64,000 bases of DNA from Polytrichum commune (Eukaryota > Streptophyta > Polytrichopsida > Polytrichales > Polytrichaceae): assembly GCA_950295325.1 (NCBI GenBank), contig OX485806.1:17298001-17362000 (forward strand), written 5' to 3'. How positions within the stretch are numbered: the stretch's first letter is position 1; the number at the start of each line of letters is the position of its first letter. Shown piece by piece: positions 1 through 64,000 of the stretch. The notes beneath the pieces were generated by a model. The model had not been told where the DNA came from, made no database searches, and worked only from the letters and a program-made list of their open reading frames with translations. The translations under genes and the position numbers were made by a program.

Positions 1-29
1 AAAAATCATATGCAAACACGTGCTTGTTA

Positions 30-436
30 CACTAAATATACTTGTTAGTGAGGGTGGTACTATTCAAGTCACACGCACAATCTAGCCAAATCTCAAAGTT
101 ACGGAGGGCTAAACTTGCTATTGAGTGACATAAATTTGTGACTATAGTAAATTGTATGCTCATTTACCATAGGTTTCAAGAAAACTCGTGCATGCTTGTG
201 ATTAGTGTGCACCACATGCTTGTCAGTGAATAGTGCCAAGTGCGGATACATGTAGTGATTGGTGCCAAGAGCCGGTACTTTCGTGCCAAGTGCTAATACT
301 TTCATGCCAAGTGCCGAGATGAACAATGCTTCCTAGTCTTAGATCTAAAGTCTTTTGGTGACACTAATTCATAGCATGAAGGAATTTAATATCACCTTCA
401 CTAATTTCCCACACTCACTAATTGGTATATTTAGTG
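30..436. mobile_element. TA-target MITE, CACTAAATA-end family
   Basis: Both ends carry the inverted repeat CACTAAATATAC, followed inward by a TTAGTGAGKGTGG-like block. TA dinucleotides flank the element at 28-29 and 437-438. The interior has short iterations of a GTGCCAAGTGC-like motif (about 230-310) and no credible coding frame. A TA target duplication with short TIRs fits a non-autonomous Tc1/mariner (Stowaway-like) element. Other copies of this end type are at 1,754, 2,015, 4,497, 11,126, 29,490, 56,104 and 58,205. Confidence 0.65.
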
Positions 437-605
437 TAGTGAATAGTGCCCAAATGAATAGTGCTGATACCTTCAATGAATAATGTCGCTATGAATAGTA
501 TTTTCAGTGAACAATGCCAAGATGAAAAGGGATTCCTAGATCTTTTGACGACATTGCTTTCATAATGTAAAGAAATTTAGTATCACCTTCACTAATTTCC
601 CACAC
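325..605. repeat. Direct repeat pair of about 85 bp
   Basis: Two diverged copies, about 325-415 and 527-605. Both run from a GATTCCTAGATCT-like start to a shared end reading CACCTTCACTAATTTCCCACAC. The first copy overlaps the right end of the MITE at 30-436, so part of that end was duplicated rightward. Confidence 0.55.
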
Positions 606-1053
606 GCTCTACTAATCCTCCCTCCCTCACTAATTGGGAGAAGGAGGGTAGGATAGGGACAAGGGTGAAGAGGCGGCCACTGTGTGATCCAAGTACTGCA
701 TGCGAGTGCTGGTTATTGAGATTTGCAACTTCAGCTACTTCCCCAGTAGTCCCAGCTCCTGAGGTAACTTAGTACTTGTCGTGCTGCTGGAAGCTTGCAC
801 ACACACACCAAAGATGGACCTTAATTACGGTTTCCATGGCTTCACAGTACTGGCCCAAAGCCCAATTAGTATCTAAGCTAAACTTGCTTTTACTAATTCC
901 AAAGTACTGGCATGCTCTCTGAAAAGGCCAACTAAAGTTACAGTGATTAGGGTCAAATCTACAAGCATGACACTTTGTTACCCCCACGGTTGGTTTATCT
1001 AATTTCCAAAGAGAGAATCTGCTCAATTTGGCCTTTCGCTTCAACCATATTAA
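606..1053. other. Stretch without recognisable gene
   Basis: I see no coding region or boundary-defined element here. There is a small purine-rich patch near 630-680. Confidence 0.5.
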
Positions 1054-1552
1054 GGGCCACTTCAAACACGAGCCAAGAGCCATGACCATGTAATTGTGAG
1101 AGCCCAAAATAGAGTGTCTAAAGGCCGTCCCAAGACACTTCCAAATCATGAAGTGTGCTCACGGATCCTCAAGTGTATTGTGAAGGTCATATGTGACCGA
1201 GCCCTCAACCGAATGCTATTTCAATGCATTTCTATTCATGCGGGTCCTCATCCATGAGAAAATAGAGTGAATCAACAGTTGTGAGTGTTCGGAGTGCCAT
1301 GGTCTCCTGGTTTTGTGTTAGGCCTACCTTCAACATGTGGTTTTTGAAAATAATCCAAGTGACCATGAAACATGATCCATTCGATGCCATATAGAAATCC
1401 ATGTAGACTTTACATCCACCTTGCATTCACATACTCCATTGGTCCCTCAAGCGTAGTGTGAAGCAAACTTGGACCGAGTCTGCGTTTTCCACCAATGAGA
1501 GTGCTTGAAGTGTGATGGTCATGGGCTCTCAGTCTCGTGTGTGAAGTAGCCC
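1054..1552 (-). mobile_element. Tourist-like MITE, about 500 bp, copy 1
   Basis: Ends are GGGCCACTTCAAACACGAG and, reading inward on the other strand, GGGCTACTTCACACACGAG, extending imperfectly for about 36 bp. TAA flanks both sides (1,051-1,053 and 1,553-1,555). GGGCC ends with a 3-bp TAA target match non-autonomous PIF/Harbinger (Tourist) elements. A second copy lies at 6,835-7,334 in opposite orientation. A 64-codon open frame (1,232-1,426, minus) is similar in both copies. I treat that as repeat similarity, not a gene. Confidence 0.75.
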
Positions 1553-1753
1553 TAAATGAGATTTATTTTTTAATTATACATGATAGTGATCTTGATTTGA
1601 CTTCCAAGTTCCACCACATGTGTTTCTTGTTGGGTCCCTATTGAAACTTCATTAATAGCACTGGGACCCACATCCCATGCCAAAGAAATTGAGAAAAAGG
1701 AAATCAAAATAAATTGAAAAGGGCTCGCATCACGAGATAGCGAAAAACAAGTA

Positions 1754-1971
1754 CACTAAATACTATATTTAGTGTCACTTACTCTATGGAATTACACAAT
1801 GCTATTTATGTTTATTATATATATCATGTTTTACCCAAAAAATGTTAAATTGGTTGTCTGGACATTATAGAACATCAACAACTTTACTTGGTAAGAAATT
1901 ACATCACTAATAAGAATATATAGCATTTGTGAAAATCCAAATAGTAAGTGACACTAAATATCATTTTAGTG
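1754..1971. mobile_element. TA-target MITE, CACTAAATA ends, 218 bp
   Basis: TIRs are CACTAAATACTATATTTAGTG on the left and its imperfect complement on the right. TA flanks lie at 1,752-1,753 and 1,972-1,973. The core, with GGTTGTCTGGACATTATAGA, is shared with the copy at 4,497 and resembles the CATTGAT-end group at 8,582, 10,009, 24,026 and 61,499. The two groups therefore look like branches of one lineage. Confidence 0.75.
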
Positions 1972-2014
1972 TAGATTCTCCAAGTCCAATGGTGCAAGTG
2001 TAAACTTGTGATTG

Positions 2015-2533
2015 CACTTCATTGTTTATAGTATTTAGTGTCACGTACACTAATTTCGAAGGGCCTAAACTAGATGCCTACATGTTTCAAAGTGTCACTT
2101 CCACTAATTGTCAATATGATATTATTTGTGAAACTATATTTACGTCATGATATTTACCATAGCCCATTGGGATACTTGAGATGATAGTATTGCATTGTAG
2201 TATGCAATGGGAAGATAGTATTGATCATGCTAATGGCAAGTGTACAATGTTACATTTTTAGTTTCCAAGAGGAAGATATTCTTGAATACACTGATGCAAG
2301 TGTCATTTTTTCACACATTTAGTCAACTTGTAGGCCATTGTGTAACATAGGCATATAACTCACAACATTATCGAACATACTCATGCCAAGATGTTAGTGA
2401 GTGCACTTGAAGGCCAAGTGTCATGAGGTGACACTAATGGTGAAGTTGTTGATCGTGAATGTAACCTAGCATATGCCTCAAAATAGGGTAAGTGGCATTA
2501 TTACGCACGTAACACTAAATACCATAAATGGTG
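2015..2533. mobile_element. Probable TA-target MITE, about 520 bp
   Basis: The right end is CACTAAATACCATAAATGGTG followed by TA. The left end is a diverged CACTTCATTG...TATTTAGTGTCACGT flanked by TG, which may be a mutated TA. Parts of the interior match, in reverse, DNA around 58,030-58,340. No coding frame is evident. Confidence 0.45.
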
Positions 2534-2535
2534 TA

Positions 2536-3244
2536 ATGCAATGGAGATGTCCATTGAAAGAAGGGTGCTCTCTTTATTTGCGTGCCTTCCATTTTCCTAC
2601 ACATTTTTAAGCATTATTCTAATAACCTACTTGTTGCATAAAACTATCCACATGTGGGCCAAAGATCACTTGCAAGTAAAGCCTCTTCTCAAATTTTCGG
2701 ATGGTTAAAGGAATCAACCACCTACAATACTAGTGCGGCCCATACTATTCATTGTTTACACATGAAATGATCGTGTAATTTTTGGGTAGCAAGTAAGCAT
2801 GGAAGGTGGCAAAGGTTGCTTGCAACATGAGAACATGACAAGTCATGAAGGCCACTCTACTTAACATAGCCCGTCACTTCTTACATCACACTAATTCATA
2901 TTATTTATAGTACACTGCATCCATTATATATATAAACAATATTTTCACATAAGTTGGGACAAGTTGCCCAATGTAAGAAAACTTAGACTTTGAATCCCGG
3001 CATGTCATGGCACTACACATATTTGTAAATTGTCTATAGAGGTGATTCAATGGCTTTTTGCAATAATGTTGATGTCTATCTACAACTATCTTAAGTCAAA
3101 ATAATGCCTAAATCTAAATCAAAGACCCTGAATTAGTCTATTGAGGTTAAAATAAGAAGCAAACTTGTAGGAGGTGGGTTTTTATTGCGCACCATGCGGT
3201 ACGTGTAGAAAAGAAAATACTTATCAAAAGATGTCACACCACCA
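2536..3244. other. Stretch without recognisable gene
   Basis: AT-rich DNA. I find no gene or bounded element. Confidence 0.45.
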
Positions 3245-3246
3245 TA

Positions 3247-3419
3247 ACATTAGTAAGGATTGTGTGTTCGTTCATGTGGACCCTGAGAATATAACCATGG
3301 GATGCCCCAACCCAATAATCCAGATTAAGACTAAATCAAGTCTCCTGACACTAGGTCGGGACATACCATGGTTTTATTCTTGGGGGACACATGAACGAAT
3401 ACACACTGCTTAATAATGT
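3247..3419. mobile_element. Palindromic MITE, 173 bp, copy 1
   Basis: The element is nearly all inverted repeat. Each arm holds a GTGTGTNTTCGTTCATGTG-like block followed by GAGAATATAACCATGG. TA flanks it at 3,245-3,246 and 3,420-3,421. A related copy is at about 51,137-51,309. The open frame of 79 codons overlapping it is a by-product of the palindrome. Confidence 0.6.
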
Positions 3420-3421
3420 TA

Positions 3422-4494
3422 TGACCCGAGTCGGATATTTTATACCCATACATGTACCTTGGTTGATACCGGGATGTACTTAGAAACCTGCACAACATTG
3501 ATTAGGCACCCAGGTAAAGGAAGCAAGCCTTTAATGGACACTTTTCTTTCTACATCCACATAACATTATTAAGTTGCGTGATTGTGTTCCTTAATATATT
3601 GAGCACCTAACATGGGCCTCCACTATTTTACTTTTATGGGAAGAAACTTAGAAAATAGGAAGAAACCGATGCCTGTATGAACAATGAATAATGCCAATTG
3701 AATAGTAAGAATATTGTGAGCGGTGTTGGTATGTTCACTTATATGTATGCTATTAATAGTAATTATAGTGAACAATACTAGGATGGAAAATGTTTCCTAC
3801 AAATATTACAGGGATGAACAATAATTCCTAGGCATAGTGCCGGGAGTACAACTTCACCCAAATCTCCAAGTTTAGCCGAATGTATGAATAATAAATGAAT
3901 ATTCCTAATTTGTTCAAGGGCTCATGGGATATAATTGACATATTCTAGCAGGGTCATGGAATTGACCCACATGGTTGAACAATGTTATGCATTTTGTCTA
4001 AGATGTGAAACCTACAATTACTGCGAGATGATTCCAATTGCAAATCATGTGTCTAGCCTTTAGCTCATGTTCTCATAATTCATTTGGATATTTTACTTTC
4101 TTGAGCTTATTAATTAGTCACATACACGGTCCCCCCCCCTTTGGTTATGTTGATTATTGATCCCAAAATGGTTAACATTTTTTAGCATGTAGCCCAATCT
4201 CTTCAAATACATGTGCTACTAATATGTATTCTTGCATCCACACCTATCCACACATCACTTAATATGTACCCAATATGTAGGGGGGTGTTATTTAGTTACT
4301 TTTCTTGATTGGACACCTATATTTCACTGATGTGTAGTTATGTGAACATGTCTAATTAAAAAAAAAAAAAAGGATCATGGAAGGCCCTCTAACCTTGTTG
4401 TGTGATGCAAGAGAAACCTTGAAGGGAAACATGTCAAGAAATCCAAGTTGAATCATGGGTGGGTCCCATCCACCCACTCAATTTACTAGATATC
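3422..4494. other. Stretch without recognisable gene
   Basis: AT-rich DNA with a C9 run near 4,130 and an A14 run near 4,358. No coding region or bounded element was seen. Confidence 0.45.
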
Positions 4495-4496
4495 TA

Positions 4497-5320
4497 CACT
4501 AGACATTGTATTTAGTGCCACTTACTATTTCGAATTACTCAATGTTGTAATTATTTACTATATATCTCATTTCTTGCCAACAAAGGTCAAATTGGTTGTT
4601 TGGACATTATAGAACATTAACATCTTTATTTGGCAAAAAGTCATACATTAATAATAATAAGATACAACATTGTGTAACTCCAAATAATAAGTGACACCAT
4701 ATATTATATGTAGGGCCGTTGCATATGGGGTCCCAAGTCCCAAGTCCCCCTCATGCTAGCAAGTCTCAACATTGGAGACAAAGTCCCAACTTTTGAGCCT
4801 CAAGAGAGCATTAAAATATGGCTTAAATTCATTGCAGTCGGATCTTGGTTATAGTATGCACTACAATTTGTGGGATTTGTGTTGAGAGTTGGGTCTCGCA
4901 TTTTGCTCAACCCAACTCTCAACACGAGTCCCAAGCCTCAAGGCCAGTACACACAATGTCCCAAGTCACTTGAGGTCAATTTGTGCAATCTCAACCGTTG
5001 AGAGGATGGAGGTTGGGACTTACCACTTCACAAGGGTCCCAAGCCCTAAGTCCCAAGCATGACATGACTTGGAGCATGGCGATGTTTTTTGCAAGTGAGG
5101 CTTGGGACTTGTGTTGAGAGTTGGTTGAGCAAAAAGCTAGACCCAACTTTCAACAAAAGTCCCGCGAATATTTTTGCATAAAAAATTTAAGATCCAACTT
5201 TAATGATAATTAACCATTTTTGAATGGTGTCTTGAGGCTCAAAAGTTGTGACTTTGCCTCCATCTCAGGACTTGCTAACATGAGTGGGACTTTGGACCCC
5301 ATGTGAACCAGCTCTTAGTG
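4497..5320. mobile_element. TA-target MITE interrupted by another MITE
   Basis: The left end CACTAGACATTGTATTTAGTG starts at 4,497 after TA (4,495-4,496). The right end is cut: its inner part stops near 4,712, and its last six bases TTAGTG lie at 5,315-5,320, followed by TA (5,321-5,322). Removing 4,713-5,314 plus one target copy restores an ordinary element of about 220 bp, very close to the one at 1,754-1,971. The core again contains GGACATTATAGAACAT. Confidence 0.7.
4713..5314. mobile_element. Tourist-like MITE with long TIRs, nested
   Basis: Imperfect TIRs of about 95 bp start GGGCCGTTGCATATGGGG (left) and GAGCTGGTTCACATGGGG (right, complement). They continue through CAAGTCC and ACTTTTGAGCCTCAAG blocks. 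Flanks are GTA and TTA, fitting a TTA target with one change. The insertion lies in the right TIR of the surrounding MITE. A fragment of the same family ends at about 22,306 next to TAA. Confidence 0.7.
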
Positions 5321-5411
5321 TAAACCCTTATTATAGTTGGAGGAGGAACACTATTTTGTAAGTAAGTAAGTAAATATTAGTAGTGAGATATGATTGTATA
5401 TATATATGCAT

Positions 5412-6668
5412 GTGATGACGTTATGCAAGGGCGCATGTTAAACCTCCCCCTATAAAGTTTTAGGGGGAGGGATCTCTGCTTGGATAAGGGCCAAGGGTTG
5501 TGACCCACAACCCCTCATGCAATCCCCAATGAAACTTTCATAAAAAAATTCAACCTGACCAAAAAAATGTTGCCCTCCCCACCCGACTTCAAAAAAGTAT
5601 TGCCCTTGCATTCTTGAAGGTCGCTTGTCCACAAAACCCATATTGAGTGCACCTTACCTTCAAGGTTTAGAATCCAATGTAGATGTTCACTTCCACTTAG
5701 TACAAGAACAATAGACGAGAATTTTGTTTTGAAACGAAACCATCAATAAAGCATGTGATTAACTTCGAAGTTAAGAATATTAAAAATCCTTCATTAGCAT
5801 TGAGGTTATAAGTTTTGTGATTTACCATTTGAAAGAGCCTTTGTCATTTTAAGTTTGAGCTTAAATTAATGTGCTGATTTTAGCTAATTAAATTTATAAC
5901 ATTTTAATTAATGTCTTCTCATTTCACAAGCATTCGTATATAAGCATTCAAATATTCAAATTATTCAAGCATAATTGAGCGTAATCAAGCACAAGGCGTA
6001 AAATTCTACAAGTTTTAAGTGCAAACTTATTAAGCCCAGTGAAGTGCAAGCAAGCACGTTAAACCTGATTAAGCGTAATGACCTAAACAAGTGTAGTGAA
6101 GGGCATTAAATCAAATTTCCTGATTACATCATAATTAATTCAGGTAAGCAGTTTTATTTAAATACTTTTAATTGAGTTGAATTAGTTTGAATGTGTATGA
6201 AAGGAAAATATTTTAATTAAAATGTTATGAAATGAATCAACTAAAATCAACAAAGTATTTCAATCTGTTTTAAAAGTGACAAAGGCCTTTCAAATGGTAA
6301 ATCACAAAACTTATAACCTCAATGTAATGAGGATTTTTTATATTCTTAACTTTCAAGTTTAGTACATGCTTTATTGAGGGTATCACTTCTTAAATGAAAT
6401 CCTAACTAATTTCTCATTTACTAAGTGGAAGTGAACATATATATTGGACTTTAAACCTTGAAGGTGAGGTGCACTCAATATGGGTTTTGTGGGCAAACGG
6501 CCTTCAAGAATGCAAGGGCAACTTCTTCTTTTTTGTAGTCGGGCAGGGTGAGTTCAAAAAAAGTGAAATTTTTGTCGGGGGAATGTGGTTCGCGGGCCCC
6601 GACCCTTATCCAAGCAAAGATCCCTCCTTCTAAACTTTGTAGGGGATCATTTAACATCCTCTGTATGC
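5412..6668. mobile_element. Foldback element with about 400-450 bp arms
   Basis: About 5,412-5,862 is an inverted repeat of about 6,280-6,668. Shared blocks include GGTAAATCACAAAACTTATA, CATATTGAGTGCACCTTACC and the motif around CTTGGATAAGGG. The loop of about 420 bp is AT-rich and has repeated TTCAAGCATAAT-like words. The mirrored frames at 5,450-5,641 and 6,475-6,742 arise from the arms. Their peptides share an ALIQAEIPP-like stretch, possibly a trace of old coding sequence. I cannot assign a superfamily. Confidence 0.65.
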
Positions 6669-6727
6669 AAGTGTTCCCCTATTGCAGAGATAAGTTAAGA
6701 ACTCTCTCTCTCTCCACACTTAATGGT

Positions 6728-6834
6728 ACATGCCACCAATGAACAATTCCTACCAACATTAGTTACATCCGGTGGCTCTCACTAGCTAAACCAACTCTAA
6801 AAGTGGCCCTTGCCGGTAGGAACCATTCGTTGGT
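6728..6834. repeat. Small palindromic repeat
   Basis: Inverted ends contain GCCACCAATGAAC and its counterpart, with CCTACCAAC inside each. The block at 7,955-8,040 contains the same sequence in reverse. It directly abuts the Tourist-like element that starts at 6,835. Confidence 0.5.
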
Positions 6835-7334
6835 CGCCCACTTCACACACAAGATTGAGTGCCCATGACCATTACACTTCAAGCACTCTCATTGGTGGAA
6901 AAGGCGGAGCCGGTCCAAGTTCGCTTCACACTACGCTCAAGGGACCAATGGAGTATGTGAATGCAAGATGGATGTAAAGTCTACATGGATTCCTACATGG
7001 CATCAAATGGCTCATGTTTCACATTCACTCAGACTATTTCCAAAAGCCGCCTCTTGGAGGTAGGCCTAACACAAAACCGGGAGACCATGGCACTCCGAAC
7101 ACTCACAACTGTTGATTTATTCTATGTTATCATATGTGAGGATCCGCATGAATAGAAATTCGATAAAATAGCATTTGGTTGATGGGCCCGATCACATATG
7201 ACTTCACACTACACGTGGGGGTCCGTGACCACACCACATGATTTTAGAATTGTGCCTTGGGACGCCCTTTGGCACTTTCTTCGGGCTCTCACAATTTCAC
7301 GGTCACGGCTCTTGGCTCATGTGTGAAGTGGCCC
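6835..7334 (+). mobile_element. Tourist-like MITE, about 500 bp, copy 2
   Basis: This is the inverted partner of 1,054-1,552. It shares CCACTTCACACA ends, an internal GGACCAATGGAGTATGTGAA block and a 64-codon frame (6,961-7,155). The first bases of the left TIR are changed and no target duplication is visible, so this copy is older or was disturbed by its left neighbour. Confidence 0.65.
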
Positions 7335-7731
7335 CAAGGGTGGGCACGCTATTTATTATTTAGCCTACCAAAGATGCAGTGGAGCCCAGATCCCTTACAT
7401 AAGTTATAACAAGACATCCTCCTCCTTTCTGTGACCGCCCAATCACAGCACACCTCTCTCCCATCCAATCCTCTCCCTCCTCTCTTCCCATTCGCCCATC
7501 CCAGCTCCCATCTCTGCCGTCGATTCTGTTCTATCTCCTATTGCCACGCACGACGTGGCCGCATCGGAGCCCTCCATCTGCACCTTCCAAGATTTCCACC
7601 ACATCTACGGAACCAGTCAGCACCAAGAACCATTTCTGTACCTAGGTGTAAAAATCTTCACCAGGGCATAGATATTGGCCATGTGGAGATACGTCCCCAT
7701 GTTTTGGCTTGGGTACTTTTTTTGTAGATTT
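7335..7731. other. Pyrimidine-rich stretch, no assigned gene
   Basis: A C/T-rich segment (7,420-7,640) holds a 98-codon plus-strand frame (7,431-7,727) rich in Pro, Ser, His and Arg. No family features are visible. It resembles a plant 5' leader or captured gene fragment, but nothing downstream supports a gene. Confidence 0.3.
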
Positions 7732-7818
7732 GGGCGAGCCAACCCGTACACTCTTTCCTTGTTGGATGCCTAGCTAAACCCTTGCCTCCAAGGAACCAGT
7801 GTACAAGTTGGTTTGCCC
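7732..7818 (-). mobile_element. Palindromic mini-element, GGGCGAACCAACCC ends, copy 1
   Basis: An 87-bp unit with ends GGGCGAGCCAACCC and (complement) GGGCAAACCAACTT. It contains CCTTGCCTCCAAGGAACC and CTTGTTGGATGCC blocks. It is in reverse orientation to the copies at 18,289 and 43,922. Confidence 0.65.
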
Positions 7819-7937
7819 CAGCCATGTTTTGTAGCACCTACCATAGGGGAGGGTGAAAATGCACATCGGTGTGTAGAGCTTGGGATTGTTTATTTCTAAT
7901 CGACTTAATATCTAAATTATGGTCAAAGACCTTGTGA

Positions 7938-8147
7938 TGTAGTCCACCCACACTTACTAGTGCCGGCCACCAATGAACGGTCCTTACCAACAGGAGCCAC
8001 TTTTAGAGTTGGTTTAGCCAATGAGAGCCACTGGATGTAACCAGTGCTTATAGGAACTGCTCACTACAGTAGTGGCCCGCACCAATAAGTGTGGGTGGGC
8101 AGTAGGAACCGTTCACTAGTGGTCCGCACCGGTAAGTGTGGGTGGCT
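7938..8147. repeat. Inverted-repeat element with CCACCCACACTTAC ends
   Basis: The ends CCACCCACACTTACTAGTGC (left) and CCACCCACACTTACCGGTGC (right, complement) form a TIR with a further repeat unit inside. The centre includes the palindromic block also found at 6,728-6,834. No clear target duplication is visible. Confidence 0.55.
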
Positions 8148-8579
8148 ATTAATCTAGTAATAAGCTTTGATGGAGACACATCAACAACAATAACATAGGG
8201 GCATGTTTTCACCCCACCGCTCATGGTATGTGTTACGAAACCAAACATGTTTCTTTGACCATCAACTACTCATGTTGGTCAATTTCACATCACTTTGTGG
8301 AGAATAATATAACTACAATAAACATCCAACGTTTTGTGGCGTTAAAATTGGTGTCTTGTGTTGATCAAGGTAAGTGGGACTTAATAGTTCTATATCGACT
8401 TCTTGTAGGATATGAAATGCACAATTAGTTAGTGCGAGAGGACTAGTGAATCTAAATCCTATTCATGGCCATTTTCCTCGTAATTTTTGAAGCTCGTGTG
8501 AATATCTTATCCATATTCAAAGTGGTGATTGTTTTTTAATTACTAAAGCATCATATAGGTCCTTCCCATCTGGGTTGAC
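8148..8579. other. Stretch without recognisable gene
   Basis: AT-rich. The short frames at 8,048-8,428 have no family features. Confidence 0.4.
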
Positions 8580-8581
8580 TA

Positions 8582-8797
8582 CATTGATTATCCCAATTAG
8601 TGTGTGTTACTATTCGGAGTTATGCAGTGTAATAACAACTCACTTAGGAGTTCAATTTTCACTAACGAAATTCAATAGGTTGATTGGACATTATACAACA
8701 CATATGACTTTGCTTGGTAAAATATTACATTCTCATTAAATAGTTATAGCATTGCGTAACTCCAAATAGCAACACACAATAATTGGGACGATCAATG
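8582..8797. mobile_element. TA-target MITE, CATTGAT-end family, 216 bp
   Basis: The ends are CATTGATTATCCCAATTAGT (left) and CATTGATCGTCCCAATTATT (right, complement), continuing through GTGTGTTRCTATTYGGAGTTA. TA flanks at 8,580-8,581 and 8,798-8,799. The core with GGACATTATACAACA is shared with the CACTAAATA-end copies. Confidence 0.75.
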
Positions 8798-8825
8798 TAG
8801 TGAACCTAGAATGGTAAACTAGTTA

Positions 8826-9318
8826 CTCGGGGAGTTCACTGCGATAATATTAGAAAACAACGTGCGGGAAAATATAGGGTAATTTATATTCACAAAAGGA
8901 AAAACTTAGAATTTTCTTAGAAGTAATATAGGTGAGTATGTATGATAAAATTTGTATTATAAATAATATAGGCTTGATACAAATAATGCATATTTTAAAA
9001 ATATTTGTAAAAATATACTGTAGGATTTAAGGATCCTAGGTTTTTTTAAAAATAGGGTGTCCTTTGTGTTCAGAGGCGGGAAGATTTTGGATGAAAAACT
9101 ATGTCGATTCAATTGAAAAAATGGGATGAAAGATTGATGAGGGCGGCTGACGGATTAGGGTTTAGGAAACATTGGGGGAGAACTTTGCTGGAGGATTAGG
9201 TTTTGGGAGTTTTTTTTCACCGTTCTAAGAGGTGGGGTTTGCGGTTTAGTGTTGGCGAGAGTTTTTTCTTCGATGCTGTTGATATTCTGAGAGGTGGGGT
9301 TTGCAGGTGGCCTGTGCA

Positions 9319-9349
<31 letters not shown>

Positions 9350-9875
9350 ACTTTGAGTGGAGATCGAATCTTCATAATGACCACACAAGTCCAACTTTTG
9401 AACTCGTGCTTGCATGTAGGTCCCATTTCACTCCCAAATCTTGAGTCCAGACCGTCGGTTGCCCTCCGCTTGTTGTTGGTGTTTTGAGTGTTTTTTTTTT
9501 TTACACTCAGTATCGTTGTGTTTAATTGTGCGTGTAACTTGATTGAAGAACATGGGCTGATTTTGTTGTTTGAAATTGCTTATGAACACTCTTAATGTAA
9601 AACCTTGTTGTGCCTTGGATTTTGGTGACTTAGTACTTTGAATGCTCTTAAACCCTTTGGAGCAAAATCAAATAATTATAATGAACATACCTAGCTTAAA
9701 ATTTAAGCTTCATCAAATTTAAAAGTAATTATAGGGTCATTTAAAAAACAAGAAATTAGCAAATTATATAATAATACGGTACAAAAAATTAAGGATGGAT
9801 AATTAAATACCCCTTGAATAAATACCCTTGTCACGCACGTGTATACATATACACATGTCTAGTGAACTCCCCGAG
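8826..9875. mobile_element. 1,050-bp element, 15-bp TIRs, perfect 8-bp TSD
   Basis: The ends are perfect 15-bp inverted repeats CTCGGGGAGTTCACT, and weaker similarity continues inward through ACGTGCG. The flanks are a perfect direct 8-bp duplication, ACTAGTTA (8,818-8,825 and 9,876-9,883). An 8-bp target is typical of hAT elements, but the TIR lacks the usual CAG-type start, so the superfamily is open. No transposase frame is present. The centre (about 9,060-9,490) differs from its AT-rich borders. It has the look of a plant 5' leader with a CT repeat, and a GAGAGGTGGGGTTTGC motif occurs twice. It may be captured DNA. Confidence 0.75.
9325..9349. repeat. (CT)n microsatellite
   Basis: About 12 CT units inside the 8-bp-TSD element. 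Confidence 0.95.
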
Positions 9876-9909
9876 ACTAGTTAAGTTTGGGCCCATAGTC
9901 CAATTCCCT

Positions 9910-10000
9910 TCTAACATGTGTCTTTCTTGTCTCCATTCTTATATCACAACGAACCACTCAAATATAGGTGTCCATTTTAGATGAATAACCAAACCAAGAA
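9910..10000. repeat. Dispersed repeat with CCACTCAAATATAGGTGTCC core
   Basis: One copy of a family that pairs an ACATGTGTCTTT block with a CCACTCAAAYATAGG block about 50 bp later. Other copies are near 12,505, 14,030, 22,900, 49,330, 51,680 and 53,335. Boundaries and class are unknown. Confidence 0.45.
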
Positions 10001-10008
10001 AGTGGTTG

Positions 10009-10224
10009 CATTGATCATCCCATTTAGTGTGTATTACTATTGCCAATTACACAATGCGAACATGTCTTACTCAAGAGTCCAATTTTTCGTCACGAAAGTT
10101 CAATAGGTTGTTCTGACATATAAAACATACATGACATTGCTTGGTAAAATAATCCATTCTCAATAAAATAGTATAGCACTACATAACCCCAAATAGTAAT
10201 ATGCACTAAGTTATATAATCGTTG
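10009..10224. mobile_element. TA-target MITE, CATTGAT-end family
   Basis: The left end is CATTGATCATCCCATTTAGT. The right end is more diverged but keeps the TTACTATTTGGGGTTA block. It is followed by TA (10,225-10,226) and preceded by TG, probably a mutated TA. The core has GGTTGTTCTGACATATAAAACAT. Confidence 0.6.
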
Positions 10225-10358
10225 TAGTGTGGGTCAATGATGCGGTCAATATTGTGGGCCATAAATAAACCAAATGTATATTGTGCACTACTCATTGTAA
10301 CATGTGTCCCTTGAGTCATGTAAAACTATTAGTTTGTATTTAGCGTGGGTTTACACTA

Positions 10359-10674
10359 GGGTCCGAGACCAAAGAAACTTCTACACCAAGCTATCCTATT
10401 GGCTGAGAGCATAAATTGGGACTCAAGTAGTTTACACTAGGACATGAGTCCAAACTATGAAAACAAATGAAGCGGTATTAATGTGGCAACACTTTCCCAC
10501 CAAGTTTTGTTGGTCCTAACTTGAGATAGAAACTCCTAGTTTGAGAAACCAATCTTCCAACTTGGGTCCAAACTTCTAGCTTATGTCTAGTCTTCCAGCT
10601 TGGGTCCAATCTTGAATCCAAAAAGAGGTTCACTAAAGAGTGTTTTGGACCCCAAGTTTCTTGGACCAAGACCC
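10359..10674. mobile_element. TIR element, GGGTC ends, 316 bp
   Basis: The ends are GGGTCCGAGACCAAAGAAAC and (complement) GGGTCTTGGTCCAAGAAACT. The flanks CTA and TAA share TA and are close to the TWA targets of Tourist elements. The interior contains iterated CTTGGGTCCAA-like words. Confidence 0.55.
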
Positions 10675-11125
10675 TAATGTAATTTGACCCTTGTGAAAAG
10701 GTGTTGGTCCATCATGAAGAGATTATGCCATCCACTTGGAGTTTCTAAAATCAAACCACATAAATCAAACACATCCTCCTCTCATATTATATCATATGCT
10801 CCAACAAAGTATTCACAACATTCTTTAACAATGTGCGTAATCTTTTGATAGTGTAAACTACGTTAGATAATGGCCATTGGGTGAACCATGCTCACGGCCA
10901 CCTACCACTAGGCTTGATCCACCCCACACCATCAACTAAAACTTGGTATTTATATTTATGTAGTATAATAAACTTCACTCATATCAACAAACTTTACTGA
11001 ATGAAGAATATTATGTTGGACTAGGTTAACGTATTTGCCTTAATTTGGTATGTGGAAAAAGTGAAACCTTGAGTATAAAGTCATAACACTACACATAAAC
11101 TCCCGGCATAATATAGTCCAAACTG

Positions 11126-11459
11126 CACTAAATATGTTATTTACTATGGTAACTTTTCCAATGAGACTTCCTATGAATAACTTTATATCCACTATCATCG
11201 CAACTCACTTTTAGTTCATCCAAATGCCAATTATTAAAACAAGGTTTGCGTACATTATGCATCCTAACATTTTTGTAATGAAATGTTGTCATGCATGATT
11301 AAAAATTGGATGAAAAGTCACTTAGTCAGTGACAATATTTGCAACATTATAAATCTACAATGCCCAAAACCTTTTACAAAGAATGACAAATATGTTAGGT
11401 TTACATTCAGTGTTGAGCAAGACAAATGGAATTGGTGACACTAAATACAATATTTAGTG
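11126..11459. mobile_element. CACTAAATA-end MITE, 334 bp
   Basis: Both ends are CACTAAATA-type inverted repeats. The left is more diverged (CACTAAATATGTTATTTACT), and TG and CA flank the element. The interior aligns in reverse with the copy at 56,104-56,487 through the CTAACATRATTTGTCATTC and GGGCATT...AATGTTGCA blocks. Confidence 0.55.
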
Positions 11460-13107
11460 CAGTCCTTTTGAATCCCAACTAACAATTGGAATCCCTTGCC
11501 GATTCAAAGCCAGTCTATGAAGTGGGGACATGGATTGCATTGGAGCGATAAGGTCTAACCCTAAACACGAAACTTACATACCTAGTTCATTTGGCAATCT
11601 CATCAAGTCATCGGGAACATTAACTCATAAACGCTTGAAAGTTTTGGGCAATTTCAAATCTACTATTATTTTAAAAAAATAAAAAATGTTCTTCTCTACA
11701 AAAGAGAAAATTGTTTAGACTAGATATATATATATATAAAGGATTCGTATACAATTGGTGTTAGGGTGAAGCTTACATTATTTATATGGGCATTTTAAAA
11801 GGGTTATAATATGACAACATTTCAAAAGCATAATTAGACCTTTTTTTAGTAGGCACTTTAGTTATAATTTTGTTATACATAAGATAATCATATCATAAAA
11901 AAAATATGAGGGAAAAAGTGTTATGTGTGCTAAATTACATCAGTTGTGTCGAAATACTTTGTTATTGGCCACATTACGAACACATAATGTGCTTAACTTT
12001 GACAAGATATTGAAATTGAGGAATTTGTCTCATTATGGTTGGAGATGGGCTCAACTAAGCCTCAAGCCTTCACGTTTCCCTACAAAACAGATCCAACCAC
12101 ACATGAGATACACTTGAACCCCCCAACTAGCTTGCAAAGGTGAAGGAGACGTCTAAAATGGTCTCTTAAGCAACTAGGGCTTAAGTTGTACAACCAATCA
12201 CCAAATGCATCCACTAGATATTACTCCTAAATTCTAAGGTATTCGGTTCTCTTTCATGCACTTTCAACTCTTTGACAGTTGTGGTCGTTGGATTAGATTG
12301 GAATTGTTTTACCTAGTTAGCAATTACAAATCACGAAAATTGATTTTTTTTTAAGTTTATGAATTAGGAATTGGGATGTAAGAGGTCAGAATGAAGATTT
12401 TATTTCTTTTAAACAATGATAAAAATAGGGCCTCTTAATTGTGATGTTCACTATTAAACTTTGAATGGTAAATATACTTTCAGCACATAGTTGAAGCACA
12501 TTGTAACATGTGTCTTTTTTGGTGATAACCTTGCCATATACCACTCAAATGTAGGCGTCCCATTGAAGAGGAGTGACCACACAACACCCGCATCCCTTAG
12601 TACTAGCTAAATTAGTGGGACTTTGATGCCAATTCCTCACAGTGATACGCCAAAAACTCGCAATTCAACCACACAGACTTTCCTCATGTCATGTGCCATC
12701 CACTGTGAAAGAAAGAAAGAAAGAAAGTACTCTTTGTTCTATTTTGCTGAAAAAAGCCACCTAATCAAGCATGTAAAATGTGATAATTTCCCAGACAAGT
12801 TGGCATGACTAACCCTCATGGAGAATGAGGGTCACATTGAAGATACTGTGTCCTGCATTCAGAAACTCTAAAATTGTGGTCTAAAAAGCAAGTGAAACGG
12901 ACAAAATCACTTGCACAAAGGACACACATGAAGGTCACTTTGTGATACATGAACTTTTACACACAAGGAGAGGCACACAATGTAAGTAGGTTTAGGTTGA
13001 TAAATATAAAAACAACGGACTCCATGCAACTGGCCGCTGCTACTGCACTTTCATCAAGATATTATTAAGGTAAGTCAGTCAAAGTGGCAAGCAATGAACA
13101 GGAGAAT
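11460..13107. other. Stretch without recognisable gene
   Basis: AT-rich DNA with a (TA)n tract near 11,722, a dispersed-repeat copy near 12,505-12,600 and a (GAAA)n tract at 12,708-12,728. Short frames at 11,923-12,117 and 12,623-12,808 show no family features. Confidence 0.45.
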
Positions 13108-13312
13108 CGACCGCCAGTTACAGATGAGCTGGTTGAGTGTGAGAAATAAGCAGTTCATGTTCCAGACTTCAGCCAAATTACTGGTGGTTTTACAGTTATC
13201 TATGGAATGTACCTCACTTAATAAAGGAAACTGAAAGATCTCAACATGTAACCAGTTGGACTAAAAAACACGAGGATTTTGACCGATTATGCCAAAAATA
13301 CTCCCCGGGCAT
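13108..13312 (+). repeat. Dispersed repeat 'GGTTGAGTTTGAGAAATAACC' family, copy 1
   Basis: It starts CGACCGCCAGTTACAGATGA and continues through GTGTGAGAAATAA, AATTACTGGTGG, CAACATGTAACCAGTTGGA and GACCGATTATGCC. Related copies are at 22,031, 29,481 and, as a head-to-head pair, 54,521. No coding capacity or TIR is visible, so its class is unknown. This copy preserves the site that is interrupted in the 29.5-kb copy. Confidence 0.6.
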
Positions 13313-14800
13313 TGGTGGCGAGCTTCATGTGGTGAGTGGCAACATGGGACATGTTCACAGTGTGTGTGGACTCCGGGCTAGCTAGGGATATGATCGCATC
13401 CGACTCGATTTTTTTAATATTTTCAATTTAATTTGGAAGATTATCACCGGTAGTTACTGTACTTTTCACCCTGCTGGGTGATTCTTGGAGCTCGCACCAA
13501 ATCTGCAGTACATCAGACAGCAATGGTGCATAATAATTGATGTTCCACCATTACTACTCACAATAGTAGGCATGCACTCGCGGAAGCATAAAAGCACATG
13601 AATACACACATGACTGGCTTGAAGCACCACTTCCATTCATGGCTCCGTACACCGTGCTCGCTTCCTCGCTTGCAGTGATAATGCTTCAAGTGTTTCTAGT
13701 GCTTTGCATGTAAGTGTTTAAGTTGATGGAAATCTCCCGAAATCAGATCGCAGTGATAAGGTAGGCAGGCGACAACCAACAACAACATCGGGGTCTGCTA
13801 ATCCTTAACTTTTCAACTAATCAGTTTCAACAGTCTTTGAAGACATAAGTCATGATGGGTTAAACAGGTTGCTCGAGGCATTGATGTATCAACAAGGTGT
13901 TAATTCTGCGTTACTGGTGCCTTGCCTTCTTGCATGTTAAGTGAAGTTGTTGGAAGCCTGTTGTTAAGTAATTGTTGAACTTAGAATGATTGACCTACTT
14001 TGAGCACATGATCCAATTTCATCGTAGCATGTGTCTTTGTGGGTTCCATACTCAACTACGAGACTTGCTATGTACCAAGCAAATATAGAGTCCAATTAAG
14101 AAAAATGACCACACTAATTAGGTCCACATACGTTAAGTAGACAAATACCAGCAGTATTTGTATTGTAGTTTGCCAATCCTTGGTCACTGAGAGCGAGTCC
14201 ACTTGGTTGTACCTCCATGGATGGGAGTACGAGAGATGGAGTATAAGGAGTCATCTCTTGGCAATCGATTATCATTCTAAAAATGATAATTATTGAGGAG
14301 AAGCTATGACATTAAGCACTTTATGCACCACATTTGTGCTATTTCATGAGTATACGGGTGAGGGGGCCAAATCACCCAAGCCTCTCATCACATCCTTTTC
14401 ACTTACCCTCAAACCACTTCTACTTGTTACGCTCCTAACCAATTCAAAGCTTTGTTATCTCCATTGAGTGTTTGGAGCAGGATTGCAACTCACAAGGATT
14501 GTGTGCATGATTGGAGAGACTCCTTGGTTACTAAACACACACCTTTATGACCACAGCAAAGATTGCATTCGTACACGAAACAAGGGAATAAGGTTGATTG
14601 ATGTAAATATTGATGGTTTGAAAAGGAAACACGCTTGCTTGTGGGTGCTCATTGAGGACACAAAACCTCCAAATGTGAGGAAGACATGGAATCTGTAGGT
14701 GAAGTGAGAGGTGAGGACATCTGTGAAGCATTCCCAAGCCTGGACACATCCAGAATCAGTGTCATAATTTCACAGGAGGTCGTCCTCTCTGCACCAAATT
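13313..14800. other. Stretch without recognisable gene
   Basis: Includes a dispersed-repeat copy near 14,020-14,130. An open frame at 14,468-14,698 (plus) has a protein-like composition but begins with GTG and matches no family I know. Confidence 0.4.
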
Positions 14801-15225
14801 ATGAGCAATGCTGCTGATGCTATCGTTCATCGTGAGAATGGTCTTCAAAGGTCCTCAGATGTGGAAGTCAATCACCCTGTTGGGTTAAGAGACCAAAAAT
14901 ACATAAAACTCCTACAACCATGCGTTTTGGCTTATCGTTCAAGCAACGGAACCCAGAGCAGATTTATAAGCAATGCTGATACTATTGTTCAGCGGGATCT
15001 CTATCACTCACTGGAGGATAGACGAAGTAAATTAGGGGAAGATGTAAATATGGTCAACCCTGGACATGAGTTATCTTGAGTGTTGCGATGATTTGCTGAA
15101 GCTGAACATTCTTCAGAGGTCCTCAGATGTGGAGGTCAAGCAACCTATTGGGTTAAGGGGAAAAAACCCTAAAACCATCTGTTTTGGCTTATCGTTCAAG
15201 AAACGGAACCCAGAGCATAAAAATC
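14801..15225 (+). repeat. Imperfect tandem duplication behind the kinase gene
   Basis: A block around 14,803-14,966 recurs at about 14,967-15,225 with inserted DNA. The shared parts are AGCAATGCTG..ACTATYGTTCA, AGGTCCTCAGATGTGGARGTC and TTTTGGCTTATCGTTCAAG followed by AACGGAACCCAGAGCA. The second unit ends at an 18-base C run (15,225-15,242) and overlaps the last codons of the kinase frame on the other strand. Plus-strand frames across the units are open for about 90 codons each but have no known match. Confidence 0.65.
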
Positions 15226-16947
15226 CCCCCCCCCCCCCCCCCTTCCCCCCACACACACACGACACACGACACAAAAATATACATGTTTGTTTGGAAACTT
15301 CACCCAAGGCGAATTTATATTACAGAATACTGTACAATGATTTGAAAGAGCTGCTCTACAATTGACATCTACTGATATGTTCCAATGCAGCTGACTTATG
15401 TACAATTTTTTACACATGAACAGGCTAGCTCTGAATGAGCATTGCCTGACTTCCTGCAATGAAATCCAGTGCTCGTGCCTATCAAGCTCACAATCTCGAG
15501 AACTATCCTGAAATGTGTTGTGAAACTCGAAAACATCGCTGCTGTGGCTGCAATGTCCCGCCTCCTCCGTGTACAAAAAAAATGGTCCGTAAGGCCTTGT
15601 CGAAGGCTCAAGAAGCCCGTCGACAGATACTTCCAGGGTTTTGAACCCTTCCAGTTGAGCGCCAAGAAAATTTTGAGCAACTTCGTTTCCAGGATTGATG
15701 CAGCTGCAAGACGAAGAAGAATCAATGGTCTCATGGTCCATTTGAAGGCCGGTGTTGGTGAACGTAGTTGCTACGGAGGCCTTGTCGTCGTCCATTGCAA
15801 CTTGCGTCGTAGAAACAGAGCATTTGACCATCAAATTCGAGAAAGAAGGTGAGGAAGGAGGAGATCCTTTTGGTGATCGTACAACAATCCATTCCCCGGC
15901 AAAATCGTTGAAGGGAGAGCTGCCCCAACAATTCTCCACCGATTGCTCCTGACAGCTTTTCTGGTTCGGCTCCTCGCACACCAATCCACGCTTCAAGAAA
16001 GACGGCATGCTCAGAATTGGGACCGAGCTTTCGACGGACGAAGCAAGGAAATAACTAGGAAATTGCATCACACTGCAAGGAGAGAGAGGCGCATCCGCAA
16101 CAGCCTTGGCCACGAATCTGGTGGTGAGAAATGGATGGTGGAGCAGTTGAGAGCTTGTCCATCTCTTGCGAGGGTCTCTCTGGAAACACTTGCCCAAGAA
16201 ATCGTGTGCCTCTGCGGAAAGGGAAGCTGGCATTTCGGGAAGCTCATCAGTGCATCCAATGTGGTACAATGCGACCATCGAGTTTGTCAGATTGCTCCAT
16301 GGAGCTCGCCCTGTGGCCATCTCTATGACCGTGCAACCCAAGGACCAGATGTCAGACGGAAGTCCCTGTTCCACCTGCCTCACAACCTCCGGCGCCATCC
16401 ACAACGGTGTTCCATTCACTTTGGCAGAGCAGTTCATTGCTTCGCTCTCACTCTCCATGCCCACCCTCTTGGCGGATCCAAAATCTGTCAGCTTCACGTT
16501 CCCATTCCTAACCAACAGGTTTTTGCCCTTGATGTCACAGTGCACGATTCCTTCTCTATGCAAGTAATCGATTCCCTCCACGATGCTACGCGTGTATGTG
16601 CGAATCAAATGTTCATCCAGCGCTCCCGCACCTGCGAATTGCTTCAGAAAATCTGCCAAGCTCCCTTCGGGCATGTATTCCAAGAATAAGTTGCGCATCA
16701 ACTTCCCACTTTCTTCTGTCCAATCGCTTCCCAAACAGCGCACAACATACTTGGAGTCCAAGGTCTGGAGAAGCTGGATCTCGTTCTCTAGCGCTTGGAG
16801 TGACACCTGTGCCCCTGCGTCTCGCCCATTCACCTCAACCGACTTCACTGCAAAAACCTCCCCATCCTCTCTATCGATCGCAAGGTTCACCGCCCCGAAC
16901 GTCCCTGCGCCTATCAACTTCCCCCGGATCCAGGAATGGCCTGCCAT
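15196..16947 (-). CDS. Plant MEKK-like MAPKKK (MAPKKK17/18 type)
   Basis: This is a Ser/Thr kinase expected to phosphorylate MAPK kinases in a stress or hormone (ABA-type) cascade. The role is inferred from family. I start at the ATG at 16,945-16,947 because its context CCACCATGG is strong and the kinase domain begins at once; the open frame upstream has no other ATG-supported start. In the 583-residue product the Gly loop GAGTFGAV is at 13-20, the ATP-binding Lys 35 is in FAVKSV, and the catalytic loop VHCDIKGKN is at 135-143. DFG is at 155-157, GTPLWMAPE at 179-187 and DIWSLGC at 199-205, with the domain ending near 274. HCD in place of HRD and intronless structure are both usual in this subgroup. 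EWIVVRSP (352-359) matches a tail motif of the group. Known members have about 340-375 residues, so this one is long. Residues from about 496 look non-coding in composition and run through a poly-G tract. The true 3' end may therefore be earlier, spliced or altered by stop loss. Confidence 0.88.
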   Translation of the reverse strand: MAGHSWIRGKLIGAGTFGAVNLAIDREDGEVFAVKSVEVNGRDAGAQVSLQALENEIQLLQTLDSKYVVRCLGSDWTEESGKLMRNLFLEYMPEGSLADFLKQFAGAGALDEHLIRTYTRSIVEGIDYLHREGIVHCDIKGKNLLVRNGNVKLTDFGSAKRVGMESESEAMNCSAKVNGTPLWMAPEVVRQVEQGLPSDIWSLGCTVIEMATGRAPWSNLTNSMVALYHIGCTDELPEMPASLSAEAHDFLGKCFQRDPRKRWTSSQLLHHPFLTTRFVAKAVADAPLSPCSVMQFPSYFLASSVESSVPILSMPSFLKRGLVCEEPNQKSCQEQSVENCWGSSPFNDFAGEWIVVRSPKGSPPSSPSFSNLMVKCSVSTTQVAMDDDKASVATTFTNTGLQMDHETIDSSSSCSCINPGNEVAQNFLGAQLEGFKTLEVSVDGLLEPSTRPYGPFFLYTEEAGHCSHSSDVFEFHNTFQDSSRDCELDRHEHWISLQEVRQCSFRASLFMCKKLYISQLHWNISVDVNCRAALSNHCTVFCNINSPWVKFPNKHVYFCVVCRVCVGGRGGGGGDFYALGSVS

Positions 16948-17260
16948 GGTGGGAAATGGAAATTCTACGCGTCCAAAGCAAATTGCTCCTTTTGATGAAT
17001 CAATCTGCCACCTCGCTCTCGAGCACTGCCAACTTCTCTTTCTTTTTTGCTTTCTTATATGGTCTCCTGGAAGAGGCAAGAGAGCTTGTAGGGTACAAAG
17101 CCCACTCTTTCAGATTGACAACTCTGGAAAGCGGACAAGTATGATTGGAAGGATGTCCTAGCGCAAGAGTTATAAAGGAAGGGCCCGGAGTTAAAATACG
17201 CTTGAAGTGGGTAAGTAAGGGGATCAGACGGGCAGACTGCAACTACTTACTAGAGCAGAC
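16948..17260. promoter_or_regulatory. Upstream region of the MAPKKK gene, TATA-like site
   Basis: The leader next to the start codon is C/T-rich on the minus strand. TATAAAGG (17,171-17,178) reads as a TATA box on the plus strand, and its complement TTTATAA could serve the kinase gene with a start near 17,140. Orientation cannot be settled from sequence. Confidence 0.3.
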
Positions 17261-17603
17261 AGCCTCTGCTCATCAGCAGCAGGCGCCTGTTACCTAGTGG
17301 CAACAACCAACAACCACCAAATTTCGCTTCTACGCAGGCAGGAGAACCTTAACCCAATGCATTCAAGTGTCAGAAACTGTCGGAAAGAAGCGACACAAAT
17401 TACGCCAAGCTTCTTAAACCTCCCCAGAAAACAACCCTGCACCTAAAACCTTCCCTCGGATCCATGTGACGAACACCCTGCCATGTTAGCCAATTCTGGT
17501 GCAAATGGATGGGCCCATTGATCAATCTGCGCCCCCCTAAAGCTCTCTGTACAATCAACCCTTTCTCCCACACACTCTCTCGCTCGCTCTTGGAAGCTGC
17601 AGA

Positions 17604-17765
17604 ATGATGGCCCAACCGGAGGAGTTTCAGAAGAAGAAGAAGAAGGTGGGGGACACCGCCCTGAGCATGGCAGATCTGCCACTAGTCCAGACTCCGGACA
17701 GCATCAGGTTGGTGCAACTTAAGGCGACGCCACAACCCAACCAACAACCAAACAACTTGTGTTGA
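17604..17765 (+). CDS. Possible short ORF or first exon, divergent from the kinase
   Basis: An ATGATGG start follows a CT-rich leader (CACACACTCTCTCGCTCGCT), as in many plant 5' untranslated regions. The 53-codon frame opens MMAQPEEF, then a run of five Lys, then an acidic and hydrophobic stretch. A possible splice donor, CAG/GTTGGT, lies near 17,706, and the residues after it are low-complexity Gln, Asn and Pro. No downstream exon was found. It may be a first exon of a lost or distant gene, or chance. No family is recognised. Confidence 0.25.
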   Translation: MMAQPEEFQKKKKKVGDTALSMADLPLVQTPDSIRLVQLKATPQPNQQPNNLC

Positions 17766-18180
17766 CGGTGTTGTGCAGTGTGGTTTAGAATGTAAGTTAG
17801 TGGCCCGCCCGATTGATGTCGAGGGAGGGAGGGAGGGAGGGAGGGAGGCCAATGAATTTGAGTGTCAGGAAATGTCGGAACCCAAGTGTAATAGATGCGG
17901 AGGAACTGCTGCTGCTGCGGCAGATCGGAGCATCTAGCGCTTGCTATGGGCCCGGCTGTTGGCGGGGCCAGCGTGTCGGCGCGGGACCCGGACAGTGGGC
18001 GGCCTGCCCGCTGCGGCCGCGGTGGCTCGACCCGTCCCCCGTCCTCCTCCCCCCCCCCTCGCCCCTCTCTCCACCACACGACCGCCCCCCCCCCCCCCCG
18101 CCCGGCCCGGCCCGGCCTGGCGCCCTCGCCTGCGCGCCGTGGTGAAAATTTTATCAGCGGCAGTTTGAAATGAGCCTGGG
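17766..18180. other. GC-rich, C-run-containing region
   Basis: The local base composition is far more GC-rich than the window. It has a (GAGG)n tract at 17,821-17,848, C10 at 18,049-18,058 and C15 at 18,085-18,099. Overlapping frames on both strands are products of the composition. A 35-bp block near 17,355 (AAGTGTCAGAAACTGTCGGA) recurs near 17,855. Confidence 0.6.
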
Positions 18181-18288
18181 CGGTCACTCTGATGCGTGGC
18201 CGGCCTCTTGGAGCTGGGTCCTTATCACTATTATCAAGGTAAAGGGGGTCTAGTAAAAACTACAACTCCATGGCCACGGAAGGGGCTT

Positions 18289-18523
18289 GGGCGAACCAAC
18301 CCATACACTGGTTCCTTGGAGGCAAGGGTTTAGGGGCTGGGGCAAACCAACCCGTACATTGGTTTCTTGGAGGCAAGGGTTTAGGGGTTGGGGCAAACCA
18401 ACCCGTACACTGGTTCCTTGAGGCAAGGGTTTAGGGGTTGGGGCGAACCAACCTATACATTGGTTTTTTGGAGGCAAGGGTTTAGGCATCCAACAAGGAA
18501 CGAGTGTATGGATTGCTTCGCCC
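18289..18523 (+). mobile_element. Palindromic mini-element with fourfold internal tandem repeat
   Basis: The outer ends are GGGCGAACCAACCC and its complement (CTTCGCCC at the right). Between them a 51-bp unit, from GGGCRAACCAACCC to GGGTTTAGGGGTTG, is repeated four times with small changes. The terminal AGGCATCCAACAAGGAACGAG segment occurs once. The compact 84-87 bp copies at 7,732 and 43,922 lack the amplification. Confidence 0.7.
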
Positions 18524-18599
18524 AACTCGTCAAGTTAAGGAGCTCTGATTTTATCTAGAGTTGTGTGACCAGCACAAATCTATCTCTTCTAAACCCTAA

Positions 18600-19010
18600 C
18601 CTTTAAACAAGGAAACGATGGACACTTCTTTCTCACACAAAACCCACACATGTCAACAAGCCTTTACGTCTTCTACTCTTTTTACTTTTCATTTTTTTTT
18701 GAATTATATGATTATTTTTTCTTCCACAAATTCCACGCAAAAAAATTCGTATGGAATCGTATTGTACCGTGCATGTGTGCATGCATGGCATGAGATTTTT
18801 TCTTTGACAACACGATCCTCGTGTTTTTTTGGTTAATTCATCTCAAGTGGACCCCTCTAGATTAATTTTGTGGCCTCTAATACTAATTTCGGGGTCGAAT
18901 CTTCTTACATATGTATGTGTTCTAAGAGGATTGCCTACAATTTCACCTCAATTAATAGTGGTAGGGGGCCAACTCAAAGAGGTGGGTGTTGTGAATATTC
19001 ACCATGCCCA
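18600..19010. other. Stretch without recognisable gene
   Basis: AT-rich. Short frames only, without family features. Confidence 0.4.
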
Positions 19011-19011
19011 T

Positions 19012-19248
19012 GGATTCACGATGTCTATGTAAACTCATCCATTGCAAAGGTGAAAATGTAGTGAACTACTTCATGGCATGTGTATGTCTAACTTTAGAGT
19101 ATAAGAGTCCGGAAATCATATTAAAGACCCCAAATTAGTCTACAAAGTTCATGTGGGATGAATCTCCCCCCAACCTTGTTGGAGATTTTATTTAACTACG
19201 ACCCCTTCATCCAATATGAATGAGAATGCATAGATGCCACAAACCCCC
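19012..19248. mobile_element. MITE with ATGTCTATGTAAACTCATCC ends, copy 1
   Basis: The left end reads CACGATGTCTATGTAAACTC. The right end, complemented, reads TGGCATCTATGCATTCTCAT. The interior carries GACCCCAAATTAGTCTA. Related copies: 32,118, 33,010 (weak), 38,488 and 40,011. The target site is unclear. Confidence 0.55.
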
Positions 19249-19833
19249 AAGCCCTTGTAGGTTAGAGAGAGGAAATTCGAGCATACGAGCATACCTCTCA
19301 TCCACCTAATCTTAAAGATTCGACCCCCCCCCCTCCAGGTTTGTGGCTACATCACTTCAATTCACTCTCTAGTGCATTTTTTTAAATGCCATTGAGAATT
19401 CCAGGATAAAGGTCGATGTATAACATGCGGTCCTCAAGTTTTGAAAAAAAGATTCGACAACAAATGTGCAAGTTTCATCCAATTTACGCTTTCATTCATT
19501 TTTGCTAGATGTTGTTGTTGCCCTTCATTCAATGACATGTTTTGTAATGTCAAATTAGCATGAGTTACATTTTATGGATGAAATTATATTTAATAACTTT
19601 CTTAGTGGAAAGTGAAAGTGTATTGTATACATAATAGAACATGTTATATCATGAATAATATTTTGTATATGTAGTTAAGGCATGAAACGTTTTTCAAAAA
19701 TCTTAGTACAATGAGTATACTATTTGGCATACCATAAATGTGGTTATTTTTGCCTTGTATAAGGGGATTTATTTCGTAGTCATCCACACATGTGATTGTG
19801 ATGGTGGATCATTTTCCATGATAGAGATATATT

Positions 19834-20402
19834 AAATGTTAACCACAACCCCCCCCCCCCCGCTCCTCTTGGTCAACTACTCTTAGGGTGGTTGTTCATG
19901 CTCATGTGACACCATTAGAGAGCTTCAAGGCCAAGGTCCAAGAATAATAATCACTTTAATTTCTTCTCAAGTTTGGGCCTTAATTTACCAATGACATTTT
20001 TACGATTTAGAAGACCGACCCCACCATCACCCGCACCACATGATTTGCACACTACTAAGGTGGGTGTGGTGGGGCCAATCTCCCAAGTCCCATTCTCTCA
20101 TTCATTTAGGGCCTTGGACTTAAGAAGAAGAAATAAATGAATATTTTCATTGCTAACCTTGAAATGTAATGGTAAAGTGTTTGCCTTCTCAATTTTCTTC
20201 CCAAACTTAGGCCTTAAAGCTCAATGACAATGCCACATGACTCATGAGCACAAACAACCATTGCAAGGGGGTTAACAATGCATAACAATAGGGTTCATAG
20301 GGTAGAGTGTGGTTGTCAATGTCATTGTGGTCAACATTTATTAAGTCTATCCCATGTCTTTTCATGGAAATGAAACTAAAAGAGTAAACCACAACCACCC
20401 AT
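19834..20402. repeat. Imperfect inverted repeat, about 570 bp
   Basis: The left arm (19,834-19,985) and the right arm (20,205-20,402, complemented) share GTTRACCACAA, GGTTGTTYRTGCTCATG and AAGGCC blocks. A C13 run at 19,849-19,861 lies in the left arm. An additional direct repeat (TTTGGGCCTTAA near 19,972 and TTAGGCCTTAAA near 20,208) adds complexity. Confidence 0.4.
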
Positions 20403-22030
20403 CATGTAATAACTCCTCGAATATAACATGTCAAAACCACTGTAATTTTAGTACCTATGGTAATAACAACACCTATAATAGCATTTTAAATCATTTGAGC
20501 ATAATTTCTATTGTATGACTTTCCTATTTTTGTTGGGCCTTATTGGTAATTGAAAAGGAATATCAACCCAACTTAGCATGCAATTTTAATTGGACTCCAT
20601 ATATATGAACTAGAAATGTTTTGTCAATTCATTTCAACATGTGAATCACATAGAAGAAGCGCCACTAGCAAGTAATTTGAATTGACATGTAGATAGTTGT
20701 ATGTATTTAGCAAGGAAAATGACTCTCAATTAGGTTAGTTACTGTAAAATTGAAAAGTAGTTGTGTACACATCTTTTATAGAACAACCTCACTTTTGCAC
20801 TATGCAATCATAACTTTGGACTTGAGCCATGTGGTTGAAAGATACTTACACGTGCTTCTCTTTTGTCATGAAATGTACGCGTTTTCTTTTTGTTTTTGTC
20901 ATCCTTTTACAAAACATTTTTATGTCATGAGAAAAGGGTATTGTTGCAAATGATACAAGTTTCAATATGGAGCCAATGTAGTGAAGTACAATAGGTACAC
21001 AATGTTGGAGTTCATACAAATGAGGCTAGAGAGGAAACCAAAATTGATTGTTTGCAATCATGGGGAGCATACATAACATTACTCAACTCACGCTAGATTT
21101 ATGTGGGCCCAAGATCTAGGTGGAATTGTTCTCATATCAGCTAGGAGGTATGCTCTCATTTCCTATATTCAATGTTCACACCGGGAGCGGAGTCCACTTG
21201 CCAATGGCCACCTATTTGCGATCTCAGTCCATGTAACCGCCCAGTTGTTGATGTTGACACCAATTGGACTCTATATGGTCCATGTATCAAGTTTCCCGGT
21301 GTGAGGTTATGGCTTGAGGCATAATATATTGTTAGCAACCACTTCTAGCAGACCTTACAAGGCCACACTACAACCTCCAAGCCTAGGGTAAGATCAACAA
21401 CATTTTCAAAACAAAACCCTATGCCAACATTGGATAATACTATGTTGTCTTTGAAACAATGCAAATTCTACTATAGTAGATGGTGTTGAATCCAAGCCCC
21501 TCTCAAAACCAATTGCGCACTAAATACACATCAAATTTGAGAAGAATATCCATCTCCTCAACATCACACATCCATGTTGATTTTGGATCATCGAATAACA
21601 ATACTACAAAGCCTTGTAACTTTTGCATACGGAGGTCACATAACTTTGATGGGTTGGAATCCCCTACCAATTCCCAACAAATATCATTCAAGCAAAATTT
21701 GATCGTACGATCATATATACAATCATCGCTTAGAGTGATGGTTGAAGCAACATCCACCTTATATTTTTGTGACATTTTTGTTGACTCGGGAGTTTGACTG
21801 ATGGAATGAACACTATCTCACATAACTAACTTACTTCATGTATTATTGTCAGGAACTCGACACTGGAGGCAATTAGGCTTTTTGCAGGCAGCACATGAAG
21901 CACCGGCCACTGCCTACCAGTGCCCACAATATCAAGCTTAGCTGAGAGTCCTACCAGCTAATTGGGAATGCCCAATTTGTCCCCATTTCACTCAAATGGA
22001 CACAAAATCATCTGGGACTTGTATGCAGTT
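20403..22030. other. Stretch without recognisable gene
   Basis: AT-rich DNA with a small inverted pair (TCACACCGGGA at 21,176 and its complement ending near 21,305). Frames at 21,480-21,797 are open on both strands but show no recognisable motif. Confidence 0.4.
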
Positions 22031-22140
22031 GAACCGGATAAGTTTGAAAAATAACCAGTTGAAGTTGGAGACTTCGGGAGAATTACCGATCATTTTAGAG
22101 GAATTTATGGAAGAATATACCTCAAATGAATAAAAGCAGA
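22031..22140 (+). repeat. Dispersed 'GAGAAATAACC' family, partial copy 2
   Basis: Contains GAACCGGATAAGTTTGAAAA, AATTACCGATCATTTTAGAG and ATATACCTCAAATGAATAAA. It stops before the AACATGTAACCAGTTGG half. Confidence 0.55.
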
Positions 22141-24025
22141 CAAAGTTGGTGGGCTTGAGCCTCACCACCAGAAAGTGTTGCCATGTTGTACTTGGGACTT
22201 AAACATTTGGGGCCATGTGTGAAGAGGTAAGTCCAACTTGCATGCTCTCAACAACTAAGATTACATCGATTGACCTCAAGTGACTTGGGACCCCATGTGA
22301 ACTGGCCCTAATTTACCGTCTCCGAAGCTAGATTTTGTGTCATGGAAACTAAAGTTGATAACAATTAGGTTGCATATTGTTTCAAGGCTTTTTTTCATGT
22401 TGGATGAGTGAGAGGTATGCTAGTATTTGAGAACGATTACAAGCATGTCCACCACCTTAATATCAAGCTCCCGTGTTGGTTATGGATTATTCACCAATAA
22501 AACTTTGAACCCTTCTAGCTTTTGCATGCATAGTTCAAATAAGCACACTTTGATGCGTTGGAATCCCCCCTTCAATTGCCAACGGAACAAATCCAAGACT
22601 TTACCAATGTAATAATAGTAGACAACCTCAATGTTTTAAGTGGTAGTTTGAGCACCACTTACTTTATGGCTATGCAGATGTAATTTGGTTTGTTTGTTTT
22701 GTTCTCCTCTTTCTATTGAACATAGTTGCCTCTTGAAAGTTGTGATGGATTAGCAAATGTCTAACAAAACATCATCAAAACCATATACCAAATCAGACCG
22801 GTTGTGTTCACTATAAAAACATGCAGTAGTTAAGAAAAGTTCAACACATAGACTAATATCTTTTTAACATATGTTTTTATGGTGTTCGTTCTTTGATCCT
22901 CACGTAACCGCACACCAATCAAACATAGGTGTCTGATTAAGGAAAGTAACCTACCAACACCCACATACCTTACTCCAATTTTAATGTAGCAGCAGGTCGG
23001 CTGTAATGAGCAAGCAATGGCACTGTTACAGAAGAATGAATGTAGGCTCATATATATATATCCATATATGTATTGTGGGCGGCATCTCGCTCTTTACACA
23101 CCACACTCAAGTAGAATTTGTGCATTGTAACTTACACATTATATGGAAGAGTGTTGATGCTGTAGCTCGATCCGAGGCAGCTATGATGAGCATCAAGTCA
23201 CAAGAAACGTAAGGTGGGCACTCGAGTTGCCCAAAGCATAAGCATACGCATAAGCAAGGTCCCCGCCTCCCGTGTGAAGTTTTGGAGCCGAATTCACATC
23301 CTTTTTTAGTGCAAATCTCACACTTCAAGCTACACGGCAAACACGCCCGAGGACGACCTATATAAGTTATCTGAGAGCACAAGCTTCTGCTAATCAAGTT
23401 AGCTGTTGAACTCTTGAGGGTGATGGATTTGGGGACACTTGCGTGACTTTGCGCTTTAACGTCCCCGTGCTGCTTTCCTAACGTTCGAGAATTTAACCCT
23501 AGCTAGGTTCATTTGTGAATTCTAAACCTTCGATGCTTTGACCTCCTTGATTACAGAGGATTGCGAAGCTATATATTCACAAAAGGGCACTCTCTCCTGT
23601 ATGTGTTTTTTTTTCACGCGAAATGGGTTAAATTCTTGCACACACTCTCAATTGCTTAGAGTGTTGGAAACAGGTGGCTCTAGCTACCATAGTCAAAAGT
23701 TTTGTACCTTCCTTCAGGTGGTGTGGTGTGTTCACCAACACACCACATTCATGAGGTGTGGGGTAGTAACGGCCGTGCAAAATTGATCGCGTAGGCATCA
23801 AAATTGTAGGCGTCAAAGGATTTAGGGTTAAGGGTTCACCGTGACTCATTTTGCAACAAAGGCTTCGAGAAAGGGATTTATCACGTACGAGTGTAACTCT
23901 CGTCTATCCAACAATGTAGCTTGATCCCCTATAAGTTCGTGGGCGATTCATCTCAACCGACTCATACTAGACTAATCCGGGGTCTTTAAAAGCTAAGTAC
24001 AGTGTCAATCCAACTAAACTCAACA
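22141..24025. other. Mostly unannotated; a MITE end and a TATA-like site
   Basis: A GGGCC-type MITE end (GGGACCCCATGTGAACTGGC, ending about 22,306) is followed by TAA and belongs to the family of 4,713-5,314. A dispersed-repeat copy is at 22,895-22,985. CCTATATAAG at about 23,357 is a good TATA box followed by a leader-like stretch, but the first ATG (about 23,421) opens only seven codons. It may be a dead promoter or part of an LTR. Confidence 0.4.
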
Positions 24026-24242
24026 CATTAATCATCCCGGACAATGTGTGCTACCATTTGGAGTTACGCAATGCTATAACTATATAACGAGAATGTAACT
24101 TTTCACCAAGCAATGTTGTTTATGTTCTATAATGTCCGAACAACCTATTGAACTTTTGTTGGTAAAAATTGTACTCCTGAATAAGACGTTATTACGTTGC
24201 ATAACTTCGAATAGTAACACACACTAATTGGGATGATCGGAG
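24026..24242. mobile_element. TA-target MITE, CATTGAT-end family
   Basis: The right end, complemented, reads CTCCGATCATCCCAATTAGT and is followed by TA. The left end reads CATTAATCATCCCGGACAAT. TTTGGAGTTACGCAATGCTA and the GTTCTATAATGTCC core (in reverse) tie it to the copies at 8,582 and 61,499. Confidence 0.65.
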
Positions 24243-25669
24243 TAGTATCCGAGATGCATAGTATGTCAAGGCCTTTTTTATGTTAAATGATTGAGAGGTA
24301 CACTTGCTCTCTTCCACTTGCTACTACTGCTTCTTCTACTACAACAACATTACCTTCCACATTGACTTGCAAGTTCCACTGTCGACAATCAAAAGCTTCT
24401 TCTTCATCATCATGTCACCATGCAATCAAAGGGCTTGGCCAAATAATGCACGAGTGTGAGCTGGAGCCGCCTGTGTAAGTGTAACTATTATTTATAAGGA
24501 GGTCGGCCGGCTTCACTACTTCAGGCGATAACTTAAACCCACCCAACCACGAGGCTTTGACAAGCCAGTAAGAAGTGTGTAGTAATTAAGTACCAGGCTT
24601 CATAATACCAGTGGTCGTCTTCAACTGGTCCTCTAGGGTGCCCACTTTTAATATTGTCAACTGCTTCATAATAATAAGGAGCCTCATTGACAATGACTCT
24701 CACTCGCACTCACCCACCTGCCCCCCCTCCCAGTACTTTGCTGCACCCAGCACATGGCCAGACAACACCCGGTACCTAGATCCCGTCAAACTTACTTTGT
24801 GTATTTAAGGTGGGAAAACAGGGGAAAAAAAAAAAAAAAAACAACAGTGTGAAAATAAGCCGATTCGGCCAGGAAAGAATGGCTTGAAACCGGTGCGATG
24901 TTCATCAAAGATGGAGTAGAGGAAACGATGAGGAATGTGAGTTGTTTCGTAGTTTTATTCACTATTAGTAATTAGTTACATTTTTGCAAAGAGGCAAGTA
25001 AGTCAAACTCTCCATGTTTGTATAATAGAGTTCCCCTGTTTTGAGCACCGGAATATCTTACTTTGCATACGAATGCACACACAACAATAACTCAATGGCA
25101 CCCAAAAGTGATCCCAAGTGGCATGAAACATGACATGTCCGGCCAATCACTGCATCATTTTTGGGTCACCACTTTTACAATTAGTCGTTTTGGGTCCACA
25201 CAAGAGTTGTTATGCTCCTAGTCTAGTGAACCAATAATGGTCGTTCATTGTTTTCCATTTTTCTATCATAATCTAGTGTTGTATTTGTCGTCTACTTTTT
25301 ATTGTAGCTAACCAGTGTTGCATATGTATGAATAAGGAAGTCGTACCCAAAACCGACACTATTTAAGGGTAAGCGCAGATGGTGCTAAACCCATTCTAGA
25401 ACCATCACTTTAGGCGTTGACTAGGCGACTGACTTGTATTGGCAGACCCCATGATGAAATGTAGAAAGTAGTCTAAGATGTAGATCGCATTTGTTATTGT
25501 TGTAGACATATGTTAGTTGCATGTACATTGTGTTATTTGTGAGAAATACGCATCTAGGGTTATTATTTGAACAAATTACTTCTCAAAGCATGTTTTCATC
25601 ATATTCTTTTAGTTTCTTGTTCCACGTACTTCATTATGCAATGTGCATGTCTTGACAACACAAACCAAA
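24243..25669. other. Stretch without recognisable gene
   Basis: Contains an A18 run near 24,824. Short serine-rich and threonine-rich frames around 24,287-24,478 are low complexity. Confidence 0.4.
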
Positions 25670-27224
25670 ATGCTCTTATATGCATTATCGTTCATGGACA
25701 TGTATTTTTGCCCATATTTACTTAAATCTTATTTTTCACAATGACCATCCCCTTGGAGATGATAGGTAGATAGAAATGTCAGCCTTGATGGAGGCAAGCA
25801 TGAATGGAGAGTCAATTTGTTCACCGGCTACTACCACCAGTGGTGGACTCTATGTAACGGGCTAGATCAAATTTAACCAATAACTTTCCGGACATGGGAT
25901 GAGAGGAGTAAGGGGGGTACTGGGGGGGGGGGGGGGGGGGCATTTTTAAGGAGGATTGTGGGGTTAGGTGTCAAGTTGTGTTTATAAAGGATGATGGCGG
26001 ATAGGATTGGATGGCGGTGGTTTGTAGTTGGAATTGCATTGTTTTGATGTGCATGAAGGGAAGTTTGAAATGGATGGCAAGGGTCTTGAGGTGGAGTTGT
26101 GGATTCCTCCTCTTTGGTTGGCAATGTGCACAATAAGTGGTCAAATTTTCCAGTTGTTAGCAACAATAACGGCCATGAGTGGGGTGTATTTGTCAATTTT
26201 CCGTTGTATGGCCAATTATGGGAAACAATTGTGGCAGTAGGTGCGTTCGATGTAATGGACTTTGATGTTGGGGTGGGATGTAGGGGTAAATGATCATGGG
26301 TTTAGAAGCCTTCAATGAGAAGAATGTATGGCTGAAATCAAGATGGACATATCCAAGGGAGTAGCTAGTGTGGGACGATTGGGTGTGGTAGGGGAAGAAT
26401 TTTCATTAATGAAACATTTCCAATGGCTCTATTGGTGGAAAAGTAGGAGTTGTCATATGTGTCTAAGGCCATTATTGTGTCTATCCGTGTGCAAGCCCTT
26501 AAGGATAGGTGGGTGCAGTGTGCAAGAACATGGGGCCATGTGTCGATGCAAGAGCCAACCGGAGGGGGGGGGGGACATAGGGAGCAAAATGGGGAGGGGA
26601 TTTTTTTGGGATAGAAGAGGTGTTTGCAACAATTTCCCATGTATTGAGCGTTGTGGAGTTGTTCCAAGAAATGCTAGAGAGGTTGTGGTCTAATGAGGTG
26701 TTATTGGTCCATTTATGAAGGGTTGGGTAGCGGGGATTGACTTCTTGGGTAGTGTGTTTATTTTTGAATAAAGGGAAGTTGTGTGTGAAGCTTTCGGATT
26801 GGGCCTTTCAAAAAAAAACATTACTATGTAGGTAGTGGGGGTAGGTGTGGTAAATGTGAATGGTGTTTCCATCGGGGGCATGAGGGGGAGAATTGGCACC
26901 GATCTTGGCAAGGGTATTGCCTTAAAGCTTTCGTGCACTGGAGTTTTGAGGACATACACTAAGCGGGGCCGAGGTTGTATTTGCTTGGGGATGTCGTGTA
27001 GAATAAATTTGTTGTGCTAGTGTTTGTGAACCATGGGGGAGTGTTTATAGTTCCTTAGGAGGTATATTGAGACAAGGTTATCAAAGAAGATGTAGGTTGT
27101 GAGATGGGGGTGCCCTCATACAACAAAAAAACAAGATGCTCTTGTATGCATTATCGTTTGTGGACAAGTATTTTTGCCCACATTTACTTAAATCTTAATT
27201 TTCACAATGACCATGCCCTTGGAG
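25670..27224. repeat. G-rich block between 90-bp direct repeats
   Basis: The repeats at about 25,670-25,760 and 27,131-27,224 both run ATGCTCTTRTATGCATTATC to TTTTCACAATGACCATSCCC. Between them lies about 1.37 kb of plus-strand G-rich, C-poor DNA with a G19 run (25,922-25,940). Several overlapping frames of 60-120 codons exist on both strands, none with a known motif. The repeats could be ends of a decayed insertion or a tandem duplication. Confidence 0.5.
25922..25940. repeat. G19 homopolymer
   Basis: Nineteen consecutive G on the plus strand, prone to length error. Confidence 0.9.
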
Positions 27225-27599
27225 TAAGTACCTTGTTGCACCCATCACATGGCCAAGCCAACCACGCATGTCATGTCAAGATGAAATTTTTTTGGGGTTT
27301 AATCTAATGTCTTTTTCGACCATTTTTTTACCCTTTCTTTCTTGTAGCTAGTATTAAATGTGTATGTCAACAATAAACTCCCACCCTTCAGTGTTGTAGT
27401 CCGAGTGAGAGTTCATGGTTGACACCCAAACACTAACCTCTCGAGCCTTAACTCGGCCACCCATGGCCCCACAGTGATATTCCAACACCCATTTCTTTAT
27501 TTAAGTAGTGCGAGGCCAACAGTATTAACAAAATACTTTGCACCTCGTATTCACTCACATAATAATTCCCTAAAACATGTAATGCCTAACCCTCACACT

Positions 27600-28560
27600 A
27601 AATCACAACACTATCCCTACACTCAATATGACTAACTAACCTAATGTCAATCCCTAACCCTTAATGCACTTCCCCTTTCGTGTGATCCTTAGCCTCAATG
27701 GTGCATGGTCATCAACCCTCCTAGGGGATCCTCAGTCTTCCCATCCGCAACCCAAATCTACGTTGTTCACCAAAATGGCATGCGCCCGTCAGTGCCCTTC
27801 ATTGCCTGTCAACGCCCGTCCCCGGTTACCCAGCCTTCGTGGCTCCTCCCAGAGGCCCTGCTCCCTGGAAGCGTACAGTTAGGCCAGCTGCGGCACTGGA
27901 CCTCTCGCCCTTCGCTTCGCTCATCCCTGGTCTTACCGCCCTTCTGCCGGAAGCCTGCCTCCAAACTCTGATACTCCAGCTACCCACCTGAATTCACCCC
28001 ACTTCGGCGTAGCATGCAAGCGTCGACTTCAAGCCAATGCTGGACTCACACCAGAGTCCGAGATTGCCGCAAGATCCTTCCTTGAGAAACCAACATTTTG
28101 ACACACACTAATCCTCCCTGCTGCCTCTATTCAGAATAGTCACCTCACATGAATTCGAATTCTCCTTCCCACTTGTGGTTATTTTTCCATTCACTCCTCA
28201 ATTCGAGACCATGTGCATCGCCCAACGGCTTACACGCTTCCCCTTCCTGTTTTCACATCTATACTCGGGTAGTAAAGCGGATATCTCTTGCTGATCCACC
28301 TTACCAACTGCACACAATCATGTTGTTGGTCCCCCATCACATTTCGGCAGTAGGACCCTAGCTGCGATCCTTAGCACCTCCCCGCCAATGTTTACTGAAA
28401 ATCATGTCCATCCTCGGCACTAGCCGCAACCGTAGTCTAAAAAACCTTCCGCCCCCCGAGAGAGCTGCCGCTCCGCTCCTCTCCATTCCCACAGTACCCG
28501 CATCCGAAAATCACTAGGGTGACCAGTTGTTAGCCCCCCAAAATGGACAGCCCCGATCCC
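27600..28560. other. GC-rich, C-biased patch of unknown nature
   Basis: The composition changes sharply from the surroundings. No rRNA or tRNA signature and no recognisable protein motif was found on either strand. Overlapping plus-strand frames (27,664-27,971 and 28,149-28,361) are short. It could be an old LTR or captured gene DNA. Confidence 0.35.
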
Positions 28561-29480
28561 AAAACAAACTATAAAACCCTGCTCCTAACTTGTAAATTCC
28601 GGCCTAAGTCTAACTAATTTCAAACCACATAACTAACCATGGAATCAACCCAACTAACTTCCACTTAACTCTAACCACACATCACTCTTTTCATCTTTTT
28701 CACTGACTTGGACATTTCCCATAGTCAAGACTCAATCAATTTGAAGAAATGAAACACGCGTGAGTAAGCACTTGAGCTTGCACTACTTATTTAAAACTTA
28801 ATTCACTCCTAACTCCAACTACACTATGTTTATCTTTTTTGTTTAGCTTGACACCTTTCCCAGGTCGATGAGTTAATGAATTTAACAGTTAAAATCACAT
28901 GTGAGTACAACATTGAGCTCACAGTGTACCAATAAAGTTACCATACCCAAAACCAATTCTATCTAATACCATCATACAATTATTATTTAATGTTTTCCAT
29001 ATGTATGGCTTGTGATACGTAGTGTTGGTTTTGGGTATGCCTACATTTTATACATTGTTCATAATATTCGGTGTCACTTGTTGTTTGTAGTCACACGGTG
29101 TTGCAGTTGTACTTTAGATGTAAGCATTTCTACCAAGGAAAACCCTTTATGTCATGAAATGTCCGAATGAGTTGCATGCATTTGGTTTGGTAATAAAAAT
29201 ACAACATTGTGTAATTACAAATGGGAAATGCCAGTCAATACTAAAAACATATGTATAGAATATGGCCATCAACATTTGCTTCTCATCTTGATTTAGTAAA
29301 ACATCACCAAAATTTGAGTACCACAATAAATGTCGTGTAGAAATTTGGCTCTCATAGTTGGATTTTTGTTTTAAAAAATTTTCACCTCTAGTTGGGGTCA
29401 TGTCAAAGTGTTTGTGGCCATTACTCAACCCAGAAAAAGATTGAGGTGAGGCACAATTTTGAATAAATAACAGAAAGAAC

Positions 29481-30000
29481 CGACCGCTACACTAAATACA
29501 AACACATAGATTGAATATCACTAACCCTATGAAAGTAAGTAACATTAAATGTAAACTCAAACACTAAATATCAACTATGGTAGTATGTGGAAGTTACATG
29601 CACGAATTTAGTGTTAGTAATGATATGAATTTTTTTTTAACAATGATAAAAGGAGAAGGGAGATGGCGGTAGGGAAGGTGGCGGTGCATTTATGTCTAAC
29701 ACTAATTATCAACAAATTAGAAATTGGTGTTGAGCAAGATAGGGTGGTAACAACACTGAATATAATCAAACACTAAATATCATATTTAATGTAGTTACGG
29801 ATGAACCTCTCGAGCTTGAGAAATAACCATTTGAAGTTGAAGACTTCAAGAAAATTACACTTCATTCTAAAGAAATCTATGGTATATACCCCAATCAATA
29901 AAGAAAAACTGAAAGTATGATCACAACATGTAACCAGTTGGACTTGGAAACACTAGGATTTTGACCAATCATACCCAAAAACCTATCCGGACACTGATTT
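29481..30000 (+). repeat. Dispersed 'GAGAAATAACC' family, copy 3, interrupted
   Basis: The first bases CGACCGCTA (29,481-29,489) are separated from GTTACGGATGAACC (29,794 on) by a 302-bp MITE plus a TA copy. The rest continues through GCTTGAGAAATAACC, CAACATGTAACCAGTTGGAC and TTTTGACCAATCATACCC to about 30,000. Confidence 0.65.
29490..29791. mobile_element. TA-target MITE inserted in a dispersed repeat
   Basis: It begins CACTAAATACAAACAC and ends with TATCATATTTAATG, flanked by TA at 29,488-29,489 and 29,792-29,793. The uninterrupted copy at 13,108 reads CGACCGCCAGTTACAGATGA across the site. This confirms both the ends and the TA duplication. The right half shares GGTGTTGAGCAAGA with 11,126-11,459. 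Confidence 0.75.
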
Positions 30001-30769
30001 TGAGAGATAGAGGTAACTAGTTTCCCTTTACTACTACCATGATACGTGTTTCCTTTTCAATCTTTCTTTTTCTTTTTCTTTTTCTTTTTGCGGCTTGGTG
30101 TTATTGCACTTGTGTTTGTCCTTGCATCTTCAACATGGTCCACACCCAAAAAGCCAAGCAAGTCCTACAGGCTTGGGCACTTGGGAATTATTGATCACCA
30201 GCTAACCATGTCTTCTTGCAATCGTTTGATTCTTGCAAGCTGGATGATCCACAATATGTATGCATGACCTCCGTTTATAAGTACCTACTTTGAGCCATTA
30301 TTGGATCTCGAAAACATTATCAAACACATCCGATTATGTGGTAATAAGTACTACTAACTTGCCAACACCTGAATCATAATTGAGGAGTTAATTGATTGAT
30401 TGCATATGCATATTATAATACACCATAGGCATATTGTATCACACTTGATCAGCTTATGGGCACAACACACCTAAAACCAATAGAATAAGCGCTGAGCATA
30501 AATTGTAGCGTTATAATGTTTAAGATTGTATACTTGTTTGTTTCACAAAATCAAGAGGATTCCAAAGCACTAAAGAACACATCATTTGGATGGTTTATGC
30601 AAAAGTTATAAGGGATTAGTGTTTCATTTGTAGGCAACCTAGAATCAACACATATATCAAATGTTTGAAGGGTGTAACATATTATTATTATTCAATGCAA
30701 CGTATTACTTGTGATGTACCTGGATTGGAAGGTTTAATGTTGGATTATGTAAGAAAGAAAGACTAATCA

Positions 30770-31481
30770 TGTTATGTTGTACTTAGCATGTGAGCAAATG
30801 GTGATTGGAGTCATACAACTCCAAAGAAAGAATTGGGTTAGACAACCCAAGAGAGAATGATGCACAATGGCTAGACAACCCGTGAAGGAATCGTGCATGG
30901 GAGTTAGACATCTCCAACTGGGAGCTAGACACCTCGTTTTGGAAGATCTTTGTGTTAGAGTTACACAAATCCAACTAGAAGATATGAATTGGAGTTAGGC
31001 AACTCCAAGCAGATGGAAGTTATTCATTGGAGCTACTCTCAATGAATAAATTTAGTTGGAATTAGACTGTGCCAACTAGAATAATGGATGAATGAATCAT
31101 CAAGTTTGAATTAGATGGTTCCAACTAGAGAATGAATGAATGCATCACGCTGGAAATATACAATTCCAACTGGTAGACTATGATTGAGCCAAAAGATAGA
31201 AGATTCATAGTAGAACCAAAAATAAGACTATGAATAGAAGACTTTTACTATATGAGACATAAAAAGTGTAAGTAGTGTTTGGACATAAAAGGGAGCTTGT
31301 GAGAGGAGAGAGAATCTTTTTTGTCTCTCCTATGGTCGGGTGGTTTGAGCTCATAGAGACCACAATATTATGATCAAGTTGTAATTTTTTTTTGTAATAT
31401 ACAAAGTTTGAGAGCTCTCAACATTGACGTCTCATGTGCATTCACACTTGTGCTATTCTCGCGTACAAAAAGAACATAACA
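30770..31481 (+). mobile_element. Candidate solo LTR
   Basis: The segment begins TGTTATGTT and ends AACATAACA, that is TG..CA within 9-bp inverted ends. Before its T-rich tract (31,386) it has a TATA-like ATAAAAAGTG and a leader with GAGAGGAGAGAG. The 5' half (30,800-31,170) carries about 11 diverged copies of the small palindrome GGAGTTAGACAACTCC at 30-45 bp spacing. The five flanking bases (AATCA and TTTCT) do not match. No primer-binding site, polypurine tract or pol coding region is adjacent, so a solo or decayed LTR is the best reading. Confidence 0.4.
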
Positions 31482-32117
31482 TTTCTCCACCTCCTTTATG
31501 GCCCGTGTGCGTCCAATATTTTGTAGAGCATTAATTCCCCAATATCGAGGAGATGAGAAAAATACGGGCTTACGCTTAGCCTGCACAAAAGCAAATCCCA
31601 TGTAAACTCCATAGTAGGTGGTAGGGGTTGATCCTTTCCACCACCTGCAGTTGGGGTGAACATCCCCGCTACCCACCCACTTTCGACCAATGATAAAGTT
31701 AAAACTTTGGAAACCAAACACTTGTATGGAATGTAAGGATATTGTTGTGGCATATCACACATTTAGGAGCTTCTCAACAAATTTCCACTACTAAAATTTG
31801 GTCATTGCACACCTCTTACCACCTGCTAGCCCATTTTTTGATTTCCCTTTAGTTTGCGCTAGCTCTCCTGAGGTGGTTGTATTTTGATTCCATTTTTGCA
31901 ATTGATTTTTCATATTGTGCCAAAAAGAAATACAACTGGCTTCCCCATGTAGTTTGATTTAGCATTTTCACACTTTTATGTCGGACCATTATATTTTCAA
32001 AAAAAGAGCATTCTAGAGATGTTGAGTAATGTTATGTGAGTTGAATAATTAATTGGGTGGTGATCAATGTTAGTTACCTACTTAATGTATGTAGACCAAC
32101 ATTATATGTTAGGGTTA
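31482..32117. other. Stretch without recognisable gene
   Basis: Minus-strand frames at 31,374-31,762 are open for 88-115 codons but show no family motif, and one overlaps the candidate LTR. Confidence 0.35.
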
Positions 32118-32357
32118 CATATTTATGATGTCTACATAGATTAATCCATGAGGGGGTTGAAAATGCATTGAACTATCATATAACTTGAAACTGATTATGT
32201 TTTTTTATTATCTAACTCTTGATGTCCACATTTGAGACTCCAAATTAGTTTAGTGAGATGTAGTTGGAATGCGTTAGCCCTCAACATGTAGGATATTGGT
32301 TTTACTTAAGCCCGTTCATCCATAATGAACGAGTATACATGGACACCACACAACCCG
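32118..32357. mobile_element. MITE with GATGTCTACATAG-type ends, copy 2
   Basis: The ends TATGATGTCTACATAGATTA and (complement) GTGGTGTCCATGTATACTCG are inverted. The interior has GACTCCAAATTAGTTTA. Same family as 19,012-19,248. Confidence 0.55.
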
Positions 32358-33009
32358 AACCATATTTAAGCAACCAAAAAATGATGCCCATGTATATACA
32401 TGATGCTACTTAGGGCATGTTCACACTAATGACAAGTGATTATGACCATTGCTTTCTAAACTCTCTCTTTGGTTGAGAAATGAGTGCACAGTCCCACCAC
32501 ATTATGCACAAGGCCACCAAAAATAAGAGTGGCCATGTCAAAAAGTTGGACGAGAAAGTGACATAGTATTGATATGGAATCCTACATGTCCACATAAGGA
32601 TTATGTTTTGTGGTCACTTAGATGTTTAGCAAGTAGTTGTTTCAATAGAATATGAAGGCAACCATGCAAGAATAAATATATTTTTGTAAGTCATGTTTTT
32701 GAAATGTCCATTTTAAAACATGTTATTTGAGTATTTTGATTTTTTTTAAATCATTGTATACACTACATCACGGTCTAAATCCACTTTTACAGTATGGCCC
32801 GTGACCAAGGCTTTTGAAAAAGGACGTGGATTTCTCTTGGTCATGGTCTTTGGACCATCGACTATGACCACGAGAACTCCTAAATCATTTTTTCCTTACA
32901 AGCCTTAGTTACATGTACGAAATAGCCCTTAAAGAGAGCTCAACATCATCTGTTGAGCAACTTGAAACCCACCAGTCATCCGAGAATGTTGAAGTAGAAA
33001 ACGTAGCAA

Positions 33010-33185
33010 ACCATTCTATAGCATGAATAAACTTCTATTTTTTTTTACCATTTAACCCTAGAATTGACATCAAACCCCTAAATCAATTTACTGGGGTTGA
33101 GTTGGAATGATATATAGGGGACTCATTTGAACTCGAGTCCCTCCATCCACGGTCAGTGAATCACTTAGACACCATGAACCCCAAG
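33010..33185. mobile_element. Partial MITE of the 19,012 family, copy 3
   Basis: The right end, complemented, reads GGTTCATGGTGTCTAAGTGA. The left end is diverged (AGCATGAATAAACTTCT). Confidence 0.35.
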
Positions 33186-34390
33186 CCATATTGAAGAAAC
33201 CGAAAAAGTGCCCGATGATGGCGATACTTAGATGAAGCTCCGCCTCATCTTTCGAGCCCACCGTTTGCTTGCTTAACCATATCCGTGTCCATAAATCATG
33301 TGAAGTATACAAGTTATCTATACTACTTGAATGTTGTCCATAAACCAACAACCCCACTTTCGAGGGTTAATATCTTGAGCCTGTCCTTTAGTGGGAGGCC
33401 GGATTGCTTTCGGAATCAATAATATGAATACACAATAATAACGCCTCCCTTCCTAGTCAAGGCTTTGATGAAGTAACCTTTACAAAAGTTGACCAAGCGC
33501 ATGTGACTCTCTCAAGCTCCTTATCCATCACCACTCCCTTCCTTTCCTTTCCTTTCCCTTCCTTTCCTTAGCAGCAGCAGCAACAGGCACCCATGCAAAA
33601 TGACATGTGAGAGTTCATTAGTTGGCAACTATAATTTAGTCCGCATGTGAACTTGTGGCCACATTGCACGTATATATGTATAAACATATATTTCCGCCTG
33701 AGCAGATTGAATGCGGGCATTGTATGTTGTTTGGATTAGTAGATGACTAAGAAATGATGTCAAGCTACTACCTATATAGGACTCGAGATTTTAGTATACC
33801 TTACTTGGAGCACATGTATGTAAAAGCAGGCATTAAGTGAATGTAATCAAAATACTTGCTAAAGAGTAATGATGCATTTAAGAGTATTTATTGTGTCATC
33901 GAGGCGTGCGTATTCCAAGGTGAATTAGTTGGGAGAAGAAACTAGAAGAATACGATGGAATCCTTAATTGTGTATACTTTGAGAGCGATGTAATCATTGC
34001 GGATGTGTCTTTTTCATAACGAACATGGTGAATAGTTGACTAATTAAATGTGTTTGCAACATGAGATGCAATCTTCATGTGAGATAAGTTTCAACCGGTT
34101 CTATCATAGGTTCTGCCAATAAAATCACACGCACAAGATTTTGGTATGCCTAAACTTTGTGCATGAGATAGTTTAACTCAACGCCTAGCTCTATGACATG
34201 GCATTGTTAAGCTTGTTATAGGGCCACGTCAAGTCCACACGTATCAAGGTTGAATTTAGCTTACCCTAAACACGTTAAGCTTGCCACTAATAGGGATCAC
34301 CTCTTACATGAGGCAATAGCACTTGTCCCATGGCCTTGCTCAGCAAATCCGTCTTGGGTTCACATATGAGCTCATGGCTATGATCGAGGT

Positions 34391-34393
<3 letters not shown>
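33186..34393. other. Stretch without recognisable gene
   Basis: Contains a CTTTC-type simple repeat near 33,538-33,570. No coding region or bounded element was seen. Confidence 0.4.

Positions 34394-34446
<53 letters not shown>
34394..34446. repeat. (CT)n microsatellite, 53 bp
   Basis: An uninterrupted CT tract, the longest dinucleotide repeat in the window. Confidence 0.95.
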
Positions 34447-34449
<3 letters not shown>

Positions 34450-34897
34450 CTTGTTTTATGCCATGTTATACTTAAGCTTATATTTTAAACCTTACACTAA
34501 TACACCTTAAAATAATTGTCATTTCAAGACAAATGACCATTATACAAAAAAATACTAAATCAACATACATGGAAAGAATTCAAGCTTACCATGTAAAGAC
34601 AGTAATGAGGTGACGGATGAATGAGATTACCTTAGTAACAGACGGTAACCAAGTATGTAACCTAAGGTAAAAATAGGGTTACGAGGACTTACCACAGGTA
34701 AGTACCCCAATATAAACCCTTAACCCTAAAATGAGCTTCTTTTTCACCATTCACGCGGGTGAGAGGGGCGGCGAGCAGTGTGTATACACGTTAGGGTAAT
34801 AGAGACACACTTAGAGTAAGGTTAACTAGGATTTACTACCAAGAGGAGGATTCCACTTGGAGTAACACAATCATGGCAAAAGAACAGGTTTGTATAC

Positions 34898-35360
34898 TCA
34901 TTTATTGTTTTTACATTGAGGATGGTTTCTTGAAATACTTGGATGCATTTGAAATGGAATAGTTGTGTGCGACATGGATAACAACTGGGTCCTGCTGTTA
35001 TTTACCTCGTGTACGTAACTAATCCTCAATTTTTTGTTGGTTGGTTGCATGGGCACAGGTGAGGCATGCCCTTCTGTGAGGCCAAAACCACCCCCCTTAA
35101 GCGTCCTAGTCCGGGTGATGGTGTTGAGAATCACATGTATTGTTCGTATCAAAAGAATGATCTCTTTGCATCCCAAGGCATTCATGTCATTTTGAATCAC
35201 TTTGTTTATTAGTAGTGGCCTCTTGGCTTGTGGCCGAATTGGCCTTCTCAAGAGTCCAACCGGCAGCCTTGGCAACACAAGCTCTCAAGGATATTCTCCT
35301 TGGGCCTTTGATTATCCTCTCCTTCACCTTGCCAATGCTAGAGTCCTCCTCTTTCTCCAT
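34898..35360 (-). other. Possible decayed coding remnant
   Basis: Two overlapping minus-strand frames are open. One is 57 codons from an ATG at 35,358-35,360 (rich in Lys, Glu, Ser and Thr, opening MEKEEDSS). The other is 126 codons, 34,898-35,278. The composition looks protein-like, but I recognise no family, and a frame change would be needed to join them. Confidence 0.2.
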
Positions 35361-35650
35361 TGTTATATAAGTGATTGATTTTGACCAAAAAGGATGTAAG
35401 TGTTGAAAAACACTCCCTCAATGGTTAACCTCAAATACAATTGCTTGTAAAAACCACACACCCTCCTAGCTATCTAACCACACAACTCACACATTGACTA
35501 ATTTCATTAAGTCATCTCCTTAAGTCCTAATTCTAAGTCACCCACATCACTCATTAGTTGATGGTTTCACTAGCTTAATCTCCAACTAATTCTTAGGTCT
35601 CCTAATCCCAGCTCGGCTTGGTTCACCCTTGATATGGTGGTAACTTCGGT

Positions 35651-36033
35651 TGAACAGGTAGCCCTTAGTCTGCTGGCCTAACCGGTAAGCCCTTAGTATG
35701 CTGGTCGAACAAGTAGCCCTTAGTATGCTGGCCTAACCGGTAAGCCCTTAGTCTGCTGGCCTAACCGGTAAGCCCTTAGTCTGCTGGCCTAACCGGTAAG
35801 CCCTTAGTCTGCTGGTCGAACAGGTAGCCCTTAGTCTGCTGGTCGAACCAGTAGCCCTTAGTCTGCTGGTCGAACCAGTAGCCCTTAGTCTGCTGGTCGA
35901 ACCGGTAGCCCTTAGTCTGCTGGTCGAACAAGTAGCCCTTAGTATGCTGGCCTAACCGGTAAGCCCTTAGTCTGCTGGTCGAACAGGTAGCCCTTAGTCT
36001 GCTGGCCTAACCGGTAGCCCTTAGTCTGATGGG
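35651..36033. repeat. 27-28 bp minisatellite, 14 units
   Basis: Units read AGCCCTTAGTCTGCTGG followed by either TCGAACNRGT or CCTAACCGGTA. The two types (27 and 28 bp) alternate in blocks, and CTTAGTATG variants are scattered. Exactly 14 CCCTTAGT cores are present. No frame runs through it. Confidence 0.9.
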
Positions 36034-36229
36034 CAGAGCTTAGTACATTTGCAACTAAGGTTTGGCCAAGCTTATTAATGGCCCTAACTAACACACTAAT
36101 TAGGAGTCCACCTAAAGGGATTTCAAACTACAAACTAATTTGGTGACCCTAAGCCTCTAATTAAATACTTTGCTACTTGGTTTTTATGATTTGGACTAAT
36201 TAACTAAACTAACTCCCTAACATCACTAA

Positions 36230-36400
36230 GGGATAACTAATCCACACACGTGGCTTTCAAGCTATAAGAGCTCACTCCCGTGGGAGAAATTGAGAGAGAG
36301 AGCTTAACTAACTAACTTCACTAGAAACTAACAATCCACACACGTGGCTCAAGCTCTTAAGAGCTTGCTCCCTTGAGAGCGCTTGATGGAGAGAGAGGTA
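36230..36400. repeat. Local duplication of about 95-100 bp
   Basis: AATCCACACACGTGGCT occurs near 36,238 and 36,331. Each is followed by CAAGCT.TAAGAGCT and a GAGAGAGAG tract. Confidence 0.65.
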
Positions 36401-36429
36401 AATGAGAGAAAAAACACCTTAAGTAGCAA

Positions 36430-37295
36430 AGAGGGAGAGAGGGAGAGAGGTGAGGATAGGGTGAGAGGATTAGCACCTCCAATCACAATCCCTTAACCTT
36501 CTCCTTCAAAGTAGGGACTAATCCCCATCCACCAAGCTTCCTTCTTCCTAAACTAACAAGATGGATCCAAAAGTGGGCATTTAACCCGCGGAGCTCACCT
36601 TGCTTCACCTTACCCCCTACTCACATTATCAAGGCATACTCTTATTGAAATCAAACCTTGAACTAATCACACAACACCACCTAATGCCTAAAGTTAAATC
36701 CACACCACACTTCACTCTTTTTATGTTTTGTGAATAATCATAACTCATCAAAGTCAACTAAAATTGGTTTCGAAGAGTTAATCACCACATGTGGGCACCA
36801 TTTTGGGCTCACACCTTCACACATTCAATACAATAACGTGTTGTGATTATGACATTTTATGCATTTCTATTGGTTAAGGTTACTAGGAACTTATCTTCTT
36901 GTAAGTACCTCATACACATAGTGGATTAGTTAGGCGTACTTTGTATTGGAGCAAGGAGGTAAATGATTAAACTCCAAAGCATGGGATAGTCAGAAATTTC
37001 ACATATGGTAGTGGACACCTTAGGTTTGCAAAGTATGGAGATAGAGGATGTGGTTATACATGGCATTCTAGTTCAATACATAACATACTTATGTGATATC
37101 ATACATACTACTATTCATAGTTATGTGTAACTCTCTTATGCAAAGTAAAGTTATGTTAGAATATGGGTAGATATGAAGGATTATGCAAGAGTCTTGTAGA
37201 CAATCCCACCCACCCACCCTTGTATTGCAATGAGGAAGAGTTTGAAGGATTTGGCCTCTGAAAAGAGGAAGTTCAAAACTTCGTTTTGAAAAGTC

Positions 37296-37344
<49 letters not shown>

Positions 37345-38470
37345 GTGATGAGTTATTTCAAGGGGGAAAATGACCATAAATAAACCTTTGTATTTTCATA
37401 TTATTACGATTAAAGGAAGGGATGCACAAGAAATGCCATGTTTTATCCCAAAAAAAGATCTTTGACCAATCAAATTCACATGGATTATGAGCAGAGTGCT
37501 TGTATGATTCACTAGATGGGAACAACTCAATAGTTGAGCACCTCCACAAATTCTCAATCCAAAATATGCAAAGTACAATAAACTAGCTACAATGCATTTT
37601 AAGTATGTAAATCATCACATATTTTTAACCACATATATGCAAAGAATTCCCTAAAAACTTGAGAGTGTCCAAATGTTAAATTCAATGGTCAATGTGAACA
37701 CAAGCATTTTTTTTATACTTGAACATGAAGAAATATGATGTTCATGCAAAGTTTGCATTGGAGTGGCAATCATTGATTGGAGTCAACACCATTGCATGAG
37801 CTCCCAATACAACAAAATCATGACCGTTTCCCACTTTGACATGTATCATCACATTTTAATCATCTCCATGTTGCATGGCTCATGTGTTTATGGGTTAATA
37901 TCCATGTTAGCTTGAAATTTATAGCTATTTTGATTGCGGATGAGTGACTTAGGTGGGGCTAATGTAGGGGAAAAATCATTCATCAACCAATATTGGGTTG
38001 CTCGGGAAGCTAGCGGTTAATGAGCACTTGGGTCTTAACAATATGGTAAGTTGCCTAGGCTGCATATGTAGGCATATGGATTAGCATACCCATGTCTTAC
38101 CCTATTATGCAAATGTACTCTTTAGTATTATCTCTTTAATTAATACCTACAAGTCAAGAAATTGTCTCCAAACTCCAACATATAAGAGTGGGACATTTGG
38201 AAGTTTTATGACGGTTGAAATGATGTATAGTGGGGGTGATGAAGTATAGCAAGGGGTTTTGGGTGACAATCAAGAGTCAACTTGCAAATGACAACCTCAA
38301 TTACAAACATACAATTTGATCACGAATATGCAAGTTTCGGCTCCAACATTGTGGAATGGGTATAAAATGTGGGCCTTTCAACCTAAGCAAAGCCAAGGGT
38401 AGTGATAGTGGGCCAATTTGTCACTGCTGACATGTATTGTTTCTTCTTTCCATCTTTTAAGGAGCCAAAA
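36430..38470. other. Stretch without recognisable gene
   Basis: AT-rich DNA with only the microsatellite at 37,298. No coding region is supported. Confidence 0.4.
37298..37342. repeat. (CT)n microsatellite, 45 bp
   Basis: An uninterrupted CT tract. Confidence 0.95.
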
Positions 38471-38487
38471 TGTGGGCTATGGATTTG

Positions 38488-38714
38488 TGGGGTTTGCGTT
38501 AACTTGTCCACTAAGGAGGTAAAAAGGTAGTGAAGTATTCTATAACTTGGGAATAGCTATTTGTAGATGAATTGACTTTGAAAATAGCATCAGACCTCAT
38601 TATAATATCTTGGAATTTAATTTGATCACGTTGGTTCTCAACACGTAGGATATTTGTTTGTACTGAAATCCCTTCCAACACAATGTATGAGTTTACATAG
38701 ACTCCACAAACCCC
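38488..38714. mobile_element. MITE of the 19,012 family, copy 4
   Basis: The left end GGGGTTTGCGTTAACTTGTC mirrors the right end, complemented, GGGGTTTGTGGAGTCTATGT. Confidence 0.5.
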
Positions 38715-40010
38715 AAGATGAACCATTTGTGAATGAATATGTTAGATCATTCATTTTGTGAAAATACTTCTTGAGCATGAAATATTTTCCTTCAAATATA
38801 TGTATATTATGCTTTCCAAGTGAAATGAAGTGAGGGAAGAAGTAACTTTGTGACAATAATCACACAAGCTAGGTAGATTAAACTCTTAAGGGCCAGTGCA
38901 TTCCTAAACACCTTCTTTATCTTTCTTTTTTTCTCCTTTTGCCAGAGTAAATGGAGTTGGCCTGGCTAAATGGTGCTTTAACTTCATGGAACCAGATTGG
39001 TACATATAACAACCAACAATCTGCAAGACCAGCTTGTTTCATGTTTTAGATGTTTACTTGAAATGATTCAGCAGCTCTTCTGTGTAAGATGCCACCTTTA
39101 AATTGGTATTTTGACAAAGAAAGAGGTACCGTAACTCTCTAGTAGCTTGGGTAGAAAATAATGAATTTTAAAGGTGCCTAAATTTCTAGGAAATTAATTT
39201 TGTTGAGTGTCAAAATAAAAAAAACAATATTCAAAGAGTGCTTAAAATCATAACAATGCAAGTGACATTCACTAGAATCCAACAAAGTATTCTCTCATAA
39301 AGACCACTCTGTATAACTCTCACACAAAACTAAATATGTTGCCAAGCAAAACCTTGATAAACAAGTAAAAGACAAACTAAAGGGCAAGGAGTGTTGGTTA
39401 AGGGGAGTGTTCAAGTTAATTATAGCCACCATAAATGAAATTAGGAAAACCATCCGTGAATTATAGAAATGACTTGGATGAATGTCTAACTTATTATTAA
39501 ATGTTTTTTAATATGCCCAATTTTAGAATATTATATTATGGGATGCCTAACTCACCACATCATTCCCGTAGTGAAGGTGTAGCCAAACCAACATAGATTT
39601 TTCCTCTTCTTCACCATACATTTGGAAAGAAAAAAAATATGAGAACCATCTTGCATATCATTTTTTGGTAAGTTTTTCCTAGCATATGCTCCATTGTCTT
39701 TCCTAGCACAATCTCATATATGAAAAATATTGTAATGGTTGCGTATAAGTGTTTCATCTCTCATATATATGGGTATAAATTATCAATATCTCACAATCTT
39801 TTACAAATTAGAAACTTAGCTTCAACTTCGTCTATGCAAAGCCTTGTGTTTTGTATGAAATTGGCTTCTACCATGGGATCCACTACTTCAAGTGCTCATA
39901 TAGAGTGAATGTGTGGAGCATATGTAGACCTTCTCTCCTCTGAAGTGAATTCATTTGATTTAACAACCCTTGATCTTAGTGCTTGGTGTATAATGTGTGG
40001 TCAAAGGCTT
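38715..40010. other. Stretch without recognisable gene
   Basis: AT-rich, no supported feature. The 62-codon frame at 39,720-39,908 has no family features. Confidence 0.4.
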
Positions 40011-40244
40011 GGTTCATGGTATCTATACAAACTCGTCCAACTTAGGTGAGTAACCTCTACTAAAAAGCAAAGCCCCTACATGTTGACCGCCAATTCATTA
40101 TATTATACTCCACTAAACCAATTTGGGGTCTTTGTTGGCAATTTTGAAGTCATAATGTCATCAAATAAATATTTGAAGAAAATAAAAGAGTGTTTTGTGT
40201 TTTCACCCTCCTAATGGATAAGTTTACATAAATATCATGAACCT
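40011..40244. mobile_element. MITE of the 19,012 family, copy 5
   Basis: The ends are GGTTCATGGTATCTATACAA and (complement) GGTTCATGATATTTATGTAA. This is the clearest TIR pair of the family. The interior has CCAATTTGGGGTCTTTG. Confidence 0.6.
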
Positions 40245-40707
40245 TTGATGAGATGGAATTGTGGTATACAAACATATCTCTGGTCCACCCAACATCAAAA
40301 CTTGAATCCTATAAGATGGTGGCTAAATTACTTTGACTAGACTAATTTGGGGTCCTTGAAAATACTTCCGTTGTCATATCAACTTAAAACACATTTCAAT
40401 ACTTTTGTGGTGTGGATGAACGAGAGATACACTTGTATGCAATAATCCCTCTTGCCCAAATGCTTGGTTGTGGTTAGGCCCTAACTAAGAGCGTCTCCAC
40501 CAAGCTGGGTACCTGGCAGGTGAACGGCACTCCGGGTATATTGCTGCCAGGGCCGCCAAGTCCCAACGTCCATCAGTCATCGCTATTTGGTAAAAGGGTC
40601 CCGGTGCGGGCATTTCAGAGGAGTTCGCTGGGTATTTTCGCCTCGGTTACCGAGCTTCCCACGCCAACGCCATCGCCCATATTTCCTTTCTTTGGATTTA
40701 TTCTAAT

Positions 40708-40842
40708 ATGTCAGCAAGGGGAGAAGATGTGGCTGCAACGGGTGGGAGGACAAAGAAGGGCAGGAACTTCTGCCCGGAGGAGGAAGAAGTATTTAATGTA
40801 GGGGTATTATGTCTAGATGTTAGATTTGAACACACCGTTTAA
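40708..40842 (+). pseudogene. Fragment like Harbinger-associated Myb/SANT protein N-terminus
   Basis: An ATG opens 44 codons. Residues 13-28 contain a TKKGRNFCPEEEEVF-like stretch, similar to the start of the Myb/SANT-like domain of the second protein of PIF/Harbinger elements (basic residues, then an acidic stretch before an expected Trp-rich helix). The frame ends soon after, and the tryptophans that should follow are absent. A GT after the acidic run could be a splice donor. Assignment rests on this short motif and its place inside a Harbinger-type element. Confidence 0.35.
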
Positions 40843-41010
40843 TTATATAATTCCCTAATATGGTGTATTATTATGATGTCTTACTATAGTTATAACTCAC
40901 ATAAGATTTTTTTTTTCAACCCTATGTTCATTATAAAAAATTAGCTCACCCTATTTTGTGTTTAAGGATTGCCTATGTTCATTACAAAATTCATTTGACA
41001 TGCAATGAGA

Positions 41011-41200
41011 ACTAGCATGAACAAGCATCACCACAAATCAATAACAATGCAAACAATCATCATCACCATCATGAGAATCAATGAACTATGAACTTGAATT
41101 ACTAGCATGAACAAGCATCACCACAAATCAATAACAATGCAAACAATCATCATCACCATCATGAGAATCAATGAACTATGAACTTGAATTACTAGCATGA
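41011..41200. repeat. Perfect 90-bp tandem duplication
   Basis: 41,011-41,100 and 41,101-41,190 appear identical, and the first ten bases of a third unit follow. Each unit contains CATCATCACCATCATGAG. It lies inside the Harbinger-like element, in what may be an intron. Confidence 0.9.
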
Positions 41201-41476
41201 ACTATGGACCCCAGTTGCACTACTTGGGGTCTTTGTTTTTTACATTCTACTTAATTTAATACACACTTTTACTTTTTAAATTGACATTTTTACATTTAGG
41301 GTCACACTTTTACATTTACTTTTAATACTTTTAAATTGAAAAGTAAAGTAAAAGCTATTACAAGTAACTATATAATGAGGATTTTTTATTTATTAAAATA
41401 TATCCAAAGTATTTAGTGCCTTACATTCTACTACCTTACATTTTATTAGTCTATAACCGTTCATTTTATTGCAGAG

Positions 41477-41779
41477 ATGGTTGAGCTTGAGATACATGAG
41501 GCAAAAAAACCTAGAATTGCACAAGTCATTGCTCTTAACCTCATAGAATCTATAAAGATTTTAGAGTTAGTTTATGATTCAAATACAAAAGGTTGTAAAA
41601 CTCCTGGACACACTCAAAAGTTGTATGATCGTTTGTATGTTATTCCGTGTACAAAAACCCTAGAGTGGCATTATTTCCATAAAATATTTATGGACGCAAC
41701 ATCTAGGGTAGAATTGACTGTTCATACAAAACAACAATATTACGTTCATTATTGGCCCCACATGAATTGGATTTGCTAA
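41477..41779 (+). CDS. Hypothetical ORF inside the Harbinger-like element
   Basis: A 100-codon frame whose ATG lies two bases after a good splice acceptor (TTTTATTGCAG, 41,464-41,474). It could be a second exon of the fragment at 40,708. It begins MVELEIHEAKKPRIAQ, has a central HTQKLYDRLY stretch and ends in an aromatic-rich HYWPHMNW. I recognise no family. Position and orientation agree with an accessory gene of the element, probably decayed. Confidence 0.3.
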   Translation: MVELEIHEAKKPRIAQVIALNLIESIKILELVYDSNTKGCKTPGHTQKLYDRLYVIPCTKTLEWHYFHKIFMDATSRVELTVHTKQQYYVHYWPHMNWIC

Positions 41780-42065
41780 TTATCTCGTATTAGTGTAGTG
41801 TTTTATTTCATTCCCGGGCGGGGCAATAAAATTCGTGCAGTGAAACCGGGCAGAAAATATATTCTCGGGCAGGGCATCTAATCACGGGCAGGGCTTCGGG
41901 GCCTGCTTATCCCGGGCGGGGGTCGGCCTCGGAGCGGGTCTGCAAGCCGGTATGTACCCGGGCTAGTGGGCCTCAGGGGATGTGCCGGGCATCCCACACT
42001 GTGCCGGGGCTGCCACCGAGGCCATTATGCCCGGGGCTGTACCCAGGCTAGTGGGGATGCTCTAA

Positions 42066-43921
42066 GTTGCCACAAATATGTATTCCAAACTTCAAGATTC
42101 TCAACCAGTTTCATTACATGGTTCATGCACTTGGTTAAACATCTCGCATCCAAAATTGTTGCATGTTGCAATTATAAAAATCCATGTCCGCATCTAGGGT
42201 TGGCGGGGGACTTGATCAGCCAACCTGAAGATTAACTTAATTTACATGTCCCAATTTTACCTCAGATCCCTCAAGGAAACAAACTGCTCGATTAATGTTA
42301 TCGGTAACTTTGTCATATCATTACTGAATTGATGAGTTGTGTTCATGGGCTCAACTACAAATTCAAGAATAAAGACTCCAAGTGCCAAAATCCATTACCT
42401 CAGACTAAATATGAAGTCAAGGCAATTGAGTATTATTATCATTAGCCCTAAGCCTCACCACTAAGAATAATCAGCCCACTGAAATGGGATTGTCGGGCCA
42501 AGGCTAATTATAAGAGCGTAGGGCTTAGCCTTGCCCCATGATTTAGATTCCACAAGTCACAATTGGTTGTCCACTCTGTCTCAACTCCTGCATAACTTAA
42601 TTACGAGCCTAGTTCAAATCTCACCCAAGCAGCCTTAGGCTTACAAGTTGGATCACTAATACAATTACTACGCCTTGCCCCATGCTAGATCACAACTTCA
42701 TTTGACTAGCCCTGCCCCTCCCATGCCTCCTTCACTGCCCGTCTTCCTGCCCGCACATGTGTGGGAACTCTTCCATGTTGGGAACCAATGTGATAATATT
42801 ACAAGTAGTAGTAGCAACGACAACAACATCAGTAGTAGTTTTATATGTATAACTACGTTGGACATCGGATTTAGTTATAAAGAACCACATTAGTGTAGAC
42901 TAATTCATCTTAGATGAAGTGGTCTCAAACCAATGGGGGGCATTTTGATGTTGGATGGATGAGAGATACACTCATACGCAATACCTCTTCTCATCCAACA
43001 AACCTAGAGGTTGGTTGAGATGTTCAAGTTGTAATTGGATGTTGCCACCATTTGTCACTATGAGCAAGTGACATGTTCAAATCTACACCTAAGATTGTTT
43101 TTAAAAGCATTTGAGCACAATCAATATTATTGACTTACTTGATTTTTACTGGGTCTTGTTTGTTGATTAAAGAAGAATGTAAACACAACAACATCGTTTT
43201 TGAGTAACATGTTTGCAATTTATTAGTTTTTGAGAGATGTAATGGCCCAAGTGAGATGATGTGAGGCCACATCCACCTGCGTCACTGTGGCGTTGTGAAC
43301 GTCTCCCGTGTGGTCAAGGGCTAGGAAGATCTCGGCTGTCGATTGCGATATGACATATCTAAAGGCTCTTATGCTGCCCCAACTTTTGGCTTCTCTTCCC
43401 CTTGGGTAGAGCTTGAAAAACTTCACGTTGAATGAAATCTCCACCTCCATCCACTCATGAATCTTGGATGAATAATTTCAAACTAATTCCTTCATGAAAA
43501 GGACTGGTGGAAGAGATGATGCCAACCGGGGGGGGGGGTCAAACTCCAATGGAAACCCTCTAGGAACCTTCAAAATCCCGCACAAATGCTCTCATACAAT
43601 GGGACGAACAATCAACCCCTTCATCTTGCAAATATTGATTACTCAATTGCCAAAATTTCATCCGTCAAAAGTTTTTTTTTCATGTTGCCTTAGCAATCTC
43701 GTAGACCGTAGGATAGGCCTTTGTGAATGGATGGCTTCGATCCGGTTCGCCCACGACCACACACCCTCCATTCACAACGCCTCAGTGACATGGCACATCC
43801 ACTAACTCATGGACAAGCCGAGTTGACCAACAACATTGGCAGGCGACATGATAAGCATAATTTCGTGCCCATGGTTTATTTATTTAATTGTGTTATATGT
43901 AGCCTACCCCCCTAGAGGGTT
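42066..43921. other. Stretch without recognisable gene
   Basis: A pair of inverted blocks (GGCGTTGTGAACG near 43,290 and its partner near 43,775) makes minus and plus frames with similar peptides (DHTGDVHNA and DHTPSIHNA). That is a repeat, not two genes. The 42,950-43,020 region has a GGATGAGAGATACAC..CTCATCC hairpin related to others at 22,400 and 40,420. Confidence 0.35.
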
Positions 43922-44005
43922 GGAGCGAACCAACCCGTGCACTGGTTCCTTGGAGACAGGGGTTGAGGCATCCAACAAGGAACGAGGGTATGGGTTGGTT
44001 CGCCC
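43922..44005 (+). mobile_element. Palindromic mini-element, GGGCGAACCAACCC ends, copy 3
   Basis: An 84-bp unit from GGAGCGAACCAACCC to GGGTTGGTTCGCCC, with CTGGTTCCTTGGAG and GAGGCATCCAACAAGGAACG inside. It has one unit only, unlike 18,289-18,523. Confidence 0.7.
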
Positions 44006-44433
44006 AAATCCCCTTGGAGCCCTTCACTGTAACCTAGTTCCCGGTTTGCACTTACAACTTAATGTTATTAATTATTAAGAGTCCTGCAGCAACATCAAAT
44101 GTTTCTCATCCCAACTGGTGAGGGTCTGGAGCTTTGGTCGGGATCCTGCTGCCTGCCTGCTTCACACATAAACAAGTGTCTTCCCACCTAAAACCATGTT
44201 TCAATTCTTCATCTTCTTCTTCATCTTCTTCAACTTCTGTCACTTGTGGCCAACATTTTGTCGAATCTGATCAAACAGCGGATTGTGCATTCTGGCACAT
44301 GTAGGTAGGTGAGTCTGTTTTTATACTTTTATACGGTGCCTTAACTTACTTCTCAAGGTCAACAACATCCTTGAAGAATAGGCATGCATAAAACACAAAC
44401 TTTAATTAATACCTTCACCATATATGGGATATC

Positions 44434-44802
44434 ATGATTTGGCAGAGCCTCTTGAGTGTGCCGGCATCGTTTGGGACACTATATATAACTTATATATGCG
44501 TAAAGAAGTGGAGAAACATGTCATCTACGTACGATGATGTGATTGGGAAGTACGACAATATGTGGGGAGGGAACAAGCTCGTGTGCTGTAGACATCACAT
44601 TGGACAAGTGCACTGGAACATGAGACCAACTAAGGGTTGGTTTAGTCATGCATGTTTAGTGTTTTTACGTAGAGAGGTCTTTCACGGTTATGTCGGGAGC
44701 AACCGATTGCCAAGCTCTCTTTTTCAGGTCCCTGGTGGCTTTGTCATTGAAATAAACTTGTTTCAATTGTCTCAAAAAGAAAACATTCTAAAATTTCGTT
44801 GA
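44434..44802 (+). CDS. Hypothetical 122-codon ORF beside the Tc1-like element
   Basis: The frame begins at ATG 44,434 and ends eight bases before the Tc1-like element. It contains VIGKYDNMWGGNKL and a His/Cys/Trp-containing middle (CCRHHIGQVHW). There is no signal peptide or known domain. The upstream stretch (44,205-44,310) has CTTCATCTTCTT iterations and could be leader sequence. It may be chance or part of a decayed gene. Confidence 0.2.
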   Translation: MIWQSLLSVPASFGTLYITYICVKKWRNMSSTYDDVIGKYDNMWGGNKLVCCRHHIGQVHWNMRPTKGWFSHACLVFLRREVFHGYVGSNRLPSSLFQVPGGFVIEINLFQLSQKENILKFR

Positions 44803-44810
44803 GTTATATA

Positions 44811-46391
44811 CATTGATTCTCAAAACTAAGTCAGTAGGAAAACCAACAAATTATGGGGAAGTCGATATTGATCTTTTTGCCCACCTGTAAATTGGGTCAC
44901 ACGTGCAATTGAACTGGCTATCATCCTTCCAAATTCCAACTCAAGTGTTATAGCAACGAGAGAGAAACTGTATTTTGAATGAACATAGGTCTATTGACTC
45001 GGTTTTGGAATTGTTTTCATCACTCACCTTCAATTGCAAGAAAAAATTTACGATGTTGCCTAGAGTTCTTCCTCTCAGTTATGGTTAGTAGTGTGGTCTC
45101 GTAGAGACATTTTCTCTTACCGTTGAGAAGGTTTTCTTTGCCCATGAGAGTATTACCAGAGGAGAGGAGGTTAAATGCTATAGCCATGTTGCAGCATGGG
45201 CATAGCACACGTGAAGTGTCAAAATTGTTGGGCGCCTCTCAATTTACATGCTCTAGTATTTGTAGAGAGTGTGTTCCTTACATGGAGCCTTCAAGAGGAG
45301 GGTGCCCACGAAGTAGCACCCCTGCTCAACAACGAGTGTGTGTAAGAGCCATCACAGTTGGTGGACTAGACAATGTTGTAGGTGTGAGGAATGCTTTGAA
45401 TAAACACATGAATGTGGTAGTGGCACCAACATAGCGAGGCGTGCACTTCATGAAGCATGTCTTGGGTCATTAGAGAAGCATAAGAAGTCGTTGCTCATAA
45501 ACAAGGATGTGTGTTGCAAGTTGGAAGTTGCTCAACATCATCAAGATTGGACCATCCATGATTGGTATAGGGTGATTTTTACTGATGACCATAAGGTCAA
45601 TCAATTTCAGTTTGATGATCGTACTTGGTGTGTGGGTGAAGGATGGAGAATCTCAAATACAAACTCATCATTTTAGTCATACACTTAAACATGGAGGTGG
45701 TGCAATTTTTGTGTGGCATTGTATGATTTCTAGTGGCATGGGTTACATGTGCAAGATAGAGGGGAAGATGACACAAGCTCTATATCTTGACATTCTTCAA
45801 GATGAAGTCATGAAGAGAATTGAATGGTACCGTTGCAACCCTATTTGTCTCATACTTCAACATGATAATGATCCTAAACATACTGCAAACTTAGTCAAAC
45901 AATGATTGTCAATGCAAAATTTTGATGTACTTATTTGGCCTCCTTAGTCACCTACCCTAAATCCAATTAACCATGTGTGGGCACTTGTGAAACATAAATT
46001 TAATGAGTATCCAACACTAGCCAAAGGAATGCTTCAATTGTGGGAGTGTGCGCAACCTTCTTTCCATTCCATCACTCATGAGTAGTGTCAAACGATCTAA
46101 CCTAGCATGCCCAATCGTATGCAAGCTATTTTAGCTTCTAAAGGAGGGTGGACAAATTATTGATCTAAAAGTAGATGTAGATTAAAATTGAGTCAATGTA
46201 TATAGTTCTTTTCAAATCATTGTTTCTCCATGTGTAGTTTCGCAATACACATGAGAACTTGGAAAATGATGTACTAGACTATGACTATTAACTTACACAA
46301 GTGAAATTTTGTACATCCTTGTTTTTATTTGCATGGCATTGTATGTGAAAATGAATGTAGTAAATTATTGACTCAGTTTTGAGAGTCAGTG
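44811..46391 (+). mobile_element. Tc1-like (Tc1/mariner) element, 1,581 bp, inactive
   Basis: Terminal repeats CATTGATTCTCAAAACTAAG and (complement) CACTGACTCTCAAAACTGAG, each continuing TCARTA, are flanked by TA at 44,809-44,810 and 46,392-46,393. Size, TA target and a single transposase-derived region in the middle are typical of complete Tc1-like elements. A further copy of the terminal motif, ATTGACTCGGTTTTGGA, lies at about 44,993 in opposite orientation to the left end. Confidence 0.85.
45144..46163 (+). pseudogene. Broken Tc1-type transposase (DD34-type)
   Basis: Homology spans a whole Tc1-type transposase. The N-terminal helix-turn-helix (HGHSTREVSKLLGASQFT) is followed by the RGGCPRSSTPAQQ linker and the DWTIHDWYRVIFTDD strand with the first catalytic Asp (45,584-45,586). 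LQHDNDPKHT has the second (45,864-45,866), and the match ends at ASKGGWTNY. The third catalytic position, in SPTLNPINHVW, is 34 codons after the second Asp in the same frame. It reads AAC (Asn) at 45,969-45,971 where Tc1 enzymes have Glu. Frame changes occur near 45,415-45,435 and 45,640-45,676. Stops lie near 45,903, 45,946, 46,083 and 46,100. The 34-residue spacing separates it from the usual plant mariner-like enzymes (DD39D). Confidence 0.85.
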
Positions 46392-46393
46392 TA

Positions 46394-47600
46394 GGAAAAA
46401 CTGTGCAACAACTATTGGTAGCTTGCAAAAGCCATAACTATTGAAAATTTTTGAGCTATTTATCGCTAAAAAGGACGTAACTTTTGATGGAGATGGAATA
46501 TTTGATAATATATCCTCTCCTTTTGGATGGATGATATCATTGAAGTCTTCCCACTTTTGAAAAGGCGTAGCTCTCTATTGGACGAAAAAATATATCCATC
46601 CTTCTTTTACATCCTTCATCAAAAATTATGGATGTAAATAGTTACTTCTCTCTTAATTAAACAACATACTGCACTCCCTATGAAAATTGAAAAAAAAAAA
46701 TCCATGACCATAACTTGTTGGTGGATGATGCCCACAAGTACACAACGTCTCTACAATGTGCGATGCATATTTGTGCATTTAAGAAAGCGTAAATATAGTT
46801 GTGTTTTTATTTCAACATCAAATGCAAAAGGGGGAATAGGAACAAGAAAGTTCCAAATTGCTAAGTGAATGATATTCATATTGTAATTGTCTGTGAATCA
46901 GTACTTATTGTTTTCTTGTCGAATGGTGATTGGACACCATTGTCGTTAACTTCAACTTGACCTCAAACATTACCAAATCCATGTCCAACGAATAAGGTTC
47001 GGTAATCATGGCAGTGGCCAACCCAAGATGATGGATCAACCCAACCCAAAATAATGAAACACTTAACTATTCTCTTACAAATTCTAGGGTGTAACCCTAG
47101 CGTGGGCACTTCCAAACATAAAAGTTTGAATGTTGGATGGAATCGGGAATAGTCTTATCTGGTTGATAATTGCAAGTCGTGTAGATCATCATAATTTCCG
47201 GTTCCATAATTGAAACGGAGATGCATAATATACAAGACATTAAAGTGAAGATTGTCTTCCTCAATAAGTGATGGTGTAATGGTCGCTTCACACTATGGCC
47301 GAAGGTCGAGAAGCCGTTGATTTCCACCAATTAGATTGCAAGAAATCAAGAATTCGGCTTCTCGACTCTTCACACTAGAGGTCAAAGTCCAAAGGCCGTC
47401 ATTCTCCAAAATGCCTACAATGGCAGTACTTTTTTACCAAGCCGACGGACTCTTGAAGGAAGTTTGGGTCGGGCAAGAATGGAAACCCAAAAGATGGTTC
47501 AGAGGCTATCGATGTTTTTTCACAAAAAAAAATTCAAAAACTGACAAGATCTTGGTTTTTAGATTGGAGGGGATGTTTTGGGCATGGAATAAAGTGGTAT
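46394..47600. other. Stretch without recognisable gene
   Basis: No gene is supported. TTCACACTATGGCC near 47,288 recurs at 47,636. Confidence 0.4.
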
Positions 47601-47605
47601 GGGTT

Positions 47606-47735
47606 TGGACTTTGGGCTTGGCCTTTGGAGGCTCTTCACACTATGGCCGTCCAAGTCAAGAGGCCATGGGAGTTCAAGGCCAAAGGTTTGGACTTCGGGC
47701 TTGGCCTTTGGAGACTTCACATTATGCTTGGCCGA
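47606..47735 (+). repeat. Imperfect tandem repeat of about 80 bp
   Basis: TTTGGACTTYGGGCTTGGCC followed by TTTGGAG and CTTCACAYTATG occurs twice, near 47,607 and 47,688. It opens several overlapping frames that look coding only because of the repeat. Confidence 0.65.
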
Positions 47736-47855
47736 AGGCTCCAATCCCTATATTTTATTGGCTATTTTCAACCCATTTCTTTGGACTCTCAACAAAGTTT
47801 GGCCATTCAATCCCATGACTTCTCGACTTGGACAACCATAGTGCGAATCACCCCA

Positions 47856-47858
<3 letters not shown>

Positions 47859-47890
<32 letters not shown>
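47859..47890. repeat. (CT)n microsatellite, 32 bp
   Basis: An uninterrupted CT tract. Confidence 0.95.
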
Positions 47891-47891
<1 letters not shown>

Positions 47892-48726
47892 AATTGTGAG
47901 TAGTTTCTATATACCAAGCACATAGCCCAATCTTGTCATAACATGTCTTTTTGGTGTCTTCTATTAAGGAGAACAACAACGAGTGCTAGCAAATCAATTC
48001 AATCTAAAGAGCATGCACAACTATAGAAAGGCGGCACTTTGGAAGAACATGGACTTGTCCTTTTGCACATCCCCCAACATTAACCTTCAAATGAATGAAG
48101 AGGAAGATTTTGCAACTGGTCATCAACATGGGATGTGCATTTTGTTGTTGGCTAACCACCAACTTGCAGTTTGTGCAAGGCCAGCTACATGTCTCCCTCC
48201 ACTAGCAACCTTTAATCACACTCAAAAAGCTCAAAGCCTGTAAGGAATGTGGCCCCATTGTTGGCACTCCCAACTCCACAAATTATGTCAGCTGTTGGGT
48301 TGGATGGAACTTGTTGTTTCATTTTGGTTAGCAAATTGTCGTTTCAAGTTTCGTAAAGCATAGTAGAAACTTGCATAAGTTATAAGAGGTGAAAGTGAAA
48401 AGTAATGTTCACATTTATTTAATCACACAAGTCCTCCCAATTGTGGTTTTAACTACTTACCCTAAAATAATGTCTAAAATTCGATCACATAGTCCAGTCT
48501 CATCATAACACATGTCTTTTTGTTGTCCGTTATTAACTACAAGCCATTCCATGTGAGATAGATTGACCCAATTTGATTACTGCAAATATTTGGAGACCTA
48601 CTTTTGGGTCTAAATTGGTCATTTGATGTCACTAAAAGGTCAACGTCATGATATCAAACACTCCAAAATTATGGTTTTCAAAATAGATTGGACTACATGC
48701 TCATTGTTCAAACATTCTCAGTTCAA
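47891..48726. other. Stretch without recognisable gene
   Basis: Two partial dispersed-repeat copies (ACATGTCTTTTTGGTGTC near 47,940 and ACACATGTCTTTTTGTTGTC near 48,509). An 86-codon frame at 47,983-48,243 has no known motif. Confidence 0.4.
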
Positions 48727-48729
48727 TAA

Positions 48730-49131
48730 GGGTGAGTTTCCATGTGGGTTGCTCGCCCATCATATTATAGTGGGCATAAGGACAAATCCGTCCAAAATGT
48801 AGAGGAATACAGTGGGGTAGGGTTCATCAGTGCCAACTAGCTACTCCCAACTTCTCAAATTTGGGCCCACCTACTAACCCCCTCCTCCATGTTAAAACCT
48901 CGTCCTCCTTCTAAAACCTGTGTCTTCAATCCTTCAATGACACGAATTGTAGGTTAAAGATTTTTTTAGTGGGCGCATAGAAGTCTAGTGGACCGTGTCC
49001 ACGGCCCTCCACATTCCAACAGACCACCAGAATGTGATTGGATGGCGGCTTGTGCTTAACTACATGTGAACACCTCCAACCCATCATTTTCTAGAATCTA
49101 GTAGGTAAATGGCCTACATGGAAACTCACCC
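48730..49131. mobile_element. TIR element, GGGTGAGTTTCCATGT ends, 402 bp
   Basis: Perfect 16-bp inverted ends GGGTGAGTTTCCATGT. The flanks TAA and TAC fit a 3-bp TAA target with one change. Probably a PIF/Harbinger-type (Tourist-like) MITE. No coding frame. Confidence 0.7.
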
Positions 49132-49134
49132 TAC

Positions 49135-51136
49135 TCCACATAAATGAAAGGGGGGGGTATGTGGCTTTCTTATGGTTCAATGTCAATAGACTTTGATAAA
49201 ACATAACTATTTAAGGTTATTTCCAATACCTTATGAAATTAATGTTGGTTTTTCTTGATATGTTTGCATATGCACAAAAATCTGAACATCACAAAACCGA
49301 GTAATATGGGGTAACAAAGAACAAAAGGAAACAACATAAGGCCCATCTACTTGGCCACTCAAATAGAGGTGTCCAATTAAGGAGAGTGACCTCATAGTGC
49401 CCACATAGTGACTTGATACACTCTAAACTCCATAGTATCACACCTCTAACAACCAAAGTGCATGTGATATTACGGAGTTTTGTAGTGTCAACATGGATGC
49501 ATGATACTATAGAATTAGTGTAGCATGTGACATTATGGAATGACACAAAGGAGATGTGAGGATAATTTGAATCCGTTCTTCCATCACCTACGCTAGTGTG
49601 ATCCACTCCACTTGGCCTTCCCGGGCGATGTGGCGGACACATGCACCAACATTCAACAAGTGGCATAAGAAGAAGAATAAGGTGACACTCCAAATGTTGA
49701 CACATGGTGCAATGTGAGGGTGTGGGTTGACATCTTGGGTGGTTTGCATTAATGACAAATTTTGTGATATAAGGGATAGAAATGTGACAATAAGGAGTGA
49801 CATTTGAATTATGAGCATTCGTTCCCTAGGGTTTCGGGATATAGAGAGTGGATGACAATATGGAGGTTGATATTACGGAGTTTAGGGTGTATTCATAAGT
49901 CCCACATAATTTGTGTCCAAAGGGCAGCCAGTTGCACAGTCCGTTCCGTGGTTTGGCCACATGTCATATTTGTTAACCTCACTTCGGGATCAGAGAAATT
50001 CGTCACCCAGCCCACAAGTGGCTCCATTAATTGTGAGCAACTAGCCATAGCAGGCTGAATTGTTTTAATTACTTCCTGTATAATGTTATCACCTGACTAC
50101 ATCTGATTGAATTGGATATTGGAGTTGACATTGACTAATAAGGAGTTGTTTACAATGTGGATCATGAAGTTGTCCCTTGCCCCCATAAAATATGGATTTT
50201 CTTTTGAAACTCATCCCAGGACCACTTTGGTTTACATCAAGGAAATAATGTTAGAGTGACCATGGAGCATGAGATCTCCATAAGGCCCATTTCTCAGCCT
50301 ACATTATTCATTGTCATTGTCCAACAAGTTTTGCAAAAGTTGTTCTCTTTTGTAAAGTTTAGGGGACTGTGAAGAAGTGTTGTTTCAGTCTTTTTTCCTT
50401 TTTCTTTTTTCTTTTTGTCAAACATCACAGTAGTTAAGAGGGGAGCATAGAGGAAGAAGGGGAGAAGGCAAAACACAAAGAACTTTTTTTCTTCCAAAAC
50501 TTTCCTTTTCAGGCATATATATATCCACTTCTTGGTGGATGGTCACTCCACTTGGTCCATGTTTGGTTTACACCTAGTGAGGGCCCAATGGATTTTAAAA
50601 TCGCGTTTTCATAAATTTGACCATGAAAGTGTGACCATGAAAAAAGACCATATGACATGAGACAACTTTGTGGCCCATGATGTACACAACCCCCAATAAG
50701 GCAGACATGCCTAGTTTGATGAATTATCTTAATTAGACACCTGCATTTGAGTGGTACGTCATGTGGAGTGGCTCCAAGAATGGACACCAAAATGACATGT
50801 GTTTCAAGAGATTGGACTATGAGCTCAAAACATGATAACCTTTCTAGGCTTGGTAATCAACAACTTAGGGGGAGGGGAGGGGAGGGGAGGAGAGGCTACA
50901 TGAACATTGAACGAGCACATGAACCTTCACTTTGGTAAAAAAATAAGATATTCATATGAGCTCTAGAATTTGTGAGGGAAGTGACGATGGCCTCCACCTG
51001 GATTTGCTAATCATCTCATTTCAATCAGGGTGGTTTGTATCCCAAGAGTTGAAGTGGGCTAGTTGGAAACAACAAGTATCCGTTTAGGATTGATCTATCC
51101 AAGTCAGACAACATGTTCTTTTATGAATCTTCACAT
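49135..51136. other. Stretch without recognisable gene
   Basis: A dispersed-repeat copy is near 49,330-49,420 and a reverse copy near 50,735. A GGGGA-type simple repeat is near 50,870. The frames at 49,289-50,058 are short and without family features. Confidence 0.4.
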
Positions 51137-51309
51137 AATATTATTATGCAGTGTGCGTTCATTCATGTGGGCCTTGAGAATATAATCACATAATGCCCTA
51201 ACCTAGTGCAAGGAGACTTATATTAAGTTCAAACCTGCACTAGGTTGGGAACATCCCGTGGTTATATTCTCAAGGCCCTCATGAACGAATGCACATTGTT
51301 GAATAATGT
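51137..51309. mobile_element. Palindromic MITE, copy 2 of the 3,247 family
   Basis: The arms carry GTGTGCGTTCATTCATGTGG and (complement) GTGCATTCGTTCATGAGGGC, then GAGAATATAACCACGGGATG-like sequence. Boundaries are approximate. Confidence 0.5.
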
Positions 51310-54300
51310 TTTGCACACCATGCTCATGAAGAAGGCCTAACTTACAACCATAAATGCCTTTGTTTGTGATTGGAGTCCACGCATGGGATGCAACTTTTAA
51401 GGAAACTTGTAGGCGGGGTTTAAACAAACAATTCTAAAGTTTCACCCACTTCTCATAGGATATGAAGCATGCCATGACTGCAAGATGATTAGCATATCCA
51501 AATGATGCTTGTAGCCATTTTTCTCATAATGTTTAAATTCATATGAGTATGCTACCAAATTGAATATTCTCAAGCCCGTTAAAAGGTCATACATGTCCCT
51601 CAACTATGTCGACTATAGAGCCCATAATTGGTAACAAATTGGTAACAAATGTTGCTCACAAAGTTCAATTTCTTTTAAACACATGGTCTTCTAAGGTCAT
51701 TCTTAGATCCACATTTAACCAACATACCACTCAAACATAGGAATTTGATTAGGAAAAAATAACCGAGTAAAACTTGCATACCTTAAAGAATTAGGTAGAG
51801 GGTGTTGACACCTTTGCTTTAAGTGGTAAATACAATTACTATTATTAGAGTGATTAAATACTAGACGTTGTTGTTAGCAATTGAGAGATAAAGCCAATTT
51901 TCAATGCATCAAAGTATGTTTTATTTGAATCTTGTATGCAACAGTTATACGGGGTTTGAAATTATATTGATAGATGACTAAAAACCAACAAGAGAGTCCG
52001 TTATTATGGTGGTAAACATTCTCAAAATCAATATGTACGTGTAGTGCAAGCTTCAATATGTTGGTTTTAGCACATCTACCTTAAATGGAGGGATAAACCA
52101 TGAAGATGGCTACCCTACCAATTTCATGGCATGTAAATTATGATCCTAACATGTTTACGTCAAGTTTATCTTATATAATTTGAACATTGAGACACACACA
52201 CCTATTTATTCAGTGTTCTAAGATAAGCTACAAGTGTGCTCTATGCTATTTGCAATCTCACACTAATTGCAATCCACACTATCCTCTTAGAGCGAACCTT
52301 GAGTTTTTTTTTGAACATTTAGTGTGATTATTGCATACATTTTCATGGCCACGTTCTAATTAAATTATATTTGATACAATAAATTACCAAACATGCTTAA
52401 GATGTAATATCACCAAGGAGCATATGCCAAGTTTTACCTCTAAATGCCTACCCATTGGTTGTCCCAAAATGGCCTTAAAAACCCCTATGTGAATATCGAA
52501 AAATTATAATAAATTTTCACCACATCTTATGGGTTGTTTCCAAATCTAATTGTATAGATTCTTAAAATGTGAATATGTATAGCATGCAGGTGAAGAACAC
52601 CTCAAGAACTTACTACCTTCCAAGTATTTTCAAATATGATGTTTTGATGGTCATGTGATGAGGTGTAAAAAAGAAGGGAGAGTTTTTTCACTTTGATTTC
52701 TAATCAAGTTCATATATTGTTTTGAGTGTAGTGAGTTAATAATAAGACTGCTTAGAAATAAACTAAATTACCAATCATATGCAACCACAACCTCCACAAA
52801 CACCACATTACATTTTTGCAAGCCCTTGCTATGAAACTAGACATTGTCATATCAAATCCCAATCCTTTGACAAGGGTACATATGAACCTCAAAATCCAAA
52901 TCCCAATAACAATTGTGCCATAAATAAATTGATCCAAAATGAGGGAGTTATGGTCCCCAATAGTGAACACCCTCAACCCCCTAAACAATTGGAAGGGGTG
53001 TGTGTATGTTGGGGGGGGGGGGGGTAAATACACTAGAATTCTCAACTAGTGTCCATTTGAAAATATTCCCATTTTTGACACAAAGGTTGTCTTAATGCTT
53101 TCAATATGTTTATATGACATTCATGGGCCAAGTGTGGAGTCAAAAGAGCCAAGGTTAGAAAAAAACAAACAATAATAAATAAATCCACGTAGTGGAAGAT
53201 TTCATTATGTGCCTTCATAATCTAAAACATTTTCTTGCTCTTGTTAATTTGAGCCAAGAAATAAAAGGCCATGAAAATGTCACCATCACTCATAAAGCAA
53301 CCCTTGGAATAAGATTATCCAAAGGTGCATATTCACCTAACCACAAACCAATCAAAAGTAGGTGATTGGTTAAGAAAAACAACCGAATAACACTCGCATA
53401 TCTTAGGACATGCGAGAAAGGTCTTTGACCTATTTTAGTTTGCTGCTCCAATTGAACGAGGGAATTACTCGGCACAAATGAGAGTAAGGCACCTATAACA
53501 ACTACCGAGCGAGCACGAGAGTGCCACATGCTGTTTTCGTCTTCACAAACCCCACCTTGGAGTTGCCACACTTGAAGCCGGAACGCTATTGGGTAACGGA
53601 AGGTTATGAGCACCCAATGGGGTGATCCGGACCTCAACCATGACTGGACGTAGTAGGCTTGGGCCAATCTCATGGGTCATGCCCACAACTCCATGGCTCG
53701 TGCCACCCACATACATACACTTTCCACTCTCCACCAATGCCATACTATGGCTTCACATTCATTTCATTCATTCATAAATACAATCATGTTACTACTACAT
53801 GTACTCATACCTAGGTGCGTCACCAACTTATCATTATTATGCCTTTTTGGGCTTCGATCTTTTAGTAGATGATAAGGAAGGTCGCTTTTACACTAGACGA
53901 GAGGTTGAGAGCTTGAAGAAGAAACTATTCTTCTCATTGGTAAGGGGCTTATTCTTATGCAAGCCTTTCACGCCCCTTTATGCTTGAGCTTCTTACTTGA
54001 GAGCTTGAAACGTTTTGATGGGTTTAAAACGCTTAAGATCACGATGTGAACTTGTTGGATCCCATGTGGAATGACTATGACAATTTCAAGTTCATTCATC
54101 ACAAGCTCTTAGTCAAAATCTTGAACTATGTCATGAAGGCTCATGTTACTGCCCCATTATCCTACAACTTGAATAGAGAACTTAAACATGGAAATTTGGG
54201 GAGTTTGATATATACTTGGAGATAACAAGCGTACCTCTCATTCATCTAACAAAAATGCCTTCCAATAATATGTAGGTCAGAAGGTATTTTTCCAAAGGTG

Positions 54301-54520
54301 ATTGACATTGGACTTAGTTCCAAGGACTCCACTTTAGTGTCATGGTAATTAAAATCCAGAATAAAGTACTAGGCCTCAACCCTGTCGGATCAACTTATGA
54401 GAGGTAACCTGTAATTACCTGGAAAATCCATTTGTGGTATTAGCAATTTATATTAGTAATTTACAACACTAATTTTGATTAACCTCACAACCTAATTCAC
54501 ACAGCTACTGGTCAATGAAC
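51310..54520. other. Stretch without recognisable gene
   Basis: Dispersed-repeat copies near 51,680-51,785 and 53,335-53,405, and a G14 run at 53,011-53,024. Frames at 52,752-53,045 and 53,290-53,987 have no recognisable domains. Confidence 0.4.
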
Positions 54521-54953
54521 CGACCGCTAGGGCTACACATGAACCGGTTGAGTTTGAGAAATAACCGATTGAACTTCACGACTTCACGAAAATTACCGAT
54601 TGTTTTAGATGAATTTATAGAATATACCTCAAACTAATAAAGAACATCCGGAAGATGTCAACATGTCACCGGTTGGAATTCAGAATCACTTGGATCTCAA
54701 CGGATTATGCCCCAAAATCTCCTCGTCCACTGCTTCGGGTTGAGCCAGTGTCTAGGGAGGTTTTTGGGCATAATCGGTCGACATCCCAGTGTTTCCAATG
54801 TCAACCGGTCACATGTTGACCTCTTTCGGTTTTTCTTTATTAGTTTGAGGTATATTCCATACATTCATCATCTAAAATGATCGGTAATTTTCATGAAGTC
54901 TTCAAGTTCGACCGGTTATTTCTTAAACTCGACCAACACATCTATAACTACAC
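54521..54953. repeat. Large palindrome of two 'GAGAAATAACC' family copies
   Basis: A plus-strand copy (54,521 to about 54,743) faces a minus-strand copy (about 54,750-54,953). Arms of about 200 bp share GAGTTTRAGAAATAACCGRT, AAAATTACCGATYRTTTTAG, ATATACCTCAAACTAATAAA and GTGACCGGTTG-like blocks. The gap is only a few tens of bases (around TCCACTGCTTCGGG). The transcript would fold into one long hairpin. Confidence 0.7.
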
Positions 54954-54954
54954 T

Positions 54955-55312
54955 ATATAGCCATAATAGTGTGGGTGAAAATTTAGCACGGAAACAGTTA
55001 GCATGGGCCACACTAATTTTCTGGTCAAGGTGGAATGAACATGGGTCTATGACCCCAGGTCTTCCCCCTAGTCTTCATGAAGATTTTTGGCCCGATATAT
55101 TGAATATTAGGTATGGGACACAAGTAACACATAATAAAACAACCATCCGCATTAATTGTCCACAAAAACAAGTTAACGTGGCCCACGCTAAGTTTCTAGT
55201 ATAAATTTAGCGTGGGTTGAAAATTACTGTGGTCCACATTAATTGTCATTGTGAGAATTAGCATCGGCTCTAGAAAATTACCGCGGTCCACACTAATAGG
55301 GCCTTTTTAGGG
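54955..55312. repeat. Inverted-repeat block directly after the palindrome
   Basis: The left part ATAGTGTGGGTGAAAATTTAGC mirrors the right part, complemented, ATTAGTGTGGACCGCGGTAATTTTC. Internal repeats carry GTGGGYYACACTAAT. Superfamily unknown. Confidence 0.45.
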
Positions 55313-56101
55313 TAGTGGCCGGTTCTCGCTGCTCATTGGGTTTGAGCCCGGGCGGTATCGGCGGTTAGTGTAAACATAGAAATTAGTGTTCCTCAATGAT
55401 TGAGGGGGCAAAACTCCCTAGCTAATACCCAAATTTAAATGCAATTTTTTTTCTACTATTAATGTCCATTCTTTCAAGCTCTCCAAGTGTTGGGCACCTT
55501 CGAAATTCCTCAGACCACGCTCGCTCCGTGTAATGGAGAAGGTTCGAGCGCCCAAATTAAGATGCCTTTGAAGGTTCGACTCGTGACTTACTACAACTTA
55601 ATTAGGGCGGTCTGCTTAATTTGGGAACTTGGTTTAGGTTTTGTTCCCATTAAGAATCTGTTAACCAACTATAAACAACTCGTTAAATGTGTCCCTTTAT
55701 TTGAAGGTTCCCACGGGACTTGTTGGGTTCGATAGATGGCGGGACATTCATTTTAATTGACGTGATGTCATATGAATGCACGGACTTGGACTTCGTCAAC
55801 AAGATCGAATCGGGTTTTTGGAGGGAGCTTATAATTAATTACGGTGGGTCAATTGATGCTTGATTGACTTACCCTTGATGTATTAATTGTGAAAGGGTGA
55901 TGGGATTATAAAATGTAATTAGGCGGTGACTTAGCCAAAAGACTTGTCACTTAATGTCTTGGATATTGTGGATTTAAGGTAGGGTGAAAGCATCCTAATT
56001 ATCGGTTTAGGGTTTCGGGGTTCTTTGTCCAAGATCCTTGATTAGGTGAAAGCACCTCATGAGTAAATCCGTTAAGTTAAGGTAACTACAAGGGTCCGGA
56101 G
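55313..56101. other. Stretch without recognisable gene
   Basis: An 82-codon frame (55,487-55,735) shows no recognisable domain. Confidence 0.4.
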
Positions 56102-56103
56102 TA

Positions 56104-56487
56104 CACTAAATATTGTAGTTAGTGTTGCCATTTCTATTTACCTTGCTCAACTCAATACTAGTTGTAAACAACCCTTGTAATGTCACCAACACTAAATGTT
56201 AAGCCTAACATGATTTGTCATTCCTTGTAAAAAAATTTGGGCATTAGAAATTCACAATGTTGCAGCTACTTTCACTTTCTAAGTGCTTTTTCATCCAAAT
56301 TTCAATCAACCATGACGACATTTCATCACAAAACTGGGAAGGTGCAAAAAATATTTTGAACTAAAAAGTGGATGCACTAAAAGTGAGTTGGGATGACAAT
56401 ATTTGTAAACTTGTTCATACAAATTGTCATTTGGAAAGTTACCACAGTGTCATCAAATTTCATATGACACTAAATACAATATTGGTG
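56104..56487. mobile_element. TA-target MITE, CACTAAATA ends, 384 bp
   Basis: The ends are CACTAAATATTGTAGTTAGT and (complement) CACCAATATTGTATTTAGTG. TA flanks at 56,102-56,103 and 56,488-56,489. The interior aligns in reverse with 11,126-11,459. Confidence 0.75.
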
Positions 56488-56489
56488 TA

Positions 56490-58202
56490 GTGATCATGGC
56501 GATGAATCCGGTGTAGTAGCCCTTAAAGGCCGAAGCAACATCTGCCCCAAATGGTTTAAATCAATTTAATCCAATTAGAAGCTTATTGAAGAAACTATGC
56601 ACCTCTTGTGGAAGTTTTGACTGTACAGATGGAAGCTTCCTAGAGTCGAGATCGCTTGCACAAATTTTTAACCGACAAAGGGTCCAAAATCGTAAGATTG
56701 GAATGTATACATGTACACTAGTATTGTTGGGGAGTCACCTCTGCTCATACAAAAATGTGTGCCTCGGCCTTGAAAGGTTAACAAATTGGTTCCAAGAGTG
56801 GTAGTCACAACCAACATGTAGGTAAAAGAAAACAAGATTTTAATTCAGAATTTGTTGAACTTTGCTTCATGCCGGTTGTTGTGCCATGTTAGTTATAATA
56901 GTCTTTGTGACTTGTCATGTAGCATCATATGTCATATGGCAGTTGCCACCCAATGATTGATGACAAGTAATGTGGGTTGATGATGAACAATGTGGGTACA
57001 ACTAAATTAGAAGTTTGGCTTAACTACTGAAATTATGCGACGAAAGTGACTTTAATAGTATTAGTTGAGGAGATTACATGTATGATTTTCATGTTATAAT
57101 TATAATTGTACAATATGAAATTAAATAAATTTTATATTTTTGATGTGTATATAAAATCAATATTTTAAAATAATAAGCATTTCAATAAAACTTGATCTTC
57201 TTTTCACTAAGGTTAATATTGTTAACACTAAGATTAATATTCAAAGGCGACGCTCTTAGACTATCACGTGCATTTTGTGCAAGTTAAGTGAAGTAAATCT
57301 CAATTTGAATGAAAATTATGTCCCGTAGAGAATGCCCATAGGAGGCCAACCAAAGTGGCTAGCGAGTGTACCAAAGCCGGACCCTTCATGAGCCCCCATT
57401 TGAAAGCAAGGTTAGGGTTGCCTTCCAAGACCCAAGAGAAAGGAGCAAGTGGCATGATTAACATCATACTACGCCCTTGTAAATTTGGGTCGGGGGCTAG
57501 GGTTGGGCCACTTTTGCTAGACCATGCCCAACACTTAATTATTTACTCTCATTAGTTTAAAGTTCAATGACAAACATAATATTTGGTGGATTCGGTGCAA
57601 GCATGAGCACCCAACTCTTCCTCCTTTAGGATCTTATAGTCAAGCATATATAGCAACCTTCAACCCTTCCATGTGTCCTTTGTCCCCACTTAAACACATT
57701 ATTACGATTCTTGCACTTGGTACAAGAAGGTCACCAAGATCGACCACGGCAATCGGTGTGCTTCAAGATGGCTCTTTCGCCAAACCTCCCTAGGATGCTC
57801 ACAAATTGGCACAAGACTCCTCAAGAAAAGCCAAATAACGATTGCCCACGAAACGTTGGCCAACCTTTTGCTTGTACAACTCCAATGTTTTCTATCATAA
57901 CATCACTCTCCTACATGCCACTCTCGTCCGCCCTACTCAAGCACATTCTAATCTCGTAACATCGTGCCTCATATCTCCCACTTCATCTCCGTAATTCCTC
58001 CTCACATGTGGTTTGAAAATTTGGAAATTATATAATTTGAAGTGTACGTACTCAAGTGACACTTGGCGTCAATATGGTGCAAAGGTGTGCTTCTTTTGCA
58101 TACAAAAATGTAAACACATGACACTTGCCATTAGTATGCTCAGAAACATCTTCCGCTTGCACACTAAAACGCAAAACTATCATTTCAAGTATCCCAATGA
58201 GC
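56490..58202. other. Stretch without recognisable gene
   Basis: AT-rich DNA. The last 180 bp shares ACACTTGCCATTAGTATG-like sequence, in reverse, with 2,220-2,270. No gene is supported. Confidence 0.4.
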
Positions 58203-58204
58203 TA

Positions 58205-58337
58205 CACTAAATGTCATAATGTAATCATTTTCCACTTTGAAAGTTACGTACCATATCGACAATTAGCGGGCATGACACTTTGAGACCTCTAGGCACTTTG
58301 CAAATAATGTACGTGACACTAAATACCCTAAACGGTG
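58205..58337. mobile_element. Short TA-target MITE, 133 bp
   Basis: The ends are CACTAAATGTCATAATG and (complement) CACCGTTTAGGGTATTTAGTG. TA flanks at 58,203-58,204 and 58,338-58,339. It lies 27 bp before the pogo-like element. Confidence 0.6.
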
Positions 58338-58364
58338 TAGAACCCTTCATGAAATTGCACGGTA

Positions 58365-59728
58365 CAGTCTAACCTCGTTAGTATGACACTCGTTTATACG
58401 ACACCCTCGATATCACGACACATTTTTGCGCAACCAAACTTTTTAGTTCAAAACTCCCTCTTTTATACGACTACGACACTCGATAATACGACATTTATAA
58501 ACTCCGTTTTGCCATATTAAAGAGGGAATTAATGCTAAAATTCCTTTCATCCATGTTATGTACATCTAGAATTCATCCATTTTTACTTGGGAACTACTTG
58601 AGAACTTCACTTATCATTGGGAACTTAATGATAATTAGGGTTACTCATGTAGAATGGTCTTGGTTAGTGTATCTAAAATCAAAAGGTGATTATGATCTTA
58701 GATAATGCATCTTCACATGTTGTTAGCTCTGCCAAAGTTGGTATTTCAACCTTGTGGTTTTTCAACCTTGGAATTGAGCACCATGACTTTGGTATTCCTT
58801 CCTCCCAATGTTACAAGCGTAGTTCAACCTTTGCATCAAGGTATAATAGCATCTTTCAAAATTCAATACAAGAAGAAACTTTTACTATGGGTTTTGTCAC
58901 AATATGATGATGATACATTGAAGGACTGGAAGAAGGTGGTGCCCAACATCAGACATGTTATCATGTGGAGTTGTGAAGTATGGAGTGAGTTGGATGCACA
59001 GATAGTTAGGAATTGTTGGAGGATGGCGCGTCTATTACCTACAACATGGAATGTTGACTTTGCCCTAGTTGATGAAAGGGGGAAAAATAGAATGCAAGAA
59101 GAATCAGATGAACATGGTGCTATGATTTCAAAGTTGCGATTGGGTGATGATGAGATGTCAATCGAGACTTACATTCAGATGGAAGGGGAAGAGATTACTA
59201 AGCTAGAATTGGGTACTAATGAGTTGGTGGATGTTGCTTTGAGAGTCGATTATGCACAAGGCTTTGATCTTAATGTTGATCTACATTCAATAGATGTGGA
59301 TGATGTTGCTCCACCTACAATATAGCGTAGTGATGCTAAACGTCATGCATCATTGTTGTCTAATTTCTTATTAGACAACTCTTTACATTTTGTTGTTAAT
59401 GAAATTATTAGTTTTCAAAAGCTAGTAGAGAATTTAGATAAGATGATAGTTGCTAACTTAGGTAGGCAACACCAGAGATCTTTGAACTCTTACTCCAAGA
59501 GTTCTCGAGAGTATTTGTATTTGTTTGCAGTTATGAGTTATTATCTCGTACAATCTATGTTGCTTAAACTTGTTGTATATGTTTTTAAGCTCATATTGCT
59601 TATGTTTTTGTATCCCCTCGATAGTACGACAATTTTATGCCATTTGTCATATTAACGAGAAGACAACACCTCAATAATACGACATGTTTTGCGTTTCCCA
59701 AACGTGTGATACTAAAGAGGGAGAACAG
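58365..59728 (+). mobile_element. pogo/Tigger-like element, 1,364 bp, copy 1
   Basis: The ends CAGTCTAACCTCGTTAGTAT and (complement) CTGTTCTCCCTCTTTAGTAT are imperfect TIRs of about 28 bp. TA flanks at 58,363-58,364 and 59,729-59,730. Iterated TATACGACACTCG-like words fill both subterminal regions. It retains only the C-terminal part of the transposase region, so it is itself internally deleted. Confidence 0.8.
58683..59325 (+). pseudogene. 3' part of a pogo/Tigger transposase (DDE_1 type)
   Basis: The motif ILDNASSH (second catalytic Asp, GAT at 58,701-58,703) is followed in another frame by LVFLPPNVTSVVQPLHQG and IIASFK, the hallmark of pogo/Tigger enzymes related to CENP-B. The final catalytic Asp of QPLDQG is His here (CAT, 58,834-58,836). 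The frame change fits a 16-bp tandem duplication of TTTCAACCTTGTGGTT (58,744-58,775). Removing one unit would restore phase. The rest (59,000-59,325) is the acidic C-terminal tail of such proteins. The N-terminal CENP-B-type DNA-binding domains and the first catalytic Asp are missing. Confidence 0.8.
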
Positions 59729-59817
59729 TAGTACTAAACATCATAAATATTCCCATAGTTGAAGAACCGTTGACTTGAGCTCCGAAACAAAGCGGTCGGC
59801 CAGGCCTTCCCTTGTAA

Positions 59818-60244
59818 GGGCGTCCCCAGCAGCCTCGCCATAGGGCATGCCAACGCCAAAAATGGGGCATCCCGGGTTCTTAGGTGGCGGTACCGGCATA
59901 AATTGATCCCCACCAATGTCCGGTCCGGCATAATTTAGAAGCGGCCCGGGTATAGTAAAGGCCTTCCAACGCCATAAATGGTTCATATGGCGGCCCTCCT
60001 CCGGCCCGCCAAGAGATTACTTTAATATCAGATACTCCGATATCCTACTTTATCCCATGTCAGATAATAGGTGTCGTTGTCTTATTGATTGCTTCCTAAT
60101 TATACCGGGGGTATGCCTAGGCTTTGGTGGGCTCTGACTCAAGATGAGCGGCCCCGCCCAAGATGGAGGGCTCCCCAAACACCCTAAACACCATATAATA
60201 TATTATTTTTGGCGGGTTGCTTACTATCTCTCCTGGGGATGCCC
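59818..60244. mobile_element. Harbinger-like MITE, 427 bp
   Basis: The ends are GGGCGTCCCCAGCAG and (complement) GGGCATCCCCAGGAG, with exact TAA on both sides (59,815-59,817 and 60,245-60,247). The GC-rich interior with CCGGCCCGCCAAG resembles the end regions of 40,489-42,062, probably the same family. It sits between the two pogo-like copies. Confidence 0.75.
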
Positions 60245-60730
60245 TAACCAACTTCTCAAGGTCTACAGCCCAATTTGGTCTAATTCTCAAGGGTTGCCCC
60301 CTTCGGAGCACCTTCGCAAATGGAATCGGAGCATGTCAATCGCCACAACCTAAATTTGAAACCATGTTCTCCCAATTAGAATGCTTTAGCACCTTCATGT
60401 ATATATATATATGGATGGAAGGGGCTTAGGGAGCTTATGCTACTTAGTTGGGGAATATGCAAACAACATGCTTCCCATGATTCTACATGATGAAACGTGA
60501 AGAGGAGCGTAGGGCTAAGGGAAGGCGAGGTAGCAGGCTATTTGCAATGGCAGACTAGGAAGCACGGGAATATACATGGAATAAACAACAAATTTAGTTT
60601 CAAGTGCTATTACTGTACATATCCAATTGGGCTTTTGGATCTCGAGAGAGGCCAGTTTCCATAACTTGAAACTAGAGTAGTGAAATGGTACCACAGGACA
60701 TTCTTGTTACTAGGCATCGTTTTGATGCTA

Positions 60731-61496
60731 CTGTTCTCCCTCTTTAGTAGGACACGTTTGGGAACACACACAAAAAGAGGTTGTTTTATGGAGATGTTGT
60801 CTTCTCGTTAATATAACAAACGACGTATAGTTGTCGTATTGTTGAGGGAATACGAAAACATAAGTAATATGAGCTTGAAATATATATATATACAACGAGT
60901 TTAAGCAATGTAGCTGGTATGAAATAATAACTTATAACTCCAAACAAGTACAAATATTCTCAAGAACTCCTGAAATAGGAGTCCAAAGATCTTTGGTGTT
61001 GCCTACCCAAGTTCGCAACTGTCATCTTATTTGAATTCCCTACTAACTTTAAAAAAATAATCATTTCATTAACACCGAAACATAAAGATTTCTCTAATAA
61101 GAAACTAGACAATAATGATGCATGACGTTTAGCATCAAGATATTGGTGATACTATATCACCCGTGTACAAGACAACATACTAGGCATGAGGCCACTCTAA
61201 CCCTAACCATGTCCATTCTACAATAGTAACCCTAATGCTCATTAAGTTCCCAAGTAGTTCTCAAGTGACAATGGATGTAGTTTAGATGTACATAACATAG
61301 ATAAAAGGAGTTTTAGCATTAACCATCTCTTTAATGTGACAAAACGGGGATTTTTAATGTCGCATTATCGATTGTCGCAGTCGTACAAAAGAGGGAGTTT
61401 TGAGCTAAAAAGTTTGGTCTTGCAAAAATATGTCGTAATATCAAGGGTGTTGTATAAAGGAGTGTCATATTAACTAGGTTAGACTATACGTTGTTT
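60731..61496 (-). mobile_element. pogo/Tigger-like element, 766 bp, copy 2 (inverted)
   Basis: Same family as 58,365-59,728 in opposite orientation. The left end CTGTTCTCCCTCTTTAGTAG and the right end (complement) TAGTCTAACCTAGTTAATAT are flanked by TA at 60,729-60,730 and 61,497-61,498. It aligns to both outer parts of copy 1 but lacks the stretch matching about 58,680-59,325, so no transposase remains. Confidence 0.8.
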
Positions 61497-61498
61497 TG

Positions 61499-61705
61499 TC
61501 TGATTAGTGTGGGCTACCATTCAGAGTTACGTGTTGCTACAACTTTTTATCGACAATATCATTTTTTACCAACTAACTTATGTCATATTCTTCAGTGTGC
61601 ATATTGATTACTTATGTTATTCGAGTGAAATATGATACTCTCAATAAAATGTTATAGCAATGCATAACTCTAAATGGTAACCCACACTAATTAGACAAAA
61701 CAATG
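61499..61705. mobile_element. CATTGAT-end MITE abutting pogo copy 2
   Basis: The ends CGTTGTTTTGTCTGATTAGT and (complement) CATTGTTTTGTCTAATTAGT continue GTGGGYTACCATT. The left flank TA (61,497-61,498) is the same dinucleotide that bounds pogo copy 2. The right flank is TG. Confidence 0.65.
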
Positions 61706-64000
61706 TGGTCGGAAATTTAGGGATAAACCAATGTAAGTTCATGTAGTATGTAGGTAAATGTATGGTATAATAGTCAACATCAAAAATGGTATTAAAGAAC
61801 CTACTCATGGGTATCAAAATTGTAATGTTAGTCAAATATTGATACCCAGTGGGAATCTGAAAGTGAGAAAATTTGTGGATACTCATTTATTATTTGGTTC
61901 AATACCATTCACCTAGATACAAAGGTTCTTACATAGCATATATTGAATGATATAAAACAAATCTAATATCCATACCTTAGTGGTATAAAAATGTGAAACC
62001 TTCATTAAAAATACGTAAATGATATTAAAGGAAGACAATATGGATCCAACATTGGCATAAAAAAATCTACAAAGAAATATGCCGTTTTAGAGGCGTGGGT
62101 AGAAGAAGAGTTTGTAAGTTGCAATGGCTCTTTGAGCACTCTGGGAACCTTAGAAAAAGCTCAAAATGTTTTACCAAAGTTTTAGAAATTAGAGCAAATA
62201 GGTATGGAAGGAAGCCAATGCACTTCACTTCACAAAATTTGAAAATTTGTGTGATTGAAGTAAGATTCATGAATTTGGTTGCATGCATCTTCTCCCCCAC
62301 AAAGTGGGTATTGTTGAATGTTGATTTTTGGTCTCTCTTAGCCAATGAGCTCATTTTATTCTCCTGTTGTATAATACTATCTTTAGTACACATGTCTAAG
62401 TACTTGGTTGTCCATTTTGGGACAAAAGAAAAATAGGTGTCATAAATGAATCATTTGACGGAATGGGCACTTGTACCTAAAATAAATCACTCAAAGTCCA
62501 CAATGTAACAAGTTGCAATTACTATGCTATATATCTAATTTAGTGTGGCCCACATTATTTATTATCTTGCGATCTATGCATAGTACTAGAAGAAGCCACA
62601 TGGGATACTTGTTGGTACAAGACTACCCATTGACGCTACTCTATCTAGTTAATATTGCACATCTATTTAACCCTCAATGACCATTTTGGTGCCAATGATA
62701 GGTATAGGAGGGTAAATCGGGGTGCAAATGAGATATTTTTTATTCAAAATATATTTTCTAGAACGGTGGCAAATGCACCTACTTATGACCCCCAAAAATG
62801 GATCAAAAGCTTTGTAACGGGCTCTCATTATTTAAAACCACAAAGATGTTGAAATTGGTGTGCAACGGGTGAACATACTCTACCAATTAAATGAAATGGA
62901 GTCACCAAATCATTGATAAGTAAAGAGATTTCCATGTCCAAATTTCACTTCTCAAAAATTAAAAGTTTTAAGTAAGTAATTATCTAAGACATGCATGCAA
63001 TTTATACATGACTTAGACCCTATAATGTCCCAAAGTTAAGTAGCACTCAAAACGAACGTTCATAATCCATAAGAAATGCACATGGAAACATGAAACAAAG
63101 GCATTTACCAACATCACTTAAATCATATGTAGGTTGCTGGTCTAAGATGAAATAATTCCATAAAGAGATGCTAGATCATATTGGTAACTCTATGAAACAT
63201 ATATTTTGTTTGACTTATACATACTTAACACAAGTGCCAAAATATTAAAAATTTCCACTCCACTCCACCCCACTAGACTCAAAATCATGTAGTGTCTACA
63301 TTGTAGGATATCAATTGGAGAAGGGTTTAGAGAGAAGAAATGTTGACCTTAGTGGGATCGGCGTGATTGAAATGTCCCTTCGACCCACCCTTGGTATTAT
63401 GTCCACTAGACATAATATCAGTGGTGCAGGACTACTAACCCCTCTCGGGGTGGGCATTATAATGATCGGGGTGATCAAAGTGACCATGGGAACTGAGTAA
63501 TTGGATGATCTTTGTAGTGGCAAGGTTAGTGTGGTTGTGATGTTGTAGGGGTATATGATCATTTTTCTTCGTGAGGTGGCCGCCGAGTCATAAGACTTCT
63601 CAGTGGTTCATTGTAGCATCACATGTTTAGTGGTTTGGGTTCAATCCCTGATGGCCTTGTACGGGCACTGTATTGTGATGTGAGTGACTTGGCATTTGTT
63701 GTGTGAGTTACTTGGCATAAAAGTTGTATCCTATAGCCACCATCCCCTACCGTAAGTTGTGACAGCTCCTTAGCCAATGTTGACATTTATTCTTTTGTAA
63801 TCCTAATTATTTATTGGTTGGTGGATATTCGGGATTTGCTATGGTAGTTGTGGGTTTATTGGTAGTGGTTCGTTGTTTTCTATCCTCCTTTTATGTAGAA
63901 TTATGGAGAAGGGTTCACATCATATTCAAGGTCAATCATACTCATCACAATGAATATGGATTAACATGAATTTGAAACTTCAGCCCTTGTTTCTACTGTT
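61706..64000. other. Stretch without recognisable gene
   Basis: Frames at 62,067-62,436 are open on both strands without a known motif. GGTTCAATCCC at about 63,637 resembles a pol III B box about 75 bp after a GGCCGCCGAGTCA stretch. A tRNA-derived SINE is possible but weak. Nothing else is supported. Confidence 0.35.

Follow-up and report, generated by a model that had tools for sequence, protein, structure and literature searches.

At positions 44811 to 46391 of the window, by which we mean the whole 64,000-nucleotide stretch of DNA analysed, lies a 1,581-bp Tc1-like element with TA duplications, terminal inverted repeats and a broken transposase gene. In the description that follows, counts out of 28 refer to aligned copies of the same family (family A) in the same genome, namely the 28 best-scoring of 44 rows returned by a DNA search, the other 16 being shorter or mere pieces. 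The majority-column frame is the one built from columns present in at least half of these 28 copies.

44809 to 44810, no strand: left TA target-site duplication (TA also on the left in 24 of 28 copies)
44811 to 46391, plus strand: whole Tc1-like element, 1,581 bp, set by its ends, its repeats and its genome copies
44811 to 44836, plus strand: left terminal inverted repeat, 22 of 26 nt matching the other end
45144 to 46163, plus strand: broken transposase gene; the majority-column frame has 339 codons followed by a stop
45144 to 45560, plus strand: two N-terminal helix-turn-helix domains (HTH_23 type and HTH_Tnp_Tc3_2 type), from Pfam, limits approximate
45584 to 45586, plus strand: first catalytic Asp (D in 25 of 28 copies)
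45864 to 45866, plus strand: second catalytic Asp, in HDNDPKHT (D in 25 of 28 copies)
45969 to 45971, plus strand: third catalytic position, Asn (AAC) in the window copy and Glu in 20 of 28 copies
46140 to 46160, plus strand: C-terminal KGGWTNY motif, read in the majority-column frame
46366 to 46391, minus strand: right terminal inverted repeat, pairing with the left repeat at 22 of 26 nt
46392 to 46393, no strand: right TA target-site duplication (TA also on the right in 15 of 28 copies)

The first-pass annotation of this DNA had described an element with complete ends, TA duplications and terminal inverted repeats, and its boundaries turned out to be exact. With the TA counted in, the inverted-repeat arms of the window element measure 28 nt and agree at 86%, and the agreement between the 26-nt arms without TA is equalled by none of 200,000 random pairs of 26-mers drawn from the window. 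A 25-base end pattern, allowing at most two mismatches, finds 63 matches in the genome and none for the reversed control. The window copy has TA on both sides, as do 12 of the 28 aligned copies, and the 3' ends of several copies are decayed or truncated. The sequence CAGTG stands at the 5' end of a single copy and at the 3' end of a single copy, the commonest ends being CATTG and CACTG. The window family thus largely lacks the terminal CAGT that PMC4054914 gives as a criterion for Tc1-like elements, in the moss as in other plants. Because the first three bases are subject to decay and variation, we attach little importance to this rarity, although it does set the family apart from PpTc1, one of the published moss elements. 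The two flanks of the insertion were also joined and searched in the genome for an empty site; of the 35 pieces recovered, two are the original flanks and the other 33 are repeat pieces with 66-94% identity, and none of the 35 crosses the junction. These 33 pieces show that parts of both flanks (44500 to 44810 and 46392 to 46599) recur elsewhere in the genome as old dispersed repeats.

The transposase region is read on the plus strand and is divided between frames. It had been called full-length though broken, which the family alignment bears out. The 339-codon frame starts at an ATG (45144) retained in 19 of 28 copies and ends at a stop (46161) found in more than 40% of them, and none of the columns between these two points exceeds 40% stops. 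Against the columns common to most copies, the window copy has acquired four in-frame stops, together with an insertion and a deletion of a single base each, and it cannot give rise to a working transposase today. Indeed, every one of the 28 aligned copies is broken, with one to nine stops each. The catalytic columns are separated by 92 residues (first to second) and 34 residues (second to third), which is the DD34E arrangement. The earlier observation that the second and third catalytic positions lie 34 codons apart in one frame is therefore confirmed at 45864 and 45969, and the assignment to the Tc1-like DD34E class stands on the residues kept by most copies, the window copy itself having Asn in place of Glu.

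The same columns bear on whether the element could be a plant mariner of the DD39D type, which PMC7325037 treats as a separate family, PlantMar. A plant host would suit such an origin, but a PlantMar element has 39 residues in the second interval and Asp in last place, which the spacing of 34 and the Glu of 20 of 28 copies refute; moreover, PMC7325037 records PlantMar from flowering plants, and from a few oomycetes as well, but not from bryophytes. We therefore give this assignment practically no weight.

Domain searches agree with the Tc1-type reading. Among six translated rows (five family members and one member of a related group, family B), Pfam recognizes PF13358 (DDE_3) and PF01498 (HTH_Tnp_Tc3_2) in all six and PF13384 in three. 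When the window copy is taken as four separate frame pieces, one matches HTH_23 (E 0.00072, a match that falls below the curated cut-off when the window copy is taken alone), another matches DDE_3 (E 0.17) and two match nothing in Pfam. Read through its stops in the genome search, the same copy passes the DDE_3 cut-off with 41.9 bits (E 2.3e-8). A profile made from the six rows matches Sleeping Beauty at 9.5e-53 versus 3.2e-8 for Mos1 and is thus nearer to the Tc1 type than to the mariner type. A profile made from the 28 family rows alone, run within a set of 20, also recognizes the Sleeping Beauty domain (7.3e-48).

The DNA search covered the whole genome (408 Mb, 64 contigs) and returned at least 44 rows, which fall on contigs C1-C7 and C59. 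As 40 of 197 candidates were scored, the copy counts given here are lower bounds. The best 28 of the 44 rows are spread over all seven large contigs (C1-C7, 42-78 Mb), whose number and size suggest seven chromosomes. Their mean pairwise distance is 0.184 (range 0.136-0.237), that is, about 82% identity, and their mean distance to the per-column majority is 0.109. The pairwise distance being about twice the distance to the centre, the copies form a star, which is the pattern of a single burst. Changes from C to T reach 0.293 at CpG versus 0.099 at other C. Divergence is 0.111, 0.102 and 0.081 at the three codon positions and 0.130 outside the gene; without an excess at third positions, the copies look decayed in the absence of selection. 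If a rate of 1% per million years holds, which we borrow from PMC4054914, the burst would date very roughly to 11 million years ago. Two rows, C59:4409-5716 and C1:37826950-37828257, have equal score, identity and query span and are probably an assembly duplicate.

Could the element belong to a fungal or animal contig that contaminated the assembly or was misassembled into it, an outcome named beforehand as fatal to the proposal? The presence of copies on all seven large contigs leaves this idea unsupported. The 23 nt on each side differ between copies, no pair sharing 15 or more flanking bases apart from L021 and L039, and parts of the flanks of the window copy recur on other chromosomes. Nothing was found that speaks for contamination, and we regard it as wholly improbable. 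The exceptional pair, L021 and L039, shares 19 of 23 bases in its left flanks, as expected from insertion in the same repeat or from a segmental duplication.

The nature of the host was approached through contig C8 (146,561 bases), whose frames read as rbcL, accD, ycf2, psbD, psbC and psaB, gene names that were assigned by eye except for rbcL and psaB. The psaB stretch scores best (901.6 bits) against the structures 7ksq, 6l35 and 8htu, which we take to be Physcomitrium patens photosystem I, the next entries reaching 892.7 and 873. For rbcL, the best match is 9chz (1079.8, followed by 1059.3), presumably a hornwort enzyme. The plant setting that had been assumed for this DNA thus holds, with the plastid genes of C8 and a psaB closest in score to the entries we assign to P. 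patens, and on these sequence matches the host is most likely a moss or, with less probability, another bryophyte. Two pieces of rbcL also lie in large contigs, at C3:14137891-14138196 (L010, within a 181-codon open frame) and C2:70106055-70106189 (L011); they are plastid DNA moved to the nucleus.

Two other frames of the window deserve mention. On the minus strand, 15199 to 17109 is a long open frame that encodes an entire protein kinase domain (PF00069, E 6.3e-64); it lies where the window is richest in GC and is probably an intronless host gene. On the plus strand, 58702 to 59322 is an open frame with a partial transposase domain (DDE_1, PF03184, E 2.3e-11), presumably of the pogo/Tigger type. 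Scans of the whole window for tRNA genes and Rfam families found nothing.

Taken together, these observations make it almost certain that the window element is a fossil copy of a family of Tc1-like (DD34E) cut-and-paste DNA transposons resident in a plant, most likely moss, genome. Judging from the star-like divergence, the family would have spread in one burst, after which the 28 sampled copies would have decayed with the strong loss of C to T observed at CpG. Such decay fits what is expected under DNA methylation, which we presume here. Against this identification we count the rarity of CAGT at either end, the failure of the flank search to recover an empty site, the TA on both sides in only 12 of 28 copies, and a moss identity that depends on the source organisms we assign to PDB entries.

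Family A does not stand alone. A DDE_3 search of the genome, in which 150 of 457 candidates were scored, gave at least 149 matches, 148 of them above the cut-off. Beside family A, no fewer than four other Tc1-type groups (B, C, D and E) were recognized. Open frames were inspected in eight DDE_3 loci, then in four of these together with four loci of the family B search and 13 fetched stretches; because stretches were picked for their score or for an open frame, groups B to E are a biased sample. Family B is represented by a full-length open transposase frame at L017:1354-2565 (C1:29374917-29376544), in an element with CAGTG ends and repeats flanked by TA, and another open frame, 405 codons long, lies within a family B match at C6:19174978. 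A search with L017 recovered, besides itself, four full-length copies and one nearly full one, all at 95-97% identity, as well as two more matches that span 1,243 or more of the 1,628 bases with 95-96% identity. The shorter pieces are mostly at 93-98%, with older relatives at 65-70%. From its sequence, family B appears young and possibly still mobile.

Six frames of group C (L048, L050, L018 on the minus strand, L055, L056 and L060) have the D-34-E arrangement. Of the two group D frames, L059 retains D and L052 has G. Group E (L019, L051, L049, L054 and L018 on the plus strand) is marked by MEDGAPVH and has the same spacing in four of its five frames, the fifth, L054, not being caught by the D-34-E pattern. 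Several frames of groups C, D and E are long and open. Among the stretches inspected, the family profile found no match in L012, L053 or L058, and no frame of L013-L016 matched in the first inspection of open frames. L012:994-2049, and by eye L016 likewise, belongs to a further DDE_3 group beyond the reach of the family profile; in Pfam, L012 has DDE_3 and a weak HTH_32 without HTH_Tnp_Tc3_2.

A tree of the catalytic domain (20 rows) joins A with B (support 93/92) and C with D (87/85), and sets E apart (100/100). Some loci matched by the profile were left off, namely L044, which is the L017 site a second time, the family B loci L045 and L046, L055 together with both L060 frames (put in group C from their motif or on visual inspection) and L057 (unplaced). 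Over this domain, representatives of A to D share 38-58% identity with one another, 33-40% with Sleeping Beauty and 21-31% with E. Support in this tree is moderate. Sleeping Beauty, its only outside sequence, is loosely placed on a long branch, and the program cautioned that a false attraction between this sequence and group E may be at work. Given the distance of 0.109 from the majority and the several related groups, the spread of family A within the genome is not recent and the family is not isolated.

These data can be set against two main accounts of how such elements came to be in mosses. According to the first, which the first-pass annotation had proposed and which we place just short of an even chance, the Tc1-like lineage was acquired by mosses through horizontal transfer, with a fungus or an animal as donor. 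Its published basis is the grouping of the two known moss Tc1-like transposases, PpTc1 and PpTc2, with fungal elements and apart from Marchantia or other plant sequences, which PMC7466625 (2020) presents as a possible sign of transfer from fungi. In the window family itself, the motifs noted above point the same way, since the likeness runs to enzymes of that kind as described further on. What weighs against transfer is the age of family A and the company of at least four more Tc1-type groups, and for the same reasons any transfer need not belong to family A. Searches for donors were made in collections not meant for fungi or animals and are uninformative on that account: the family profile (A1) matched a pattern in 130 stretches of viral contigs and in 84 stretches of prokaryote genomes, with none confirmed in either, and the family B protein alone matched no stretch of the viral contigs.

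The second account, plausible but held with somewhat less assurance, is long vertical residence, in which one or two ancient Tc1-like lineages persisted in mosses and radiated in successive bursts. The higher identity of A to D among themselves than to Sleeping Beauty and the pairing of A with B and of C with D are what would be expected in that case, as is the coexistence of an old family A, broken in all 28 copies, with a young family B that keeps open frames. The tree behind this argument has a single, long-branched outside sequence that may draw E falsely, and support is moderate; in addition, the distribution among plants is patchy, with nothing similar in Selaginella, according to PMC4054914. 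Finally, Tc1-like transposons may have passed from fungi or animals into mosses on several independent occasions, the present genome recording at least two entries, A-D and E, with one family young and possibly mobile. The low identity between A-D and E is the basis for this proposal, which we consider rather unlikely. The published identity of 26% between PpTc1 and PpTc2 (PMC4054914) suggests that A-D and E may correspond to the PpTc1 and PpTc2 types.

The window copy alone is an ordinary transposon fossil. Its family nevertheless extends the Tc1-like elements of one well-studied moss to what is most likely another moss genome, or adds a further family. The coexistence, in a single genome, of a young family with one that is old and dead offers material for dating bursts and for testing the published idea of passage from fungi to mosses.

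HDNDPKHT and KGGWTNY resemble motifs of fungal Tc1 enzymes, and this is the likeness counted above in favour of transfer. Set beside known systems, the family shares with Sleeping Beauty (PDB 5cr4) the DD34E arrangement and the same catalytic domain (profile positions 112-338, E 9.5e-53), and differs from it by an identity of 33-36% over that domain for two family members and by the host, a fish in the case of Sleeping Beauty according to PMC4054914. Any kinship with impala and related fungal Tc1-like elements would be that of the published moss elements, which group with fungal ones in PMC7466625. With PlantMar it has in common the superfamily and a plant host, the two differing in their catalytic signature (DD39D versus DD34E).

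PMC4054914 (2014) already describes Tc1-like DD34E elements, PpTc1 and PpTc2, in P. patens, along with segments in nine flowering plants. In the first-pass interpretation, the Tc1-like DD34E nature and the plant genome hold, whereas the implied surprise at such an element in a plant does not, because that paper and, for the grouping of moss with fungal elements, PMC7466625 were already in print. In the open-licence literature, judged by title or abstract, we found no recognizable report of Tc1-like elements in a second moss. Compared by published description, PpTc1 and the window family are alike in the DD34E signature, the TA duplication, a moss host (most likely here) and size, with 1,584 bp and 338 residues in PpTc1 (PMC4054914) and 1,581 bp and about 339 codons in the window family. 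They differ in their ends, as PpTc1 is reported in the same paper with CAGT and 33-nt repeats, whereas the window family mostly has CATTG or CACTG and repeats of about 26 nt. They also differ in condition: full-length copies of PpTc1 average 96.3% identity and include nine intact genes in that account, whereas the copies of the window family are about 82% identical and all 28 are broken.
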